Shown in pieces: positions 1-64,000 of a DNA stretch of 64,000 bases. This DNA is from Cognatundibacterium crateris (GTDB taxonomy: Bacteria > Pseudomonadota > Gammaproteobacteria > Burkholderiales > Burkholderiaceae_D): NCBI RefSeq assembly GCF_010078235.1, contig NZ_JAABOS010000003.1, forward strand, positions 124,001-188,000. Direction: 5' to 3'. The notes beneath the pieces were generated by a model that was not told the DNA's origin, ran no database searches, and worked only from the letters and a program-made list of their open reading frames with translations. The stretch's first letter is position 1, and every line of letters starts with the position of its first letter. Made by a program: the position numbers and the translations under genes.

Positions 1-42
1 GTTTTGTTGTGCTGGTTTGCTGCGTTCTGTTTGCTATTGGTC

Positions 43-1014
43 TTAACGTATCATGCCGAATTCACGCGCTTGCGAGCGGTAGCGCACCACGGCTTGTTCT
101 ATGTAATCGCTGAGCTGTTTTCCTGTCATAGAAAAAGGATAAAGCCCGGCGGCTTTACGTTGCTCAGCAAAGCCGGCACTGCTCATGACACGTTCAAAGG
201 TCTGTACCCATTGCTGGTACTCGCGATCGCTGGTCTGCGGACCCATGTAGACGCCACGGATAATCGGCCAGGTCACATCAAATCCCTGCTCTCTGGCGGT
301 TGGGATGTTTTCCAGCACACCGGGCAGACGTGCGTCGGACAACACGGCCAGTACGCGGATATCGCCATCCTTCGCATGCAGCGCCGCTTCCGATACGTCG
401 CCAGACACGACTTGCACATGATTCGCCATCAATGCGGTGAAGGATTCACCGCCACCTTCAAAGGCCACCAGTTTCAGGGCTTTCGGATCGATGCCAGCCA
501 GCTGTCCTATTTGCGCCATTTTCAGCCAGTCCTGGCTGCCTACCGTACCGCCGGCTGCAATCGCAAAATTGGCTGGTCGTTTGCGCATGGCTTCCATCAG
601 CTCACGCAGGGTTTTGTAGGGGGAGTCGCGGCGTACCGCGATCATGCCGTAATCGGTACCAATCGCAGCTACCCAGCGCACTTGTGAGGTATCGGCCTTA
701 CCGAATTTACCTTCAGCGATATTCAGCAGTGAGCCGCCGGAAAACGCGACCAGCGTATTGCTGGTGGTCAGACGCTGACTGAGTACCGAGGTCCATGCCA
801 CCGCACCGACACCACCCGGCAGATAGCTGAGTTGTACCTTGCCTGGTGTGAGTGACTTCTGTATCAGTTTGCAGGTCAGGTCCATACCACCGCCGGGTTT
901 GGCCGGTACCACGCAGCGGCTGTCGGCCTCAGGTGTATTGGTCGCGGCCATGCCTGTTCCCGCCATCCATAGCGGGCTGCATAACAACAGGGCGAGGCGC
1001 AGCGGCAATTTCAT
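43..1014 (-). CDS. tctC: Bug-family (TctC-like) tripartite tricarboxylate transporter periplasmic binding protein
   Basis: Extracytoplasmic solute-binding protein of 323 residues, the usual length of the Bug/TctC family. It captures small carboxylates in the periplasm for a TctAB membrane partner. The first ~24 residues form a signal peptide ending in GMAA. The mature part starts with a Bug-like stretch (CVVPAKPGGGMDLTCK) whose glycine-rich loop normally contacts the ligand carboxylate. The ATG is preceded by AAGGAT. It diverges from a TctD/TctE-type sensor pair, the same arrangement as the Salmonella tctCBA/tctDE locus, so citrate or another tricarboxylate is the likely ligand. Only 42 bases remain downstream before the window ends, so tctB and tctA, if present, lie outside. 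The ligand cannot be read from sequence because this family is greatly expanded in Burkholderiales. Confidence 0.85.
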   Translation of the reverse strand: MKLPLRLALLLCSPLWMAGTGMAATNTPEADSRCVVPAKPGGGMDLTCKLIQKSLTPGKVQLSYLPGGVGAVAWTSVLSQRLTTSNTLVAFSGGSLLNIAEGKFGKADTSQVRWVAAIGTDYGMIAVRRDSPYKTLRELMEAMRKRPANFAIAAGGTVGSQDWLKMAQIGQLAGIDPKALKLVAFEGGGESFTALMANHVQVVSGDVSEAALHAKDGDIRVLAVLSDARLPGVLENIPTAREQGFDVTWPIIRGVYMGPQTSDREYQQWVQTFERVMSSAGFAEQRKAAGLYPFSMTGKQLSDYIEQAVVRYRSQAREFGMIR

Positions 1015-1436
1015 CGTTTATCCTTAGTTTCAGCCAGACACGGCGACTGATGGCACAAATCATAGCGGCGGATTACTTTCAGTCCGCTTTCAGCATAGTG
1101 GATGTCATACGCTTTTGATACATGCGCTGCAGTATGCATCAGAGTATGCGCAGGTTTACTCTGCGCTGGCTTTCAATTCGCTTACAGCCCGCAAGATCCC
1201 GGTCTTAGGCATAGCTGCTGTTTCATTCCTGCAAAAAATCCGTCTGTGTACCAAGCGATAGTCGATTTTGTGCGCGTTTTATGCGATTCTTCGCGCAAGG
1301 TGGTGCCTGACTCTGGCCTGCCTGACGGTTGGAGCCGGGAGACAGGCTCTGCAGATCATTACAGGATCGCTCACAAGCCATCTGCCTGGCGCTAGCGGCA
1401 GAGTGGGTTTTCTGCGGTCCTGCAGATAAAAAAATT
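1015..1436. promoter_or_regulatory. divergent control region between tctC and tctDE
   Basis: A 422-bp gap between two genes transcribed away from each other, with no convincing gene inside. It should hold both promoters and the sites of the TctD-like regulator. The hexamer CTTTCA occurs three times (near 1077, 1091 and 1170), twice followed by a CGC-containing stretch, and GCTTAC or GCTTTC motifs recur. These are only candidate operator half-sites. No clear -35/-10 pair was assigned. Confidence 0.35.
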
Positions 1437-2111
1437 ATGCGTATTCTGTTAGTTGAAGATCATCAGGAATTGTCGCACTGGCTGGCCAAGGCCTTGCGTG
1501 ATGCGCGCTTAACGGTAGAGGTCGCCCATGACGGCGCCGATGCCGATGCCTTGCTGCATACCCAGGAATATGCGCTGGTGATCCTGGATCTGAGTTTGCC
1601 CAGAATGGATGGGCTGGATGTGCTTAAGCGCATGCGCGCGCGCGGCAGCAAGACGCCGGTGCTGATCCTGACCGCACGCGGTGGCTTACAGGACCGGGTG
1701 CAGGGCTTGAATCTGGGCGCGGATGATTATCTGCCCAAACCTTTCGAGTTAGCCGAACTGGAAGCGCGCGTAAAAGCCTTATTGCGTCGCGCACAGGGCA
1801 ACGAGGCGGTGGTGCTGCAGTGTGGCGAACTCAGTTTCGACACTGTGATCCGTCAGTTCTTTTATGCCCAGGCACCGATGTCGCTGACGCCGCGTGAATA
1901 CGCGGTGCTGGAAGTGCTGATGACGCGGCCCGGACAAGCTGTGCCCAAGGATAAACTGTTTGATCAGGTGTTTGCGCTGGACGATGATGCGAATCTGGAT
2001 GCAATCGAAATTTACATACACCGTCTGCGCAAGAAGCTCGATAACGTCAGTCAGGGCAAAGTCGGCATCGTCACGCTGCGCGGCATCGGCTATTTGCTGG
2101 AAACGCGCTGA
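1437..2111 (+). CDS. tctD: TctD-like OmpR/PhoB-family response regulator
   Basis: Response regulator of 224 residues with an N-terminal receiver domain (acidic pocket EDH at residues 7-9, phospho-acceptor Asp51 in ILDLSLPRMDG, later Lys in LPKPF). A C-terminal winged-helix DNA-binding domain of OmpR type follows (TPREYAVLEVL, IEIYIHRLRKKL, LRGIGYLL). The start at MRILLVED is chosen because the receiver fold begins there; upstream in-frame codons would add a non-conserved tail. Its TGA stop overlaps the kinase ATG by one base (TGATG), showing translational coupling. It probably activates the divergent tctC operon when the carboxylate is sensed. Confidence 0.9.
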   Translation: MRILLVEDHQELSHWLAKALRDARLTVEVAHDGADADALLHTQEYALVILDLSLPRMDGLDVLKRMRARGSKTPVLILTARGGLQDRVQGLNLGADDYLPKPFELAELEARVKALLRRAQGNEAVVLQCGELSFDTVIRQFFYAQAPMSLTPREYAVLEVLMTRPGQAVPKDKLFDQVFALDDDANLDAIEIYIHRLRKKLDNVSQGKVGIVTLRGIGYLLETR

Positions 2112-3553
2112 TGCAGAACCTGGACCAACTCGGCAGTCTGCGTGGCCAGTTTCTGCGCTGGTTGCTGATACCGCTGGTGGTCCTGGTAGCGCTGAATGCA
2201 TTCTCGGTCTATAACAATGCGCTTGATGCGGCTGATCTGGCCTATGACCGCTCGCTGCTGTCGTCGGCGCGTGCACTGGGTGAGCGTATCGCGATTGTGG
2301 ACGGTAAGGTGACGGTCGACGTGCCCTATGTGGCTTTAGACAGTTTCGAGACCGACACGCTGGGACGGCTGTATTACCGGGTATCCGGCATCCATGGAGA
2401 ATACATCTCCGGTTATGAAGATTTACCGGGCTTACCCAAGAACGTTGCGCGCTCAGATATTTATCCGGCCCTGGTCCATTTTTTCCATGCCCAGTATCAG
2501 GGCCAGCCTATACGCATCGCGGCCTTGCATCAGCCCGTGTATGACGACAGGATGCGTGGCATCGCACTGGTGGAAGTGGCGGAAACGCTCGATGCCAGAC
2601 GCGGTATGTCGCGCAAAATTCTGCTTGATACTTTGTTGCGCCAGGCTTTGCTGGTGATTGCGGTGGCGCTCTTGGTCTGGCTTGCGCTGCGTTTTGTATT
2701 GCATCCCTTGCTGCAGCTCAGCTACCACCTGGCGGAACGGGAGCCGACCGATTTGTCGGATTTCAGTCCGCTGATCGTGCACAAGGAAATCCGGCCGCTG
2801 GTGCTGGCCATGAATGGCTATATGGCGCGGCTGGATCAGCTGATTTCGGGACAGAAGCGCTTCATCGCCGATGCATCCCATCAGTTACGCACACCGCTGA
2901 CTGTATTGAAAACCCAGGCCGAACTGGCTTTGCGTGAAGATGATCCGGTTGCCATGCGCCAGATCGTGCAAAGCATCGCCCAGACTACCGATACCACGGT
3001 GTATCTGGCCAACCGTCTGTTGACGCTGGCGCGTACCGGGCATGGGGTCGCGGAAATGGAAATGACAGAACTGAGCCTGACGCAACTGGCGCGCGAGGTA
3101 TGTCTGGAACTGGCCTTGAGTGCGGTGCGCAAGCAAATCGATCTGGCGCTGGAAGCCGATACCGAAGTCAGGCTGCGCGGCCATGCCTTGCTGCTGCATG
3201 AGATGCTGACCAATCTGATCGACAATGCGATTACCTATACCCCGGCTGGTGGCCAGATCGTGGTCCGTGTGCTGCCCAGGGAGACCAGTGTGCTGTTGGA
3301 AGTGCAGGATAACGGTCCCGGCTTATCCGATACGGATAAAGAAAAAGTATTCCAGCCGTTTTACCGCGCTATCAGCAGCAGTGCTGCGCACCCGGGCGGC
3401 ACCGGTCTGGGCATGAGTATCGTCAGTGATGTGGTGCAGCTGCATCAGGGCAGGATTACGCTGGAAGATGCGCAGCAGCGCGCAGACAGCACAAACCCAA
3501 CACAGGGTGGAACCGGTTTGCTGGTGCGGGTGCAATTGTCTTGCCTGGTATAA
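2111..3553 (+). CDS. tctE: TctE-like sensor histidine kinase
   Basis: Membrane sensor kinase of 480 residues. A first transmembrane helix (about residues 14-33), a periplasmic domain of the 2CSK_N type found in TctE, and a second helix (about 176-196) are followed by the cytoplasmic kinase. The phospho-acceptor His257 lies in ASHQLRTPL. The N box (LTNLIDNAITYTP) and the glycine loops (DNGPGL, GGTGLGMSI) are all present, so the enzyme looks intact. It overlaps the upstream response regulator by one base. The inferred signal is an external tri- or dicarboxylate, because the divergent gene encodes a TctC-like binding protein. Confidence 0.9.
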   Translation: MQNLDQLGSLRGQFLRWLLIPLVVLVALNAFSVYNNALDAADLAYDRSLLSSARALGERIAIVDGKVTVDVPYVALDSFETDTLGRLYYRVSGIHGEYISGYEDLPGLPKNVARSDIYPALVHFFHAQYQGQPIRIAALHQPVYDDRMRGIALVEVAETLDARRGMSRKILLDTLLRQALLVIAVALLVWLALRFVLHPLLQLSYHLAEREPTDLSDFSPLIVHKEIRPLVLAMNGYMARLDQLISGQKRFIADASHQLRTPLTVLKTQAELALREDDPVAMRQIVQSIAQTTDTTVYLANRLLTLARTGHGVAEMEMTELSLTQLAREVCLELALSAVRKQIDLALEADTEVRLRGHALLLHEMLTNLIDNAITYTPAGGQIVVRVLPRETSVLLEVQDNGPGLSDTDKEKVFQPFYRAISSSAAHPGGTGLGMSIVSDVVQLHQGRITLEDAQQRADSTNPTQGGTGLLVRVQLSCLV

Positions 3554-3662
3554 GCTAGCGGCGCATACTCGGTGAAGTATCCACCGGATGATTGCAGCAA
3601 GTATGGCGGGTAGTGAATCGGCACTTAACCAGTCTATTGGAAATATTTTTCTTAGTACATTG

Positions 3663-4475
3663 ATGAGCGATTATTCCCTGCTTCCAGAAGACCAGTTACG
3701 GCGCCAGCTGTTACGCTGCGGTCTGGCCGTGGCTGGAAGTCTGGCCGCCGCGCCGCTGATGGCACAAACCCGTCTCACCCTGTATATCCGTGAGAACCGC
3801 AACGAAGCAGGCCAGATGCTGCCTTTACGCGAAGAGATACGGCGTCTGCTCGACCTGTTTGAACAGCGGCTGGCGCTGCAGTTTGACATTGAGCGTTATC
3901 CCTATCCCCGGCTGTACGAAAAGACCCGCAACCATGAAGGCATCGCCTTTGGTATCAGTGCGGGGCGCAGCCATCCGAATCTGATCCTGTCTGAGCCTTT
4001 CCTGAGCAATCAGGTCTGGCTGGTAGTGCGCAGCGATGCGGTGTTTTCTTTTCGTGGCATAGAAGATTTACGCGGCAAAACCGTCGGTGTGGTGCGCGGT
4101 TCCGGCTATGGCGATGAGTTCGAAGCACACCGCAACAAGCTGTTCAAAGTGGAACAAGATGTGAGTTCACATACCGCGCGTTTACGTAAGCTGATCAGCC
4201 ATCGCATGGATGTGATGCTGTTCGGCGACTTTCATACGCGCGCCGAGGAAGTCAGTCAGTTTCTGCATCAGGTCATCGCCGCCGAAAAATCCTCGGGCCT
4301 GTTGCCTGGCGAGGATTTTGTGGTACTGGATAAGCCCTTACTGATCGACGAATTATGCTTTGCGGCCAGCCCCAAATACGAAGACTGGATACACCGCATC
4401 AATACAGTGATCCAGACTACACGCCGCAACGGCGAACTGAACCGCGCTATATTCCCGCCCCGTAAAGCGAATTAA
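3663..4475 (+). CDS. periplasmic solute-binding-protein-like (family 3) protein
   Basis: About 270 residues with a signal sequence (RRQLLRCGLAVAGSLAA...MAQ; the paired arginines slightly recall a Tat signal but the motif is incomplete). The rest resembles family 3 extracellular solute-binding proteins such as polar amino-acid binders: a LTLYIREN opening, then an IEDLRGKTVGVVRGSGYG segment typical of the second lobe. An ATG 75 bases upstream is also in frame, but the downstream ATG places the signal sequence near the start and is preferred. No permease or ATPase genes are adjacent, so it may sense or scavenge rather than serve an ABC importer. It ends 20 bp before the convergent radical SAM gene. 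Confidence 0.7.
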   Translation: MSDYSLLPEDQLRRQLLRCGLAVAGSLAAAPLMAQTRLTLYIRENRNEAGQMLPLREEIRRLLDLFEQRLALQFDIERYPYPRLYEKTRNHEGIAFGISAGRSHPNLILSEPFLSNQVWLVVRSDAVFSFRGIEDLRGKTVGVVRGSGYGDEFEAHRNKLFKVEQDVSSHTARLRKLISHRMDVMLFGDFHTRAEEVSQFLHQVIAAEKSSGLLPGEDFVVLDKPLLIDELCFAASPKYEDWIHRINTVIQTTRRNGELNRAIFPPRKAN

Positions 4476-4495
4476 AGCGACGTGTTCAAGCGCTA

Positions 4496-6019
4496 TCACG
4501 CCACCATGTGCTGGCGCTGTCTTTGTGGCGTGGCTTTGCCTTTTTCCTGGTTGGCTTGCTGGCCCTTATGGCTGCTGCCTTGCTGATGCTGGGCGCTGCC
4601 GGCGTAGTCGCTGGCCAGCAAGGTTTTGCAGTCGGCCGCTGACATGCCTTGTAACTGCAGCCATTGACCGACTAAGGCGGCCAGGCGATCCAGCGCGATT
4701 CTGTGGGTGGCATCGGTATTGGCAAAGATCCAGTCTGAAAACGCCATAAAGCGCGCAAACGGATCGTCTGCCAGCATCACTGGCAGCGTGTTGGCAAAGC
4801 GTCCGGAATTGGCCACCATGTCCCAGTAACGCGCAAAGCGCACCAGTCGCTGCATATCGGTAAAAGGCACGTCCTGGTTCGCCAGGATGGTGTAAGGCGG
4901 TTGTGGATCAAAGCGCAGCTGATAGGCCTCGGTGTGGCGGATGATAGGAGTGCCGCGCAGGCGTTTCAGAATGCCGAATTGTATTTCATGTGGTTTGAGC
5001 GAGACCAGATGATTAAAGCCCTGCGCAAAACTGTCCATAGTTTCACCGGGCAGACCGGCAATCAGATCGACGTGCAAATGCGCATGCGACTGGGTGGTCA
5101 GCCAGCGTATATTTTCGGCTGCTTTGTCATTGTTTTGCTTACGGCTGATCAGGGCTTGTACCGCCGGGTTAAAACTCTGGATACCGATTTCAAATTGCAG
5201 TGTGCCGTCAGGGAATTTCTGTATGCCTTCTTTAAGCGCATCCGGCAAATGGTCGGGTACCACTTCGAAGTGCGCAAACACAGGATCATGCGGCGCTGCT
5301 TCCAGTTTATCGAGGAAGAATTGCATGATTTTCAGGCTGGCTTTGATATTCAGATTGAAGGTACGGTCGACAAATTTGAATAAGCGCGCACCGCGCTGAT
5401 ACAGGCTTTCCATTTCCGCCAGAAATGCATCGATATCAAATGGCCAGGCGGTTTTGTCGAGCGCCGACAGGCAGAATTCACATTTGAACGGGCAGCCGCG
5501 CGATGCCTCGACATACAGAGTGCGGTGACGGATATCCTGATCGGTGTACAACTGATAGGGCAGCTTGATGTCATTCATCGGTGGCTGTTTGCCAGCGTGG
5601 ACTTTCATCAGCGGTTGCGGGCCCTTGAGGATTTGTGCACACAATTCCGGAAAACTGATATCGCCCCAACCAGTGATCACATAATCGGCCAGCCGTATGA
5701 TTTCCTGGTCGCCGGTTTCATGCGATACCTCAGGCCCACCCAGTACGATCACGACTTCCGGTGCGACCCGTTTCAATACCGCGACGATCTGGGTGATTTC
5801 CACCACGTTCCAGATATACACGCCAAAACCGACGATCAGCTTTTCGCCTTCCTGACGATAGCCCAGGATTTTTTCCACCACATCGGTACTGCGCGCACCG
5901 ATTACAAATTCATGCAGCTGGGTTTGCGCCTGCAACTCTCCCATATTGGCAAGCAGGTAACGCAATCCTAATGAAGCATGGGCGTAACGGGCATTGAGCG
6001 TTGTGAGCAGAATAGTCAT
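4496..6019 (-). CDS. B12-binding-domain radical SAM protein with DUF4080-like tail
   Basis: A 507-residue protein with an N-terminal cobalamin-binding-like Rossmann region (LGGPEVSHE, ITGWGDISFPEL) followed by a radical SAM core. The [4Fe-4S] ligands are visible as Cys176-x3-Cys180-x2-Cys183 (RGCPFKCEFC). The DLIAGLPGET motif of the barrel follows. The C-terminal part fits the DUF4080 extension, and the last ~40 residues are a low-complexity Gln/Lys-rich tail. Members of this family are predicted to do difficult methylations or rearrangements, and the substrate is unknown. It stands alone, convergent with the upstream plus-strand gene. Confidence 0.85.
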   Translation of the reverse strand: MTILLTTLNARYAHASLGLRYLLANMGELQAQTQLHEFVIGARSTDVVEKILGYRQEGEKLIVGFGVYIWNVVEITQIVAVLKRVAPEVVIVLGGPEVSHETGDQEIIRLADYVITGWGDISFPELCAQILKGPQPLMKVHAGKQPPMNDIKLPYQLYTDQDIRHRTLYVEASRGCPFKCEFCLSALDKTAWPFDIDAFLAEMESLYQRGARLFKFVDRTFNLNIKASLKIMQFFLDKLEAAPHDPVFAHFEVVPDHLPDALKEGIQKFPDGTLQFEIGIQSFNPAVQALISRKQNNDKAAENIRWLTTQSHAHLHVDLIAGLPGETMDSFAQGFNHLVSLKPHEIQFGILKRLRGTPIIRHTEAYQLRFDPQPPYTILANQDVPFTDMQRLVRFARYWDMVANSGRFANTLPVMLADDPFARFMAFSDWIFANTDATHRIALDRLAALVGQWLQLQGMSAADCKTLLASDYAGSAQHQQGSSHKGQQANQEKGKATPQRQRQHMVA

Positions 6020-6396
6020 GGAAAGAAAGGAGAAGCAGAAAATAAGCCGCTATTGTACGCGTTGCGTGCCCGGCTCAGGAAAATGCAGGCAGAAAAGCGC
6101 AGCTGTATCAGTTCAGCATAGCAGTGCAAACTCAGAAAAAAAGGGAATGCCGGATCGGTATGTCACTGCCGCATCGGAAACGTGAGCGTATGCGGCAGGA
6201 TCAGTCTGGGTACAGCGGCAGCTATCCGGCGTGGACTGCCTGGCGGGCGAATGGCCCGGATATTGAGGCGATTAAAACGTACAGCGAAAACTTATCAGCC
6301 AGCATGAACATCAGGCGGCAAGCTGAATAATAAAGCGGGTAAGACGGTTTACTTCAATATATTGCGTTGCAACAAATTCTTACAACTAAGCTGCAA

Positions 6397-6468
6397 TCAG
6401 TCAGCTAAGGCAGCTGTCAGGATAGCGATAGTAGCGATAATCTGCGTCATAATAATCAGGCTGATCAT
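6397..6468 (-). CDS. candidate 23-residue hydrophobic membrane peptide
   Basis: Reading the minus strand from 6468 gives ATG and 22 further codons before TGA. The product is nearly all Ile, Leu, Ala and Thr (it starts MISLIIMTQIIATIAI and ends in AALAD), enough for one transmembrane helix with an acidic end. A good ribosome-binding sequence, AAGGAAA, lies about six bases upstream of the ATG. A weak promoter-like pair (TTGGAT, then TATCAT 18 bases on) lies further upstream. Size and composition resemble type I toxin peptides of the Ibs/Fst kind, or single-helix regulatory peptides of membrane complexes. No homology is claimed. Confidence 0.4.
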   Translation of the reverse strand: MISLIIMTQIIATIAILTAALAD

Positions 6469-6729
6469 GATATTTCCTTGTGTGGTTGAATGATGTGCAC
6501 ATGATAGTCAGCCACGAAGCAAGAATCCAATGACATATTCAGATATCAAGTTATGTTATTTGTGAATGTCATTAAGATTTCACATTTCTGATGAATATTT
6601 ATTGCGTTGCACAAATAATCCGGGATTTGTACAAAATTATTGCAGCAAGACATGGTGCTGTAAGCAATACAAGACTGATAGTGGGAGGTGATGTTGTTGG
6701 GGTATGGGTACGTGAGGCATGACTTCATC

Positions 6730-6932
6730 AGGACTTACGCAAAACCGCCCCAGCGAGCTTATGGCTCCAGGTAGTGAACCCTGTCCTATGCGTACTGCTT
6801 TCGTCGCCAAGGTGTAGCCAGGCTTGCAGGCAACATGTAGCCTGCTGGAGTAACGGACATCGCTTGCCAGCGATATTTCCTATAGCACCAAAGGGCTGTT
6901 CGGCCTTGCCGGGACAATTTTGCGTAAGTCCT
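6730..6932. repeat. 203-bp inverted-repeat element, family with AGGACTTACGCAAAA ends
   Basis: The element begins AGGACTTACGCAAAA (6730-6744) and ends with the exact reverse complement (6918-6932), 15 perfect terminal bases. It has no coding sequence for a transposase and resembles a miniature inverted-repeat transposable element. Shorter relatives with the same ends occur at 18685-18772, 42105-42205 and 47267-47303. Confidence 0.75.
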
Positions 6933-6991
6933 GCTAAGAAGAAAAAAGGATGCCAGCCGTGAAACCGGTGACACCCTGACCTGGTTATATA

Positions 6992-8695
6992 TCAGAATTC
7001 TTCCCAATGCCCATCATCAGCCTTACTGGCCGGGGCTGATGCATTCTGGGAAGCTTTGCTGCTATGGCTGATTGCGCTGCGTTTGACGGCGGGCGCTGAG
7101 CCAGGTGTGCTTGCTCTGGCTGGTTTGACGACCTGAGTCCTTGGTTTAGCACTGACGTTGGTCATGCCATTAATCTTGAACACACCGACCACCTCAGCCA
7201 GGCTGGCAGCCTGATCCTGCAGCGAGGCTGCTGCGGCTGCGGCCTGTTCCACCAGTGCTGCATTCTGTTGCGTAGATTCATCCATCTTCGTGATGGCGAT
7301 ATTGATCTGATCGATGCCTGAGGTTTGCTCCTGGCTGGCGGCAGTAATTTCAGTCACCACATCCGTGACGCGGCGCACGCTGCTGACCACTTCTTTGATG
7401 GTGGCACCGGCTTCACCGACTAATTGTGTGCCGCGCTCAACCTTGCCAACCGAATCATCAATCAAGACTTTGATTTCTTTGGCCGCACTCGCACTGCGTT
7501 GCGCCAGATTGCGCACCTCGGCAGCCACCACCGCAAAACCACGCCCTTGTTCACCGGCCCGCGCCGCTTCCACCGCGGCATTCAGCGCCAGGATATTGGT
7601 CTGAAACGCGATGCCATCAATCACACCGATGATGTCGACAATTTTACGGGCGGACTCATTGATACCATTCATGGTATCGACCACCTGGTCCACGACATCG
7701 CCGCCTTTTACTGCAATCTCTGAAGCTGAGACCGCGAGCTGATTGGCTTGCCGTGCATTATCCGCATTCTGACGCACAGTGCTGGTCAGCTCTTCCATCG
7801 AGGATGCTGTTTCTTCCAGCGAGCCAGCTTGCTGTTCTGTGCGCGAGGACAGATCCATATTCCCGGTTGCAATTTCGGTTGAGGCAGAGGCGATATTGTC
7901 GGTACTGGAACGCACTTGCGACACGATGCTGAGCAGGTTGCTATTCATCTCTTTGAGTGCCTGTAAAACCTTACCGGCTTCGTCCTGGCTGTTTACTTCA
8001 ATCTGACTGGTCAGGTCGCCGCTGGAAACGGTTTCTGCTACCTGAACAGCATAGGTCAGGGACGCCACGGTTTTACGTATCAGTGACAGGCCAAAAATAA
8101 GAATAACGATTAATCCGCATAAAATGAATAAGGTAGAGACCCAGGTGGCAGATGTTAATGTTGCCATGGCTTCTGCTGCTGATTTTATCCCCAGTTCAGC
8201 GTTGTAATCTTTGAGTTCATCCAGCGTATCGGCCATCCGGTTTGATATAGGCCGGTTCGCCATTGCAAAATCCCTGGCTTCATCCAGCTTTCCTTCTGAT
8301 GAAAGAGCCAGTGCTTTGTTGCGCATAGTGGCAAATTCTTCATAGGCCTTTCTGGATTTACCCGTCAAAACGCGATCCTTGTCGTCAGTAATCAGACTTT
8401 TTTCGTATCGCTCAAATGAGGCCAAAACGTCTTGATGTCGCTCATTAAGAGACTTTTCAATGGCAGCTTTTTGCTCAGGCGTACTTGCAGACAAGTGCTG
8501 CCACATTTGTACGCGAGTTGATGCGCTTGCACGGAACATATGACTAATTTCTATCATGCTGGGCACGGTATTGACATTGGCATAATTGGTTGCATTGAAA
8601 ATTTTATTCATCTGCATAATGCCAAATCCGGAAACCGTGATCAGTACCAGAAAAAAAATCCCGATTAATAAGTAAAGACGCTTGGCAATGCTCAT
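6992..8695 (-). CDS. methyl-accepting chemotaxis protein with C-terminal CheR/CheB tether
   Basis: A 567-residue chemoreceptor: transmembrane helix 1 (about residues 7-28), a periplasmic four-helix-bundle ligand domain, helix 2 (about 185-205), HAMP, then a long coiled-coil signalling domain. The hairpin tip contains the conserved stretch [20 protein letters not shown]. The last five residues are HWEEF, matching the xWxxF pentapeptide that tethers CheR and CheB to high-abundance receptors (NWETF in E. coli Tar/Tsr). CAGGAG precedes the ATG. It lies 34 bp behind cheW, so the two are probably co-transcribed. The ligand is unknown. Confidence 0.93.
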
Positions 8696-8729
8696 AGTTG
8701 TCTCCTGAGGAATAGATGCGGCTGGGCGG

Positions 8730-9248
8730 CTAATGGGTATTGAGGCTAGACAGGCTGAGTCCCATGTCGGTCGAGGTCATGAAGCGTTCTATATCCATCA
8801 ATATCAGCATACGGTCCTCCAGCGGCGCCAGGCCGATCAGAAAGTCTGCATCAATCGACGACCCCATTTCCGGTGCTGGTCGTATCTGATCCTGGCTCAG
8901 GTTAGTGACATCCGACACGCTATCGACCACCATGCCCAGGGTTTGGCCCTGAATATTGATAACGATGACGACGGTGAACTGGTCGTAGACGGGTGAGCCC
9001 AGTGCAAATTTCATACGCATGTCAATGATGGGAACAATGACACCACGCAGATTCATTACGCCCTTCATGAATTCGGGGGCATTTGCAATCCGGGTTACCG
9101 CTTCGTAACCACGTAATTCCTGTACGCGCTGGATATCGATACCATATTCCTCGTTTCCCAGTGTGAAGGACAGGAACTCAAGACATGGAATGGAAGGGCT
9201 GTCATCTTGAACCGATGACGCAGGGCTGGATGTAGCATTATCTTGCAT
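8730..9248 (-). CDS. cheW: CheW-type chemotaxis coupling protein
   Basis: About 172 residues with one CheW domain ([44 protein letters not shown]), which links receptors to the CheA kinase. The start is MQDNATSSP, because AGGAGG lies at good distance upstream; the longer reading frame upstream has no ribosome-binding site. The first ~25 residues are a polar tail of low conservation. It sits directly upstream of a chemoreceptor gene, suggesting a dedicated receptor/adaptor pair. No cheA is in the window. Confidence 0.9.
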
Positions 9249-9575
9249 CACGGCAATACCTCCTGAATTGAAGTCATTTCCCGAAAAGACAGCTAAGCCG
9301 ATTGATAGTAGTACAGTATTCAACGTATTGGCATGCGACTAAATTGAATTTGCGAAGTTTCACAATATCTGGGCTTGCTATTCGTCGCAAAAAAGCTGAG
9401 AACAGCGTCAAGTTGCTTCTGCCTCAACAGTATCCAGCCGAGCATTCAGCAAGCATTCAGCGCGTATTTTTGCAGCTTCATTCCCGTCTTTTTACACTTC
9501 GTCGCAATGCGCTCGCAGCTTGACAGTGGATCTTCTACAGTACACACATCAACCAACCACTGAAGGAGAAACAAA
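9249..9575. promoter_or_regulatory. divergent promoter region between cheW and a small secreted-protein gene
   Basis: A 327-bp gap. For the rightward gene a TTGACA box lies at 9520-9525 with a TACACA candidate -10 at 9541-9546 (a short 15-bp spacing). AAGGAG follows before the ATG at 9576. An 11-base near-direct repeat (AGCATTCAGCA, AGCATTCAGCG) occurs around 9441-9462. No gene is seen in it. Confidence 0.35.
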
Positions 9576-9878
9576 ATGAAATCCACTACAAAAAACAATC
9601 TGATTCTGAGTATCGCACTGTTCGCTGGTGTTGCCGCTGTGAGTCAGGCATTTACAGTTGAAACCCGTCCAGCGCAATCTGAAATCCAGACCGTCAGCAT
9701 CGTTGCTAAACGCATGAGCGAACAGGAAAAAATCGCTTTTGATACAGAGAGCGCAGAAGTCCAGCAAGTGATCGTTGCAGCACGTCGCATGAATGCCGAA
9801 GAAAAAATCGCGTTCGATCAACAGTTCTCTGTGAACCAGACGCTGGCGCAAAAAAGTGTGAATGGTAAAGCGATCTGA
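9576..9878 (+). CDS. small secreted protein with duplicated RM-EKIAFD motif
   Basis: A 100-residue protein with a clear signal peptide (charged start, hydrophobic core to about residue 25 ending SQA) and a strong ribosome-binding site (AAGGAG). The mature part holds two copies of one motif: residues 41-56 (SIVAKRMSEQEKIAFD) and 65-81 (VIVAARRMNAEEKIAFD), pattern hydrophobic-IVA-R-RM-x-x-E-EKIAFD. No known enzyme or binding motif is present. Its own promoter-like upstream region and clean codon pattern suggest a real, expressed gene. Function unknown; a periplasmic binding peptide or a stress-induced protein are guesses only. Confidence 0.75.
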   Translation: MKSTTKNNLILSIALFAGVAAVSQAFTVETRPAQSEIQTVSIVAKRMSEQEKIAFDTESAEVQQVIVAARRMNAEEKIAFDQQFSVNQTLAQKSVNGKAI

Positions 9879-10083
9879 ACAGGGACAGGCATGCAGAAAT
9901 CTGACTATGTGATTGCGCTGATGCGCCACCCAACTCAGTGTCAATGTAGCTTCAGCACCGTACTTAGCTGAGTTGTTAAAACAAAGTGATTCGTATTTTT
10001 CGATCAGCGACTAACGGATAACTTTGCTTTACCAACTCAGTGCTGAAAGCAATATAGAAACACAGTTATCTTATTAATGGGTG

Positions 10084-11187
10084 TTAAGCGATATCCATCC
10101 GTGCTGACAATCCTGTACAGCATTCAAGCAATTGCGGCATCTCCGCAAACATCTTTTCTATTTCGGCAGGCGTCACGATTTCTGCGCGTTGCAGCAGATA
10201 GAGTTGTGTCAATTGCTGAGCCTGGCTGATGCAGTGACTCAGTGTATTCACATCCGGCGCATGATCTTCATTTGCATCGGCATGTAATACAGCCTCCAGC
10301 ACCGTATCAGGAAATTGCCATTGACGACCCACATGCACCGATAACAGCAAGGCTTGCTCCGTCAGACTTTGTTGAAAGCGCGCTGATGCAGGCAACTGCC
10401 GCGTTACGCCGGTCTGGTCTATGGTGCGCAAGGCAATAATCAGCCCGACATGACGCAGCAGTCCCGCCAGGAAAGCGGTGAATTCATCCAGCCCGCGTTG
10501 TAAAGCCAGTATGCGGCACGCTTGCGCAGTTTTTTCTGTGTATTCCCAGATCAAAGGGGCCAGCGCATTGGTCAGATGTCCGGTCTGTGCCTGAATCAGT
10601 GGCCGGAATGCGTTACGTGCGATCAGCATGCGCAAGCCATTCAGTCCCAGCAACTGTACCGCTTTATCCAGGCTGTTGATTTTCTGCGTGCCCTGAAAGC
10701 AGGAATTATTCACCTCTGCCATGAGTTCTGCCACCAGCACCACATCTTTAGCAATTTGCTGTGCCAGATCGCCAGCCGTGACCTTTTCGTTGCGCAGGCT
10801 TTTCAAGAGTTGCGGTAACACGCTGGGAACGCGCGGGATTAGCTGGGAGCCAGATAATTCGCTATGCAGCACACGGTCCAGTGCTGCCAATACTGCGCGT
10901 TCCGTGTAAGGGCTGGGTGCGCCCAGATGCGGGCCCAACATCCATTGGGTGAATTGTGCCAGCTGACGCGCCGGTAATTGCCATTGCATGCTCAGATCAG
11001 GGCTGGAGGTTGCGGGCTCAGGCGCCGCAGCTGTGGTCTGGGCTGGCGCGGCAAGCACAGCGGTAGCGGTGCCATCCTGAGTTTGTAAGCCAAATAATCG
11101 CAATAACAAAGCTTTCACTGAGTTGTCCGGTTGGCAGTGGGGATAAAGCATCTTAGCTGATAAGTCTGTGAATTTACAAACGCTCAT
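10084..11187 (-). CDS. HDOD-domain protein
   Basis: A 367-residue protein. The N-terminal ~100 residues are variable and Ala/Thr-rich. From about residue 120 onward it shows HDOD features (PSVLPQLLKSLRNEKVTAGDLAQQIAKD, LDKAVQLLGLNGLRMLI, FLAGLLRHVGLIIAL). HDOD domains are HD-superfamily folds that have lost metal-dependent phosphohydrolase residues and usually act in signalling, often near chemotaxis or c-di-GMP genes, as here. The start is uncertain: a second ATG 36 bases downstream (MLYPHCQPDN) is equally plausible, and neither has a strong ribosome-binding site. Confidence 0.8.
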   Translation of the reverse strand: MSVCKFTDLSAKMLYPHCQPDNSVKALLLRLFGLQTQDGTATAVLAAPAQTTAAAPEPATSSPDLSMQWQLPARQLAQFTQWMLGPHLGAPSPYTERAVLAALDRVLHSELSGSQLIPRVPSVLPQLLKSLRNEKVTAGDLAQQIAKDVVLVAELMAEVNNSCFQGTQKINSLDKAVQLLGLNGLRMLIARNAFRPLIQAQTGHLTNALAPLIWEYTEKTAQACRILALQRGLDEFTAFLAGLLRHVGLIIALRTIDQTGVTRQLPASARFQQSLTEQALLLSVHVGRQWQFPDTVLEAVLHADANEDHAPDVNTLSHCISQAQQLTQLYLLQRAEIVTPAEIEKMFAEMPQLLECCTGLSARMDIA

Positions 11188-11228
11188 TCAGCGCACAAGC
11201 GTATCCCTGACTGTAATATTTAGCAGGC

Positions 11229-12677
11229 TCAGCGAATTTCGCAACGCGGATTGCTGGCAAGCGGCCGGTACACAAGCGCAGCAGGATGCACGCGCAACTG
11301 GCAACTCTGCTGATATAGCGCGCTGTGTAGCTGGTTCAGCAGTGTCGCTTGCTGCGCATCCTGACCCAGATGCCAGAACATGGCACCCGCCAGACCCTGA
11401 TGACGCAGATAGGCGACCTTGGCCTGCACCGCGCGCGCATCGTCAGCACTCACAAAAATATGCTGTTGCGGATGCCAGAGCCAGCTGGCATGGCTGATCT
11501 CTGAATACTGTGGCTGATATCCATAGCCGCCCGCCAGCATCGCTTGCAGATCGGCATACGCAGGCAGACGTGGGTCACCACGCTGTGCGCAGCTTGGGCA
11601 ACCGGTCAGCAAGCTGACGTCACCCTGATAATGATCGCCAGCCGGTGTCACAAAACGCTGATGCAAGCCCTGCTTGTCAGCGCCTACCTGAAACAAGGCG
11701 CGCCCGTAAAACGGAAAGCCCAGTACCAGCTTATGTGCTGGCACACCGGCCACCAGGTATTGCTGAACTGCGGCATCTACCGTCAGTGCGAAACGCGCCG
11801 GAAAATCCTGCTGCAGCTGCGCTGCACTCAGGCTGGGTGCGGCCAGTGCGCGTAAAGGATTGTCATACAGCGCCTCAGCGGGATCGCCAAACAAATGGGC
11901 CTGATGATTGCTGAGCTTTTCCCAGCTGCCATTCAAATCGTAAGTCATGAGGTTGATGTAATCGACGCTGGCCGCAATCGCAGGCCAGGCCGCATAGCTA
12001 CGCGCCATATTGAAGGCGCCACCGGCGGCAGCGATGGTCAGCTGATAGGGGCGCGCGCGATGGCGGCCAGCCTGGTTTAACGCCTGCCGGAATTCACGTA
12101 ATAAGTCGGTAAACGCAGCGGCATCCTGTGCCCGTGGATATTCCCAATCAATATCCACCCCGTCAAAACGGTAGCGCTGCATCAGGCTGACGCAGGAGCG
12201 TATCAGCTTGCTGCGTGCTTCCGGCGTGGCTGCTGCCTGGCGGTAGCGTTCTACATCCGGGCTGTCATCATTGGTATGGGTCCAGCCACCGAGGGAATAC
12301 AGGATGCGCAAGCCGGGCTGATGCCGTTTCAGTGCCTGCAACTCGGCCAGCGCGCGCGCTGCCTGGCGTGCATCGGTACCGGTTTCAAAATCGCATTCGC
12401 CTTTGGCATTGATATCCATAAACGCAAAATTGATATGGCTTAGCTGGCGAGCCACATCGGGCCGGATATCGCTGGCGCGCAGGCTGCCGTTTTGCTGACC
12501 GGCGAGCTGTTCTTTTTCGAGTAAAAAATAGCCGATCACCACCGGCGAGCTGCTGCCAGCTTGCGTGCTTGCTGTGGGGCTGGGCGGCTGTGCTACCGCA
12601 TCATCAACGCTGTACAAAGCACAGCTCAACAGGGTGGCCAGTAAGGACTGGCGGCGAAGTAAGGACAGGATATTCAT
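11229..12677 (-). CDS. secreted GH18 chitinase-like glycoside hydrolase
   Basis: About 482 residues starting MNILSLLRR, with a signal peptide ending near AVAQ. The catalytic TIM barrel carries the GH18 signature (FDGVDIDWEYP, the final Glu being the proton donor) and SLGGWTHTND, and LMTYDLNGSW of the substrate cleft is also present. An in-frame ATG 63 bases upstream would put a polar tail before the signal sequence and is rejected. The predicted role is endo- or exo-hydrolysis of chitin or another N-acetylglucosamine polymer outside the cell. No chitin-binding domain was recognised. It diverges from slyX. Confidence 0.88.
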   Translation of the reverse strand: MNILSLLRRQSLLATLLSCALYSVDDAVAQPPSPTASTQAGSSSPVVIGYFLLEKEQLAGQQNGSLRASDIRPDVARQLSHINFAFMDINAKGECDFETGTDARQAARALAELQALKRHQPGLRILYSLGGWTHTNDDSPDVERYRQAAATPEARSKLIRSCVSLMQRYRFDGVDIDWEYPRAQDAAAFTDLLREFRQALNQAGRHRARPYQLTIAAAGGAFNMARSYAAWPAIAASVDYINLMTYDLNGSWEKLSNHQAHLFGDPAEALYDNPLRALAAPSLSAAQLQQDFPARFALTVDAAVQQYLVAGVPAHKLVLGFPFYGRALFQVGADKQGLHQRFVTPAGDHYQGDVSLLTGCPSCAQRGDPRLPAYADLQAMLAGGYGYQPQYSEISHASWLWHPQQHIFVSADDARAVQAKVAYLRHQGLAGAMFWHLGQDAQQATLLNQLHSALYQQSCQLRVHPAALVYRPLASNPRCEIR

Positions 12678-12832
12678 GCGCTCAGGATGCAAGCTGGGGC
12701 GCATCCGGTCAACAGGTTTTTCCTGCTCAGGCAGCAGCATGCATCGCGCTGCCGCTGCGCACTATGACGATCCGGCAAACGCAGAGCGTGTCAGCATGAA
12801 CTGGTATGGCATACTGTGCGCCTTGTATCATC

Positions 12833-12880
12833 AAGCAGATCGTCACACAGATCGTTACACAGATCACTACACAGAAAGCA
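12833..12880. repeat. 12-bp tandem repeat before slyX
   Basis: Four consecutive imperfect 12-base units (consensus ACACAGATCGTT) lie directly upstream of the slyX start. If translation began at an upstream in-frame ATG (12796) they would encode a repeated T-D-x-Y pattern, but SlyX proteins normally start at the downstream ATG. Such a tract can vary in copy number. Confidence 0.6.
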
Positions 12881-12891
12881 TAGAGAATCGT

Positions 12892-13104
12892 ATGAGCACC
12901 GAAGAACGTTTGATCGACCTGGAAATTCGTCTGTCACGGCAGGATGATCTGGTCGATACCCTCAACACCCAGGTCTATCGTCAGCAAAAAAAAATCGATG
13001 AACTGGAAGCCTTATGCACAGCGATGGCCAAGCGCCTGCGCGAACTGGCGGTGAGTGCAGCGCAGCGGCAGCCGGTCATCGATGAACGGCCACCGCATTA
13101 CTGA
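12892..13104 (+). CDS. slyX: SlyX-family coiled-coil protein
   Basis: A 70-residue protein matching SlyX in length and pattern: MSTEERLIDLEIRLSRQDD, then a heptad-rich helix (VDTLNTQVYRQQKKIDELE) and a Pro-rich end finishing PPHY. SlyX is conserved in proteobacteria, forms a coiled coil and has no settled molecular role. The ATG at 12892 is chosen by family length, although the ribosome-binding site is weak. It diverges from the chitinase gene. Its stop is followed within two bases by a repeat end (13106). Confidence 0.88.
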   Translation: MSTEERLIDLEIRLSRQDDLVDTLNTQVYRQQKKIDELEALCTAMAKRLRELAVSAAQRQPVIDERPPHY

Positions 13105-13105
13105 T

Positions 13106-14163
13106 TAGGGCCTGTTAAGACTTAATTTCCCGGTGCATAGTTGATCGGGGTGAATGCATACGCCTTGTTCTCCGTGCGTACATAGCCCAGACCAGGGAAA
13201 GACAAATGCGCAGCGCCGATCAGGTCACCCGATTTGGCTGCCTGCGCGTAGGCCAGTTTGCGTTGGGCCGCAGCGGCCTTGCTGTCGCTGTCAAACTGTA
13301 TGGTCACGCCCGGGTTGGCAAACTGTACCGCTGCCACATGCATCAGATCGCCCCACAACACCAGATTCTGGCCTTTGCTGCTGATGGTGTAGATGGTGTG
13401 ACCCGCAGTGTGACCATGAGTAGCTGTGGCTTTGATGCCGGGCTGCAGCTCGGTATTGCCTTCAAAGGCCTTGAATTTGCCAGCCTTGATATAGGGATTG
13501 ATGGAAGCCATCGCACCCTGGAAAAAGCCTTTGCTGTCTTGCGGCGCTTTATCCAGATTGGCCTGGCTCAGCCAGAAGTCCACATCATGCTGATCCGCGC
13601 GCACTACCGCGTTAGGAAACACCATGCTGTCACCCTGCATCAGGCCGCCGACGTGATCCGGATGCATATGGGTGATGTAGATTTCATCGACCTGTTCCGG
13701 GCCGTAGCCAGCGGCTTTCAGATTCGCCTGCAATTTACCCAGGGTAGGACCAAACAGACTGCCGGCACCGGCATCGATCAGGATCAGCTTACTGCCGGTA
13801 TTGATCAGATAGCCATTGACCGAGGTTTCCAGCGGGCTGTGTTGATGGGACTTATGTAAGGCCTTGCTGACTTGTTCCGGGCTGGTATTGGTCAGCAGTT
13901 TATCGACCGGTAAGGCCACTGTGCCATCGGATAAGGCAGTGACTTCGAATTCACCAAGCATGGTGCGGTAATAGCCGGGGGCCGCAGTTTTGACCTGAGG
14001 AGCGGCGGCATAACTCTGACTTACTGGCAGCGCCAAGGCGGTCAGGATAGCAAATAAGCTGGTACTGAGTTGACGGGATACTGACATTCTTCATCCTTCC
14101 GAAAACGTGGTTTTCAAAACGCAGCCCTGCCGGACGGGTGGGCTTGCGGTGCTAACAGGCCCT
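13106..14163. repeat. hydrolase gene bracketed by degenerate ends of the AGGGCCTGTTAAC repeat family
   Basis: TAGGGCCTGTTAA at 13106-13118 and its inverted counterpart GCTAACAGGCCCT at 14151-14163 enclose the metallo-beta-lactamase-fold gene. The shared inverted core is about 11 bases (AGGGCCTGTTA), the same end sequence as the full-length elements at 20253 and 32305. The left end runs into the gene's stop codon. It may be a remnant element pair or a mobilised cassette. Confidence 0.45.
13122..14087 (-). CDS. secreted metallo-beta-lactamase-fold hydrolase
   Basis: A 321-residue protein with a signal peptide (to about residue 27, SYA/AAP). The metal-binding motif HMHPDHVGG (HxHxDH) is present, followed by later His residues (GHTAGH) and a metal-bridging Asp (LWGDLMH), so the active site looks complete. 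The overall pattern (TALSDGTVALPVDKL near the start) resembles the methyl-parathion-hydrolase/quorum-quenching branch rather than true beta-lactamases. Substrate not determinable: lactone or phosphotriester hydrolysis is only inferred. GGAAGGA precedes the ATG. The gene is bracketed by repeat ends. Confidence 0.85.
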   Translation of the reverse strand: MSVSRQLSTSLFAILTALALPVSQSYAAAPQVKTAAPGYYRTMLGEFEVTALSDGTVALPVDKLLTNTSPEQVSKALHKSHQHSPLETSVNGYLINTGSKLILIDAGAGSLFGPTLGKLQANLKAAGYGPEQVDEIYITHMHPDHVGGLMQGDSMVFPNAVVRADQHDVDFWLSQANLDKAPQDSKGFFQGAMASINPYIKAGKFKAFEGNTELQPGIKATATHGHTAGHTIYTISSKGQNLVLWGDLMHVAAVQFANPGVTIQFDSDSKAAAAQRKLAYAQAAKSGDLIGAAHLSFPGLGYVRTENKAYAFTPINYAPGN

Positions 14164-14215
14164 GCGATTATGCCTAAGATGCAGAAAGTTTGCCGACGGT
14201 CCCCGGTTCGGCGCC

Positions 14216-15064
14216 TCAGTGCAGCAGCGATTGCAGCAGTGACTGGGTTTCAGTATTAGTTTGCTGCAGTATGTCACGCAGACTATGCTGATTCAGTGAG
14301 CAGTCTGCGCTGTTACGCGCGGCTTCTATCTGTTCAGCAGAGCGCAGATCTATCGGTGATGATACCGGGCTCAGGTCATTGGCCGCGATTAAAATTTCGC
14401 CCGGGCTGGCCGGTGGCAGTGCACGTGCGCCATACCACAGTACCTCGATGGCGGACAGCACACGTTTTGGTACCATCAGTTTATGCAACACAGCGCGACC
14501 GATGAAAATTTCAGGAGATTCATCGAGTTCATGCTCAGGTGCGCAGTGCATATCCTCCAGCAAAGCAGGAAATTCCCCGGCGCGCGACAGCAAATAAAAG
14601 CCACCGACTTCATGCACGATACCGGTAAACATCGCTGTTTCCGGATCGGAGAGTGTCACATGTTTTGCCAGGCAATACGACAGCGCGCCGACATGTGCGC
14701 TGTGCAGCCACAGGCTTTCCATTTTGTGGCGGATCACGGGCTCGGTGATCTGATGGCTGATCTGACGCATAATGACAGAGGCCACCACTGAGCGTAAGGT
14801 ACTGAATCCTAGGATCGAGACGGCGGTACGGATATTGGTCACGCCGCCGCCAAAGCGGCTGTAGGCAACGGAATTGGCGATCGCCACCACGCGCGCCGCC
14901 ATCAGCGGTTCTTTCATGATCAGGCGCGCGGCTGCTTCTATGCCGCACTCAGGATCGTCGAGTGCTTGCTGGATATGCAGACTCGCTTGTACATGGGTGG
15001 GGAACACCAGCTCCCCGCGTTGGGACTCGGCAACGATATGATTTAATGCTTGGGACTTATTCAT
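14216..15064 (-). CDS. HDOD-domain protein
   Basis: A 282-residue protein that is almost entirely one HDOD domain: FPTHVQASLHIQQALDDP, IKEP-type AARLIMKEPLMAARVVAIANS, then NIRTAVSILGFSTLRSVVAS and GIVHEVGGFYLLSRAG. The catalytic HD pair of true phosphohydrolases appears replaced (HE), as expected for HDOD. It is likely a signalling scaffold. It is followed on the same strand by the repeat-bracketed hydrolase gene and preceded by a chemoreceptor, so a link to motility signalling is possible. Confidence 0.85.
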   Translation of the reverse strand: MNKSQALNHIVAESQRGELVFPTHVQASLHIQQALDDPECGIEAAARLIMKEPLMAARVVAIANSVAYSRFGGGVTNIRTAVSILGFSTLRSVVASVIMRQISHQITEPVIRHKMESLWLHSAHVGALSYCLAKHVTLSDPETAMFTGIVHEVGGFYLLSRAGEFPALLEDMHCAPEHELDESPEIFIGRAVLHKLMVPKRVLSAIEVLWYGARALPPASPGEILIAANDLSPVSSPIDLRSAEQIEAARNSADCSLNQHSLRDILQQTNTETQSLLQSLLH

Positions 15065-15183
15065 GTTCTTTCAACAGGCTCAGGCAGATGTTTCCAGCGT
15101 TGCTAAGCCAGAGCTGCGGCATGTTTGTATGCCGCAGCTCTGCTGAGTGACTGTCTACTGGTGGCTACGCGCGTGGCGTTGGC

Positions 15184-16848
15184 TTAATCCTTATGAAATC
15201 CTAATACTTTCACTAATTTTCCGGCCGCACCGGCGACCATGCCTTGCTGCGCTGCTGGTCCCGCTGGGCTGACGCGGTGCACTCCTGGCCGTGCTCCATG
15301 AGATTGATCCAGTTTAAACGCTGAAACCACGCGCGCCAGGTTGCCGGCTTGTTCTTCCATACTTTCGGCAGCAGCAGCGGCTTGTTCAACCAGGGCTGCA
15401 TTTTGCTGTGTCATTTCATCCATTTGTGTGATTGCGCGATTGACTTCCTCTATGCCCGCGCTTTGTTCCTGACCTGCGGCCGTGATTTCTGCCATGATGT
15501 CTGCTACGTGGCGTACCGACGTGACGATTTCATTCATGGTTTGTCCAGCCGCATCCACCAGCTTACCGCCAGCATCGACTTTCTCGACCGAGTCTCCGAT
15601 CAGGGTTTTAATTTCTTTCGCTGCACTTGCGCTGCGTTGTGCAAGATTGCGGACTTCGGAAGCAACAACGGCAAAACCTCTGCCTTGCTCTCCCGCCCGC
15701 GCAGCTTCTACGGCTGCATTTAAAGCGAGGATATTGGTTTGGAAGGCAATTCCATCAATCACACTGATGATGTCGACTATTTTACGCGAACTTTCTTTAA
15801 TCGAGTTCATGGTATGGACGACTTTTCCTACCTCTTCGCCACCCTTGATAGCAAATTGAGAAGCCGAAGTCACCAGAGTGTTTGCCTGTTTTGCATTATC
15901 TGCATTGTGCCGCACGGTGGCCGTGATCTGTTCCATAGAACTGGCGGTTTCTTCCAGCGCGCCAGCCTGCGTTTCGGTACGTGATGACAGATCGGCATTG
16001 CCGGTAGAAATTTCACCCGAAGCCGTCGCAATCGCATCCGTACCTTGCCGCACTTCACTGACGATACGGAACAAATTGTCATTCATATCTTTTAAAGCGT
16101 TCAGCAATTCGCTGATTTCATCACTGCCTTCCGCCATTTGATGATGCGACAATTCTCCGGCTGCGACTTGTTGTGCAATCTGTACCGCTTCCTGTAAAGG
16201 CGTGGTGATACTGCGCGTCATGAACAAAGAAAAAGCCGCTCCCAGCAATACGATCACGCCGCCGAAAATGAACAGAATCAGTGTCAGCCGTTTATCGCTG
16301 GCTTCAGCTGCCTGACCTAGCGCGTCCGCCGCCTGATCCTGAATTTCGACCAGGCGATTGATTTCCAGCAGGGACTTTTGCTGCAGCGGATCGATCTGGG
16401 TAGCGATCACTTTGACCGCTTCTTCGCCATTGAAAGACAGCAGCATTTTGAAGGCTTCTTTGGTCGGCGCATCGACCTGGGTATCGAGATCAGTGACGGC
16501 CTGCAGAATTTTTTTTTCGTCTGCGGTGACACCCAGGGCAAGAAATTTATCGCGTGCTTCCAGGAAGCGGGTATGCTGATTTTTGACCAGCACTTTTTGT
16601 TTTTCGAGCTCGCCCAGGTCGCTTTGCAGACCGATATTACGGATCGCAATACCGCCTTCCAGTAAGGCCGTTTTCATGCTTGCTGCCAGATTGGTCTTGG
16701 CTTTGGAGGACGCCAGCCCGACCGACATTTGTTGCCGGTTGCGGGAACTCAGGACGTTATCGACGACCAGTATCAGGATCAGACTGGCAAGAATGACACC
16801 GAAGCCAATAGTCAGCCGGGTCCCGATGCGCAAATGACGTAAATTCAT
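15184..16848 (-). CDS. methyl-accepting chemotaxis protein
   Basis: About 554 residues starting MNLRHLRIGTR with CAGGAG upstream; an upstream in-frame start would add 18 unconserved residues. The layout is helix 1 (about 10-30), a periplasmic helical-bundle sensor, helix 2 (about 190-212), HAMP and a signalling domain with [20 protein letters not shown] at the tip. The signalling half is very similar to the receptor at 6992-8695, but the C terminus ends GFHKD with no xWxxF tether, so it probably relies on neighbouring receptors for methylation. Ligand unknown. Confidence 0.93.
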   Translation of the reverse strand: MNLRHLRIGTRLTIGFGVILASLILILVVDNVLSSRNRQQMSVGLASSKAKTNLAASMKTALLEGGIAIRNIGLQSDLGELEKQKVLVKNQHTRFLEARDKFLALGVTADEKKILQAVTDLDTQVDAPTKEAFKMLLSFNGEEAVKVIATQIDPLQQKSLLEINRLVEIQDQAADALGQAAEASDKRLTLILFIFGGVIVLLGAAFSLFMTRSITTPLQEAVQIAQQVAAGELSHHQMAEGSDEISELLNALKDMNDNLFRIVSEVRQGTDAIATASGEISTGNADLSSRTETQAGALEETASSMEQITATVRHNADNAKQANTLVTSASQFAIKGGEEVGKVVHTMNSIKESSRKIVDIISVIDGIAFQTNILALNAAVEAARAGEQGRGFAVVASEVRNLAQRSASAAKEIKTLIGDSVEKVDAGGKLVDAAGQTMNEIVTSVRHVADIMAEITAAGQEQSAGIEEVNRAITQMDEMTQQNAALVEQAAAAAESMEEQAGNLARVVSAFKLDQSHGARPGVHRVSPAGPAAQQGMVAGAAGKLVKVLGFHKD

Positions 16849-17013
16849 ACTGACTCCTGGTAAAGGTGATCCCGATTCCCGTCTCCAGCCAGCAATGCAC
16901 ACAGCGCATCTTGGTCCGGTGTAATGTTTCCATACTATGCCATAAGAAGCTTGATGCGATATCGCAATTGTTGCGCAAGGTTAACGTTTCCGACCGCAAT
17001 CATGCGCAAGCGT

Positions 17014-18024
17014 TCAGGCTTTGGTTTCGCAGCGATGACGCCAGGCCGATGGGCTGCAGTCATAGCTGCGGCGGAACAGACGGCGGAATGCACTGCTATC
17101 CTGATAACCGATGCGCAGCGCGATTTCATCGAGGCTCAGATCAGTTTGCTGCAACAGGCGGCGCGCTACTTCCAGCTTCAGCATCTGCGCGTATTTACCA
17201 GGCGTGGTATTGAGCAGTTGCGAGAAACGACGGATCACGGTCCTTTCACTGACGGCCAGATGCTGCGCCAGTGCCGCCAGGCTGAACGGCTGCTTTTGAT
17301 GCCGGGTGAGCCACAGGCGGGCGCGCTGTATCAATGCGTCTTCCGGCACATTGTCGACCGGATAATGCTGCTGCGTCTGCACATAGGGCAGTTGCGACTG
17401 ACTTTGCGTATCGATCAGCAAGGTGCTGGCCAGCTGTGCTGCCAGTTCTGCACCGCCAAACTGCAGTATCAGATGATGCGCCAGCTGCAGATAGGCAGTG
17501 GCGGCACCGGTGGTCATCAGGCCTGTATCACTGACCAGCATGTCAGCCACCTGCAGCGTGGTGTCCGGAAATTCCTGATGAAACTGATGTTCCAGCCACC
17601 AAGGCACGGTCGCTTTACGCTGATCTAGCAAACCGGCATCCGCCAGTACAAAGGCGGCACTGCAGTGCGCCGCAATCAGACAGGATTCGGCATGGCGTTC
17701 ACGCAGCAGGCTATGCAGCGGCTGCAGCCGTTGGCGCGCGCTGCGGAAAGCCCGCATGCCATTACCGACAAACAGTCCCGGCAACAACAGCAAATCCGGC
17801 TGTGTCCCACTGCCGATGCGGCCATCACAGGCCAGCCGTAGCCCGGAAGAGCAAGTGACCGCCTGTCCATCGATGGAGCGCAGCGACCAGCTGAACAGCG
17901 GCGCCCGCTGCGCTGCATGCTCAGCTTGTGCCATGGCATTGGCGATATGCAGCAGGTCGGTCATGCCGGTCACGGCAGAAGCCATACATTCCGGATAGAC
18001 CCAGAACTCGATGTGAGTCGTCAT
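17014..18024 (-). CDS. GlxA-family AraC-type transcriptional regulator
   Basis: About 336 residues starting MTTHIEFWVYPE. The N-terminal ~200 residues form a DJ-1/PfpI-like (glutamine-amidotransferase-fold) domain with PDLLLLPGLFVGNG and a cysteine in the nucleophile region (LIAAHCSAAFVLADAG). The C-terminal ~100 residues are an AraC helix-turn-helix pair (LAVSERTVIRRFSQLLNTTPGKY, IALRIGYQDSSAFRRLFRRSY). This is the GlxA layout; members regulate amino-acid, arginine or quaternary-amine genes. It diverges from a thioesterase with a 131-bp gap, its likely target. Confidence 0.88.
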   Translation of the reverse strand: MTTHIEFWVYPECMASAVTGMTDLLHIANAMAQAEHAAQRAPLFSWSLRSIDGQAVTCSSGLRLACDGRIGSGTQPDLLLLPGLFVGNGMRAFRSARQRLQPLHSLLRERHAESCLIAAHCSAAFVLADAGLLDQRKATVPWWLEHQFHQEFPDTTLQVADMLVSDTGLMTTGAATAYLQLAHHLILQFGGAELAAQLASTLLIDTQSQSQLPYVQTQQHYPVDNVPEDALIQRARLWLTRHQKQPFSLAALAQHLAVSERTVIRRFSQLLNTTPGKYAQMLKLEVARRLLQQTDLSLDEIALRIGYQDSSAFRRLFRRSYDCSPSAWRHRCETKA

Positions 18025-18155
18025 AGGTGGCCTTTTTGTGTGAATTTGTGGCGGTTTGAGCACGATAAAAGTCAATACTGACACTTCAAATGGATACACA
18101 CAATGTTTACAATGCGTTTCAGGCATTTTCGCCTGCTACCACCCAAGGAATCTGC

Positions 18156-18578
18156 ATGTCCGCTCAAGTCACTCTGTCCTCTGAACAATTGAATCAAATC
18201 GGCGCGCCCTATCTGCCCGGTCATCTGGGCATACGGATCTTGTCGGTCAATCCCGGCGCAGTCAGCGCTGAGCTGGATGTGGTACCGCATCTGATGGCGC
18301 CGAATGGCTTCCTGCATGCAGGCAGCGTAGTGACGCTGGCCGATACTGCCTGTGGTTACGGCTGTATGGCGAGCTTGCCGGAAGGCGCGACCAGCTTCAC
18401 CACGATAGAACTCAAGTCGAATCATCTGGGCACCGCCCGTAGCGGCCGTATCCAGGTCAGTGCCAAAGCCGCGCATCTGGGACGCACCACCCAGTTGTGG
18501 GATGCCGAAGTGAGTTATGAAGGAAAAGTGATCGCCTTGTTCCGCTGCACCCAGATGATTTTGTATCCTAAAAAATAA
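18156..18578 (+). CDS. PaaI-family hotdog thioesterase
   Basis: A 140-residue hotdog-fold protein, probably hydrolysing acyl-CoA thioesters. Visible family signature: MAPNGFLHAGSVVTLADTACGYG, where the Asn-Gly-x-x-His-Ala-Gly stretch and the Asp on the central helix are catalytic in PaaI-type enzymes. ISFTTIELK-like core strands follow (TSFTTIELKSNHL). The start MSAQVTL is supported by AAGGAA; a longer frame begins inside the divergent promoter. It shares its upstream region with a GlxA-type regulator. Substrate unknown. Confidence 0.88.
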   Translation: MSAQVTLSSEQLNQIGAPYLPGHLGIRILSVNPGAVSAELDVVPHLMAPNGFLHAGSVVTLADTACGYGCMASLPEGATSFTTIELKSNHLGTARSGRIQVSAKAAHLGRTTQLWDAEVSYEGKVIALFRCTQMILYPKK

Positions 18579-18684
18579 GCGGCGACCGGGGGAGCTCTGA
18601 AACCTGCAGCAGCGGATTTGCGGCAGACTAGCGACGAATTAATCGTTTGCAAACGCCAGCCGGGGGCTTGCTCAATTACAATGC

Positions 18685-18772
18685 GGATTTACGCAGCTAA
18701 ACTGGCAAGGCAGGGCGAGGAAGGCAGTATCCGATTCCAGCCAGCACGCCGCCGTGGTTTGCGTAAGCCCTG
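18685..18772. repeat. 88-bp degenerate copy of the AGGACTTACGCAAAA repeat family
   Basis: The left end reads GGATTTACGCAG and the right end TTTGCGTAAGCCCTGA, imperfect inverted ends of the element seen intact at 6730-6932. The middle is shortened and rich in CCAGC. It lies just upstream of the Ig-like lipoprotein gene and may overlap its leader. Confidence 0.5.
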
Positions 18773-18804
18773 ACATGTCATCTTGCAACCTCCCCGGAGC
18801 CAGC

Positions 18805-20208
18805 GTGAACCCTTCCTTCCGTCTTGCCAGTATCGCCTTCTCTACGCTCAGCGCAGTAACACTGTGTGCCTGCGGTGGCAGTAGCAGTTCCAGTAGTTCC
18901 AACACAGCGCCCAACAGTGCCGTCAGTGTGAATGTGCCGGTACCGGCCACCGTGTCTGTCGGTGACCCGTTGACCTTTACTGGCAAGGCCTCCAGCAGCG
19001 CCGGTGCCATCACTAACTTGTTCTGGCAAATCGAAACCCTGACGCTGGGCGCTGATTCAGTGACCGCAGTCAGCAATGCGGATTGCAAAACCGTGACCAC
19101 CGACAGCAGCGGCACCAATTGCGTCCTGAGTCTCACGCCACCGGCTAAGCTGAGTTCGGATGTGACTTATAAACTCAGCTTTTTCGCGGGTGACGCCAAG
19201 GGAAATCAAAGTAATAGCTTCACCACGCTCAAAGTCTTACAGGCAGCCTCCATCACCAATAATCCAGTTGCTAAAGTCGGTGCGGATGCCACTGTGACTT
19301 CGGGTGACAAAGTCAGCCTGAGCTGTAGCGGCAGCGGCGGTACCCCTGCCAGCAGCGGCAATGCCTATGCCTATCAATGGGTGGTCAGTGATGCCGCCGG
19401 TCTGACCTTGAGCCTGACCAATCCTGCTACGGCAGCAGCCAGCTTAGTCGCGCCGGTGGTGACGCAGAGCACCACGGTGAAACTGCAATGCCGCGTCACC
19501 GATGACAAGCAGCGTACCGGCACAGCCATTCAGAGCATTACCATCAACCCTGTCGTCAAACCCACCGTAGTTCCCATCTCAACCAGCGGCGGCAATGTGC
19601 AGCCGGGTGCCAGCGCCAGTCTGGATGGCAGCAAATCCACCATGTACGATGTCAATGGCAAGGAAGTGACTGGCCAGGCGATGTATTTCCTGTGGCAGTA
19701 CAAATCCGGCCCGGCCGGTGCTACGCCGCTGACCATTTACAATGGCGGCACCAGTGTCGCCAGCGTGGTGTTTCCGGCCGTAGTGACGACCCCGACTTCC
19801 TACACCTTCACGCTGAACGTATCGACCGCGCCTATCTCCACCGATGGCAGTTCGGCTGACCCGGTCAAACAACGTGATGTAGCTTTCTTTGTCAGCGCCC
19901 TGCCCGCTATCAGCGTAACTTCCTACAATCTGGTGCAGTCCGTCAATAGCGGTGCCAGTGTGCAGCTGAAAGCAGAAACACCATCCAATACCAATTCGAC
20001 GGTGCCGATTTATTTTGGCTGGACCCAGATCAGCGGCCCAGCGGTGGCGCTGGCCGGTTCCGGATCGCAGATCGCGGGCTTTTTTGCACCAACGGTGACG
20101 GTGCCGACTACGCTGCAATTCCGTGTCTCAGCCGGTTATTATCCGGTGACGGTAGCCAACCCGGGTACCGCCAGTGCGGATCTGATTGTGCAGGTGTTAC
20201 CGAAGTAA
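18805..20208 (+). CDS. lipoprotein with Ig/PKD-like repeats
   Basis: About 467 residues from a GTG start with GGAG upstream; an ATG at 18775 is an in-frame alternative. A lipoprotein signal ends at L-C-A-C, followed by a GG(S)7 spacer. The rest is all-beta, Ser/Thr/Ala-rich and repetitive, with three to four domains. Each opens with a P-x-V-x-V-G-D/G-x-V/S-L pattern and has a central W or Y (FWQIET, YQWVVSD, FLWQYKSGP, YFGWTQISGP), typical of PKD/Ig-like folds. The WxxxSGP motif occurs twice. Probably an outer-membrane surface or periplasmic adhesion or binding protein. Specific function unknown. Confidence 0.75.
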   Translation: MNPSFRLASIAFSTLSAVTLCACGGSSSSSSSNTAPNSAVSVNVPVPATVSVGDPLTFTGKASSSAGAITNLFWQIETLTLGADSVTAVSNADCKTVTTDSSGTNCVLSLTPPAKLSSDVTYKLSFFAGDAKGNQSNSFTTLKVLQAASITNNPVAKVGADATVTSGDKVSLSCSGSGGTPASSGNAYAYQWVVSDAAGLTLSLTNPATAAASLVAPVVTQSTTVKLQCRVTDDKQRTGTAIQSITINPVVKPTVVPISTSGGNVQPGASASLDGSKSTMYDVNGKEVTGQAMYFLWQYKSGPAGATPLTIYNGGTSVASVVFPAVVTTPTSYTFTLNVSTAPISTDGSSADPVKQRDVAFFVSALPAISVTSYNLVQSVNSGASVQLKAETPSNTNSTVPIYFGWTQISGPAVALAGSGSQIAGFFAPTVTVPTTLQFRVSAGYYPVTVANPGTASADLIVQVLPK

Positions 20209-20233
20209 GTCCTTGTAGTAAAAAGCACTCGAT

Positions 20234-20542
20234 AAAAAAACAGCAGGCAGCCTAGGGCCTGTTAACATTTAAATTCCGTGTGCGAAAGGGGTAAAACAGT
20301 TGCAGGGCTAGGCGCATCCCGCGCAGCAGTGTGATCACTGTAAGCGGGATGCAACAACGCCATGCGGCTGTTTTACCCCTTTCCCTTTGGGTTCAAACCA
20401 AAACGCGTGCTGGACTGCGTTGCGCGTCTTGTCAGGGGCACCAGCCCTGACGGCGACACACGCCTTGCCAGCCCACGTTTTGGTTTGAACGCATCTCGGA
20501 ATTTAAATGTTAACAGGCCCTAAAAGCTGCCCGCTGTTTTTT
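20234..20542. terminator. bidirectional terminator hairpin apparently split by a repeat insertion
   Basis: The left arm AAAAAAACAGCAGGCAGC (20234-20251) and right arm GCTGCCCGCTGTTTTTT (20526-20542) are complementary apart from one mismatch, with A-run and T-run on the outer sides. Together they would form a classic two-way terminator between the convergent lipoprotein and DUF2721 genes. The 270-bp repeat element sits exactly where the loop would be. Confidence 0.6.
20253..20522. repeat. 270-bp palindromic element, copy A of the AGGGCCTGTTAAC family
   Basis: Terminal inverted repeats TAGGGCCTGTTAACATTTAA and complement enclose two long imperfect palindromes. The first pairs GAAAGGGGTAAAACAG with CTGTTTTACCCCTTTC around an inner GCATCCCGC/GCGGGATGC stem. 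The second pairs GTTCAAACCAAAACG with CGTTTTGGTTTGAAC around GTCAGGG/CCCTGAC. No reading frame of note. It is nearly identical to the copy at 32305-32573. Both lie between convergent genes. TA occurs at each outer boundary. Confidence 0.8.
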
Positions 20543-20554
20543 ATGCTGCGGCGA

Positions 20555-21022
20555 TCAGGATTGACGTGACAGACGGCGGATTTTATCGCGCTGATGCTGG
20601 CGCGACAGGGTTTTGGTGGCGACAAAAATCTCGCGCATGAAATAAATAAAACTGCCGATCAGCGAAAAAATCCCGCCTACGAATAAAGCTGCAATCCACT
20701 TATCCAGCGCCAGTCCGGTCGCATCACCGGTGAACAACAAGGCGATCACCAGACAGACCAGCAGGCCGGTGGTGGTGCTCAGGGTAATCGCACGGTTGAT
20801 CAGGTGGGAGCGCTGGTATAACTCTTCCAGTTCGGTTTCCAGATCTTCGGTGTGGTCAGGATTTTTTTGCAGTAATTCTTCCACCACCCTGGCGCGGTCA
20901 ATGATGCGCGCCAGGCGGCTGGTCAATACGCCCAATTTGGTGCCCACACCGGTCAGCAGGAAAACCGGCGCAATCGCCAGCTGAATAATATGGCTGACAT
21001 CACCAAGTTGCAGATTGATCAT
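20555..21022 (-). CDS. DUF2721-family membrane protein
   Basis: About 155 residues with three predicted membrane helices (near residues 8-28, 75-98 and 105-128) separated by a charged, helical segment (LTSRLARIIDRARVVEELLQ), the typical DUF2721 pattern. The function of the family is unknown. The start may be the ATG at 21022 or a GTG two codons upstream; GGATAGG serves either. It is convergent with the Ig-like lipoprotein and separated from it by the split terminator and repeat copy A. Confidence 0.8.
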   Translation of the reverse strand: MINLQLGDVSHIIQLAIAPVFLLTGVGTKLGVLTSRLARIIDRARVVEELLQKNPDHTEDLETELEELYQRSHLINRAITLSTTTGLLVCLVIALLFTGDATGLALDKWIAALFVGGIFSLIGSFIYFMREIFVATKTLSRQHQRDKIRRLSRQS

Positions 21023-21058
21023 AAACACCTATCCTTTCTTTCTTGTATAGTGCCTGCC

Positions 21059-21109
21059 TAGGGTCTGTTAACACTTAAATTTCTCGCAATTTAAATGTTA
21101 ACAAGCCCT
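21059..21109. repeat. 51-bp end-only derivative of the AGGGCCTGTTAAC family (copy C)
   Basis: TAGGGTCTGTTAACACTTAA is joined almost directly to TTAAATGTTAACAAGCCCT, that is, both ends of the larger element with nearly all the middle missing. It forms a near-perfect hairpin in the divergent gap between the DUF2721 gene and ygiD. Confidence 0.75.
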
Positions 21110-21161
21110 GGACCGCAGTTTGTAATTTGATCTGCATCTTAACGCAATTCAGGAGAAATGG

Positions 21162-21965
21162 ATGTCCGTTCCATCCCGTATGCCCGTCATGTTTATCGGT
21201 CATGGCAGCCCGATGAATGCACTCGAGCACAATCGTTTTACCGCCAGCTGGCAGGCCTTGGGCCAGCGCTTTCCGGCACCGCGTGCCATTCTGATGATTT
21301 CTGCGCACTGGATGACGCAGGGGCTGGCGCTGACGGCGATGGCAGAACCGCGCACTATCCATGATTTTGGTGGCTTCCCGGCCGAGTTATTCGCGGCCCG
21401 CTATCCGGCACCGGGTGATCCGCTGCTGGCGCAGCAGATCGCTGAACAGTTAGCACCGTTTGTCGCACCAGCGGCAGTAACGTTGGATCAGGATTGGGGA
21501 CTGGATCACGGTGCCTGGTCGGTGCTGCTGCCCATGTATCCGGCGGCGCAAATCCCAGTGCTGCAACTGAGTCTGGATATGACACAGCCAGCGGCCTGGC
21601 ATTTCGCACTCGGCAAACAACTGGCTGCTTTACGCGATCAGGGCGTACTGCTGATGGGTAGCGGCAATGTGGTGCACAATCTGGGCCGGCTGGTGAGGCA
21701 GGACGCCGGATATGACTGGGCGCAGCAGTTTGAAAACACGGCAGAGCAGGCGATATTGCGGCGCGACTGGGATGCGCTGATCCATTACGAACAGCATGGC
21801 AATCCGGCCTTGTGGTCGATACCGACCAGCGAGCATTACCTGCCTTTGCTTAGCATACTCGGTGCAGTCGCTGACGACGATGCGCTGGAGATCATCAATC
21901 AGGGCGTCACGATGGGCGCGATCAGCATGTTGTCGCTGATCGCAGTCACTGCAGCGGCAGACTGA
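21162..21965 (+). CDS. ygiD: 4,5-DOPA-dioxygenase-type extradiol ring-cleavage enzyme (YgiD family)
   Basis: A 267-residue protein of the LigB-like extradiol dioxygenase superfamily, closest in pattern to YgiD/DODA. Visible metal and active-site regions: FIGHGSPMNALE near the start, ILMISAHWMT, DHGAWSVLLPMYP, and the LLMGSGNVVHNLG stretch near residues 165-177. These supply the His/Glu ligands for the non-haem iron or zinc in the family. AGGAG precedes the ATG. It overlaps the convergent kinase gene by 20 bases at the 3' end. The physiological aromatic substrate is unknown. Confidence 0.9.
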   Translation: MSVPSRMPVMFIGHGSPMNALEHNRFTASWQALGQRFPAPRAILMISAHWMTQGLALTAMAEPRTIHDFGGFPAELFAARYPAPGDPLLAQQIAEQLAPFVAPAAVTLDQDWGLDHGAWSVLLPMYPAAQIPVLQLSLDMTQPAAWHFALGKQLAALRDQGVLLMGSGNVVHNLGRLVRQDAGYDWAQQFENTAEQAILRRDWDALIHYEQHGNPALWSIPTSEHYLPLLSILGAVADDDALEIINQGVTMGAISMLSLIAVTAAAD

Positions 21966-23298
21966 GCCTGACTTCCAGCCCCTGCGGCGACAGATTGCGT
22001 AACTGTACTGTGCCCTGATGTTGTTGCGCGATATTCTGGGCGATGGTCATGCCCAGACCGGTGCCACCGGAATCGCGCGAGCGCGAAGTCTCCATGCGGA
22101 AGAAAGGCTCAAACACCTGCTGCTGGTAATCTTCCGGTATGCCGGGGCCGCCATCCCGGATCAGCACGTGCACCCTACGTGCCATATGCTGGCTCTGAAG
22201 CTGACTGTCTTCCAGGCTGACCTCTGCGTATTGACCATATTTCACAGCATTGTCGATCAGATTGGTCAGACAACGGCGTAAAGCCTGTGGCCTGGCCAGC
22301 ACGATATAACCGGGCTTGCCATTGAAGCGCACATCCTGCCCGGCATCCGTCGCATCGGTGCACACACTGTCTAGCAGCGAATGCAGATCCAGCACGCTGC
22401 GCTGTTCCTGGCTATCCATACTGCGCGCCAGATCCAGACCTTCCCGTATCATCATCTGCATCGCCGAAAGATCGCCGATCAGACGGTCTTTTAAATCTGC
22501 ATCCTGCACTTTTTCCAAACGCAAGCGTAAGCGAGTGAGCGGCGTTTGCAAATCATGGGTGATCGCGGCCAGCATATGGGTGCGCTGTGCAATGTGTTGG
22601 CGTATCTGCGCCTGCATCGCATTAAACGCACGTGTGGCCTGGCGGATTTCGCTACTGCCCTGCTCATTCAGAGCGGGACGATTAATATCCTGACCCAAAG
22701 CACTGGCGGCGGCGGCCATTTGCTGTAAAGGGCGCATGGTCATACGTGCGATCAGATAGGCCAAAATGCCGATGCTGATAATCAGGATAATCACATACTG
22801 GATAAAGTCTTGCCGCACCGGTGGCGCCGGGGTACGCGGCGGCATCACCACCAGCTTCAGGGTAGTGCCGTCATTGAGCGTGATGCCCAGTGCTTCACAT
22901 TGCAGGCGGCGCTTTTGTTTGTCGCGCAAATCGTAGGGGCAGGATTCTTCGGACGCTTCAGCCAGGGAAAATACCGTAAAGTTCTTACCCAGGCGTTCGC
23001 TGACGGTGCGCGCGTATTCTGTGCGCGGCAAACCGCTGCTGCTGCCGGTTGTCAGCTTGGTGACCTGCAAACCCAGTCGTGGTGCGGTCGCCAGAAACTG
23101 GGCGCGGCTCTGGGTCGGCAGCACATCAAGCGCACGCACCAGTTGTTCGACCCGGTCGATAGAATGCGTTTCGCGGAACTGGCTCAGGGTTTTTTCACGT
23201 TCGCCCAGCGCCAGCCAGCTGGTCACGCCAGCCGTTACCATCACGCCTAGCAGGAGCAGGGCAAACACCCGCCCCCACATCGACGCCAGGATGTTCAT
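21946..23298 (-). CDS. EnvZ-like sensor histidine kinase
   Basis: A 450-residue kinase: transmembrane helix (about 7-28), periplasmic domain of about 130 residues with one Cys pair (ESCPYDLRDKQKRRLQC), second helix (about 170-188), HAMP, then the H box AAITHDLQTPLTRL, N box LTNLIDNAVKYG, and DGGPGIPE, GGTGLGMTI glycine loops. It overlaps the response regulator by four bases (ATGA), so the two are co-translated. The regulator diverges from a Spy/CpxP-like gene, so it may sense envelope or metal stress. Confidence 0.9.
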   Translation of the reverse strand: MNILASMWGRVFALLLLGVMVTAGVTSWLALGEREKTLSQFRETHSIDRVEQLVRALDVLPTQSRAQFLATAPRLGLQVTKLTTGSSSGLPRTEYARTVSERLGKNFTVFSLAEASEESCPYDLRDKQKRRLQCEALGITLNDGTTLKLVVMPPRTPAPPVRQDFIQYVIILIISIGILAYLIARMTMRPLQQMAAAASALGQDINRPALNEQGSSEIRQATRAFNAMQAQIRQHIAQRTHMLAAITHDLQTPLTRLRLRLEKVQDADLKDRLIGDLSAMQMMIREGLDLARSMDSQEQRSVLDLHSLLDSVCTDATDAGQDVRFNGKPGYIVLARPQALRRCLTNLIDNAVKYGQYAEVSLEDSQLQSQHMARRVHVLIRDGGPGIPEDYQQQVFEPFFRMETSRSRDSGGTGLGMTIAQNIAQQHQGTVQLRNLSPQGLEVRLSLPLQ

Positions 23299-24023
23299 GC
23301 ATATTCCGTGCTGACCGTCATCGCCAGCACATAGCCGCCATTCCTGACAGTTTTGATGATTTGCGGCGAGCGTGCATCTTCACGCAGCTTTTGACGCAGA
23401 CGGCTGATCTGAATATCGATAGAGCGGTCAAACGGATCAGCATCACGACCATGTGTCATGTTCAGTAACTGGTCGCGGTTCATGACGCGATTAGGATGTT
23501 CAAGGAAGATACTCAGCATTTTGAACTCGGCGCCGGACAGTGAAATCACCGTGCCTTCCGGACTCAGCAAATGGCGTGCGGTGGTATCCAGCGCCCATTC
23601 TCCGAACACATATTTGCGCGGGCCCTGCTCATCAGGCTGATGCTGAGTATGGGTACGGCGCAAAACACTGCGTATGCGCGCCAGCAATTCACGGGGTTCA
23701 AAGGGCTTAGGCAGATAGTCATCCGCACCCATTTCCAGTCCGATAATCCGGTCCAGCGGTTCACTGCGCGCAGTCAGCATAATCACCGGTATATTGGATT
23801 TGCCACGCAGTGTACGGCACAGCGTGAGTCCATCATCACCCGGCAAATTCAGATCCAGCACGATCAGCTCAAAGTTCTGTTCTGCCAGCGCGATCCACAT
23901 GCCTTTGCCATCGGCGACCATGGTCGCCTGATAGCCATTGTCATTCAGATAGTCCGCTAACAGGCTGCGGATGTCGTGGTCGTCATCGACGATTAAAATT
24001 TTCTGTTTGGTATCCATAAGCAT
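23295..24023 (-). CDS. OmpR-family response regulator
   Basis: A 242-residue regulator with receiver domain (acidic pocket DDDHD, phospho-acceptor in IVLDLNLPGDDG, conserved Lys in LPKPFEPRELLARI). A winged helix follows (SGAEFKMLSIFLEHPNRVMNRDQLL, IDIQISRLRQKL, VRNGGYVL). The start is either of two ATGs two codons apart; neither has a strong ribosome-binding site. It is the first gene of a two-gene operon with the EnvZ-like kinase and is transcribed away from the Spy/CpxP-like gene 292 bp away, its likely target. Confidence 0.9.
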   Translation of the reverse strand: MLMDTKQKILIVDDDHDIRSLLADYLNDNGYQATMVADGKGMWIALAEQNFELIVLDLNLPGDDGLTLCRTLRGKSNIPVIMLTARSEPLDRIIGLEMGADDYLPKPFEPRELLARIRSVLRRTHTQHQPDEQGPRKYVFGEWALDTTARHLLSPEGTVISLSGAEFKMLSIFLEHPNRVMNRDQLLNMTHGRDADPFDRSIDIQISRLRQKLREDARSPQIIKTVRNGGYVLAMTVSTEYA

Positions 24024-24315
24024 GATTATGCAGGGCTGGTGTGTTGCTATTGTAGGTGGTTTTGTATCGTCTTGTTATCATACGCGCTGAAATACATACT
24101 GTGAAACAGTGCGTCATTGCGTGTATGCTTGTACCCTTTGTTATCTGTTACACGGGGATACAAAGCCAGCCTAAATTGAAACTCCGGGCTTTAAAAAAAC
24201 AGGCAATATGCGTCCCATGCAATCCAGCGTGAACCCGGAATTGCGGAACAAATGGAACTCACACCAGAAAGCCAGCCAACGCCAGTGTTTTTCGGTGTCT
24301 GCTAAGAGAGAGATC
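24024..24315. promoter_or_regulatory. divergent control region between the two-component operon and the Spy/CpxP-like gene
   Basis: A 292-bp gap with two direct copies of TTGTTATC (24072-24079 and 24138-24145) 66 bp apart. Each has a TGTAT/TGTAC motif a few bases upstream. These are reasonable candidates for binding of the adjacent OmpR-type regulator, but this is inference. AGAGAGA lies before the downstream ATG. Confidence 0.4.
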
Positions 24316-24864
24316 ATGAAAAGCATACATACAGTTATTACCAGCGTTTTGCTCACCTCCGGCATCGCATTGTCAGCAACAGCCAGCGCGCAGTCTGCAC
24401 CACTCCAGCCTCCACCGCCACCACCAGGCGCACATAGTCAGGAAGGCGCTCCTGGCCATCATGCGATGGATATGGCGAAATGGCAGGAAAAAATGAAGGA
24501 AAGAATGGCGAAGCGTCAGGCTGAATTGCGTGATTTGCTGAAGCTCACACCGGCGCAGGAACCAGCCTGGAAAACTTTTGTACAGGCCATGGAACCGAAA
24601 TCCATGCCGCTGCCACAAGACCCGAAAGAAATGGAGAAACTCAGCACGCCGGAACGCATGGAGCGTTCACTGGAACGCATGAAAGAGCATCAGGCCAGTT
24701 TGCAAATCCGTCTGGCGGCGTTGAAAAATTTTTATGCTGGCCTGACACCGGAACAGCAAAAACTGTTTGATGAAAATCACCACCGCATCAAAAAAGATAT
24801 GCATGACCGCATGGCAAAAGAGATGCAGCGTAAAGATGGACCGCCACCTATGCCACGTCCATAA
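24316..24864 (+). CDS. Spy/CpxP-like periplasmic LTxxQ protein
   Basis: About 182 residues with a signal peptide (MKSIHTVITS to about residue 26, TASA) and a highly charged helical mature part. Two LTxxQ motifs mark the family: LTPAQEPAWKTF and LTPEQQKLFDENH. A Pro-rich stretch follows the signal (LQPPPPPPG), then a His/Met-rich segment (GHHAMDM), and the C terminus is Pro-rich. Spy and CpxP are periplasmic chaperone or stress-sensor proteins. The divergent EnvZ/OmpR-like pair probably controls it and may be restrained by it, as in CpxP/CpxA. The His/Met content hints at metal binding. Confidence 0.85.
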   Translation: MKSIHTVITSVLLTSGIALSATASAQSAPLQPPPPPPGAHSQEGAPGHHAMDMAKWQEKMKERMAKRQAELRDLLKLTPAQEPAWKTFVQAMEPKSMPLPQDPKEMEKLSTPERMERSLERMKEHQASLQIRLAALKNFYAGLTPEQQKLFDENHHRIKKDMHDRMAKEMQRKDGPPPMPRP

Positions 24865-24876
24865 AAAAATAAAAAA

Positions 24877-24907
24877 AAACGGGCTGTTCAGCCCGTTTTT
24901 TTTTTAT
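24877..24907. terminator. bidirectional rho-independent terminator
   Basis: A-run, ACGGGCTG-TT-CAGCCCGT stem, then ten T residues. It serves both the Spy/CpxP-like gene and the convergent GGDEF-EAL gene. Confidence 0.92.
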
Positions 24908-24953
24908 TTTGCGCTGTATAAGCCGTGCAGTAGCGGTGTCAGGCTGGTCTGGC

Positions 24954-27185
24954 CTAGGCCGACCTTACCTGCTGTTGTGCCACCCAGGCGATCAGATCGT
25001 CTTCCAGCATGGGGCGGCCTATGAAAAAGCCTTGTCCCTCGTGACAACCCATCGCCTTGAGTTTATCCCAGTGTTGCTGGGTCTCTATACCTTCGGCAAT
25101 CACAGCCAGACCGAGTTTACGACCAAGCTGGGTAATCAGCTCCGCTATCCTGGGGCCGCCCGGTGTATCAATCTGGTTCACAAAAGCGCGGTCAATTTTG
25201 AGTCTGTCTACCGGTAGTTTATCCAGATAACTGAGCGAGGAAAATCCGGTACCGAAATCATCAATCGCAATCTGTATGCCCATTTCTTTGAGCGCATGTA
25301 AATGCTCTTCAAAGATAGCCGTACCGTCGACGGTCACAGATTCCGTGATTTCCAGTTCCAGATGATGTGGATTCAGGCCGCTGTCGTCTAATGCCTTTCT
25401 GACATTTTGTATGAAATCTGCCTGACGGAACTGTACCACCGAGACATTGACCGCTATGCGTGCCGGTGCGATGCCGGCTTTTTGCAGTCTGACCATGTAA
25501 AAGCAGGCAGTGCGTAATACCCAGGCGCCGAGACTGACGATCAGACCGGAATATTCGGCCAGCGGAATAAAGTCGACCGGCGGTATCATCTCGCCCTCAT
25601 CGGTGCGCCAGCGTATCAGCGCTTCCATACCGATGAAGCGGCCGCTTTCCAGCTCGATTTGTGGCTGATACATCAGGAACAGCCGTTCTGAGTCAAATGC
25701 ACGGTGCAGGTTCTGCATGAGCGTGGCACGTTCCCGTATCTCTATACCCATTTTGCGGGTGAACACAGTAAAGCTGCCACGTTGCATAGTCTTGCTGCGT
25801 TTTAAGGCGATGCTTGCATCCTTCAGTGCCTCGGCACCATCACCCTCATACCCATCCAGCGCGACCATGCCGATAGAACAGGACACAGAATGCGCCGTGT
25901 CATTGATCAGGTAGGGAGTGCTAAACAATTGCTTCAGTTGTTCAGGCGGCAGCTGATCTTCATTGCCGAGCAGACCAAACACATCGCCTGAAATCCGCGC
26001 AATAAAGACTTCATCACCGAGTGCTTTACCCAGCCGGTCCGCTACAGCCTGTAATAAGAGGTCGCCATAATGATGGCCGAGTACGTCATTAATTTCAGCG
26101 AAATCATCAATGTCGACCAAGGCCACCATCTGATGTGTCGTCTGGTTGCTGCGGCTGCTGTCGATTTGACCGATAAAGCGCAGCCGGTTAGGCAAGCTCA
26201 GTAACTGATCCCGGTAGGCGTGATTTTTAAGCTGATTCACCAGCGTCAGATTATCCAGACAGACGCCCAGATTCGAGCAAAATACTTCCAGCAGATTACG
26301 GTTGATTTCGCTGAGTGCAAACGGCAAATCGATATAGGCTGCCAACGGACGGTTGCCGCGTCCGGCGAAATACAGCGTCATATTTCTTTCGCTGAATAAG
26401 GGCTCTCTGTGGGTCAGCACATATTTGAGTGCATCGCGTATTTCAGGGTTGCGGATATCTTCAATCGCACAATTCATCAGCTTGCTGTACTGACCGGCGG
26501 AGGCGATCACATTGAATTGCTGACTGGGATTATCGTCGCAGGCATCGCCCTGCGCGCATAGCACACCTTCCGGCGGTACACCACAGAGCGCCGCAATCTG
26601 GGTAATGACACCGGCGGCAAAGGCTTGTATGCCATGATCAAAGGTGAAGGAGGCGCTCGATTCTATGATCTGATGCAAACCCTTGCGGCTGGTGTCTATG
26701 GTCCGTATCTGTTCATAGGAGCGTATTGCAGCCGTCAGCGAGGTCAGCAATTTTTTGCGGGTCAGCTCGCTTTTGGTTTTGTAGTCATTGATATCAAAGT
26801 CGCGGATCGCATCTTCTTCCGGCGCATAACCTGGCTGTCCGGTACGCAGGATGATGCGGGTATCGTGCCATTTGAGTTCATCGCGGATATAACTGACCAG
26901 CTCCAGACCCGCATGTTCGGTTTCCATCACCACATCGAGCAGGATGACAGCGATATCGGACTGGGTAGAAAAAACCTGGCGGGTCTCGTCTTTGGAGTAA
27001 GTGTGGATGAATTCCAGAGGCCGGTTCAGTATCAGCGCATGTTGTAAGGCAAAGCAGGTCGTTTTGTGGACATCATCATCGTCGTCCACAATGGCGATTT
27101 TCCAGCTGCGCCCGGTTTGAGATGGCGGCACCAGGTCGCCACTATCTTCTTCTATGAACAGCGCATCATCATCCAGATCAGACAT
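24954..27185 (-). CDS. REC-DUF3369-GGDEF-EAL c-di-GMP signalling protein
   Basis: About 743 residues starting MSDLDDDALF, with GGAG upstream. Order: receiver domain (about 30-150, IAIVDDDDDVHK and VILLDVVMETEHAG with the phospho-acceptor), DUF3369 sensor (about 170-320), GGDEF (about 330-470), EAL (about 490-735). The GGDEF motif is degenerate (SGDVF), so cyclase activity is unlikely. The EAL domain keeps GMEALIRW, ELEITESV, AIDDFGTGFSSL and an Ala-Glu-Gly-Ile-Glu stretch, indicating an active c-di-GMP phosphodiesterase. REC-DUF3369 proteins usually receive phosphate from hybrid kinases; none is adjacent here. Confidence 0.92.
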   Translation of the reverse strand: MSDLDDDALFIEEDSGDLVPPSQTGRSWKIAIVDDDDDVHKTTCFALQHALILNRPLEFIHTYSKDETRQVFSTQSDIAVILLDVVMETEHAGLELVSYIRDELKWHDTRIILRTGQPGYAPEEDAIRDFDINDYKTKSELTRKKLLTSLTAAIRSYEQIRTIDTSRKGLHQIIESSASFTFDHGIQAFAAGVITQIAALCGVPPEGVLCAQGDACDDNPSQQFNVIASAGQYSKLMNCAIEDIRNPEIRDALKYVLTHREPLFSERNMTLYFAGRGNRPLAAYIDLPFALSEINRNLLEVFCSNLGVCLDNLTLVNQLKNHAYRDQLLSLPNRLRFIGQIDSSRSNQTTHQMVALVDIDDFAEINDVLGHHYGDLLLQAVADRLGKALGDEVFIARISGDVFGLLGNEDQLPPEQLKQLFSTPYLINDTAHSVSCSIGMVALDGYEGDGAEALKDASIALKRSKTMQRGSFTVFTRKMGIEIRERATLMQNLHRAFDSERLFLMYQPQIELESGRFIGMEALIRWRTDEGEMIPPVDFIPLAEYSGLIVSLGAWVLRTACFYMVRLQKAGIAPARIAVNVSVVQFRQADFIQNVRKALDDSGLNPHHLELEITESVTVDGTAIFEEHLHALKEMGIQIAIDDFGTGFSSLSYLDKLPVDRLKIDRAFVNQIDTPGGPRIAELITQLGRKLGLAVIAEGIETQQHWDKLKAMGCHEGQGFFIGRPMLEDDLIAWVAQQQVRSA

Positions 27186-27349
27186 GTCGACTCCATTCAG
27201 GAAGCCCACAGTAGGCGCCGCGGGCATGGCAAAACAATATTTTTTGCTTTACTGCACCTGCTGTCACCACCTGTCTGCCAGGATAAGTCCGCTGATACGT
27301 GGTGTTATTGGAGTAAGTATAACCTAGCTGCTCTCAGGAAATGTGGCGT

Positions 27350-28624
27350 TTAAGCAAATCTTCGGGCTGCATCCAGAGCTAATCCGGCACCGATGCTGCC
27401 GAACAAATCGCCTTCTACGCTGCGTGCATGCGGCACGACGGCGCTGATTTGCTGGCGTAATCCGCGCACACCGCTGGAACCACCGGTGAAAAACACGGTA
27501 TCGACCTGATCCGGACGTATGCCCGCCATCGTGATGACCTGCCCGACAGTCGCGGCAATCTGGCTGCCCAGACTGTGTACCGATTGCTGGAAGCTGGCCT
27601 GGTCCAGCTCCAATACACAAGACTGATCCGACTGCTTGCTGCGCAAACGGTCCAGTTCCAGCCGGATCTGGTCCTGGTCAGACAACATGATCTTGGCGCT
27701 TTCCGCCTGTATCGCCAGCCAGTGACCATCGCGGTAGTCGACCAGATTGAGCAGACGTTCGAACGCTGCTTTGGTGGCCGGTTCGCGGATATCGCGGTAG
27801 ACGTCCTGCAATTCGCGCCAGATTTTCTGGGTATAAACCAGATTGATGGTGTGCCAGGTCGCCAGATTGAAGTAATAACCGGAAGGGATATCACTGGCAT
27901 TACCCAGTCGTCCGCCCAGACCCAGCAGTGGCATCAGATGCGCCAGGCTCAGGTATTTATCGAAATCGGTACCGCCCAGATGGACACCGGCATTGGCCAG
28001 AATGTCATCGCGCCGGTCGCTCAGATGCGCGCGTTGCGGCGACAGCCGGACCAGGGAAAAGTCTGAGGTACCGCCGCCTATATCGGCAATCAAGACCAGC
28101 TGTTCGCGGTCTATGCGCGATTCATAATCAAACGCAGCCGCAATCGGCTCAAACTGGAAGTGGATGTCTTTAAAGCCCGCTGCGCGCGCGATCTGCTCCA
28201 GCGTATCCTGTGCCAGCTGGTCAGCCGCCGGATTATCGTCGATAAAGTGGACCGGACGACCCAGTACCACCTGGCTGAAGCTTTGGCCAGCGCTGCGCTC
28301 AGCACGCTGTTTTAATTCAGCGATGAACTGGCCCAGCAGATTGCGGAAGGCCACCGACTTCCCCTGTACTTCAGTCTGACCATCCATCAGGGAGGTGCCG
28401 AGCAGGCTTTTCATTGAGCGCATCAGCCGGCCTTCGGTACCTGCCAGATAGCTGGCCAGCGCAGCGCGACCATATTGAATCTGATCTTCTTCGGCATCGA
28501 AAAACACCACCGAAGGCAAGGTGACTTTATCTTCTTCCAGCGTCAGCATTGCGGCCTGACCGGCTTGCAGCCAGCCTACCGTTGAATTCGAGGTACCAAA
28601 ATCTACACCACAAGCTTGCGACAT
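27350..28624 (-). CDS. yegD: YegD-type Hsp70-family protein
   Basis: About 424 residues starting MSQACGVDFGTSNST, the phosphate-1 loop of the actin/Hsp70 ATPase fold. Other ATPase motifs: VLIADIGGGTSDFSLV (phosphate 2) and VFFTGGSSGVRGLR (adenosine motif). It lacks the substrate-binding and lid domains of DnaK, as YegD proteins do, so it is an ATPase-domain-only Hsp70 relative of unknown client. The next gene on the same strand (REC-DUF3369) starts about 165 bp after its stop; upstream lies paeA, 58 bp away and also on the same strand. Confidence 0.88.
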   Translation of the reverse strand: MSQACGVDFGTSNSTVGWLQAGQAAMLTLEEDKVTLPSVVFFDAEEDQIQYGRAALASYLAGTEGRLMRSMKSLLGTSLMDGQTEVQGKSVAFRNLLGQFIAELKQRAERSAGQSFSQVVLGRPVHFIDDNPAADQLAQDTLEQIARAAGFKDIHFQFEPIAAAFDYESRIDREQLVLIADIGGGTSDFSLVRLSPQRAHLSDRRDDILANAGVHLGGTDFDKYLSLAHLMPLLGLGGRLGNASDIPSGYYFNLATWHTINLVYTQKIWRELQDVYRDIREPATKAAFERLLNLVDYRDGHWLAIQAESAKIMLSDQDQIRLELDRLRSKQSDQSCVLELDQASFQQSVHSLGSQIAATVGQVITMAGIRPDQVDTVFFTGGSSGVRGLRQQISAVVPHARSVEGDLFGSIGAGLALDAARRFA

Positions 28625-28682
28625 GAAAAACATCCTGAAAAAACGAAAACGCCGTCAGGGAAAAGCCTGGCGGCGTGGAAAA

Positions 28683-29996
28683 TTAAGATTCGGGGGTGAC
28701 TGGCGGCGCATTGGTACGCACCACCAGCAATTGATCAATCCGGTAATGGTCGATATCAACCACTTCAAATTTGTACGCGCCTACCATCACGAAATCAGTC
28801 CGTTTCGGAATTTTTTTCAGCATCGTCATCATGAAGCCCGCAATAGTCTCATAGCTGCCCTGTTCCGGCAAGCTGTCGATATCCAGCGCACGGCACACAT
28901 CCTCTATGGTGGTGGCGCCATCGATGAGCCAGGAGTGACTGTCGCGCTGGACGATCTGATCTTCCAGGAAAGGATGAACCAGATTGCCCATCAGGGTACT
29001 CAGCACATCATTGAGCGTGATCACCCCCACCACCAGCGCATATTCATTGAGGATCACTGCGAAATCTTCGCGCGTGCCTTTGAATTGCTCCAGCATCTCA
29101 GACAAGGTCAGCGAATCGGGTACCGCCAGCGCGGTGCGCAGCGATAACTCCTGTACCTTAGTGAAGGGCTGATTGGTCAGCACGCGTTTCAGTATGTCTT
29201 TGGATTCTACATAACCGACCACATTATCGATATGACCGTCACACACCAAAAATTTAGTATGCGGATGTTCCGCGATTTTCTGGCGTATCACGACATCGCT
29301 GTCCTGTAGCGTAAAAAACACAATACTGTCGCGTTGCGACATGGCCGAAGGTACTGTGCGGCTTTCCAGTTCGAATACATTGCCTATCATGTGGTGCTCA
29401 CGCGCCTGCAGCACCCCGGCTTCCGCACCCGCATCCACCATGGCATAGATTTCATCCGGCGTGATTTGTTCATCACGCTCGGTCGGCAAATTCAGGATAT
29501 TAAAAATCAGATTGGACAAGCCATTGAAGACCCAGACCAGTGGCTTGAATAAGCGGACTGACAGCATCATCGGTGTCACGATCATGACTGCGACACGCTC
29601 AGGCGCGATCATTGCGAGTTTTTTTGGGATCAGGTCGGCAAACAGAATAAATACTGAGGTCACGAACAAGAAGGAAGTCAGGAAGCTGGCTGTATTGACC
29701 CAGCTGTCATGACCAAATACCGATTGAAATATCGTTTCCAGATAAGGGGTCAGCGCCTGTTCACCCAGAATACCACCGAGTATCGCGACACCATTCAAAC
29801 CGATCTGAACCACGGTAAAGAAATGGCCGGGCTCCTGTTGTAACTGTAAGACCTTGCTGGCGCGTTGCTCACCTTCCGCTTCCAGCACCTGCAATTTCCC
29901 TTTGCGGGCGGCGGCCAGCGAAATCTCGGACATGGAAAAAAACGCGCTGATCACCACCAACAGGGCAATCACCAGAAAATGATCGAATAATGCCAT
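28683..29996 (-). CDS. paeA: CNNM/CorC-family membrane protein, PaeA (YtfL)-like
   Basis: A 437-residue protein: an N-terminal DUF21/CNNM membrane domain with four helices (SAFFSMSEISLAAARKGKL, FFTVVQIGLNGVAILGGILG, VFILFADLIPKKLAMIAPE), a pair of CBS domains (about 215-330) and a C-terminal CorC_HlyC domain (SWLIDGATTIEDV, YKFEVVDIDHYRIDQLLV). I recall E. coli PaeA as nearly superimposable in these segments; PaeA is linked to putrescine and cadaverine export, and the wider family to magnesium and cobalt efflux. AAGGAG precedes the ATG. It lies 58 bp upstream of yegD and may be co-transcribed. Confidence 0.85.
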   Translation of the reverse strand: MALFDHFLVIALLVVISAFFSMSEISLAAARKGKLQVLEAEGEQRASKVLQLQQEPGHFFTVVQIGLNGVAILGGILGEQALTPYLETIFQSVFGHDSWVNTASFLTSFLFVTSVFILFADLIPKKLAMIAPERVAVMIVTPMMLSVRLFKPLVWVFNGLSNLIFNILNLPTERDEQITPDEIYAMVDAGAEAGVLQAREHHMIGNVFELESRTVPSAMSQRDSIVFFTLQDSDVVIRQKIAEHPHTKFLVCDGHIDNVVGYVESKDILKRVLTNQPFTKVQELSLRTALAVPDSLTLSEMLEQFKGTREDFAVILNEYALVVGVITLNDVLSTLMGNLVHPFLEDQIVQRDSHSWLIDGATTIEDVCRALDIDSLPEQGSYETIAGFMMTMLKKIPKRTDFVMVGAYKFEVVDIDHYRIDQLLVVRTNAPPVTPES

Positions 29997-30019
29997 TCTG
30001 ACTCCTTGTAAACTATGCT

Positions 30020-30055
30020 GCTATAGCATCAGCTGTTGCATCAGCTATTGCATCA
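30020..30055. repeat. three 12-bp tandem units upstream of paeA
   Basis: GCTATAGCATCA, GCTGTTGCATCA and GCTATTGCATCA follow one another just upstream of the paeA ribosome-binding site, within the 238-bp gap between paeA and the divergent MFS gene. It may be a promoter-proximal spacer able to change length, or an operator array. Confidence 0.55.
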
Positions 30056-30234
30056 TATACTATCGTGTTGTCATTATGACCGACGCAACAGCGTCGTCGC
30101 CAGCATGCTGGCTACTGGCCTGAGCTGCCTGAGCACCCCCAATTTGCGCTAAATTTGCTTTTTCTTACCTTATATTGCCTTATTGTTCCTTTTTCCCGCC
30201 CGCCTGGCACGGGTATTTTCTGAAAGTGTTCTGC

Positions 30235-31479
30235 ATGACTTCACCTACTGCACAGGATAGCGCTGCCCTGGCACCGAATGTCCGTTTTGTATTGCTGACT
30301 GTATTTCTGGATATTCTGGGGATAGGTTTGATCATCCCGGTGTTGCCAGCTCTGGTGGCCACATTTCATTTACCAGCGGATCAGCAGGCTTACTGGTATG
30401 GACTGATCGTGGCGGCGTATGGTTTGATGCAGTTTTTCTTTGCGCCGCTGATCGGCGCCCTGAGTGACCGCTACGGCCGGCGTCCGGTATTGCTGACCTG
30501 CGTATTCGGACTGGGCCTGAATTTTTTACTGATGCCACTGGCCGCCAATGTGAGCTGGTTGCTGCTGATCCGCGCGCTGGGCGGTGTCACTGCGGGCAAT
30601 CTGTCGGTGGCCAGTGCCTATATCGCCGATGTCTCCACGCCGGAAAATCGCAGTAAGGCGCTAGGGAAAATCGGCGCCATGTTCGGACTCGGCTTTATCT
30701 GTGGACCGGTCATCGGCGGGGTGCTGGGCGAAATTGACGTGCACTATCCTTTCTTCCTGGCCGCAGCAGTATCGATGGGCAATGTGTTGTACGGTTACCT
30801 GGCTTTGCCGGAATCGCTGCCGCAGACCCAGCGCAAGCCGTTCACATTCAAGTCCGCCAATCCTTTTTCCGGTTTGCTGGGTCTCGCACATCTGCGTGAT
30901 GTCGGTGGCCTGATCTGGGTCTATGCGTTGTTCAATTTTGCCCAGTTCACGCTGCAAACCACCTGGGTATTATCGACTCAGCTGCGCTTTGGCTGGACGC
31001 CGCTGCAAAATGGACTATCGCTGTTTATGGTCGGCGTTTCCGCTGTACTCATGCAAGGCGTGTTACTGGGTGCGTATACCAAGCGGGTCGGCGATGAAAA
31101 AGCGGTGCAGTACGGCTTGATGTCTTCTTGTGTCGCGTTGACCCTATACGGGCTGGCGACCGAAGGCTGGATGATGTATGTGCTGATACTGTGTAATTTG
31201 CTCGCGTTTGCTGCCGGTCCGGCTTTGCAGGCGATTTTTTCCAGGGCGGTGGATGCCAGTTCTCAAGGCATGGCGATGGGCTCTTTAAGTTCCCTGGCCA
31301 GCGTGATGAGTGTCACTGCTACGCTGGCAGGCAATAACCTGCTGGGCTATGTCAGCCATGCGCCTAAGCACAGCTGGACACTGGGCGCACCGTTTTTCAT
31401 GGCAGCAGCGGTACAGCTGCTGGCCTTGTTGCTGGCAACCCGCTATCTGCGTCGCAAGCGTGTCGTAGCGAATGCGTAA
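30235..31479 (+). CDS. MFS drug-efflux transporter of the TetA type
   Basis: About 414 residues with 12 predicted helices. The loop between helices 2 and 3 carries the MFS motif GALSDRYGRRPVLL, and helix 5 carries a GPVIGG-type antiporter motif (GFICGPVIGGVLG). These place it with TetA/MdtG-like proton-coupled exporters. FLDILGIGLIIPVLPALV at the start matches Tet(A)-class proteins. The start MTSPTAQD is chosen because the frame upstream is not conserved; the ribosome-binding site is weak. No TetR-type regulator is adjacent. Substrate unknown; tetracycline resistance should not be assumed. Confidence 0.87.
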   Translation: MTSPTAQDSAALAPNVRFVLLTVFLDILGIGLIIPVLPALVATFHLPADQQAYWYGLIVAAYGLMQFFFAPLIGALSDRYGRRPVLLTCVFGLGLNFLLMPLAANVSWLLLIRALGGVTAGNLSVASAYIADVSTPENRSKALGKIGAMFGLGFICGPVIGGVLGEIDVHYPFFLAAAVSMGNVLYGYLALPESLPQTQRKPFTFKSANPFSGLLGLAHLRDVGGLIWVYALFNFAQFTLQTTWVLSTQLRFGWTPLQNGLSLFMVGVSAVLMQGVLLGAYTKRVGDEKAVQYGLMSSCVALTLYGLATEGWMMYVLILCNLLAFAAGPALQAIFSRAVDASSQGMAMGSLSSLASVMSVTATLAGNNLLGYVSHAPKHSWTLGAPFFMAAAVQLLALLLATRYLRRKRVVANA

Positions 31480-31559
31480 AGGCGGTTTCGCTGCTGAGTG
31501 TTTGTGCTGAGTGAGCGAAGAGAAGGATGAAATTCAGATAAATTTTTGACAAAAATAAG

Positions 31560-31589
31560 CAGGCTAGCCAGAATGGGCAGCCTGTTTTT
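31560..31589 (+). terminator. probable terminator after the MFS gene
   Basis: CAGGCT and AGCCTG arms around a 13-base loop, followed by five T residues. The stem is short (six pairs). It ends only 15 bases before the start codon of the next gene. Confidence 0.6.
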
Positions 31590-31604
31590 GTCTTTGTGAA
31601 TAAG

Positions 31605-32225
31605 ATGCCCATCAAGTCTGATTTCATCCATCTGTGCCAGCGGGGTTTGCTGCTCTGTTTCTTATTGCCCGGTTTGCTGACTGCGTGTTCCAGTCCGTAT
31701 TCCCGCTTGCATTACCAGTCGGATTGTTCCGCTACGTTTTCCCAGCAAGCGATCAACTGGAGTTTTATCAATCAGGTGCATGGCGCTAAACGAAAATGGC
31801 TGATCGACCCCAGCGGCATACAGACCCAGGATGAGGCGATCCGGGTAGCAAGCACACTCGCACCCCTGTTTTTGTTGGATAGTTACGCGATCAGGCCGGA
31901 ACCGGTTTCCGGTTATTACGCGGCTTCGGCATACAGAACTTTGTTCACTGCCAAAGGCGCGGCAACCCCATTTCGCGCCGGACCGTTTCCGGGTGGTGAC
32001 ACGAAGATGCAGCGCAGCGGGTTCAGTCGTGCTTATGACTGGCAGTTTGTGAGCCCGAATGCACTTCATGTCTCGCTCGATTTTTTCGACAAAGATGCGC
32101 AACAGATACACACGGATCGCATCGTTCTGCTTGGCAGGGATAGTTTGTGGCAGTTTGACGGTTATGCCGATACCGGGCGGACCACCCGGCCGTATCAGGC
32201 ACGCAGCAGTTATTGCAGCTTATAA
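31605..32225 (+). CDS. orphan lipoprotein
   Basis: About 206 residues with a lipoprotein signal (LLLCFLLPGLLTAC, lipobox L-T-A-C). The mature part has no recognised domain; notable features are YAIRPEPVSGYYAASAYR in the middle and a C-terminal Cys (SSYCSL) that could pair with an earlier Cys (QSDCSA). The start is the ATG at 31605 or an in-frame GTG nine bases upstream; no ribosome-binding sequence is visible because the gene begins right behind the upstream terminator. It may be translated weakly or from a leaderless message. Function unknown. Confidence 0.65.
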   Translation: MPIKSDFIHLCQRGLLLCFLLPGLLTACSSPYSRLHYQSDCSATFSQQAINWSFINQVHGAKRKWLIDPSGIQTQDEAIRVASTLAPLFLLDSYAIRPEPVSGYYAASAYRTLFTAKGAATPFRAGPFPGGDTKMQRSGFSRAYDWQFVSPNALHVSLDFFDKDAQQIHTDRIVLLGRDSLWQFDGYADTGRTTRPYQARSSYCSL

Positions 32226-32260
32226 GGTGTGAGCGTGGCAGCGTTTAGCCACCAAAACGA

Positions 32261-32292
32261 AAAAAAAAGCGGATCAACCGATCCGCTTTTTT
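32261..32292 (+). terminator. strong rho-independent terminator
   Basis: Eight A residues, AGCGGATC-AACC-GATCCGCT perfect stem, then T-run. It terminates the orphan lipoprotein gene. Repeat copy B begins 12 bases further on. Confidence 0.93.
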
Positions 32293-32304
32293 GTTGGTAC
32301 AGCG

Positions 32305-32573
32305 AGGGCCTGTTAACCTTTAAATTACGTGTGCGAAAGGGGTAAAACAGTTGCAGGGCTAGGCGCAGCCCGCGCAGCAGTGTGATCACTGTCAGCGGGA
32401 TGCAACAACGCCATGCGGCTGTTTTACCCCTTTCCCTCCGGGTTCAAGCCAAAACCCGTGCTGGACTGCGTTGCGTGTCTTGTCAGGGGCACCAGCCCTG
32501 ACTGCGACACGCGCCTTGCCAGCCCACGTTTTGGCTTGAACGCATCTCGCAATTTAAAGGTTAACAGGCCCTA
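32305..32573. repeat. 269-bp palindromic element, copy B of the AGGGCCTGTTAAC family
   Basis: Ends AGGGCCTGTTAACCTTTAAA and complement, with the same two nested palindromes as copy A at 20253-20522. Base differences are few and several are compensatory: the outer pair is AAC-CTTTAA with TTAAAGG-TT here against AAC-ATTTAA with TTAAATG-TT there, and CAAGCC/GGCTTG here against CAAACC/GGTTTG there. It lies between a terminator and the 3' end of dctA. Confidence 0.82.
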
Positions 32574-32577
32574 GATT

Positions 32578-33900
32578 TCAACGCACGTTCATCTGCTGAG
32601 GATGACGGTCGTGCATCGCTTCGTAGTCGGTATCGGCGACCGGAGATGGTGCGTCCAGTTCCGCATTTAAGGTTTGCATATTCACGTCATTGCCCCACTT
32701 GCCGACCACGATAGTCGCCACACCGTTGCCGATCAGGTTAGTCAGTGCGCGTGCTTCAGACATGAAGCGATCGATACCCAGTATCAGCGCCAGGCCAGCC
32801 ACCGGTATGCCGCCAACTGCCGACAAAGTCGCTGCCAGTACGATAAAGCCACTGCCGGTAATACCTGCTGCGCCTTTAGAAGTCAGCAACAATACCGCCA
32901 GCAAGGTCAGCTGCTGCATCAGTGACATCGGTGTGTCCGTCGCCTGTGCAATAAATACCGCTGCCATGGTCAGATAAATCGAGGTGCCATCCAGGTTAAA
33001 CGAGTAACCGGTAGGGATCACCAGACCAACGACAGATTTTTTCACGCCCAGTTTTTCCAGTTTGGCGATGATGCCTGGCAGGGCTGATTCAGAAGAGGAA
33101 GTGCCGAGTACGATCAGCAATTCTTCTTTGATGTACTTGATGAATTTCCAGATGCTGAAGCCATGCACGGCGGCGATGGTGCCGAGTACTACAAAAATAA
33201 ACAGCAGGCAGGTCACATAGAAGCTCGCCATCAGACTCGCCAGCGACAGCAACGAGGCGATGCCGAACTTACCAATCGTGAATGCCATCGCGCCGAAAGC
33301 ACCGATAGGAGCGACTTTCATGATGTAGCCGATGATCACGAACAGCACATGCGAGAACTTTTCTATGCAATCAAAAATCAGGGTGCCACGGCCACCAAAA
33401 CGGTGCAGCGCGAAACCAAAGAACACGGAAATTAACAGTACCTGCAGGATTTCACCCTTAGCAAATGCATCGACAAAAGTCGTCGGGATCAGCGCCATCA
33501 GGAATTCCACTGTGGTCTGCATCTTGCCAGGTGCCGTGTAAGCCGCGATTTCTTTGGTGTTGAGGCTGTGCGGATCGATATGCATGCCTGCGCCGGGTTG
33601 CCAGAAATTGACGACCACCAGACCCACAATCAGGGCTAAGGTACTGACGACTTCAAAGTACAGCAAAGCCATACCGCCAGTCTTACCGACTTTTTTCATG
33701 TCTTCCATACCGGCGATACCCACCACCACGGTACAGAAAATAATCGGCGCGATCATCATCTTGATCAGCTTGATGAAGGCATCACCTAGCGGCTTTAAAG
33801 AAGCGCCGGTTTCAGGATAATAGTGACCAACCAGCACACCGATGATGATGGCTGAGATCACCTGAAAATACAGGGATTTATAAATGGGTTGCGATTGCAT
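32578..33900 (-). CDS. dctA: C4-dicarboxylate:cation symporter DctA
   Basis: A 440-residue symporter of the glutamate/aspartate transporter fold with eight helices and two re-entrant hairpins. Family marks: [24 protein letters not shown] at the start, then [11 protein letters not shown] (the serine-rich first hairpin tip) and a substrate-binding region with [13 protein letters not shown]. Also visible are [20 protein letters not shown] and [23 protein letters not shown]. It imports succinate, fumarate and malate with protons or sodium. GGGAG lies before the ATG chosen here. No DctBD pair is adjacent. Repeat copy B starts five bases after its stop. Confidence 0.95.
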
Positions 33901-34295
33901 GACTAGTCTCCCTATCACGGAAATGGTGTCTTGGTTTGAATAGACCCAAACTATGATTTTGTTGTTGTTGATGCGAGTCTAGTATTCAGAAATTTCACTA
34001 TTGCGGCAATTGTGGCTTTCCACACACCTGAAATAAGGACTGGCCATTTCGAATCTAGTGGGAATGCAGGAAGAGCGCATTAAAAAAATATTTTCTATAT
34101 AATTATTTCAACACGGATCAGTGTCGGAAAAATAGGTTCTTTTCGTATCGTTAATACGGAGCGTAAATGTATTTTTTCTAATCGTGTTACTTCGTGTAAA
34201 TGTAGTTAGTTAATGGTTGTAAATTAAATAATTAAATAATTAAATAATTAAATAATTAAATAAATAATTAAATAAATAATACAAGGAATGTAAGG
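33901..34295. promoter_or_regulatory. A+T-rich divergent gap between dctA and the TonB receptor
   Basis: A 395-bp gap whose right half is strongly A+T-rich. It contains a short perfect palindrome (ATTGCGGCAAT, about 34003-34013), poly-A/T stretches and the 8-bp tandem tract at 34224-34279. AAGGA lies eight bases before the receptor ATG. No gene seen. Confidence 0.5.
34224..34279. repeat. TTAAATAA octamer tandem repeat upstream of the TonB receptor
   Basis: Five perfect consecutive units of TTAAATAA (34224-34263), ATAA, one more unit (34268-34275) and ATAA. The tract ends four bases before the ribosome-binding sequence of the receptor gene. It is a plausible slipped-strand site, but being A+T-only it could also be a UP element or a spacer. 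Confidence 0.85.
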
Positions 34296-36998
34296 ATGAA
34301 AAATTTTCAAGAAAAGTCATGTGCACGTTCAGTGCGCTTAGCGATGGTCTTGTTCACCGGAGCGACTTTTACAGTAGCTAATGCGCAAGAGGCGGCACAA
34401 AATGCAGATAGCAAGGCGCAACGTGTTGTGATTACAGGATCTAATATTTCCCGTATCGCTGTGGAAGGGCCGACGCCAGTGGAAGTGATCAAGCGCGACG
34501 CCATTGAAAAGACCGGTGCCAGCACAGTGATTGAGCTGTTAAGCAAATTGCCTTCGATGTCAGTTTCACTGGATGGAACTTCCAGCTCTTCTTTTGCCGG
34601 TGGTGCAGCATCAGCACAATTGCGTGGTCTTGACGCCAAATATACATTGGTCTTGTTAAACGGCCGTCGTCTGGCAAGTTATGGTTTTGCTGATAGTGCA
34701 GAAAATTCGTTTGTTGATTTGAACAGTTTACCGTTGGCAGCAATCGATTCAGTAGAAATTTTGCGTGATGGTGCTTCAGCGATTTACGGCTCTGATGCTG
34801 TCGCTGGAGTGATTAATTTTAAAACGCGTAAAAATTATCAAGGTGCTGAGGCAACTGTCAATCTTGGCAGCAATCAAAAAGGTGATGGCGGGACCTACAA
34901 TGCAAGTGTCACTGCCGGTTTCGGTGATTTAGACAAAGACGGTCAAAATTTCTTATTTACGGTTGATGCATATCTGCGCAATCCATTGTGGAGTAACAAG
35001 CACGATTATTATGCAAACCCCGACCGTCGCCGCTTCGGTGGTACGGATGGTCGTACGACAAACTTGTATCTTGGCAGTGTGCGGGATTTTGATAATGGGG
35101 AACCTGGATACGCCATTCCTGGCTGCCGTGGAACTATAGGTGTTAGCAGTGGTACCGGTGACACGGTTTGTCTGACTAATCCAGCAAATCAAATTTCTCC
35201 ACGCGTAGAGCGCTTAGGGGCATCGGCGATTTTTACTAAGAAGCTCAATAACACGGATGAATTGTTTGTTGAAGCAGGTTTGACGACCAGCAAAACAATG
35301 ATACAACAGGGTTTCCCTAGTTTTTCCTCCAGCTTTATCGGTAATACCGATGGTTCAACAAATCCGGGTTTAAATAATTTGCCTGGACCTAGTGCTGACG
35401 GATCTTTAGTTGGCTTTACGCCTGGGGATCGCTTACAGATTTTCCGTAACATCTATGAGGCCGGTCGCTCAATGGAAACGCTGACCAGTGATACTGTTCG
35501 CGTGGTAGGTGGCTGGCGCGGCACAGTTGGCCAATGGGAGTCAGAAGCTGCGATTAGCCTGAATCAAAACCATATTGATGATTTCACGACAAATCAGGTA
35601 TTAAAAGACGTTTCTAACGCATCGTTACAAGCAGGCTTGCTCGGCAAGGTTGGCTATGATCCTTTTGTTTACTGGAATCCAAGTAATGTTGTTAGTCCTA
35701 TGCTGACGACAACCACACGCAGAGCGACATCGCGCCTTGCGACTGCAGAATGGAAAATGTCGAATTCCGATCTGTATTCCTTATCTGCCGGCCCTGTAGG
35801 ATTTGCCTGGGGTACGCAACTTAGCCGTGAATCGATAGACGATGTACCTGATTCCGTTATGGCAGCCGGAAATATTGCCAATTACGGCGCAACGGCAAGT
35901 AAAGCAAGCCGGACTGTATTCTCTGCTTTTGGTGAGTTTAATATTCCATTGCGCAAAGATATAGAAATGCAATTAGCGTTGCGTGGAGATCATTACAGCG
36001 ATTTCGGTAATTCTGTGAATCCGAAGCTTGCTTTCGCGTGGCGTCCTACAGAGCAGATATTATTGCGTGGCTCGGCAACGACATCTTTTAAGGCGCCAAC
36101 CTTACCTGAAGTGAATTCGACCACAACAGCGTACACGACAGTGGCTGATTGGGCACGTTGTGGCCCGCTTGGTTATGTTGGTGCAAATTGTTCATATTCG
36201 CCGAAAGCATATTTATCTGGTAATTCCAAGCTGAAAGCAGAAAAAGCAAATAACTACTCCTTTGGCCTGGTTTTGCAACCTATTAAAAATCTGACAGCTT
36301 CGGTAGACTGGTTCGGCATTAAGCAGCGCGATACGATACAGTCTCTCGATGCGCAGTATTTGCTCGATAATGAAGATAAGATTCCTGGCTTTGCAGCTTT
36401 AGTTGGGCGTGATCCACGCAACCCAGCATTGGAAGCGAAAAATCCTGGTCTGAATAAGGGCCGAATTAACAGTGTGAAGCTGCCGTATATGAATGTTGGT
36501 CAAACCGAGATTCAAGGTGTCGACGTAGATGTCAGTTATTCATTTGACTTTGGCAATGCCGGTAAATTGAGATTGCGTGAAACAAATAGCTATTTGTTGA
36601 CCTACAAACAAAGTATCGCACCGGGACAAGAGCCTACTTCCCGCTTGGATGGTACTTTGCATCCTAAGTGGCGAAATTCGTTCCGTGTTGCTTACGAGTT
36701 TAATCAATACGAAGCGGGAATTACTGCGCGAACTTATGCTGGCACATTAAACATTGATGATCCTACACATAGCCAGGACCCAACATTGACGAATGCCCGT
36801 ATTCCTTCATATAGCGTATTTGATATCAACCTGAGCGCTAAACTCAGTAAAGTACTGAGCTTGAATTTTGGTATCAATAACGCTTTGGATAAGGCACCTG
36901 TTTATTCAAATGCCGCAAGCAATGACTCTGCTGTTCAAGGTAAAAATGATCTGGTCGGACGTTATTTCTATGCGAATATGCGCTACGCTTTTAAGTAA
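34296..36998 (+). CDS. TonB-dependent outer-membrane receptor
   Basis: A 900-residue receptor: signal peptide (to about residue 30, TVANAQ), a TonB-box-like stretch (QRVVITGSNI), plug domain (about 45-170, with STVIELLSKLPSMS, LRGLDAKYTLVLLNGRRL, VEILRDGASAIYGSDAVAGVINF) and a 22-strand barrel ending MRYAFK with the terminal Phe-x pattern of outer-membrane proteins. Such receptors import siderophores, cobalamin, carbohydrates or peptides. The gene is visibly richer in A+T than its neighbours (many AAT, GAT, TTA codons), and it is flanked by dctA and a MocR-type regulator, neither of which tells the substrate. Confidence 0.92.
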   Translation: MKNFQEKSCARSVRLAMVLFTGATFTVANAQEAAQNADSKAQRVVITGSNISRIAVEGPTPVEVIKRDAIEKTGASTVIELLSKLPSMSVSLDGTSSSSFAGGAASAQLRGLDAKYTLVLLNGRRLASYGFADSAENSFVDLNSLPLAAIDSVEILRDGASAIYGSDAVAGVINFKTRKNYQGAEATVNLGSNQKGDGGTYNASVTAGFGDLDKDGQNFLFTVDAYLRNPLWSNKHDYYANPDRRRFGGTDGRTTNLYLGSVRDFDNGEPGYAIPGCRGTIGVSSGTGDTVCLTNPANQISPRVERLGASAIFTKKLNNTDELFVEAGLTTSKTMIQQGFPSFSSSFIGNTDGSTNPGLNNLPGPSADGSLVGFTPGDRLQIFRNIYEAGRSMETLTSDTVRVVGGWRGTVGQWESEAAISLNQNHIDDFTTNQVLKDVSNASLQAGLLGKVGYDPFVYWNPSNVVSPMLTTTTRRATSRLATAEWKMSNSDLYSLSAGPVGFAWGTQLSRESIDDVPDSVMAAGNIANYGATASKASRTVFSAFGEFNIPLRKDIEMQLALRGDHYSDFGNSVNPKLAFAWRPTEQILLRGSATTSFKAPTLPEVNSTTTAYTTVADWARCGPLGYVGANCSYSPKAYLSGNSKLKAEKANNYSFGLVLQPIKNLTASVDWFGIKQRDTIQSLDAQYLLDNEDKIPGFAALVGRDPRNPALEAKNPGLNKGRINSVKLPYMNVGQTEIQGVDVDVSYSFDFGNAGKLRLRETNSYLLTYKQSIAPGQEPTSRLDGTLHPKWRNSFRVAYEFNQYEAGITARTYAGTLNIDDPTHSQDPTLTNARIPSYSVFDINLSAKLSKVLSLNFGINNALDKAPVYSNAASNDSAVQGKNDLVGRYFYANMRYAFK

Positions 36999-37035
36999 AC
37001 TGACATATTGATTTGTGATGTCTTTGTGAAAAAAA

Positions 37036-37063
37036 CTCCCGCTGACAGCGGGAGTTTTTTTTT
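37036..37063 (+). terminator. rho-independent terminator of the TonB receptor gene
   Basis: CTCCCGCTGACAGCGGGAG hairpin followed by nine T residues, preceded by an A-run. Confidence 0.93.
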
Positions 37064-37192
37064 GAGGGAATACGAAGTCCTGACACAGACGTAATGGCAA
37101 TATGTTGTAGAACTTAAACTATTTAAGTCATCATGCTTTACCGGGAAAATTGTGCGCCAGTCCTCGGTTTACTTCGAGAGAAATGGTGCTTG

Positions 37193-38647
37193 TTATGCTA
37201 CAGCTTTACGGGTTCTTAAAAGATGTTGAACGATGTTGCTCAGTACCTTGATCGCTTGTTCTATTTCAGCCGTATAGGGTGCTCCACAGTTAATCCTCAG
37301 GAAATGATCAAAGCGGTTCGAATTGGAGTACAGCAGTCCGGGTGAAATCAGAATGCCTTGTTCCAGCGCGGCGTCAAATACTGCCTGCGACGAGCAATAA
37401 GCCGGCATTTCTACCCAGATCGAGACGCCGCCATCGGGCATGCTGAAGCGCGTGCCTTCCGGAAAATAGCGCGCGATGGCCTCCGCCATTTTTTCACGCT
37501 GCTGTCTGAGTGTCACACGCAATTTGCGCAAGTGGCGGTCGTAATGGCTTGATTGCAAAAACGCTGCCGCGACTTTCTGTGATAACTCTTCGTTATAGCG
37601 GGTTTGTGCGTATTTGAACATGTCGACCCTGGCTTGCCAGCGTCCAGCCAGCATCCAGCCTATGCGCAGGCCAGGGGCCATGATTTTATGCAGCGAAGCG
37701 CAGTAGATCACATTGCCGCTTTTATCCCAGTGTTTGCAGGCAGTCGGGATATTGTCGGCATTACATAAGGCGCTGTAGGAGTCGTCTTCGATCAGCGGGA
37801 TTTGCTGCGCTTCGCATAAGCTGACCAGCCTTTGCTTATGTGTGTCCGGCATGATGCTGCCCAAGGGGTTTTGCAAATGCGGCACCACCACCACCGCTTT
37901 GATATTGTCATAGGTCTGCATCGCCAGTTCCAGCGCCTCGATGGAAATCCCGGTATGCGGACTGGTCGGGATTTCCAACGCTTTCATGCCCAGACTTTCC
38001 AGCACCTGCAGCAAGCCGTAAAAGGTCGGCGATTCAACCGCAATCACATCACCGGCATGCGCGACGGCACGCAGCGCCAGGTTCAGTGCTTCTATGCAGC
38101 CATGGGTGATTACCACTTCATCTGCGCGGGTGCTGATGCCCACGTCCAGCGCACGTTTGGCCAGCGCGGCGCGCAGTTCGCGGTTGCCGCCCGGTGAAAT
38201 TGCCTTGGTCAGCAAATACGGATGCTGGCGCAGGATGCTGCTGGTCAGTTGACGTAATTGCTGATGCGGATACAGTTCCGGTGCACCGGTGGCGCGTGCC
38301 AGATTCACCTTCACCTGACGCTGACCTTGCGCAATGATGGCCGAGACCCGTTCATGGATGCCGACAAACTGAGCCGGATCGATGCGCTTGACCGGCCTGG
38401 GCTCAGCCGCCGGCGCCAGATTCATGCGGCGCGGCTGACGTACGAAATAGCCTGAGCGTGGCCGCGCTTCCAGCCAGCCTTGCGCTTCCAGATAACGGCA
38501 CATTTGCAATGCTGTTGACAGGCTGATGTGATGCAACTGCATCAGCTTACGCACTGAGGGCATGCGTTCACCACAAGCCAGGGTGCCGGCCTGGATCGCG
38601 CTCAGATAATGGTCGGCCAGCTGGCGGTAAAGGATGGGTGTGGACAT
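37193..38647 (-). CDS. MocR-type GntR/aminotransferase-fold regulator
   Basis: About 484 residues starting MSTPILYRQLADHYL. The N-terminal ~70 residues form a GntR winged helix (AIQAGTLACGERMPSVRKL, LHHISLSTALQMCRYLEAQGWLEARPRSGYFV). The remaining ~380 residues form a fold-type I aminotransferase domain with the PLP-binding Lys in SLHKIMAPGLRIGW. MocR proteins sense an amine or PLP derivative and regulate neighbouring genes. An upstream in-frame extension of about 51 residues is rejected as it precedes the conserved domain. The divergent small gene at 38928 is a possible target. Confidence 0.9.
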   Translation of the reverse strand: MSTPILYRQLADHYLSAIQAGTLACGERMPSVRKLMQLHHISLSTALQMCRYLEAQGWLEARPRSGYFVRQPRRMNLAPAAEPRPVKRIDPAQFVGIHERVSAIIAQGQRQVKVNLARATGAPELYPHQQLRQLTSSILRQHPYLLTKAISPGGNRELRAALAKRALDVGISTRADEVVITHGCIEALNLALRAVAHAGDVIAVESPTFYGLLQVLESLGMKALEIPTSPHTGISIEALELAMQTYDNIKAVVVVPHLQNPLGSIMPDTHKQRLVSLCEAQQIPLIEDDSYSALCNADNIPTACKHWDKSGNVIYCASLHKIMAPGLRIGWMLAGRWQARVDMFKYAQTRYNEELSQKVAAAFLQSSHYDRHLRKLRVTLRQQREKMAEAIARYFPEGTRFSMPDGGVSIWVEMPAYCSSQAVFDAALEQGILISPGLLYSNSNRFDHFLRINCGAPYTAEIEQAIKVLSNIVQHLLRTRKAVA

Positions 38648-38927
38648 GCTGAATTCTTTAAAAGCGCAAATAAATGGTGAACGTCGCAAATTGCCGTGTC
38701 TGCGCGACAGCGGCACTGACCCTGGCATCATCAGGCTAAGCAAGCTGCAGGCAAAGATACAGTTTGCGCTGATTCTGACAATAACAGAAGGAAAAATCAC
38801 GAATTGCTGCGATACAGTTTCTGCTTTTCTGTGCCTGTTATGGTGTGTCGCTCAGGCTTAAGCTGTGCTGACAGGAATGGGGATTAGCGCCGAAATCCCT
38901 GACTGATCCGGACAGGGAGAGCAAAAT

Positions 38928-39284
38928 ATGCAGATCGAATTGCAGAACACACAGTGCTGGTATGGCTATCTGGAAAAAGGCAGTTGCGTCAGGCTGTACA
39001 GCGGCCGTGCACTAATGCGCAATCTGAGCGCGGAAATCAGTGGCTTGCCGCAGACCCTGATGCTGGAGCAGGGGCAGCCTCAGGTGTTGGCTCAGTCTGG
39101 CTGGATGCTGATTGCGGCGCAAGCGGCATTGACGGGAACTTGTGAGCCGCCACCAGAGCACTCTTTGCTGCAATTTGTCAGGGAAAGGCTGGCCGATAGC
39201 GGATTGCTGCGCCTTATCCGAAAAACTCTTTCATCAGGAAGTTTTCCAGCTCGGCGCTATCCTGAGGACGGGCCGACAGGGTGA
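38928..39284 (+). CDS. small protein resembling DUF2917
   Basis: A 118-residue protein with alternating beta-strand pattern (GSCVRLYSGRALMRNLSAEI, VLAQSGWMLIAAQ) that resembles the small DUF2917 family common in Burkholderiales, often next to regulator genes as here. GGGAGAG lies before the ATG. The last ~24 codons overlap the 3' end of the convergent TonB-like gene by 71 bases, and the tail (SSGSFPARRYPEDGPTG) looks unconserved. Family call by pattern only. Confidence 0.5.
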   Translation: MQIELQNTQCWYGYLEKGSCVRLYSGRALMRNLSAEISGLPQTLMLEQGQPQVLAQSGWMLIAAQAALTGTCEPPPEHSLLQFVRERLADSGLLRLIRKTLSSGSFPARRYPEDGPTG

Positions 39285-40065
39285 TAACTCTGCCCAGGCG
39301 GCGTGATTCCCAGCTGAAGTCGCCCTGATAATGGCTGCGTATCAGCTCTATCATGCGCCTGACCATGGCCAGCTCGACGTTGCCACCTAGCCCCGCATCG
39401 ACTTCGATGACCTGCTTCCAGCTGCTGCTGGAATTCGGACGCCAGCCACGGAAAGAGAAAGTGCCGACCCGCGTGCTCTTACTCAGTATCTGGAATACGC
39501 CATTGGTCCCATCGCGCCCGGCCGCCTGCTGCATACTGCGTCGCACATTGGCTTCGGCCACTTCCTGTGGCGACATACCGCGCCCATTGCTGGATGAAGA
39601 ACTTTCTTGCGGTGTATTGTCTTGCTGCGCCTGACGTTTGGCACGTACTGCATTGAGCATGGCCATCATGTCTTCAGCAGGTGCCGCCTGCGCCACAGGT
39701 GGCGGGGTTTGCACAATCGGGGCTGGTGCATCTGCCGGTGGCACAGGGCTGGGCAGATTCGGTGTCTGTCTGGTCTTAGGGATGGTGACCGGCGGCTTGG
39801 CTTTGGGCTCAGATTTCTTAGGCGCAGCCTGTTTGGCCTGCACCACTTTATCCATGATCAGTACCATCGGCGTATTGGACGCAGCGTTATCACCCTGCTT
39901 TTTCTTCTTTTCCAACTGCATGTGCAGCAGAAAATACAGTAACACCGCGTGCATCAGCACCACTAACAGCAGACCCGTCATGCTGGCCGGACGAAAGCGG
40001 ATATGCAGATGCACTTCGCCGGGTTCTGCAATGTTATTTTCAGGTGCTTCTATACTGAACTTCAT
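39214..40065 (-). CDS. TonB-like single-helix membrane protein of unknown role
   Basis: About 283 residues: short cytoplasmic start, one transmembrane helix (SMTGLLLVVLMHAVLLYFLL), a Lys/Pro-rich periplasmic linker (KKSEPKAKPPVTIPKTRQ, then PAPIVQTPPPVAQ), a Gln/Ser-rich stretch, and a C-terminal folded part of ~100 residues (SFRGWRPNSSSSWKQVIEV...LIRSHYQGDFSW). The layout copies TonB or TolA, but the C-terminal domain does not match TonB's signature and no exbB or exbD is adjacent. It may span the periplasm to an outer-membrane or peptidoglycan partner. The start is MKFSIEAPE or an ATG seven codons earlier. Confidence 0.7.
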   Translation of the reverse strand: MKFSIEAPENNIAEPGEVHLHIRFRPASMTGLLLVVLMHAVLLYFLLHMQLEKKKKQGDNAASNTPMVLIMDKVVQAKQAAPKKSEPKAKPPVTIPKTRQTPNLPSPVPPADAPAPIVQTPPPVAQAAPAEDMMAMLNAVRAKRQAQQDNTPQESSSSSNGRGMSPQEVAEANVRRSMQQAAGRDGTNGVFQILSKSTRVGTFSFRGWRPNSSSSWKQVIEVDAGLGGNVELAMVRRMIELIRSHYQGDFSWESRRLGRVITLSARPQDSAELENFLMKEFFG

Positions 40066-40344
40066 GGATAGCTGGATTTCATGCACGAATCATAGAGCTC
40101 GCAAGCATACAACAAACTTTCCTTGTTTCTGTAACAAATATGCTGGGCTTGGCAGACGAGTCCGCTGGGATCGCCTGAGGAAAGTGTAACAAAACATGAC
40201 GCTAATTGCCGTCGCGCTGCTATGAGAGCTGCCTGAATGTGAAACAGAGTATGTCAGATCAGCACAGACTTGCACCTTTGGGCAATAGTAAAACACCCCC
40301 CTATCTACTAAGCTATATCCAACTTACTGCAAAAGGGTATTGCC

Positions 40345-42102
40345 ATGTCAGATGAATTGCTTGAATTGACCAGAGTGACCGAAACGCGTGTTGAACAGCC
40401 TGCTGTTGAGGCGGCTGAAACAGACTCTGCTTCGGGTTTGCCAGTAATTGCTGTAAGCGCAGCGGCCAGCCTGGCGCTGAGTGCATGCGGCGGCGGTGGC
40501 AGCAGCCCCAACTCAAGCGGGCCCGGTGATGGCAGCGGCAATGGTGGCACCCCGCCAGTAGCACCACCGAAACCCTTGACTGAAACTGAAGCAGCCCGCT
40601 TCCTGGTCCAGGCAGCAGTGGGTATCACACGCACCCAGATCGCCAGGGTGCAGGCAATAGGGTATGCGGCCTGGATCGATGAGCAGATGGCGCTGGCGCC
40701 AAGCACCAGCCGCTGGGACTGGCTGAAAACTAAGGGCTTCGATGCGTTGACATACCGTTCCAGTGAAGCTGGTATGGATCAAGCCGTTTGGCGCAAGTTA
40801 ATTTCTTCACCTGACACCTTGCGTCAGCGTGTCGCTCAGGCCTTGTCAGAAATTTTGGTGGTTGGTATTGGTGGGCTGAACACTGATTGGCGACAGTTTG
40901 CTGCTTGCACCTATCTGGATATGCTGGAAGCGAACTGTTTCGGCAATTTCCGCACGCTGTTGGAAGCGGTATCTACCAGTCTTCCTATGGGTGTCTATCT
41001 GACTTTCCGTGGTAATACCAAATTCAATGCCAAGACCGGCGCACTGCCAGATGAAAATTACGCTCGTGAAATCATGCAGCTGTTCTCCATAGGACTGGTG
41101 CAGCTGAATCTGGATGGCACGCCTAAACTCAATAGCAGCGGTGCACAGCAAGAAACTTATACGCTCGATGACATCGCCGGATTAGCCAGAGTATTTACCG
41201 GCTGGGAGTATGATAGGACAACCAGCGGTGCCGAAACGCCAGACTTTGTCAAACGTCCCATGATACAAATCGCAGCGCGGCATGAGACCGGCGAGAAGAA
41301 ATTTCTGGGCAGTACCATCGCGGCTGGTACCGATGGGGTTCAAAGCATGAAAGCCGCACTGGATACTATTTTTGCACATCCGAATGTCGCTCCTTTTATC
41401 AGCAAACAGTTAATTCAGCGCCTGGTGACCAGCAATCCTTCACCGGCTTATGTCGCGCGGGTGGCGACTGTATTCAATAACGATAGCAAAAATGTGAAGG
41501 GCAATCTTGCAGCCGTGGTGAAAGCGATCTTGCTGGATGATGAAGCACGTAATGCGAACAGCCTGAGTAATGCGCAATTCGGCAAAGTCCGCGAGCCTAT
41601 CTTCCGCTTCCTGGCCTGGGCCAGAGCATTTAATTTAAACAGTGTCAGTGACGCGTGGAATATCGGTAATACCAGCGATCCTGGCATTAGTCTGGGACAA
41701 AGTCCTATGCGTTCCGGTTCTGTATTCAATTTTTTCCGACCTGGTTATGTGCCACCCAATAGTCCGGTTGGCAATGCCTCGCTGGTAGCACCGGAATTAC
41801 AGATCGTCAATGAATCCTCGGTGATTGGGTATGTGAATTTTATGCAGCGCACGGTATCCCAAATCAATACTGATCTGGTACCGGATTACAGCAGCTTGCT
41901 CAAGCTGGTGGGTGATCCGGCGGGCCTGATTAAGGAGCTCAATCTGCTGCTGGCTGCCGGTCAGCTTAGTGATGCTACTGTCAGTACTATCGTATCGGCT
42001 ATCGGTGGTATGTCCAGTGAAACCGATGTCCAGAAAAATAACCGGATTTATGCTGCATTAACCCTGGTGCTGGCAGCGCCGGAATTTATTGTTATCAAAT
42101 AA
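40345..42102 (+). CDS. DUF1800-family protein
   Basis: A 585-residue protein with the DUF1800 pattern (AARFLVQAAVGITRTQIARV at the start of the domain, then PDENYAREIMQLFSIGL and FNFFRPGYVPP). DUF1800 proteins occur with DUF1501 partners in many proteobacteria and planctomycetes; function not established. Oddly, a lipobox-like segment (LALSACGGGG) lies at residues ~45-55 after an acidic, Glu-rich start with no basic residues near the hydrophobic stretch, unlike an ordinary lipoprotein signal. A Gly/Ser/Pro spacer follows. It precedes the DUF1501 gene by 117 bp, and the gap contains a repeat element. Confidence 0.85.
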   Translation: MSDELLELTRVTETRVEQPAVEAAETDSASGLPVIAVSAAASLALSACGGGGSSPNSSGPGDGSGNGGTPPVAPPKPLTETEAARFLVQAAVGITRTQIARVQAIGYAAWIDEQMALAPSTSRWDWLKTKGFDALTYRSSEAGMDQAVWRKLISSPDTLRQRVAQALSEILVVGIGGLNTDWRQFAACTYLDMLEANCFGNFRTLLEAVSTSLPMGVYLTFRGNTKFNAKTGALPDENYAREIMQLFSIGLVQLNLDGTPKLNSSGAQQETYTLDDIAGLARVFTGWEYDRTTSGAETPDFVKRPMIQIAARHETGEKKFLGSTIAAGTDGVQSMKAALDTIFAHPNVAPFISKQLIQRLVTSNPSPAYVARVATVFNNDSKNVKGNLAAVVKAILLDDEARNANSLSNAQFGKVREPIFRFLAWARAFNLNSVSDAWNIGNTSDPGISLGQSPMRSGSVFNFFRPGYVPPNSPVGNASLVAPELQIVNESSVIGYVNFMQRTVSQINTDLVPDYSSLLKLVGDPAGLIKELNLLLAAGQLSDATVSTIVSAIGGMSSETDVQKNNRIYAALTLVLAAPEFIVIK

Positions 42103-42104
42103 AC

Positions 42105-42205
42105 GGACTGACGCAAAAACGCTCCGGCGGCCTGATGGTTCCTTGCCTTGCATGTGTACTGACTATGTCGCCACGCCTTGCCGGAACCAATTTTGTGTCT
42201 ATCCT
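42105..42205. repeat. 101-bp copy of the AGGACTTACGCAAAA family inside the DUF1800/DUF1501 operon
   Basis: Left end GGACTGACGCAAAAACGC starts two bases after the DUF1800 stop. The right end TTTTGTGTCTATCCT matches the inverted terminus at 11 of 15 positions. Inner stretches (GTACTG...GTCGCCA, GCCTTGCCGG) match the 203-bp copy at 6730. The DUF1501 ribosome-binding sequence (AGGAAA) lies directly after it. Confidence 0.65.
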
Positions 42206-42219
42206 GATTAGGAAAAATC

Positions 42220-43620
42220 ATGACGAAACCGACAACGATGAATGCTTCGCGCCGCGCTTTTATGCAGCGTGCCTCCGCCCTTTCTGTGGCTGGTGTGGCC
42301 ACGCCTTGGGCATTGAATCTGGCTGCGATGTCCGAAGCCTCTGCCGCTACCGCAAGCGATTACAAAGCCATAGTCTGTGTATTTCTTTACGGCGGCAATG
42401 ACTATGCAAACACTGTAGTCCCTTACGACACCAGCGGTTACAACGCCTATCAGGCTTTGCGTCCTGCGCTCGCATTTGCGCGTGATGCGCTGACCCCGAC
42501 GGCCTTAAAACCGGTAGCTGATCCTAAAGACAGTGCAGGCTTCAGCCATCAGTATGCACTGGCACCGGGACTGGCTCCTTTGCTGCCGGTCTTCAATGCC
42601 GGAAAACTGGGCGTGGTGTTGAACGTAGGTACCTTGATACAGCCAACTACCAAGCTGCAATACACAAGTAAAAGCGTCTTATTACCGCCGAAACTGTTTT
42701 CGCATAATGACCAACAATCGGTGTGGCAATCTTCGTCCGCCGAAGGCGCACGTTCCGGCTGGGGTGGACGCATGGGAGACCTGTTTCAATCAGGAAACTC
42801 AAATTCCACATTTACCTGTGTGAATGTGTCTGGTAACGCAGTGTATTTATCAGGTAATACGGCTGTGCAGTATCAGGTGTCGAGCAAAGGCTCAGTCCCA
42901 CTGTCTGCCTTGCAGTCACCACTATTTGGTTCAGCTGCATGCTCGACAGCTTTACGCAATCTGATTACACAAAACCGCACCCATTTACTGGAAAATGAAT
43001 ACAACCGCGTGACGAATCGTGCGATTGAGGCCAACGTGACCCTGAGTGGCGCGCTGGCGTCGGCACCGGTACTGAAAACGGTATTCCCGACACAGAATAG
43101 TCTGGGTGATCAGCTGAAGCTGGTCAGTAAAATGATTTCGACCGCATCCACGCTGGGTGCTAAGCGCCAGGTGTTTTTCGTCTCTATCGGTGGTTTTGAT
43201 ACGCATGATGGTCTGGTCGATAAACATCCGGCACTCATGGCGCAGGTGGCCGATGCGATGGCCGCGTTTTACAACGCCACCGTCGAGTTGGGTGTAGAGA
43301 ACCAGGTCACGACTTTTACCGCCTCGGATTTTGGCCGTACTTTAAGCGGCAATAATGATGGTTCCGATCACGGCTGGGGCAGTATGCATTTCGTGATGGG
43401 CGGCGCGGTAAATGGTCAGCGTTTTTACGGCACAGCGCCGGTGATTGCGTCTAATGGTCCGGACGATGTGGGACAAGGCCGCTTACTGCCCACGACTTCG
43501 GTCGATCAGTATGCCGCCACGCTGGGTAAATGGCTAGGTGTGTCTGACAGTGATTTGCTGATGTTGTTGCCGAATCTGGTGAACTACAACGCCAGCAGTC
43601 GCAATCTGGGCTTCGTGTAA
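42220..43620 (+). CDS. Tat-exported DUF1501 protein
   Basis: A 466-residue protein with a twin-arginine signal (SRRAFMQRASALSVAG...SAAT) and a DUF1501 body of alkaline-phosphatase/sulfatase-like fold (VCVFLYGGNDYANTVVPYD, FVSIGGFDTHDGLVDKH, TASDFGRTLSGNNDGSDHGWGSMHFVMGG). The Asp/His-rich motifs suggest a metal site. Folded export by Tat is consistent with cofactor loading in the cytoplasm. It is the operon partner of the upstream DUF1800 gene. Substrate unknown. Confidence 0.9.
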   Translation: MTKPTTMNASRRAFMQRASALSVAGVATPWALNLAAMSEASAATASDYKAIVCVFLYGGNDYANTVVPYDTSGYNAYQALRPALAFARDALTPTALKPVADPKDSAGFSHQYALAPGLAPLLPVFNAGKLGVVLNVGTLIQPTTKLQYTSKSVLLPPKLFSHNDQQSVWQSSSAEGARSGWGGRMGDLFQSGNSNSTFTCVNVSGNAVYLSGNTAVQYQVSSKGSVPLSALQSPLFGSAACSTALRNLITQNRTHLLENEYNRVTNRAIEANVTLSGALASAPVLKTVFPTQNSLGDQLKLVSKMISTASTLGAKRQVFFVSIGGFDTHDGLVDKHPALMAQVADAMAAFYNATVELGVENQVTTFTASDFGRTLSGNNDGSDHGWGSMHFVMGGAVNGQRFYGTAPVIASNGPDDVGQGRLLPTTSVDQYAATLGKWLGVSDSDLLMLLPNLVNYNASSRNLGFV

Positions 43621-43667
43621 ACCCAATGGACGCCAGTCCATTGCAGTACTGAAGCAGCAGGCTGGTT

Positions 43668-44261
43668 TCACACCCAGCCTGCCCAGCCACACAGCGCACC
43701 GGCTGCCAGCAGCCAGAGTAAAGGCAGCCGGGTGCGCCAGACGATGATCGCGGAGAACGCTGTGATCAGCCACAGCGGCCAGTCATGCTGCAGATCATGG
43801 TGGGCACTGCCCATAATCCAGCCTGTCGCTATCAGTAAACCGATTACCACCGGTGCCATGCCGAGTTTGAAACTGCGCACGGCTGGCATTTCCCTGTTGG
43901 CGTGGCCCCAGCGAGCCGCCACATAAGTCAGTGTAGCGCTTGGCAGCAGGATGCCGCTCATGGTAACCAGCACGCCAAGCAGTCCTGCCCACATGCTGCC
44001 GGTATTCAGACCCACATGCCAGCCCATCAGTGCTACAAACAGTACATTCGGCCCCGGTGCGGCCTGGGCAATTGCGACTGAGGCATTAAACTGGGCATCA
44101 CTGAGCCAGCCTTGCTGATCCACCAGATAGCGGTGCATATCGGGTAAAGTCGACACGGCGCCGCCTATCGACAGCAGGGATAACATCAGATAGTGGCCTA
44201 GCAGACTGAACCAGTCATGCCAGTCCAGTTGCAGCGTGAGCAGGGGCGCGGCGGTGCTCAT
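43668..44261 (-). CDS. chromate transporter half-subunit (CHR family, second)
   Basis: A 197-residue CHR-domain protein with about six helices (FSLLGHYLMLSLLSIGGAVSTLPDMHRYLV, the conserved AQAAPGPNVLFVALMGWHVG). It starts at an ATG that overlaps the previous gene's stop (ATGA); the frame upstream of that is not a gene. Short CHR proteins work as pairs, exporting chromate (or sulfate-like anions) as a heterodimer. Confidence 0.9.
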   Translation of the reverse strand: MSTAAPLLTLQLDWHDWFSLLGHYLMLSLLSIGGAVSTLPDMHRYLVDQQGWLSDAQFNASVAIAQAAPGPNVLFVALMGWHVGLNTGSMWAGLLGVLVTMSGILLPSATLTYVAARWGHANREMPAVRSFKLGMAPVVIGLLIATGWIMGSAHHDLQHDWPLWLITAFSAIIVWRTRLPLLWLLAAGALCGWAGWV

Positions 44262-44839
44262 GGCTTCCTCATGATGTGGTAGACCCAGAACCAGCAGGTG
44301 CCACCCAGTACCAGTAGCACATAAAACAGAGGAATGCGTATCCAGGCTACGCTCACAAAGCACAGTGCCGCCATGCTGATGGCTTTGTGTTTTCCAAGCG
44401 GATGTTGGTGTAGCGCGGAACTCAGTTTCAGACCGGTTGCGATAATCAGACCGGCCGTCACCGCACTCATGCCGTGCAATGCACCGACTACCTGCGGGTT
44501 TTGCGAAAAATGGGAATAGACGATGGCAAGGCATAAGACGATGATCAGCGGCACAGTCAGCATACCGGCCAGTGCAGCCAGTGCGCCACGTAAGCCGAAA
44601 TAACGGCTGCCTATCATCATCGACAGGTTCATCACATTTGGCCCCGGCATAATCTGCGCGACCGCCCAGTCCTCAATAAATTCTTCCGGCGTCAGCCAGC
44701 GCTTACGTTCGACGATCTCCCTTTGCACCATGGCCAGCACGCCGCCAAAACCTTGCAGCGCGAGCCAGGTAAAAGAAAAGAACAGGTCTGCCAGCGAGGC
44801 AGGACGCGGGGTTGCAGAGGTTTGGGCTTCGTCAGACAT
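44258..44839 (-). CDS. chromate transporter half-subunit (CHR family, first)
   Basis: A 193-residue CHR-domain protein: LADLFFSFTWLALQGFGGVLAMVQREIVERKRW and the signature IMPGPNVMNLSMMIGSRYFG. It overlaps the second half-subunit by four bases, so the two are translated together. The pair corresponds to the N- and C-terminal halves of long ChrA. No chrB regulator is adjacent. Confidence 0.9.
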   Translation of the reverse strand: MSDEAQTSATPRPASLADLFFSFTWLALQGFGGVLAMVQREIVERKRWLTPEEFIEDWAVAQIMPGPNVMNLSMMIGSRYFGLRGALAALAGMLTVPLIIVLCLAIVYSHFSQNPQVVGALHGMSAVTAGLIIATGLKLSSALHQHPLGKHKAISMAALCFVSVAWIRIPLFYVLLVLGGTCWFWVYHIMRKP

Positions 44840-44876
44840 GGGAGAACCTGTAAGTGAAGCGCTATGTTAGCAGCGC

Positions 44877-45377
44877 TTAGGTTTCAGTCTGCTTGCGAAT
44901 GCCGCGATGGGCACGGATACGTGCCCGCCATTCGCCCAGCACCGTCAGCGCTTCCTGAAATTCGCGTTCGATCAGGTCTGCTTCGGAATCGGTGATCACG
45001 CCATCGAGTAAGGCGGTGGAGACGGCTTCCGCCACATCGCCAACCCGGCTCATCACACGGCATACGGTCTGCGACAAGTCATCATCGCTGACTTCGCTGG
45101 GCTCAGGCACAACGAAGGCAGCCAGACCATGGCGGCCCAATAAAGCATGTAAGGGAAGATGTGACTCTTTGACACCAGCGATATGGCAGTGTTCTATGAT
45201 GACCGACAGCTCTTCGAATGAGGGGTAATGTGATTCTATCCCCGGGGCGAGCTTATTGCGCAGCACATTAACCGACATTCCCATGCGCGCAGCGAGGGCC
45301 TCTAAGCCACCAGGATAAGCGCGTGCCACTTTATACAGCGCGTCATGCTGGTTCATGTCCGAATATTTGCGGGTCAT
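44877..45377 (-). CDS. phage regulatory CII-like (Phage_CII family) protein
   Basis: A 166-residue DNA-binding-like protein: a helix-turn-helix pattern near the start (YPGGLEALAARMGMSVNVLRNKLAPGIESHYPSFEEL) typical of the Phage_CII family, followed by a helical C-terminal region rich in acidic residues (VMSRVGDVAEAVSTALLDGVITDSE). Such proteins occur in prophages and as chromosomal orphans in betaproteobacteria. No other phage genes surround it, so it appears domesticated. AAAGGA precedes the ATG. Targets unknown. Confidence 0.7.
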   Translation of the reverse strand: MTRKYSDMNQHDALYKVARAYPGGLEALAARMGMSVNVLRNKLAPGIESHYPSFEELSVIIEHCHIAGVKESHLPLHALLGRHGLAAFVVPEPSEVSDDDLSQTVCRVMSRVGDVAEAVSTALLDGVITDSEADLIEREFQEALTVLGEWRARIRAHRGIRKQTET

Positions 45378-45494
45378 GGTGAATCCTTTATTTTATTACC
45401 GATGAACTTGTTGATCGTGCTCACTATCATGCGTTGCAGACAGTGATACGGGATTGTACAGATTCGTTAGTAACTTCTCCATATACGAAAGACC

Positions 45495-46418
45495 ATGAAT
45501 TCATTCCAACAAAAGATTTTGGTCGTCATGCTGGCAGCGCTGCTGCCGCTGACCAGCATAGCGGCATCCTCCAGTGGACGATCAGGCGGCTCTTCTTCTG
45601 GCATGCGTGGTGGTTTTTCGTCACAAAAACAAAACGTGAATAAAGCGCCAGCGCGTCAGACCAATTCTTCTTTTGGCAGTTTCAGCCAAAAGAAAGAGAC
45701 AGCCAACGCCCCTGCCAGCAATTCCCGCTCAGCCATGCAGCGCGATATGGATACCAGCCAGGCGCGCAGCAATGCATTGAAAAACATGGATGCACGTGAA
45801 GCACCGTCCCGTCAGGCCAGCAACGCACCCGACTATCGCTACAACAATAATCAGAACAACTCAGCTGCCCCAGCATATGGTAATGCAGGTGCGAATAACA
45901 ATGCCTTTGGTAACAGCGCGCGTCAGCCTGGCTATGCGTATGGTTCACCACAGAATCAACCGGCGCAGCCTCAGCAAGCACAGCAACCGGTCTACTCCCA
46001 ACAGTCCCCCGTTATGCAGAGAAACAATTCCGGCGTGTTGACTGGTGCGGTCGCAGGCATGGTACTGGGCAGCGTAATGAGTCATGGTCACGCCAATGGG
46101 AATCCTCAGCCTGCAGCTAACCGTAGCAATCAACAGGTTTTTGAACCGCTGCCGGATGCAGACACGGCATCGCCTGCAACGCAGACTGATAACAGCATCA
46201 GCGTGCCCGCAGCGGCCACTGTGCCAGCAGAGCAGCCATCTACCCGTCCTGCGGCTGTCACGCCGCAACCAAGGGATGATGCGGGCATGGGTGCTGGCGG
46301 CGTATTGGTGATCCTGCTGTTGTTAGGCATCTGCGCGTGGGCCGGACGTCGTATCTGGCTCAAAATGAATGAAAACAAGCAGGAAAAATCTGCACACTAC
46401 AGCTTAGGAAAGGGTTAA
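45495..46418 (+). CDS. low-complexity secreted or membrane protein, first gene of a PspA-like module
   Basis: A 307-residue protein: signal peptide (to about residue 23, TSIAA), then long Ser/Gly, Asn/Gln/Ala and Pro/Gln-rich low-complexity runs, a Gly-rich helix (GVLTGAVAGMVLGSVMSHGH), and a C-terminal transmembrane helix (GMGAGGVLVILLLLGICAWAG) with a basic tail. The layout suggests a periplasmic flexible region anchored by the C-terminal helix. It precedes the DUF2491 gene by three bases, so they are co-translated. No enzyme motif seen. Confidence 0.75.
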   Translation: MNSFQQKILVVMLAALLPLTSIAASSSGRSGGSSSGMRGGFSSQKQNVNKAPARQTNSSFGSFSQKKETANAPASNSRSAMQRDMDTSQARSNALKNMDAREAPSRQASNAPDYRYNNNQNNSAAPAYGNAGANNNAFGNSARQPGYAYGSPQNQPAQPQQAQQPVYSQQSPVMQRNNSGVLTGAVAGMVLGSVMSHGHANGNPQPAANRSNQQVFEPLPDADTASPATQTDNSISVPAAATVPAEQPSTRPAAVTPQPRDDAGMGAGGVLVILLLLGICAWAGRRIWLKMNENKQEKSAHYSLGKG

Positions 46419-46421
46419 GTC

Positions 46422-47234
46422 ATGGCATGGAGAGACGCCTATCAGTATCTGGGCAAGATGTTCCAGTCTTCCGGTAAAGGCGATTCAGCCGGTCAGCAAC
46501 ATGAAGAGCAGAATCGTCAGGATGCCGGTCTGCCGCTGGCAGCGCGCATAGGCAGCATCGTCCATCTGCAACAGACGCCGCTGATCCGGGCCCAGTCCAT
46601 GGGTTCCCTGATCAGTCTGCCGGATGCCGATGAAGACCGTATCGTCGCGATCAGCCGCGTACAGTTTGCGATGCAGGGCAATGTTTATCGCTACTACCTG
46701 TCTGCCAGCGAAGAAGGGGTAGAAAAATTTATTGAACTGTATTGCGCCAATGAACAGGAAATCACCGAGCTGCGTTATTGCAGCCGTCTGACCCGCCTGA
46801 TACCGGAAAGCACGGAAGACCAGCAAGCCTATACCGGCGAACTTGGCTATGGCCTGGGTGACCGCAGCTATACCCTGTGGCGTACGCAATTGCAGGATAT
46901 GGGCTGGAGTGCAGCCGATCTCGATACCGTATTCGCCGATCAGGAAAGCATCAGCTATGAACGCGAAGCGGGTGACGCCGGTTTGGATTTCGTCGCGCCT
47001 TACCGCGGTAAAGAAACCCGTATCGACGATGCGCAGGGTCAGCATGGTTTGCAGCAGGATATTGTCTTCATGCCCTATGGCCGTGTATTGCCAGCCGATC
47101 AGCAAGTGCATGAGCAATTGCTGATCTCCACAGAGATGATACGTTCTGTGAATGGCGACCGTCAGCAAAGAGGAATTTACGTTGATTTCACGATAGCGCT
47201 TACGATAGAACCCGAGCGTTTGTCGATTCAGTAG
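46422..47234 (+). CDS. DUF2491 (YjfK-like) protein
   Basis: A 270-residue cytosolic protein matching DUF2491 in its core: GLPLAARIGSIVHLQQTPLIRAQ, then YRYYLSASEEGVEKFIELYCAN, GYGLGDRSYTLWRTQLQDMGW and VFADQESISYEREAG. In E. coli the homologue YjfK is encoded next to the PspA-like YjfJ, and DUF2491 recurs in gene sets tied to membrane-stress proteins. AAAGGG precedes the ATG. The next gene, 90 bp on, encodes a PspA-like coiled-coil protein. Molecular function unknown. Confidence 0.85.
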   Translation: MAWRDAYQYLGKMFQSSGKGDSAGQQHEEQNRQDAGLPLAARIGSIVHLQQTPLIRAQSMGSLISLPDADEDRIVAISRVQFAMQGNVYRYYLSASEEGVEKFIELYCANEQEITELRYCSRLTRLIPESTEDQQAYTGELGYGLGDRSYTLWRTQLQDMGWSAADLDTVFADQESISYEREAGDAGLDFVAPYRGKETRIDDAQGQHGLQQDIVFMPYGRVLPADQQVHEQLLISTEMIRSVNGDRQQRGIYVDFTIALTIEPERLSIQ

Positions 47235-47266
47235 CACCCTGCATACACAGGTTAATTTTTACCCTC

Positions 47267-47303
47267 AGGACTGACGCAATAATGGCAGTGTGCGTACAGT
47301 CCT
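47267..47303. repeat. 37-bp hairpin copy of the AGGACTTACGCAAAA family between DUF2491 and PspA-like genes
   Basis: AGGACTGACGCA (47267-47278) pairs with TGCGTACAGTCCT (47291-47303) apart from one bulged base. The remaining 12 bases form the loop. It is the smallest member of the repeat family, lies inside a probable operon and could shape mRNA processing. It has no T-run after it. Confidence 0.65.
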
Positions 47304-47324
47304 CACTCTCTGAAAGGAAGTAAC

Positions 47325-48098
47325 ATGAGCAATTTAAATGGCTGGGGTTTAACCGCACGTCTGATTTCCAAACATTTTGGTGCACTGGGCGACCGGGTTT
47401 CCGAAGCCATCGCGAATTTTGATCCTGAAACCGCGACCGAAGCGGATCGCGACCGTCTGGCCGTCACCCTGCGTGAAACTGCGCAGAAGCTCGCTTCGGC
47501 ACGTTCCGCTTTTGATAAAGAGCATAGCGATGTGGTGCGTCTGCGTGAGTTGATTGCGAATGATGAAAAAGCCGCACTGACGCTGGCGGAACGTCTGGCC
47601 GCCGGCAAAATTTCGGAAGCTACCGTGAGCCTGTTCTGTGACGAGCTGGAAGCGAATAAGGCGCGTCTGCCTGTCGAGATCCAGGAAGAAGCCGATGCCC
47701 GTGAATACATGGACGAGTTACAAAAAATCGTTGATGCATTGTCTAAGCAACTGGCTGACTTCGATGCGGCTGCCAAAAAAGCGCTGCAGGAACTGGCTGC
47801 AGCCAAGGCGCAGAAAGATTTACAGCAATTGCGTATGGAAAGACAGGAGCAATTGTCCAGCCTGAGCAGTATGCAAACGCACTCCACCGCACTCAATGCC
47901 CTGACCCGCCGTGCACAGTCAGTCAGCAATGAGGCAGCTGGTCTGCGCATTGTGGCTGACATCGCACAAAAACCGCTGGATCAGGCCGCTGAAATCAATG
48001 CAATCCGCAAGTCGGTGGCGCAGGCAGATACGGCGGGTGAAACCGCCTTACAGCGCCTGCAGCGCTTATCCGGTGCCAAGCCAGCGGATGCAGCCTGA
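47325..48098 (+). CDS. PspA/IM30-like coiled-coil protein
   Basis: A 257-residue, almost fully helical protein with long heptad stretches (LRETAQKLASARSAFDKEHSDVVRLREL; EAREYMDEL-like; AAKKALQELAAAKAQKDLQQLRMERQEQL) and no membrane segment. It ends ETALQRLQRLSGAKPADAA, like the RLQRQ end of the YjfJ type. The N-terminal amphipathic region (NLNGWGLTARLISKHFGALGDRV) could bind membrane. Together with the adjacent DUF2491 gene this fits the YjfJ-YjfK pattern of PspA relatives (ESCRT-III-like), but the sequence is diverged. AAAGGAAG precedes the ATG. Confidence 0.65.
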   Translation: MSNLNGWGLTARLISKHFGALGDRVSEAIANFDPETATEADRDRLAVTLRETAQKLASARSAFDKEHSDVVRLRELIANDEKAALTLAERLAAGKISEATVSLFCDELEANKARLPVEIQEEADAREYMDELQKIVDALSKQLADFDAAAKKALQELAAAKAQKDLQQLRMERQEQLSSLSSMQTHSTALNALTRRAQSVSNEAAGLRIVADIAQKPLDQAAEINAIRKSVAQADTAGETALQRLQRLSGAKPADAA

Positions 48099-48104
48099 GT
48101 CCTG

Positions 48105-49013
48105 TTATGCGGATGCTGAACGCAAGCTGAGTGCATGCAAATAACGATCTGCCTCACTGGCTTCGCTGATCACCAGGGCGAAGTCAGTGACGGTGCGCGC
48201 TGCACGTTCCAGCAATTGAATATCCGCTTCGTGTTGACGCGCGACATGCGGATCTTCTAAAAAAAGGATGCGGCGTATTTTGCGTTCCAACACCAGTTCT
48301 GCCAGTTGCGCATCGCCACCTAAGGGGCCTGAACGATACGGATGTACCCAGGCTGGCGCCTCAGTTGCTTTGAGCCGGCTGGCGGTCTGATTCAGTAAGC
48401 CGCCCGTGGTGCCGGTCGCATAGCGGCAGGCAAAGCGGTCCAGTACGGCAAAATGTTTTTCCGCCAGTGTCAGCATCGCTGGTTTGAGCGCATCATGCGC
48501 AATCAGGGCGATGCCTTCCTGTTCGAGTTGAAAGCGTGCATCTAAGGCCGGATCAGCCGCTTTACCAAGCAGGCAGGCTTGCAGTTCCAGCCATTCCTGG
48601 GCACTGGCCAGTGTCGATAAAAAGGGCTTTTGATGGATCACGCACTGGCGTTTCAGCGCGACGGCTTCCGGAAATACTGAGGAAGGATCGACCGGATCGA
48701 TCAGGTAGATAACCGCGTCCACGGCACGCAGCGGATCTTCATCCACCACACGCGACACCAGCTTCATCAGCCCACCTTCACGACCATAAGGAAAACGTTC
48801 GATAGCTGGACACAGCGCGTCCAGACCATGTTTGCAGATCGCATCCAGCGTACGGCCAACGACCACGAATTCTATGTTCAGAAAGGCGATAGCAGCCTGA
48901 GAACCAGACAGCAATTGCACCAGTGCCGATAGTGGATCATCCTGATGGGAACGGTTAGCGATCAGGCCAACCCGGCGTTTAGGTATTGTGGCTGCAGAGA
49001 TAGGAACTTGCAC
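48105..49013 (-). CDS. tandem methylglyoxal-synthase-fold protein, C-terminal domain catalytically complete
   Basis: A 302-residue protein from a GTG start (GGAG upstream) with two copies of the methylglyoxal synthase (MGS) fold; ordinary MgsA has one (~150 residues). In the second domain (about 165-292) all residues equivalent to E. coli His19, Asp20, Asp71, Asp91, His98 and Asp101 can be lined up: His173, Asp174, Asp234 (SGPLGGDAQ), Asp254, His261 and Asp264, the last four with identical spacing, and CRYATGTTGG also matches. The first domain (about 12-145) keeps the fold pattern (FPYGREGGLM, YLIDPVDP) but has lost most catalytic residues. The predicted activity is dihydroxyacetone phosphate to methylglyoxal, with a regulatory N-terminal domain. 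It converges on the PspA-like gene, six bases apart. Confidence 0.8.
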   Translation of the reverse strand: MQVPISAATIPKRRVGLIANRSHQDDPLSALVQLLSGSQAAIAFLNIEFVVVGRTLDAICKHGLDALCPAIERFPYGREGGLMKLVSRVVDEDPLRAVDAVIYLIDPVDPSSVFPEAVALKRQCVIHQKPFLSTLASAQEWLELQACLLGKAADPALDARFQLEQEGIALIAHDALKPAMLTLAEKHFAVLDRFACRYATGTTGGLLNQTASRLKATEAPAWVHPYRSGPLGGDAQLAELVLERKIRRILFLEDPHVARQHEADIQLLERAARTVTDFALVISEASEADRYLHALSLRSASA

Positions 49014-49179
49014 ATGGAACTCCGTAACAGTCTGTCGAGGAAACGAGCAGTGTAGCTTGAGAATTGCAACATTTGTGGCAACTGCCTACAATTCGTTACT
49101 GAAAGCAAGTACAGAGATATATGATTCTTAAAAGAAATGCGTACACTTTGTACATCATGTCAAAACGGGGAAGGCAAGC

Positions 49180-49944
49180 ATGAAAAAAATGCGCCATCTT
49201 TTATTGTGTCTGACGATATTGCTCGCCTGTACCAGTGCGATGAGTGATGACGAGTTTGAGGATGACGAAAGTCTGCTTCAGCGTTGGGCATTGCTAGGCG
49301 ATATGCAGGCGCAAAACACGCTGGGTTTGCTGTATCTGAATGGTGATCTGGGTTTTCAGAGTATAGAAGATGCCAAACTTTGGCTGAGCCGGGCGGCTTT
49401 GCAGGGACATCCGGGTGCGCAGACGAATCTGGGTCTGCTGTATCTGACCGGTGAAGGTAACGAGCGCGACGAAAGGAAAGCCCTCGAATTTCTGAACCTG
49501 GCCGCGCGCCAGCAGTTTTCTTCCGCCCAGATGGTCATGGGTTTTCTGTATGAGAGTGGTCGTGGTGTCGCTCAGAATTATCAACAGGCAGCGGCTTGGT
49601 ATGAAGCTGCAGCGGGCCAGGGGAATAGCAGTGCGCAATACCATCTGGCGATGATGTATCGCGATGGCCGGGGCGTCAAACGCAATGATGTCAAAGCGGC
49701 TTACTGGTTCCGGCAAGCTGCAGATCGTGGCATGTCATCGGCCCGCTTTCAGTTGGGTATGCTGTATCTGTATGGCCAGGGCGTGGAAAAAAGTATGCTG
49801 ACCGGCTATCAGCATGTGCTGTCTGCCAGCTTGCAGATAGGTTTAAAGTCTATAGATAGCCGCGATCTGGTCAGCAGTGCATTGACGGCTGAGCAGATCG
49901 CCGACATTCAGGAAGAAACCCGCAACTGGCAGCTCAAAACCTGA
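49180..49944 (+). CDS. secreted Sel1-repeat protein
   Basis: A 254-residue protein with a signal-like start (MKKMRHLLLCLTILLACTSAMS, lipobox not convincing) and about five Sel1 repeats: alternating A-x-x-x-LG-x-x-Y-x-x-G pattern (AQNTLGLLYLNGDLGF, AQTNLGLLYLTGEG, AQMVMGFLYESGRG, AQYHLAMMYRDGRG, ARFQLGMLYLYGQG). Sel1 repeats are protein-protein interaction scaffolds. GGGGAAGG precedes the ATG. It overlaps the convergent GGDEF-EAL gene by 37 bases. Confidence 0.88.
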   Translation: MKKMRHLLLCLTILLACTSAMSDDEFEDDESLLQRWALLGDMQAQNTLGLLYLNGDLGFQSIEDAKLWLSRAALQGHPGAQTNLGLLYLTGEGNERDERKALEFLNLAARQQFSSAQMVMGFLYESGRGVAQNYQQAAAWYEAAAGQGNSSAQYHLAMMYRDGRGVKRNDVKAAYWFRQAADRGMSSARFQLGMLYLYGQGVEKSMLTGYQHVLSASLQIGLKSIDSRDLVSSALTAEQIADIQEETRNWQLKT

Positions 49945-52340
49945 TCAGATAAAAACAAACGCTCAAATTCACTTGCGCTGATCGCCGGCGAGCACAGAAA
50001 ACCCTGGTATTCATCACATTGCAAATGCTCGAGTAAGCAGCGTTGCTGTTCGGTTTCCACACCCTCTGCGATCACTTGTTTTTGCAATGCGTGCGCAAGA
50101 TGCACAATCGCTGTCACGATGGCGACGTCGCTGTCATCTTCAGGTAAATCATCCACAAATGAGCGGTCGATTTTCAGCTTGTGGATAGGGAAGCGTTTCA
50201 GATAGCTCAGGCTGGAGTAGCCTGTGCCAAAATCATCTATCGATAAACGTACGCCTAATTGGGACAAGGCCTCCAGTTTGCGCAGGGTTTCATCGGCATC
50301 ACGTATCAGCACGGATTCGGTCAGCTCCAGCTCTATGTAATCGGGCGCGACTCCATATTCTTCCAGTGTCTGCGCCACGCTGCTGACAAAGTTAGCCTGT
50401 TGAAATTGCAGTGCTGAGACATTAAACGCCATGCATATACGATGCCCTGCACGCTGCCATTGCGCAGCCTGCGAAATAGCCTCACGCATTACCCAGTGAC
50501 CGATAGGTACGATGGCGCCGGACTCTTCCGCAATCGGAATAAATTGTGCAGGGCTGATCTCACCCAGTTCTTCGTCATGCCAGCGTATCAGTGCTTCTGC
50601 ACCAAAAATCTGCCCGGTTTTTAAATGGACTTGCGGCTGGTAATGTAAGCGGAATTCCTGCTTCTCCAGAGCCTGGCGCATGGCATGATCCAGCTTCATG
50701 CGTGACAGCAGACCGATATTCATCTTCTTTTGATAAAAACGAAAATCCGAGCGGCCACGCTCTTTGACGTGATACATCGCGCTGTCGGCATTCTTAATCA
50801 GATCCGCCATATTGGTGCCATCGCCCGGAAACAGCGCAATGCCGATACTTGAGGTAACGGTAAAGCTCATGCCATCTAACAAAATAGGAACGGCCAGTTC
50901 TTCCAGCACGCGGCGGGCACAGATTTCCGCGCCCTCTGCATTGGCTTCATGCAGCAACAGCACGAATTCATCGCCCCCCAGACGCGCGGCGGTGTCGACC
51001 TGCCGTATGCAGTGCTTAAGGCGTTCCGTCACTTCCAGCAAGACGCGGTCGCCAAACGGATGGCCTAGCGAGTCATTAATCTGTTTAAAGTGATCCAGAT
51101 CCAGAAACAATAAGGCAAAGCTCCCGTTTTTGCGGCTGGCGATCGTGATCGATTGTTTGATACGCTCGGCCAGCAAGATGCGGTTTGGCAGACCGGTCAG
51201 CGCATCGGTAAATGCCAGCTCTTCGATACGCTGTTTCGCCAGATGGGTTTCGGTGCGGTCTTTGAAAAAACCGATGTAATGGATGGTTTTACCGAACTGA
51301 TCCTGCACCCTGACCAGAGTGATCATGCACAAATAGGCATGACCATTTTTGCGGCGATTCCATAGTTCACCTTCCCAGAACCCCGCCAGTTCCAGTTTTT
51401 GCAGTATCTGGTCGATCAGATCTACATTACTTTCCGACGCAAAAAACTCACGCGGGGTTTTGCCACGCATTTCATCTTCGTGGTAACTGCTCAGACGTTC
51501 AAAACTGGGATTGGTGGTGATGATGCGCTGATCGGCATCAGTAATAAAGATCGCATCGGTACTGGATTCAAACACTTTGGCCGCCAGCTGCAGACGGGCT
51601 TCATCTTCCAGCTTCTGGGTGATGTCACGATAGGAAAACACCCTGCCTATTGGTCTGCCCCTTGCATACTGTGGCAAGGTTACCCGCTCCAGAATTTTTC
51701 CAGAACGCAGCACCAGCACATCGGTTGCTTCCATCAAGGGGGAACGGGTGATCGTACCCAGACGCTCGGTGTAGTGCTCGGCATCAATCATGCATTTATC
51801 CATCCATGCATAGATTGCCGCATCATCGCGCTGCGTCATCAGCTTATCTGGCAAACCCCACAGTTCAGCAAACAAGTGATTGTAGCTGCGGATGCCGCCT
51901 TCCATATCTGTCACCAGTATGCCGTCCGCCGTTGATTCCAGCGTAGCACGCAATTCAGCGATCAGTTTTTCCAATTCATTTTCGACCTGACGCTGATCGG
52001 AATGATCGCAAATGGCGACCACATACACTGAGCTGTCCATACCGACTTTGACCAGGCTGACCCGGCGCTCAACCTGCACCACGCTGTTATCGGCACGGCG
52101 CAGCAGGGTCTCAGAATAAATACTGTCGGATAAACCAGCCGCCACATCTTCCCAAAAAAACACATCTTCAGGTGCTGCAGCAATATCGATCACGGAGCTG
52201 CCGTGTAAGCTGTGCTCAGGCAGTTGCAGTATCTGATGTATCTGGCGGTTAGCCGCGATGATTTTCAATTCTATCGGGTCGACCAGTATCACTGCTTCCA
52301 GCATGCCCTCTATCAGTGCCTGAAGTTGATGTGGCTTCAT
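49908..52340 (-). CDS. PAS-PAS-PAS-GGDEF-EAL bifunctional c-di-GMP protein
   Basis: An 810-residue cytoplasmic protein with no clear membrane helix: three PAS-like segments (about 1-120, 130-250, 255-375), GGDEF (about 385-545) and EAL (about 555-800). The GGDEF motif is intact (RLGGDEFVLLLHEA), and the EAL domain keeps GAEALIRWHDE, ELELTESVL and SIDDFGTGYSSL, so both synthesis and breakdown of c-di-GMP are possible. Its ATG overlaps the stop of the HD-GYP gene (ATGA), with GGGAGA as ribosome-binding site. PAS domains suggest a redox, light or ligand signal. Confidence 0.92.
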   Translation of the reverse strand: MKPHQLQALIEGMLEAVILVDPIELKIIAANRQIHQILQLPEHSLHGSSVIDIAAAPEDVFFWEDVAAGLSDSIYSETLLRRADNSVVQVERRVSLVKVGMDSSVYVVAICDHSDQRQVENELEKLIAELRATLESTADGILVTDMEGGIRSYNHLFAELWGLPDKLMTQRDDAAIYAWMDKCMIDAEHYTERLGTITRSPLMEATDVLVLRSGKILERVTLPQYARGRPIGRVFSYRDITQKLEDEARLQLAAKVFESSTDAIFITDADQRIITTNPSFERLSSYHEDEMRGKTPREFFASESNVDLIDQILQKLELAGFWEGELWNRRKNGHAYLCMITLVRVQDQFGKTIHYIGFFKDRTETHLAKQRIEELAFTDALTGLPNRILLAERIKQSITIASRKNGSFALLFLDLDHFKQINDSLGHPFGDRVLLEVTERLKHCIRQVDTAARLGGDEFVLLLHEANAEGAEICARRVLEELAVPILLDGMSFTVTSSIGIALFPGDGTNMADLIKNADSAMYHVKERGRSDFRFYQKKMNIGLLSRMKLDHAMRQALEKQEFRLHYQPQVHLKTGQIFGAEALIRWHDEELGEISPAQFIPIAEESGAIVPIGHWVMREAISQAAQWQRAGHRICMAFNVSALQFQQANFVSSVAQTLEEYGVAPDYIELELTESVLIRDADETLRKLEALSQLGVRLSIDDFGTGYSSLSYLKRFPIHKLKIDRSFVDDLPEDDSDVAIVTAIVHLAHALQKQVIAEGVETEQQRCLLEHLQCDEYQGFLCSPAISASEFERLFLSDQVLSCQLRVSS

Positions 52341-53614
52341 GTGCTTTCTCCCAGCGTTGTGCTGGCCTCCAGTCCACGCTCAAAGAAATAGCAAAGGCGT
52401 TTGCGTGGCGACAGATAGTCGTAAGCAGCTTTTGGAAGTTGCACCGGTTTCAGGCTGCGATGTATGCCCAGCTGCTTTTCATGTTCCAGATTAATGACGA
52501 GTGCGTCTTCGCGCGGCACACGGCTGTCATGGATGATGACTTTGGGTTTGATAGGACGACTGGAATTCACCGATACCACCAGTGCATAGCGGTCATCGGT
52601 CAGCTGTACCACTGAGCCCGGAGGATAGATACCCATCATGCGGATAAAAGCTGTGAGTGTGGCCGCATCAAAGCGCGCCTTACCCTGAGTGAAAATCTGT
52701 GACAGGGCTTCATGTGGTGTGACGGCAAGTGCAGGATTGGATGGATTGCACAAATTATCGTAATGATTGACCAGCGCCACGATGCGTGCCAGAGGCGAAA
52801 TTTTATCGCCGCTCACCCGGCTAGGGTAACCACTGCCGTCGATAAATTCATGATGCTGGGCGATTAGTAACATAGCTGACGGTGTCAGTGCCATTTTGCG
52901 CGCCAGTGCCACGCTGTGGCTCACATGCTCATGGAAAAGCAGTTTTTCTGCATGATTGAATTGTTCATCCATCCAACGCAGACGATCAGGCAGATTGACT
53001 TTACCTATATCGTGCAGCAATGCACCCAATCCCAGTTGCAGCATGTCGGCCTTGCTCAGTTGCATGGCTTTTCCCAGCAACAGGGAAATCACAGTCACAT
53101 TAATTGAGTGTAGCGAGGTTTTTTCACCGGCTTTTTCTGACAGTAAACGGATTGCAGCTTCATCTTCACTCAGCACTTCGCCCAGGAAATCCTGAATTAA
53201 TTTCTCCGTTAATTCTCTGGCCAGTACAGGTTGCGCATGTACCTGGTCGTTTACTTGCCGCAAGGTCTGGGCAGCATGGTTGAATTGTTTTTCGCAGACT
53301 TGCAGACTGGCTGCCTGGCAGGCCAATAATTCGCGGCGCAGTCTGGCGGCCTGGTTTTGTTCGGACTCCTGCGAGATAGGTGTCACGATGCTCGCCGTAA
53401 CAGCGGCGGATTCTTGCGTTGCCTGGGCGCTTTTATCTGGTGCATAGCGCACCTGTTCCAGGCCCAGCGAGCGTATGGTATTGATTTGTTCCTGGCTACT
53501 GATTTTGAAATTACTTACAGGAAATGGATGATCCATCCACCCCATATCCAGGTAGATAAACATCCCGATTCTGAGCAGGGACACATCAATAAACTGGGTC
53601 TGAATATCAGTCAT
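52337..53614 (-). CDS. HD-GYP c-di-GMP phosphodiesterase
   Basis: About 425 residues starting MTDIQTQFIDV. An N-terminal DUF3391-like segment (IGMFIYLDMGWMDHPFP, LGLEQVRYAPDKS) precedes the HD-GYP domain (about 180-350): LLHDIGKVNLPD carries the HD pair, HEHVSHSVALAR and HHEFIDGSGYP carry the metal His residues and the GYP motif. It hydrolyses c-di-GMP to GMP or pGpG. It overlaps the following GGDEF-EAL gene by four bases, placing two opposing or cooperating c-di-GMP enzymes in one message. Confidence 0.9.
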   Translation of the reverse strand: MTDIQTQFIDVSLLRIGMFIYLDMGWMDHPFPVSNFKISSQEQINTIRSLGLEQVRYAPDKSAQATQESAAVTASIVTPISQESEQNQAARLRRELLACQAASLQVCEKQFNHAAQTLRQVNDQVHAQPVLARELTEKLIQDFLGEVLSEDEAAIRLLSEKAGEKTSLHSINVTVISLLLGKAMQLSKADMLQLGLGALLHDIGKVNLPDRLRWMDEQFNHAEKLLFHEHVSHSVALARKMALTPSAMLLIAQHHEFIDGSGYPSRVSGDKISPLARIVALVNHYDNLCNPSNPALAVTPHEALSQIFTQGKARFDAATLTAFIRMMGIYPPGSVVQLTDDRYALVVSVNSSRPIKPKVIIHDSRVPREDALVINLEHEKQLGIHRSLKPVQLPKAAYDYLSPRKRLCYFFERGLEASTTLGEST

Positions 53615-53811
53615 GGTTCCCGCTGTACGCATAGTGTTGTGGCGCAGCATTGTTCCCTTGGGGAAAAGGCTAAAAATCTTAAGCACCTAATGGTACATCA
53701 AAGTATTGCCCTAACTACTACATTGGCATACGGAATTGCAGTTTCGCAAGAAATATCTCTGTTTAATCAGCCCAAGCTTGTCATTCAGCGCCAGAGTGTC
53801 TCACGGATGAC

Positions 53812-53843
53812 GCATAGTTTGCTGTGAGAACCGCAAACTATGC
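53812..53843. other. perfect inverted repeat between zntB and the HD-GYP gene
   Basis: GCATAGTTTGC and GCAAACTATGC, 11 bases each, separated by 10 bases. There is no T-run on either side, so it is an operator or mRNA hairpin rather than a simple terminator. It lies upstream of the HD-GYP gene and just after the zntB stop. Confidence 0.6.
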
Positions 53844-53859
53844 CGGGTTGATTTCCTGT

Positions 53860-54879
53860 CTAGTCGTCGCGCCGGCTGCGGAATGCCAGCCACCCTGCGA
53901 TCAGGGTGAAACTGATGACTATCGCGACCACGATCCAGAAACCATATTCATGTTGTGCCAGTGGAATACCACCCACATTCATGCCCAGCAGACCAGCGAT
54001 CATATTAATCGGCAAAGCCAGCACTGTCACGATGGTCAGCACGAACAAAGAACGGTTGTTCTGTTCATTGACGCGGGCCGCAATTTCTTCTTGCAGCAGC
54101 TTGATTCTTTCCTGCAAAGAGGCCATGTCGCTGAGTACCATGGCAAATTCTTCGGTGGATTGTCGTAATTCCTGAATATCGTTTTCGGCAACCCAGGCCG
54201 GCGGTTTTTGCAGCAGGCGGAATAAGGCTGCAGGTTCTGGCGCGAGCAGCCTTTGCAGGCGCACTAGTACGCGGCGTATCCCGCCCAGATTGGCACGCTT
54301 ATGGTTCAGTCGCTCTGCCAGTAAATGGTCTTCGATCTCATCGACTTTACGAATCACGTTACGAACGATGCCGATCAGCACATCGGCCTGGTCGCGCAGC
54401 AGATGGATCAATAAATCGGTAGTTGAATGAAAGCGTTCGCCATGGTTCACCGCATGGCGTAAACGATCCACTGCTTTCAGTGAGGTGCGGCGGGTACTGA
54501 TCATCATGCCCTGATTCAGACATACCCACAGCGTGGCGATATCCGAGGCTTCATAAGAAAAATCATGCACCACATCATTCACTACCGCGATCAGATGCTG
54601 ATCTGCATGCTCAATCCGGGTTGAACGTGAGCCTTCGTGTAGCGTTTCGAAAAACTCTTCGGGTGCATCAGCATGTTCTTGCAGCCATTTTTCTGTCGAC
54701 ACATTACTGAGGTTGAAATGCAGCCAGATAAAGCTGCCGTCGTCCGTATGCTGGCGCTGTTGCAGCCAATGTGCTGCTTCTTCGCTGGAGATGGTTTTAC
54801 CTGCCTGATTGGCGCAGAACAAATAGCCGCAAATTAAACCGGTCGCGTCTGAGCCATAAGAGAGGTGTTCCAATGCCAT
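53860..54879 (-). CDS. zntB: zinc/metal transporter ZntB (CorA superfamily)
   Basis: About 339 residues starting MALEHLSYGSD (AGGGAA upstream; an in-frame TTG lies two codons earlier). A large cytoplasmic domain ends in a long helix (LLAERLNHKRANLGGIRRVLVRLQRLLAPEPAALFRLL) followed by two membrane helices, the first ending in GMNVGGIP. The CorA-type GMN signature with the VGGIP continuation is characteristic of the ZntB branch, which moves zinc (and cadmium) with protons. No regulator adjacent. Confidence 0.9.
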   Translation of the reverse strand: MALEHLSYGSDATGLICGYLFCANQAGKTISSEEAAHWLQQRQHTDDGSFIWLHFNLSNVSTEKWLQEHADAPEEFFETLHEGSRSTRIEHADQHLIAVVNDVVHDFSYEASDIATLWVCLNQGMMISTRRTSLKAVDRLRHAVNHGERFHSTTDLLIHLLRDQADVLIGIVRNVIRKVDEIEDHLLAERLNHKRANLGGIRRVLVRLQRLLAPEPAALFRLLQKPPAWVAENDIQELRQSTEEFAMVLSDMASLQERIKLLQEEIAARVNEQNNRSLFVLTIVTVLALPINMIAGLLGMNVGGIPLAQHEYGFWIVVAIVISFTLIAGWLAFRSRRDD

Positions 54880-55009
54880 ATCCAATTCCCTGCAGAAATG
54901 ATCGTGATGTCAGCATTGTAAGGGCTTTGTTATGCGTATTGTGTATGTTATGCATGTTGTGCAATTCAGCACGCCCAAATTGAGGGCGCTATCAGCTATG
55001 CGCGGCGAA

Positions 55010-55043
55010 AAAAAACGGCAGCTTTGCAGCTACCGTTTTTTTT
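55010..55043 (-). terminator. terminator of aqpZ
   Basis: Read on the minus strand: ACGGTAGCT, GCAA loop, AGCTGCCGT, then eight T residues. The single irregular pair is a U-G wobble in that orientation but a mismatch on the plus strand, so it serves aqpZ. Confidence 0.88.
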
Positions 55044-55063
55044 CGCATGCTTTTGTTTCCGTA

Positions 55064-55753
55064 TCAGTCTTCTGCGCTGGCCAGGAAGTTATACACTGCC
55101 GCACCGATGACGGCTCCCACCAATGGCGCGACCCAGAACAGCCACAGCTGTTCTACCGCCCAGCCGCCTGCATATAAGGCAACGCCGGTACTGCGTGCCG
55201 GATTTACCGAGGTATTAGTAACCGGAATACTGATCAGATGTATCAGTGTCAGGCACAGACCAATCGCGATAGGTGCAAAACCTTTGGGCGCACGTGCATC
55301 AGTGGCACCCATAATCACCAGCAGGAACATGGCAGTCATTACCACTTCTGTGACCAGTGCTGCAACCATCGAATAGCCGCCAGGCGAATGTTCGGCATAC
55401 CCATTCAGCGCAAAGCCGGCGCTTATTTCAAAGCCAGGCTTGCCGCTGGCGATCAGCAGCAGCACGCCGCCTGCCAGTAAGCCACCGGCAACCTGAGCGA
55501 TGATGTAGGGTAGTAATTGTTTTCCGGGGAAGCGTCCACCTACCCATAAACCCACAGACACGGCGGGATTCAAATGGCAGCCTGAAATATGGCCGATCGC
55601 AAACGCCATCGTCAGCACGGTCAGACCAAATGCCAAAGAGACACCGTGCAAACCTATGCCCACGCCGGGAATAGCGGCTGCCAGCACTGCACTGCCACAG
55701 CCACCAAGCACCAACCAGAAAGTGCCGAAAAACTCTGCTGCATATCGTTTCAT
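55064..55753 (-). CDS. aqpZ: aquaporin Z
   Basis: A 229-residue water channel with six helices and the two NPA loops ([12 protein letters not shown] and [15 protein letters not shown]). The start [23 protein letters not shown] matches AqpZ. The residues lining the constriction (His in helix 5 region near [11 protein letters not shown], Arg after the second NPA) indicate a strict water channel rather than a glycerol facilitator. GGAG precedes the ATG. A dedicated terminator lies downstream. Confidence 0.96.
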
Positions 55754-55915
55754 ATCGATTCTCCAAAAATTAAGTTCTCGGTGATTCAGGGCTTCTCACC
55801 AGTTCCTGCATGCTAGGGCAGCAGCCATATTGGTGGCTGTTAATTTTTGTCAAAAATGAAATGAGAGAATGGCATTTAACAATCGTTCATCGAAAGATTT
55901 CCCAGGGGAATTGAA

Positions 55916-56770
55916 TTACAACCTGGCATCATAAAACACCTGATGGCTGGCGCTTCGCTCTCCGCTGATAGTGCTGTATTTATTCAGACTGGGGTGGGTG
56001 TTACCGATCGTGTAATGCGACCAGATCAATTCCAGATCACAATAACTGACTAATGCGGTATTCGCATTATTGTTATTGGCCGCTACGCTGCGCGCATTCA
56101 GCACGCGGTCCAGATCCAGGGTATCAATGCGATAGGCGTCAGGTTCCAGTTTGAACGGCAGATCAGATTGCTCGTTGAAACTGCTGCCATCGTAGCGCGT
56201 ACATTTCATGGTGACGCGGATAGACAGGTTGCCAGGCATGCTGCGGCTGAATTGCACCCGTAACTTGCCTGCACTGCGCGCCAGGGTCACAGGGCCAGCA
56301 GGATTCACGATGCTGAATGCCGGTGGCAGTGTGACCGTATTTGAGTAAGTGGTGCCGGCTCTGATGAAATTCACAATGACGAAAGGCTGTGCACTGGCAT
56401 CCGGGATTTGTGCGCTGTAGCGGTTACGCAGCTCATCGGTGGCACTGAGCGCCACCGCCTGGCCATTGATGCTGGCGCTGAGCTGGTCATTGCCGCTGGG
56501 GCGAACTACGGTCAGGAGATTGGCACTTTGTCCCAGGCCGCCATTAATCTGCACCACGCCATTGCGCTGTGTGACGACAAAGTGCGTGGAAATATCCTGC
56601 AAGGCCAGATCCGCTGAATCTTTGCAATTCAGTAGGGCACAGGCAATCTCTGTACCGACCGCATTTCCCTCATTGGTGCCGGCACTGCCACCACCGCAGG
56701 CGCTCAGTATCAGCAGCATGCCCGCAACACTGCTTTGTTTCAGTAGGGATGTTGGATAGTTCTTACGCAT
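55916..56770 (-). CDS. orphan lipoprotein
   Basis: About 284 residues starting MRKNYPTSLLKQ with AGGAG upstream; upstream in-frame starts are rejected. Lipoprotein signal with lipobox L-S-A-C and a GGGSAG spacer. The mature part appears beta-rich, with repeated PPAFSIVNPAGPVTLARS-like strands in the middle and four Cys that may pair. No recognised domain. A palindrome at 56844-56899 lies just upstream and may be its operator. Function unknown. Confidence 0.75.
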   Translation of the reverse strand: MRKNYPTSLLKQSSVAGMLLILSACGGGSAGTNEGNAVGTEIACALLNCKDSADLALQDISTHFVVTQRNGVVQINGGLGQSANLLTVVRPSGNDQLSASINGQAVALSATDELRNRYSAQIPDASAQPFVIVNFIRAGTTYSNTVTLPPAFSIVNPAGPVTLARSAGKLRVQFSRSMPGNLSIRVTMKCTRYDGSSFNEQSDLPFKLEPDAYRIDTLDLDRVLNARSVAANNNNANTALVSYCDLELIWSHYTIGNTHPSLNKYSTISGERSASHQVFYDARL

Positions 56771-56843
56771 TGCAGTCTCCTGATGGATATTGAGGACTGT
56801 ATCTGCATCACCGCAGGCAGAAGCTGGCAACAACTTTTCGGGA

Positions 56844-56899
56844 TGAGCAAATGAGCCCTGATTGTTTTCTGTTGATCAGGATTTACACACATTTGCTCA
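56844..56899. promoter_or_regulatory. long interrupted palindrome upstream of the orphan lipoprotein
   Basis: TGAGCAAATG (56844-56853) and CATTTGCTCA (56890-56899) form the outer arms. CCTGAT and ATCAGG form an inner stem around a 12-base loop. It is about 74-130 bases upstream of the lipoprotein ATG, so an operator or leader hairpin is possible. Confidence 0.5.
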
Positions 56900-57007
56900 A
56901 TTGGCTGCGTCTTAAGGCTTTACTGTCATCAATGTGTCAATCCTGTTAATTTTTATAGTAACAAAAAAATATCAATTTGTGTGCTTGTCTGACAAGAATT
57001 TTATGGC

Positions 57008-57490
57008 TCAGCTAGGTAAGGCATCCAGCCGGCCCGCCTCTGCCAGTTCCCGTATCACTTTGACGGTATCAATATCTGCTTCCTGATAAGCCGATTTACG
57101 GTAGTTGTTGTACATCCTGCTTTCCTGGTCTTTCGCTTCCGGCATGCCGTCGTCATAGGTAAAACGCAGGAACAGGCGTTGCGTTTGTGGCTCTTCGATT
57201 TGCATACGCAGTGTGGAAGGCGTGATTTCACCTTGTGCCGGTACCGCGTAATGCACATGTTGCTGATGCTCGAAAGTCACGGTATCGCGCACTTCCAGCG
57301 CACCGTATTTCAGCGTGCGTTGCATGCTGACTTCGGTGCGTTCTGCGATCAGCGCCTCATCCAGATAGGGAACAAACATTTTTGGCGCTTCGGCGCGCAA
57401 TATCAGTCCGCGCCACAATTGTTCGCGCGTGATGAAGTAAGCGAGGGGGTTGAGCAGATCGTTGATTTCGATCAGATGTTCAAATTTCAT
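57008..57490 (-). CDS. DUF1857 (AtaL-like) SRPBCC-fold protein
   Basis: About 160 residues starting MKFEHLIEINDLLNPLAYFITREQLWRGLILRAEAP, the characteristic opening of DUF1857, a START/SRPBCC-type ligand-binding fold (strands LKYGALEVRDTVTFEHQQHVHYAV and LRMQIEEPQTQRLFLRFTYDD). AAAGGGC precedes the chosen ATG. Such proteins bind or alter hydrophobic ligands; the ligand is unknown. It follows the M28 peptidase gene on the same strand. Confidence 0.85.
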   Translation of the reverse strand: MKFEHLIEINDLLNPLAYFITREQLWRGLILRAEAPKMFVPYLDEALIAERTEVSMQRTLKYGALEVRDTVTFEHQQHVHYAVPAQGEITPSTLRMQIEEPQTQRLFLRFTYDDGMPEAKDQESRMYNNYRKSAYQEADIDTVKVIRELAEAGRLDALPS

Positions 57491-57546
57491 GGTTTGCCCT
57501 TTCAAGTTGGGCATAGTTTACCGGAGTTTGCGCTGCTGTATGTTGC

Positions 57547-57570
57547 GCTGTGCCTGAAGCCAGGCACAGC
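57547..57570. other. perfect hairpin between the M28 peptidase and DUF1857 genes
   Basis: GCTGTGCCTG and CAGGCACAGC with a four-base loop (AAGC), a very stable stem. No T-run, so it may slow transcription or protect an mRNA end. Confidence 0.65.
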
Positions 57571-57627
57571 GTATCGCTTCAGGCCGCTGTACAAAACCGT
57601 TATGCAAACAGTTCTGCAAACCCTGAT

Positions 57628-59103
57628 TCAGCCTGCAGTGCGGTTTTTACGGCCCTGAATTAACTCATCACCGGAACCGAAATCCACTGGCGATTGCGCC
57701 GCCATCCAGGCAAACACCGCAAACGCAGCACAGGATTGGCGTAGGCGCGCCGGTTCGATTTTATCGAAGGTATCGTCGGCCGTATGATGCACATCGAAGT
57801 AATCATCAGCCTGCATATCCAGACTGAAGCTGGCTGCACCGGCTTCGCGCAGCACGCCCATATCCGGTCCCGGATGGGCCTGATTGCCACCGGCGCTGAC
57901 GCCTAGTCCAGCCAGCACTTGCTGCATCTGGCCGACTACGGCCAAGGCTGCGGGACGCACATCGGAACGCAGCATCTTGACTGGTCCCTGACCCGAATCG
58001 GCTTCCGAGGCAGCCTGGATGCGGCTGATCTCATGGCGATGCGCAGCGTGGTAAGCGCGGCCGCCGATCAGGCCCTGCTCTTCATTGGCATACAACACCA
58101 CGCGTATGCTGCGGCGTGGACGCAACTGATGACGCAGTAAAAACTCTGCCGCACCGAGCGTGATGGCGCAGCCCGCACCATCATCGACCGCACCGGTGCC
58201 CAGATCCCAGGAATCCAGATGGCCACCGATCAGCACATAGTCATCCGGCTGTTCGCTGCCGCGCAATTCACCGATCACGTTATACGAGGTGAAGTTGCCC
58301 TGCATCGCAGTCTGTATGCGCAAATCCAGCCGCACCGGTTCGCCACGGCTCAGCATGCGTACCAACAGATCGGCATCCGGATTCGAAATCGCGGCGGCCG
58401 CGATACGTGGAGCATCTTCATCGTAATGCATCACGCCGGTATGTGGCAGCCGGTGGCTGTCGGTGCCGACTGAGCGTATCACCAGAGCCAGTGCACCTTT
58501 GCGCGCTGCTTCCGAGGCACCGCGCGAACGGCCCGCAGCAACCTCGCCATAGTCTGCCGACTTCTTCAATTTGTGGTCGATGAAGACGATCTTGCCGCGT
58601 ACCTTGGCAGCATCAGTATTTTTTAAGTCTTGCAGGCTGGCGACGCGCACGATGTCGGCCTGCACCCCGCCAGCCGGGGTTGATACGCTGTGGCCCAGCG
58701 CCGTGACCTGTAAGCGGTGAGCATAAGGGCTGATGACACTGGCTTGTTCCGACAAACGCTGCCAGACCGGATACTGCACTGGTTCTTTCCAGACTTTGTC
58801 CATGCCCAGCGCACGCATCTTGGCTTCGGCCCAGGCCACCGCACGCAGATCGGCTTCGCTGCCAGCCAGGCGCGCTCCGACTTCGGTGGTCAGGCTCTCC
58901 AGAATTTCATAGCTGCGGTTATCGCTAAGTGCATGCTCGCGTATCCATGCTGCAGTTTGCATCTCGCTGGCGCTGAGTTTGGCCGGAACAGCATTGGCTG
59001 TGGCTTCCGCCGCCCTGAGCAGTGGACTGGCGCTGATACCGCCCAGCGTACTGAGCAGACCTGCGATCACACGGCGACGGCCGGCCTGATATTGCTGATC
59101 CAT
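57628..59103 (-). CDS. Tat-exported M28-family zinc aminopeptidase
   Basis: A 491-residue secreted peptidase. A twin-arginine-like signal (GRRRVIAGLLSTLGG) is followed by a PA-domain insert (about 150-250, GKIVFIDHKLKKSADYGE) and the catalytic domain: GGHLDSWDLGTGAVDDGAG supplies His and bridging Asp, LYANEEQGLIGG the catalytic Glu and a metal Glu, EADSG an Asp, and HHTADDTFD the last His. All zinc ligands appear present. It likely removes N-terminal residues from peptides in the periplasm. AGGAG precedes the ATG. It diverges from rep. Confidence 0.9.
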   Translation of the reverse strand: MDQQYQAGRRRVIAGLLSTLGGISASPLLRAAEATANAVPAKLSASEMQTAAWIREHALSDNRSYEILESLTTEVGARLAGSEADLRAVAWAEAKMRALGMDKVWKEPVQYPVWQRLSEQASVISPYAHRLQVTALGHSVSTPAGGVQADIVRVASLQDLKNTDAAKVRGKIVFIDHKLKKSADYGEVAAGRSRGASEAARKGALALVIRSVGTDSHRLPHTGVMHYDEDAPRIAAAAISNPDADLLVRMLSRGEPVRLDLRIQTAMQGNFTSYNVIGELRGSEQPDDYVLIGGHLDSWDLGTGAVDDGAGCAITLGAAEFLLRHQLRPRRSIRVVLYANEEQGLIGGRAYHAAHRHEISRIQAASEADSGQGPVKMLRSDVRPAALAVVGQMQQVLAGLGVSAGGNQAHPGPDMGVLREAGAASFSLDMQADDYFDVHHTADDTFDKIEPARLRQSCAAFAVFAWMAAQSPVDFGSGDELIQGRKNRTAG

Positions 59104-59244
59104 GCATTTCTCCTGTTATTGCTGCTTATTGTTATGCTGCTGATTATTAGGCTGATTGAGCGCTATTGCGCTGCTTAGTAGCGGAATTCCGATAAGAGTT
59201 CCCGCTCTGGGCTAGAATACGTCGCTCAACCAGAAGAGCGAGTT

Positions 59245-61287
59245 ATGTCACACGGATTAAATGCCCCCCAGCGCAATGCAGTCAACTACATGGATGGCCC
59301 GTGTCTGGTGCTGGCCGGAGCCGGCTCCGGCAAGACCCGCGTGATTACCCAAAAAATCGTGAACCTGATTGAATTACACGGTTACGACCCAAAACACATC
59401 GCTGCGCTGACCTTTACCAACAAGGCCGCGCTGGAAATGCAGGAAAGGATAGGCAAACTGCTGGCAGAGCCACGCCAGGCGCGGCAATTGACGGTATCCA
59501 CCTTTCACTCGCTGGGCGTCAAAATTCTGCGTCAGGAAGCCCAGGCGCTGGGTTTGAAAGACCGCTTTTCCATCATGGACAGCGATGACTGCTTTTCACT
59601 GGTACAGGATTTGGCGATCACCACTGACAAGCAATTGATACGCCGCATCCAGACCGCCATGTCGCTCTGGAAAAATGCGCTGATCACGCCTGAGCTGGCG
59701 CTGCAGCAAGCCAAAGACGAGGATGAAGCAACGGCGGCGCGGATTTACGCCAGCTATGTCGCCACCTTGTCGGCCTATCAGGCAGTGGATTTTGATGATC
59801 TGATACGCTTGCCGGTCGAGCTGTTCCGCCACAATGAAGCGGTGCGCGATAAATGGCAGCGCCGCCTGCGTTATTTGCTGGTGGATGAATACCAGGATAC
59901 CAACACCTGCCAGTATGAACTGGTTAAACTGTTGGTGACCGGTATAGGCAAGAAGCCCATGTTTACTGCGGTGGGGGACGATGATCAGGCGATTTACGCC
60001 TGGCGTGGTGCCACCATAGAAAATCTGAAAACGCTGCAAGTCGATTTTCCGAATCTGGAAATCATCAAGCTGGAACAAAACTACCGCTCCACCACCCGCA
60101 TTCTGCAGGCAGCGAATGCGGTGATCGGCAACAACCCCAAGCTGTTTGAAAAGTCCCTGTGGTCAGAACATGGCTTAGGTGATCCCATCAAAGTGCTGGG
60201 CATGGCTGATGATGAACAAGAGGCTGAGCAGGTTGCGATCATGCTGTCGGCGCACCGTTTCGAGCGGCGCGCCAAATTTTCGGATTACGCGATTCTGTAT
60301 CGCGGTAACCATCAGGCGCGTGTGATCGAACAGGCTTTGCGGCGCGAACGTATTCCTTACACCATCTCCGGTGGTCAGAGTTTTTTCGACCGCGCTGAAA
60401 TCAAGGACATCATCGCCTATCTGCGTCTGATCGCCAACGAAGACGATGATCCTGCCTTCATCCGCGCTATCACGACGCCTAAGCGTGGCGTTGGTCAGGC
60501 CACGCTGGAAGTGCTGGGTGCGTTTGCCGGACAATGGCAGTGCTCGCTGTTTAATGCCGTGTTCAAAGGTGGCATAGAAGCGAAACTGACTGATCGCCAG
60601 CTGCGTCCGCTGCGCGAATTCTGCACCTTCATTAATCAGGTCGAGGCCCATGCCCATCGCGAGGGTCATGCCGAGCAATTGCTGGACGACCTGATGAAAG
60701 AAATTAATTACGAAGCCTATTTGTACGACAGCTTCGATGACCGCGCCGCGCAAAACAAATGGCAGAACGTACTCGACTTTACCCAGTGGCTGAAAACCAA
60801 GGGCAGTGGCGGCAAAGACGGCACCGACGATCACCGCAGTCTGCTCGACCTGACCCAGATGGTCGCGCTCATGAGTATGATGGAAGGCAAAGACGAAGAG
60901 CCGGACGCGGTACGCATGTCCACCCTGCATGCCTCCAAGGGACTGGAATATCCGCATGTGTTTTTGGTCGGCGTGGAAGAAGGCATACTGCCGCATAAAG
61001 GCGACAGCGACGCGCCGATAGAAACTCTGGCGGCGCGCATAGAAGAAGAGCGCAGGCTGATGTATGTCGGCATCACACGCGCGCAGCGCAGTCTGCATGT
61101 GACCTGGTGCAAAAAGCGCAAACGCGCCGGTGCGCCGGTACATTGTGATCCTTCACGTTTTATCAAAGAAATGAAACTGGATGAGGGTGATGCCCCGCCC
61201 AAAGAAAACGAGATACTCACGCCTAAAGAAAGACTGGCGAATCTCAAAGCCCTGCTCAGTCAGCCTAAGGATAATAATCCGCTGTGA
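59245..61287 (+). CDS. rep: ATP-dependent DNA helicase Rep
   Basis: A 680-residue superfamily 1A helicase: Q motif at the start (GLNAPQRNAV), Walker A (AGAGSGKTRVI), motif Ia (LTFTNKAALEM), motif II (VDEYQDTN), motif III (VGDDDQAIYAWRGA), motif IV (LEQNYRST) and motifs V/VI (STLHASKGLEYPHVFLVGVEEG, EERRLMYVGITRAQRSLHVTW). Length and the Rep-like LTFTNKAALEMQERI favour Rep over UvrD. It helps replication forks through roadblocks. Confidence 0.93.
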   Translation: MSHGLNAPQRNAVNYMDGPCLVLAGAGSGKTRVITQKIVNLIELHGYDPKHIAALTFTNKAALEMQERIGKLLAEPRQARQLTVSTFHSLGVKILRQEAQALGLKDRFSIMDSDDCFSLVQDLAITTDKQLIRRIQTAMSLWKNALITPELALQQAKDEDEATAARIYASYVATLSAYQAVDFDDLIRLPVELFRHNEAVRDKWQRRLRYLLVDEYQDTNTCQYELVKLLVTGIGKKPMFTAVGDDDQAIYAWRGATIENLKTLQVDFPNLEIIKLEQNYRSTTRILQAANAVIGNNPKLFEKSLWSEHGLGDPIKVLGMADDEQEAEQVAIMLSAHRFERRAKFSDYAILYRGNHQARVIEQALRRERIPYTISGGQSFFDRAEIKDIIAYLRLIANEDDDPAFIRAITTPKRGVGQATLEVLGAFAGQWQCSLFNAVFKGGIEAKLTDRQLRPLREFCTFINQVEAHAHREGHAEQLLDDLMKEINYEAYLYDSFDDRAAQNKWQNVLDFTQWLKTKGSGGKDGTDDHRSLLDLTQMVALMSMMEGKDEEPDAVRMSTLHASKGLEYPHVFLVGVEEGILPHKGDSDAPIETLAARIEEERRLMYVGITRAQRSLHVTWCKKRKRAGAPVHCDPSRFIKEMKLDEGDAPPKENEILTPKERLANLKALLSQPKDNNPL

Positions 61288-61326
61288 GCAGCAGGATGTG
61301 AACCATACACCCAAACAGATAAAACC

Positions 61327-62250
61327 ATGATCCCAACCCTTCCATTGCTGCGTCGTTTATCACAAGGTCTGGCTGCCGTTTGTGGCAGCCTGCTGATCGC
61401 TGGCAGTGTCCTGGCTGAAGGCGCAAGCCGCACACCGGAAAGCCCGGCCAAGGGGGTGTTATGGGAAGTCGTTCAAGGTGGGCAAACCGCCTATCTGTTT
61501 GGCTCAGTACATCTGGCTAAAAAAAGCTTTTATCCTTTTCCTGAAGCGGTACAGCAAGCCTATCAGCAAGCCGATACCCTGGCTGTGGAAGTCGACAGCA
61601 GCGATGCCCAGGCCAATCTGAAAGCCATGCCTTTGCTGATGTACAGCGGTGGCGACAAACTGGAAAACCATCTGCAAAAATCGACCTGGGAAGACTTGCG
61701 TAAAACCGTGGGCGCTGCCTCGGCTCAGTTCCAGCCACTGAAGCCCGCCATCGTTGCGACTGGTCTGATGATGGGCGTGTTTTCTCAACTTGGCTACGAT
61801 CCGCGTCTGGGTGTGGATTTGCATTTCATCGAGCGCGCCAAAAAAGATAAGAAAACCGTGGTTGAACTGGAGAGCATGGAATTTCAGGCTCAGGTACTCG
61901 GTGGACTCAGCGATGAAGAAGGCGATGCCATGCTGGCACAAACCCTGAGTGCCATGAAAAACGGCGAAGCCCTGCGCGATACCCAGTTCATGATAGACGC
62001 CTGGAAGCGCGGCGACGCCGAGACCCTGGGCAGCATCATGGAAGACATCGCGAATAAAGACGAAGGCTCACGCAAAACCATGAAGGCCTTGCTCGACGAC
62101 AGAAACCTGCCCATGGTCGAAAAAATCCTGAGCATGATGGACAGCGGAAAACGCCTGTTCATCGTCGTCGGCGCCGGCCACCTGTCCGGCAAAAACAGCC
62201 TGACCGATTTACTGCGGCAACGTGGGGTGCAGGTGAGGCAGATTAAGTAA
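61327..62250 (+). CDS. TraB/GumN-family protein
   Basis: A 307-residue protein with a signal peptide (to about residue 30, VLAEGA) and a TraB/GumN domain: LWEVVQGGQTAYLFGSVHLA near the start (GxxH motif), paired Glu and Asp residues (LAVEVDSSD), and the closing GAGHLSGKNSLTDLLRQRG. The family is proposed to be metal-dependent peptidase-like; the TIKI branch cleaves peptides, but activity here is not proven. It begins 39 bp after rep and could be co-transcribed. Confidence 0.88.
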   Translation: MIPTLPLLRRLSQGLAAVCGSLLIAGSVLAEGASRTPESPAKGVLWEVVQGGQTAYLFGSVHLAKKSFYPFPEAVQQAYQQADTLAVEVDSSDAQANLKAMPLLMYSGGDKLENHLQKSTWEDLRKTVGAASAQFQPLKPAIVATGLMMGVFSQLGYDPRLGVDLHFIERAKKDKKTVVELESMEFQAQVLGGLSDEEGDAMLAQTLSAMKNGEALRDTQFMIDAWKRGDAETLGSIMEDIANKDEGSRKTMKALLDDRNLPMVEKILSMMDSGKRLFIVVGAGHLSGKNSLTDLLRQRGVQVRQIK

Positions 62251-62564
62251 AACGCCACCCGAATTTACTGCCAAGTCTGATTTGTTTATGGTGAAGTGTC
62301 TGTCGACGTGTGATTAAAGGTAAGGCTTAGCTGTGACCGACAGCTTGCTAACGCGAGTTGGCTTGAGCTGATGATTCGGACTCACGTCAGCAGGTCAATG
62401 CTTTCAGACCACGCGTCGGTATAAATGCCTAAGCTGAGATCCTCAGGCATGGAGTCAGCGAGGATACACTTTAGCGCGTACACCGCATTCTGCACGCGCC
62501 TTGCGTTGGCGATTGTGATCGCTCGCACTTGTTTCAAATTGAAAATAAGAAGCTAACATACCAA
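62251..62564. other. 314-bp gap without a recognisable gene
   Basis: Between the convergent ends of the TraB/GumN gene and the orphan membrane protein gene. It contains several short G+C-rich inverted stretches but no terminator, repeat family member or reading frame that I can support. Confidence 0.4.
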
Positions 62565-63611
62565 TCACTTTTTATTCTTCCGGTGTCCCTCATAGAACTG
62601 GCGCATTTTTTTCTCTAGCTCAGAGTGGTCTAACTGCCAAAGCCCCAATCGGCCATGCACTAAGTCAAAATGGTGGATGGAGCCTTCTTCAAATTGGGCC
62701 CAGTATTCTTTTTTGCCTGCGTAATCAATATTTGGCGGGCCAGAGGATACAGGCATCAGTAAAGCATTTTCGCCTAGCCGATATGCATACGACTGCGGCC
62801 CTGTAACGGAAAGAAACTGATCCACTCTCTTGATGGCGGGAATGTAGGCAATGCTTAGGCCTACAGCCATGAGCGTAGACAAGGTAAGGGATTCCCGCGC
62901 AGGGACCCTGGCTTTTGTGAGCCACCAGTAAACAGGCAATGCACACAGCATGATCATTTGCATCCCCGGCATTAGTAGCCAAGCTGTTGTCTCAGTCCTT
63001 AACCATTCGTATTTATTGAGGAATTTGCCGTCGATCAGTGCAAATGCCAGCAGCAGGAAGAACGCTGACACAACAACGAGCGAGGCGGGGTTTTTCTCCA
63101 GCGCGAAATCTGACTTGGCAAGGGCTGGCAAACGAAATTCAGCGTTCACCCTCCGGCACATATCTGCCGTTGCTTCGCGCGATTGTAGGGCATTAAAACC
63201 AACATCAGCGGAAAGCATCAGCGGGTTTTCGCTTGATCCAATCGCTATCCAATGCAAGTTTGAACTGGCAATCCCCGTGTTGCCTAGCCACCGTAATCCC
63301 AGGTTGTTTTTCGGATAGATTTTTTCCAGGCGTTCGCCTGAAGGCAATTCTGCGATCAGGCGAACTTCATGCTGCAAGTTGACTAATATTCCCCTGGCTT
63401 CAAATCCAGATAACTTGAACCGCCTGGAGAAGAACGGTGCTCTGGCGACGTAGACGCGACACCAGTCATTTAAACCTTCACGTCCCAAAGCTTCGACAAT
63501 TTGATCCTGTGCCCGCTTGCCGCGCTGTCCTTTTCTGAGGCTTAGCCAAAGTATCGGAATCAAGGTAAGCAAGAAGATTCCTTGAATTGTGGAGAGAGTG
63601 CTCATGTTCAT
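62565..63611 (-). CDS. orphan multi-pass membrane protein
   Basis: A 348-residue protein with a first helix at about residues 8-24, a soluble region of ~150 residues (SRRFKLSGFEARGILVNLQ, LIAELPSGERLEKIYPKNNLGLRW), then a cluster of three helices (about 175-195, 210-230, 240-262) and a charged C-terminal soluble part (EEGSIHHFDLVHGRLGLWQLDHSELEKKMRQFYEGHRKNKK). No family recognised. ATGs at codon 1 and codon 3 are both possible, with no clear ribosome-binding site. Confidence 0.6.
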   Translation of the reverse strand: MNMSTLSTIQGIFLLTLIPILWLSLRKGQRGKRAQDQIVEALGREGLNDWCRVYVARAPFFSRRFKLSGFEARGILVNLQHEVRLIAELPSGERLEKIYPKNNLGLRWLGNTGIASSNLHWIAIGSSENPLMLSADVGFNALQSREATADMCRRVNAEFRLPALAKSDFALEKNPASLVVVSAFFLLLAFALIDGKFLNKYEWLRTETTAWLLMPGMQMIMLCALPVYWWLTKARVPARESLTLSTLMAVGLSIAYIPAIKRVDQFLSVTGPQSYAYRLGENALLMPVSSGPPNIDYAGKKEYWAQFEEGSIHHFDLVHGRLGLWQLDHSELEKKMRQFYEGHRKNKK

Positions 63612-63697
63612 AGGATGGTGTGATTTCTAAAAATGGCGAAATCGCCAGGTCAGTCGTAAAGTGAAGTGCAATGGGTGATTTTCTGGTGCTTAAACTG

Positions 63698-63940
63698 TTA
63701 AGTCTCGGTCTTAGCACTGTCATAGCGATATCCCAAAATCAGCCACGGTAATTGAAGATTGCTGCAAACAAAAAGAACAGTGTTGGAATCCATGCTTAAA
63801 CCAGAAATTGTCGTAAAGAGGTCTGGAATTACCTCATCGCTGTAGCAGCTATGGATCATGACACCCAGCCATCCGGCAAACCCGGGAATGAGTGACATAA
63901 CAGGCAGTCTGACGCTCAGAGAAGTACGGCAAACGGACAT
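63698..63940 (-). CDS. possible small hydrophobic protein
   Basis: An 80-codon frame with a Leu/Ile-rich middle (LPVMSLIPGFAGWLGVMIHSC) and a C-terminal hydrophobic stretch (LQLPWLILGYRYD). No good ribosome-binding site and no known family. It may be a spurious frame upstream of the orphan membrane protein gene. Confidence 0.2.
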   Translation of the reverse strand: MSVCRTSLSVRLPVMSLIPGFAGWLGVMIHSCYSDEVIPDLFTTISGLSMDSNTVLFVCSNLQLPWLILGYRYDSAKTET

Positions 63941-64000
63941 TTACCATAAGCTTTGGCGCGACCAATACGTACTTGGATGTGCCGGTCATTCAGTCTTTTT

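Follow-up and report, generated by a model that had tools for sequence, protein, structure and literature searches.

Group IIC introns insert beside terminator hairpins by recognition of the hairpin, and insertion sequences such as ISPpu9 are said to insert in REP palindromes. Bacterial MITEs of the IS5 family form the class to which the element described here is most readily compared: like them it has no gene, measures about 270 bp, has inverted ends in common with IS5-family elements and is associated with duplication of a TA. Unlike them, it contains a double-hairpin core that is homologous across two classes with unrelated ends, its stems covary at 53 of 93 pairs, and its end-only remnants vary widely in their interiors. 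Small non-coding mobile repeats, often clustered, are also known from Streptococcus pneumoniae as RUP and SPRITE. SPRITE is described as terminator-like (PMC10969869).

Here we consider one copy of a palindromic element, copy A, within a 64,000-nucleotide stretch of Cognatundibacterium crateris DNA (the window). The element resembles RUP and SPRITE in being a small non-coding mobile repeat that is often clustered, whereas the terminator at copy A is a feature of the host, as empty sites reveal, and not part of the element. With group IIC introns it has in common that a mobile element lies at terminators, but it displays no clear preference for hairpins and has a parent with a DDE transposase. 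As in ISPpu9-type insertion, the sequence that copy A entered was palindromic; those insertion sequences occupy a particular repeat, whereas the target of the MITE is YTAR.

Results

Structure of copy A and its site

Copy A (20255-20520, + strand; 266 bp, GGG...CCC) is one of eight full copies of the element, 90-100% identical, in a genome of 4.3 Mb. It sits between convergent genes, the left one (18754-20208, +) having weak PKD/Ig similarity, with all matches below the families' cut-offs, and the right one (20555-21028, -) encoding a DUF2721 protein (PF11026, E=2.2e-36). The ends of the element (20253-20278 and 20497-20522) are 26 nt long and 100% complementary, and they enclose two inverted repeats. 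These are internal hairpin A (20284-20386, +; arms 20284-20308 and 20359-20383) and internal hairpin B (about 20388-20490, +; arms 20388-20413 and 20468-20493), the conserved core represented by model R1, of which hairpin A is an inverted homologue. Outside the element lie the 5' arm (20235-20251, +) and the 3' arm (20526-20542, +) of a bidirectional terminator, 17 nt and 94% complementary, with an A-run on the left and a T-run on the right. Both the arms and the element ends confirm the arrangement given in the preliminary description, in which convergent genes are separated by a two-way terminator whose loop holds a palindromic element.

Short, non-coding and bounded by terminal inverted repeats (266 bp, 26-nt ends), the element has the features of the MITE class. 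An Rfam search of the 64-kb window gave no match at the gathering score; one weak match, to an animal-type miRNA family, reached 27.4 bits where 100 are needed. A search of a plasmid collection gave no match.

The terminator without the element

A search with the DUF2721 protein led to proteins 99% and 98% identical in Undibacterium curvum CY22W and U. rugosum CY7W. In both species the copy A site contains no element and the two-way terminator is intact, with the loop GTAAAG in U. curvum and TCTT in U. rugosum. When the window flanks are joined without copy A they give the loop CTAAAA, which in alignment to U. curvum identifies the loop TA as the insertion point; the empty U. curvum loop retains a TA there. 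As two sister species have an intact terminator without the element, the insertion struck a pre-existing terminator, and the terminator is older than the insertion of copy A, or at least independent of it. The proposal that the terminator predates the element, together with the search for empty sites that was suggested alongside it, is thus upheld by empty, intact hairpins in two sister species. The element had also been placed exactly at the loop position; it does lie in the loop, but the insertion is at a TA near the 5' side, leaving AAA on the 3' side.

Parent transposon and target site

Of 42 Undibacterium genomes, 17 contained matches to the PF13340 transposase, and several of these matches lie between ends like those of the MITE and beside TA. 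A genome outside those 42 (G020) carries five elements with both ends, 837-856 bp including the TAs. Two elements whose ORFs were checked (L248 and L250) have two ORFs each, all passing the cut-off of NCBIfam NF033580 (IS5 family transposase), and their transposase matches PF13340 and PF01609, giving it the DDE domain of the IS5 family. These parent elements may belong to the IS427-like subgroup. The MITE has its ends in common with IS5-family elements of congeners, as befits a MITE. The window's own genome has a single PF13340 match, which contains an internal stop, and so no active helper was found there. In G020, the IS5-family element at L250 501-1337 has itself entered a GAACTCATTTCATAAA-type element, at the end of the latter.

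We catalogued 122 elements in the fetched Undibacterium loci; removal of one that had no flank, and then of nine duplicates among the remaining 121, left 112 insertions, including 16 of IS size and 14 minis. YTAR was the site at 104 of these (CTAG 42, CTAA 26, TTAG 24 and TTAA 12) and other sequences at 8. The TA is kept on the left in 87/112 insertions and on the right in 93/112, consistent with the target-site duplication of a MITE, and in copy A these dinucleotides lie at 20253-20254 and 20521-20522. The element is therefore a MITE of IS5-family elements, with TA duplicated at YTAR.

Hairpins as targets

The preliminary description had suggested that single-stranded or hairpin DNA was the target, and that copies of the element might be enriched at terminators. 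We joined the flanks of each insertion and scored enclosure by a hairpin of score ≥10, using as controls 425 YTAR sites outside ORFs of at least 90 codons in the same loci, and 1444 YTAR sites overall, genes included. At score 10, 6 of the 112 insertions were enclosed, compared with 11/425 intergenic controls (p=0.12) and 24/1444 controls overall (p=0.017); against the intergenic controls, p ranged from 0.62 to 0.06 over cut-offs 8 to 15. A first catalogue with weaker duplicate removal had given 7/95 versus 8/334 enclosed. Enclosure by a terminator-like hairpin was seen for 3/112 insertions and 7/425 controls (p=0.35), while such a hairpin lay within 45 nt of 14/112 insertions in this Undibacterium set compared with 14/425 controls (p=4e-4). 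Insertion flanks fold better than controls (mean -11.2 versus -9.3 kcal/mol, p=4e-4) and are also richer in G+C (44% versus 39%).

A second set of 53 sites (3 of 56 having been dropped), mostly from other genera and comprising IS copies as well as eight Undibacterium loci, had 36 sites at YTAR; none of the 53 was enclosed by a hairpin and none had a terminator-like hairpin within 45 nt. With the sets combined and compared with the same Undibacterium intergenic controls, 6/165 were enclosed versus 11/425 (p=0.33), 3/165 versus 7/425 were enclosed by a terminator-like hairpin (p=0.56), and 14/165 versus 14/425 were near one (p=0.009). Most insertions have neither an enclosing nor a nearby hairpin. 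Hairpin enclosure is thus not clearly above that of intergenic control sites, the enrichment over intergenic target sites that hairpin targeting would produce being absent from these counts. We read the excess of nearby terminator-like hairpins in the Undibacterium set as survival in 3' intergenic gaps. The suggested link to terminators is seen in the Undibacterium set as proximity within 45 nt and not clearly as enclosure in the loop. The idea of hairpin DNA as target is unsupported, the ends, TA duplication and YTAR sites being those of an IS5-family transposon.

Other copies, minis and remnants

Copy B (32306-32571, +) is the same MITE and, in agreement with the preliminary description, starts 12 bases past the T-run of another terminator; it adjoins this terminator and is not inside it. 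The terminator of this locus is present in both sister species: in U. rugosum it stands without any element, and in U. curvum 13 bases remain of the left end after it. A 48-bp mini copy (21061-21108, +) has both ends and no core; the site is likewise a mini in U. curvum and holds a 229-bp copy in U. rugosum. By eye, orthologous minis in G017 and the window genome (L217/L220) lie between two terminator-like hairpins.

Across the 18 end-only rows (46-63 bp, some orthologous) there are at least 8 different interiors, so the core was probably lost repeatedly, and later mutation may add to the variety of interiors. One interior is common to five end-only sites, which makes a mobile mini form conceivable.

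Two decayed pieces of the element occur elsewhere in the window: a remnant of an end (13105-13130, +), the end-like piece being common to U. curvum and U. rugosum, and a second remnant (14148-14163, -), at a position where about 140 bp of the element are present in U. rugosum. Between 13105 and 14163 these remnants flank a gene of metallo-beta-lactamase fold whose best NCBIfam match, AidB lactonase, is below cut-off. We rejected the idea that this metallo-hydrolase gene (13122-14087) and two ends around it form a mobile cassette, given the roughly 140 bp of element at its right end in U. rugosum and the presence of the left end-like piece in U. curvum and U. rugosum as well. In G001 (L137 951-4965), two copies flank a gene that by eye resembles a catalase-peroxidase, and the second copy apparently interrupts a gene.

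The window also contains a second inverted-repeat element of 205 bp (6729-6933), with CAGGACTTACGCAAAA... ends. A relative of it lies in U. curvum (L178) between the Ig-like gene and the terminator of the copy A locus, and by eye a mini of the main family sits inside another element of this second type (L212/L214). A core in common with the inverted repeat at 6729-6933, suspected by eye, was dropped, as model R1 found no match there at E up to 1.

Spread of the core and its ends

Model R1 represents hairpin B; of the 46 distinct sequences of this hairpin, 32 were used to build it. The model also matches hairpin A on the opposite strand (E=1.4e-4), and the core thus consists of two related hairpins in inverted orientation. 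Among 145 genomes of the host family, 45 have a match to the core hairpin at E≤0.001, and they represent 19 of 44 genera, that of the window included; by our own count, and with E-values that are rough, matches below 1e-10 occur in 28 genomes of 12 genera. All 16 matches in the window's own genome fall in the eight copies.

In other genera the ends around the same core are either of the GGGCCTGTTAACA type or of an unrelated GAACTCATTTCATAAA type; no ends were found at 5 of 35 loci. For the transposons themselves, 10 of 15 loci had their ends inspected; in nine of the ten, the GAACTCATTTCATAAA-type ends are those of another PF13340 element, and the tenth (L336) has the GGGCCTGTTAACA type. The two kinds of ends thus each match their own PF13340-type transposon.

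For a tree of the core, 69 chosen loci were searched and gave 70 forward hairpin B matches, of which 67 were kept (the second matches of L137, L297 and L320 being left out); omission of L309, whose ends are unassigned, left 66 rows, with L289 and L313, each having one recognised end, kept under the class of that end. On the tree a single change, with support 100/99, separates class I (48 rows) from class II (18 rows), and repeated exchange of ends was rejected on this ground. Given this single split of the cores, the exchange of ends, or their divergence past the point of being recognised, was one ancient event.

Among the matches listed by a search of open-access literature for the end sequences, or for such repeats in the genus or its relatives, there was no description. 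The element family is widespread, and is without a description found in the literature searched.

Pairing of the stems

Of 63 full copies aligned, three were left out (two as orthologues and one as degenerate, or else as identical) and a further 11 were set aside so that the copies kept were of nearly equal length, giving an alignment of 49 copies. This contains 93 stem pairs, with 98.2% of cells paired, and the folded structure is strikingly well preserved across copies. Double-sided changes affect 53 of the 93 pairs (568 cells), compared with means of 32 pairs and 167 cells after shuffling and at most 19 pairs when the structure was slid, a control that favours the structure because the latter was derived from the same alignment.

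Within the 18 closest pairs of copies there were 55 one-sided changes (28 wobble, 27 mismatch) versus 11 double changes, where independence predicts 0.85 doubles. Per column, differences are about half as frequent at paired positions (77 in 186 columns) as at unpaired ones (67 in 83). Long-tract conversion between arms was rejected, as the double changes were isolated single positions in 11 of 11 cases in these pairs. In one copy (L106 1003-1293), the two arms of hairpin B carry mirror-image insertions of a 13-14 nt block, as would result from copying between the arms; this matching insert in a single copy runs counter to that rejection. The ratio of rare G-U to A-C events was 8:6 for the ends and 16:8 for the internal hairpins (p=0.15), counts that give no decision on RNA-level selection as a reading of wobble asymmetry. 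The matching of the arms is compatible with selection for the fold and also with correction of single bases while a hairpin is extruded.

Discussion

The insertion of copy A is very probably the work of ordinary transposition, in which a MITE of about 270 bp, mobilised in trans by an IS5-family transposase, entered a YTAR TA that happened to be in a terminator loop. The landing in the loop was most likely by chance. Direct support comes from the empty sites, the TA within YTAR, the ends that match the IS5 family and the lack of a clear hairpin preference. What weighs against it is that no active helper was found in the window's own genome, together with the excess of terminator-like hairpins near Undibacterium insertions and the better folding of insertion flanks.

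This account has to be weighed against other histories of the site. Had the terminator arrived with the element, its arms belonging to a larger composite, their contiguity with the element's palindrome would be explained; however, the same terminator stands without the element in two sister species, which refutes such an origin, and the flanks of the other seven full copies in the genome have no such arms, so we regard it as virtually untenable. Alternatively, the element could be ancestral in the loop and cleanly lost from U. curvum and U. rugosum. Losses are indeed known within the family and U. curvum retains the loop TA, but losses at other sites leave remnants of the ends and this history needs two clean losses at one site, which makes it very improbable. 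Even then, the terminator is independent of the element.

The remaining alternative concerns the choice of target rather than the age of the terminator. A transposition machinery that preferred hairpin or single-stranded DNA, with terminator loops as its true targets, would account for copy A in a loop, L007 in a terminator stem and L122, L104, L210 and L231 in hairpins, as well as for the proximity to terminators in the Undibacterium set (14/112 versus 14/425) and the excess of enclosure over all controls (6/112 versus 24/1444, p=0.017). Against this, enclosure does not clearly exceed that of intergenic sites (6/165 versus 11/425, p=0.33; 0/53 in the second set), nor does enclosure by terminator-like hairpins (3/165 versus 7/425, p=0.56), and the ends are of IS5-family type and accompanied by TA duplication. 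We therefore consider a hairpin preference very improbable.

Under the favoured reading of ordinary transposition at YTAR, an IS5-family transposase would recognise the MITE ends (GGGCCTGTTAACA...) and mobilise the MITE in trans, and the MITE would then insert at the TA of a YTAR site in the loop of the two-way terminator, with duplication of the TA. An insertion in the loop leaves the two terminator arms able to pair, and the predicted fold of copy A with the terminator (MFE -197.1 kcal/mol, z -18.6) has the arms paired around the folded element. Pairing of the arms would run on into the end-stem of the element, so that termination may survive the insertion. A copy in the loop could be tolerated since both arms stay paired on the folded element, and, judged from folding, retained termination could help such an insertion persist.

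A further and rather doubtful possibility is that the double-hairpin core is itself selected and recognised by its structure, as a DNA hairpin or as RNA, and has spread through the host family in company with end sequences from two or more unrelated IS5-type transposons. If true, the core would be a passenger with exchangeable vehicles.

For the locus, the specific claim is settled in that the loop insertion of copy A requires no special targeting. For the family, this MITE superfamily opens two questions to testing: whether the arms of palindromic mobile DNA remain matched through selection for the fold or through correction within extruded hairpins, and whether transposon ends can be exchanged around a conserved core.
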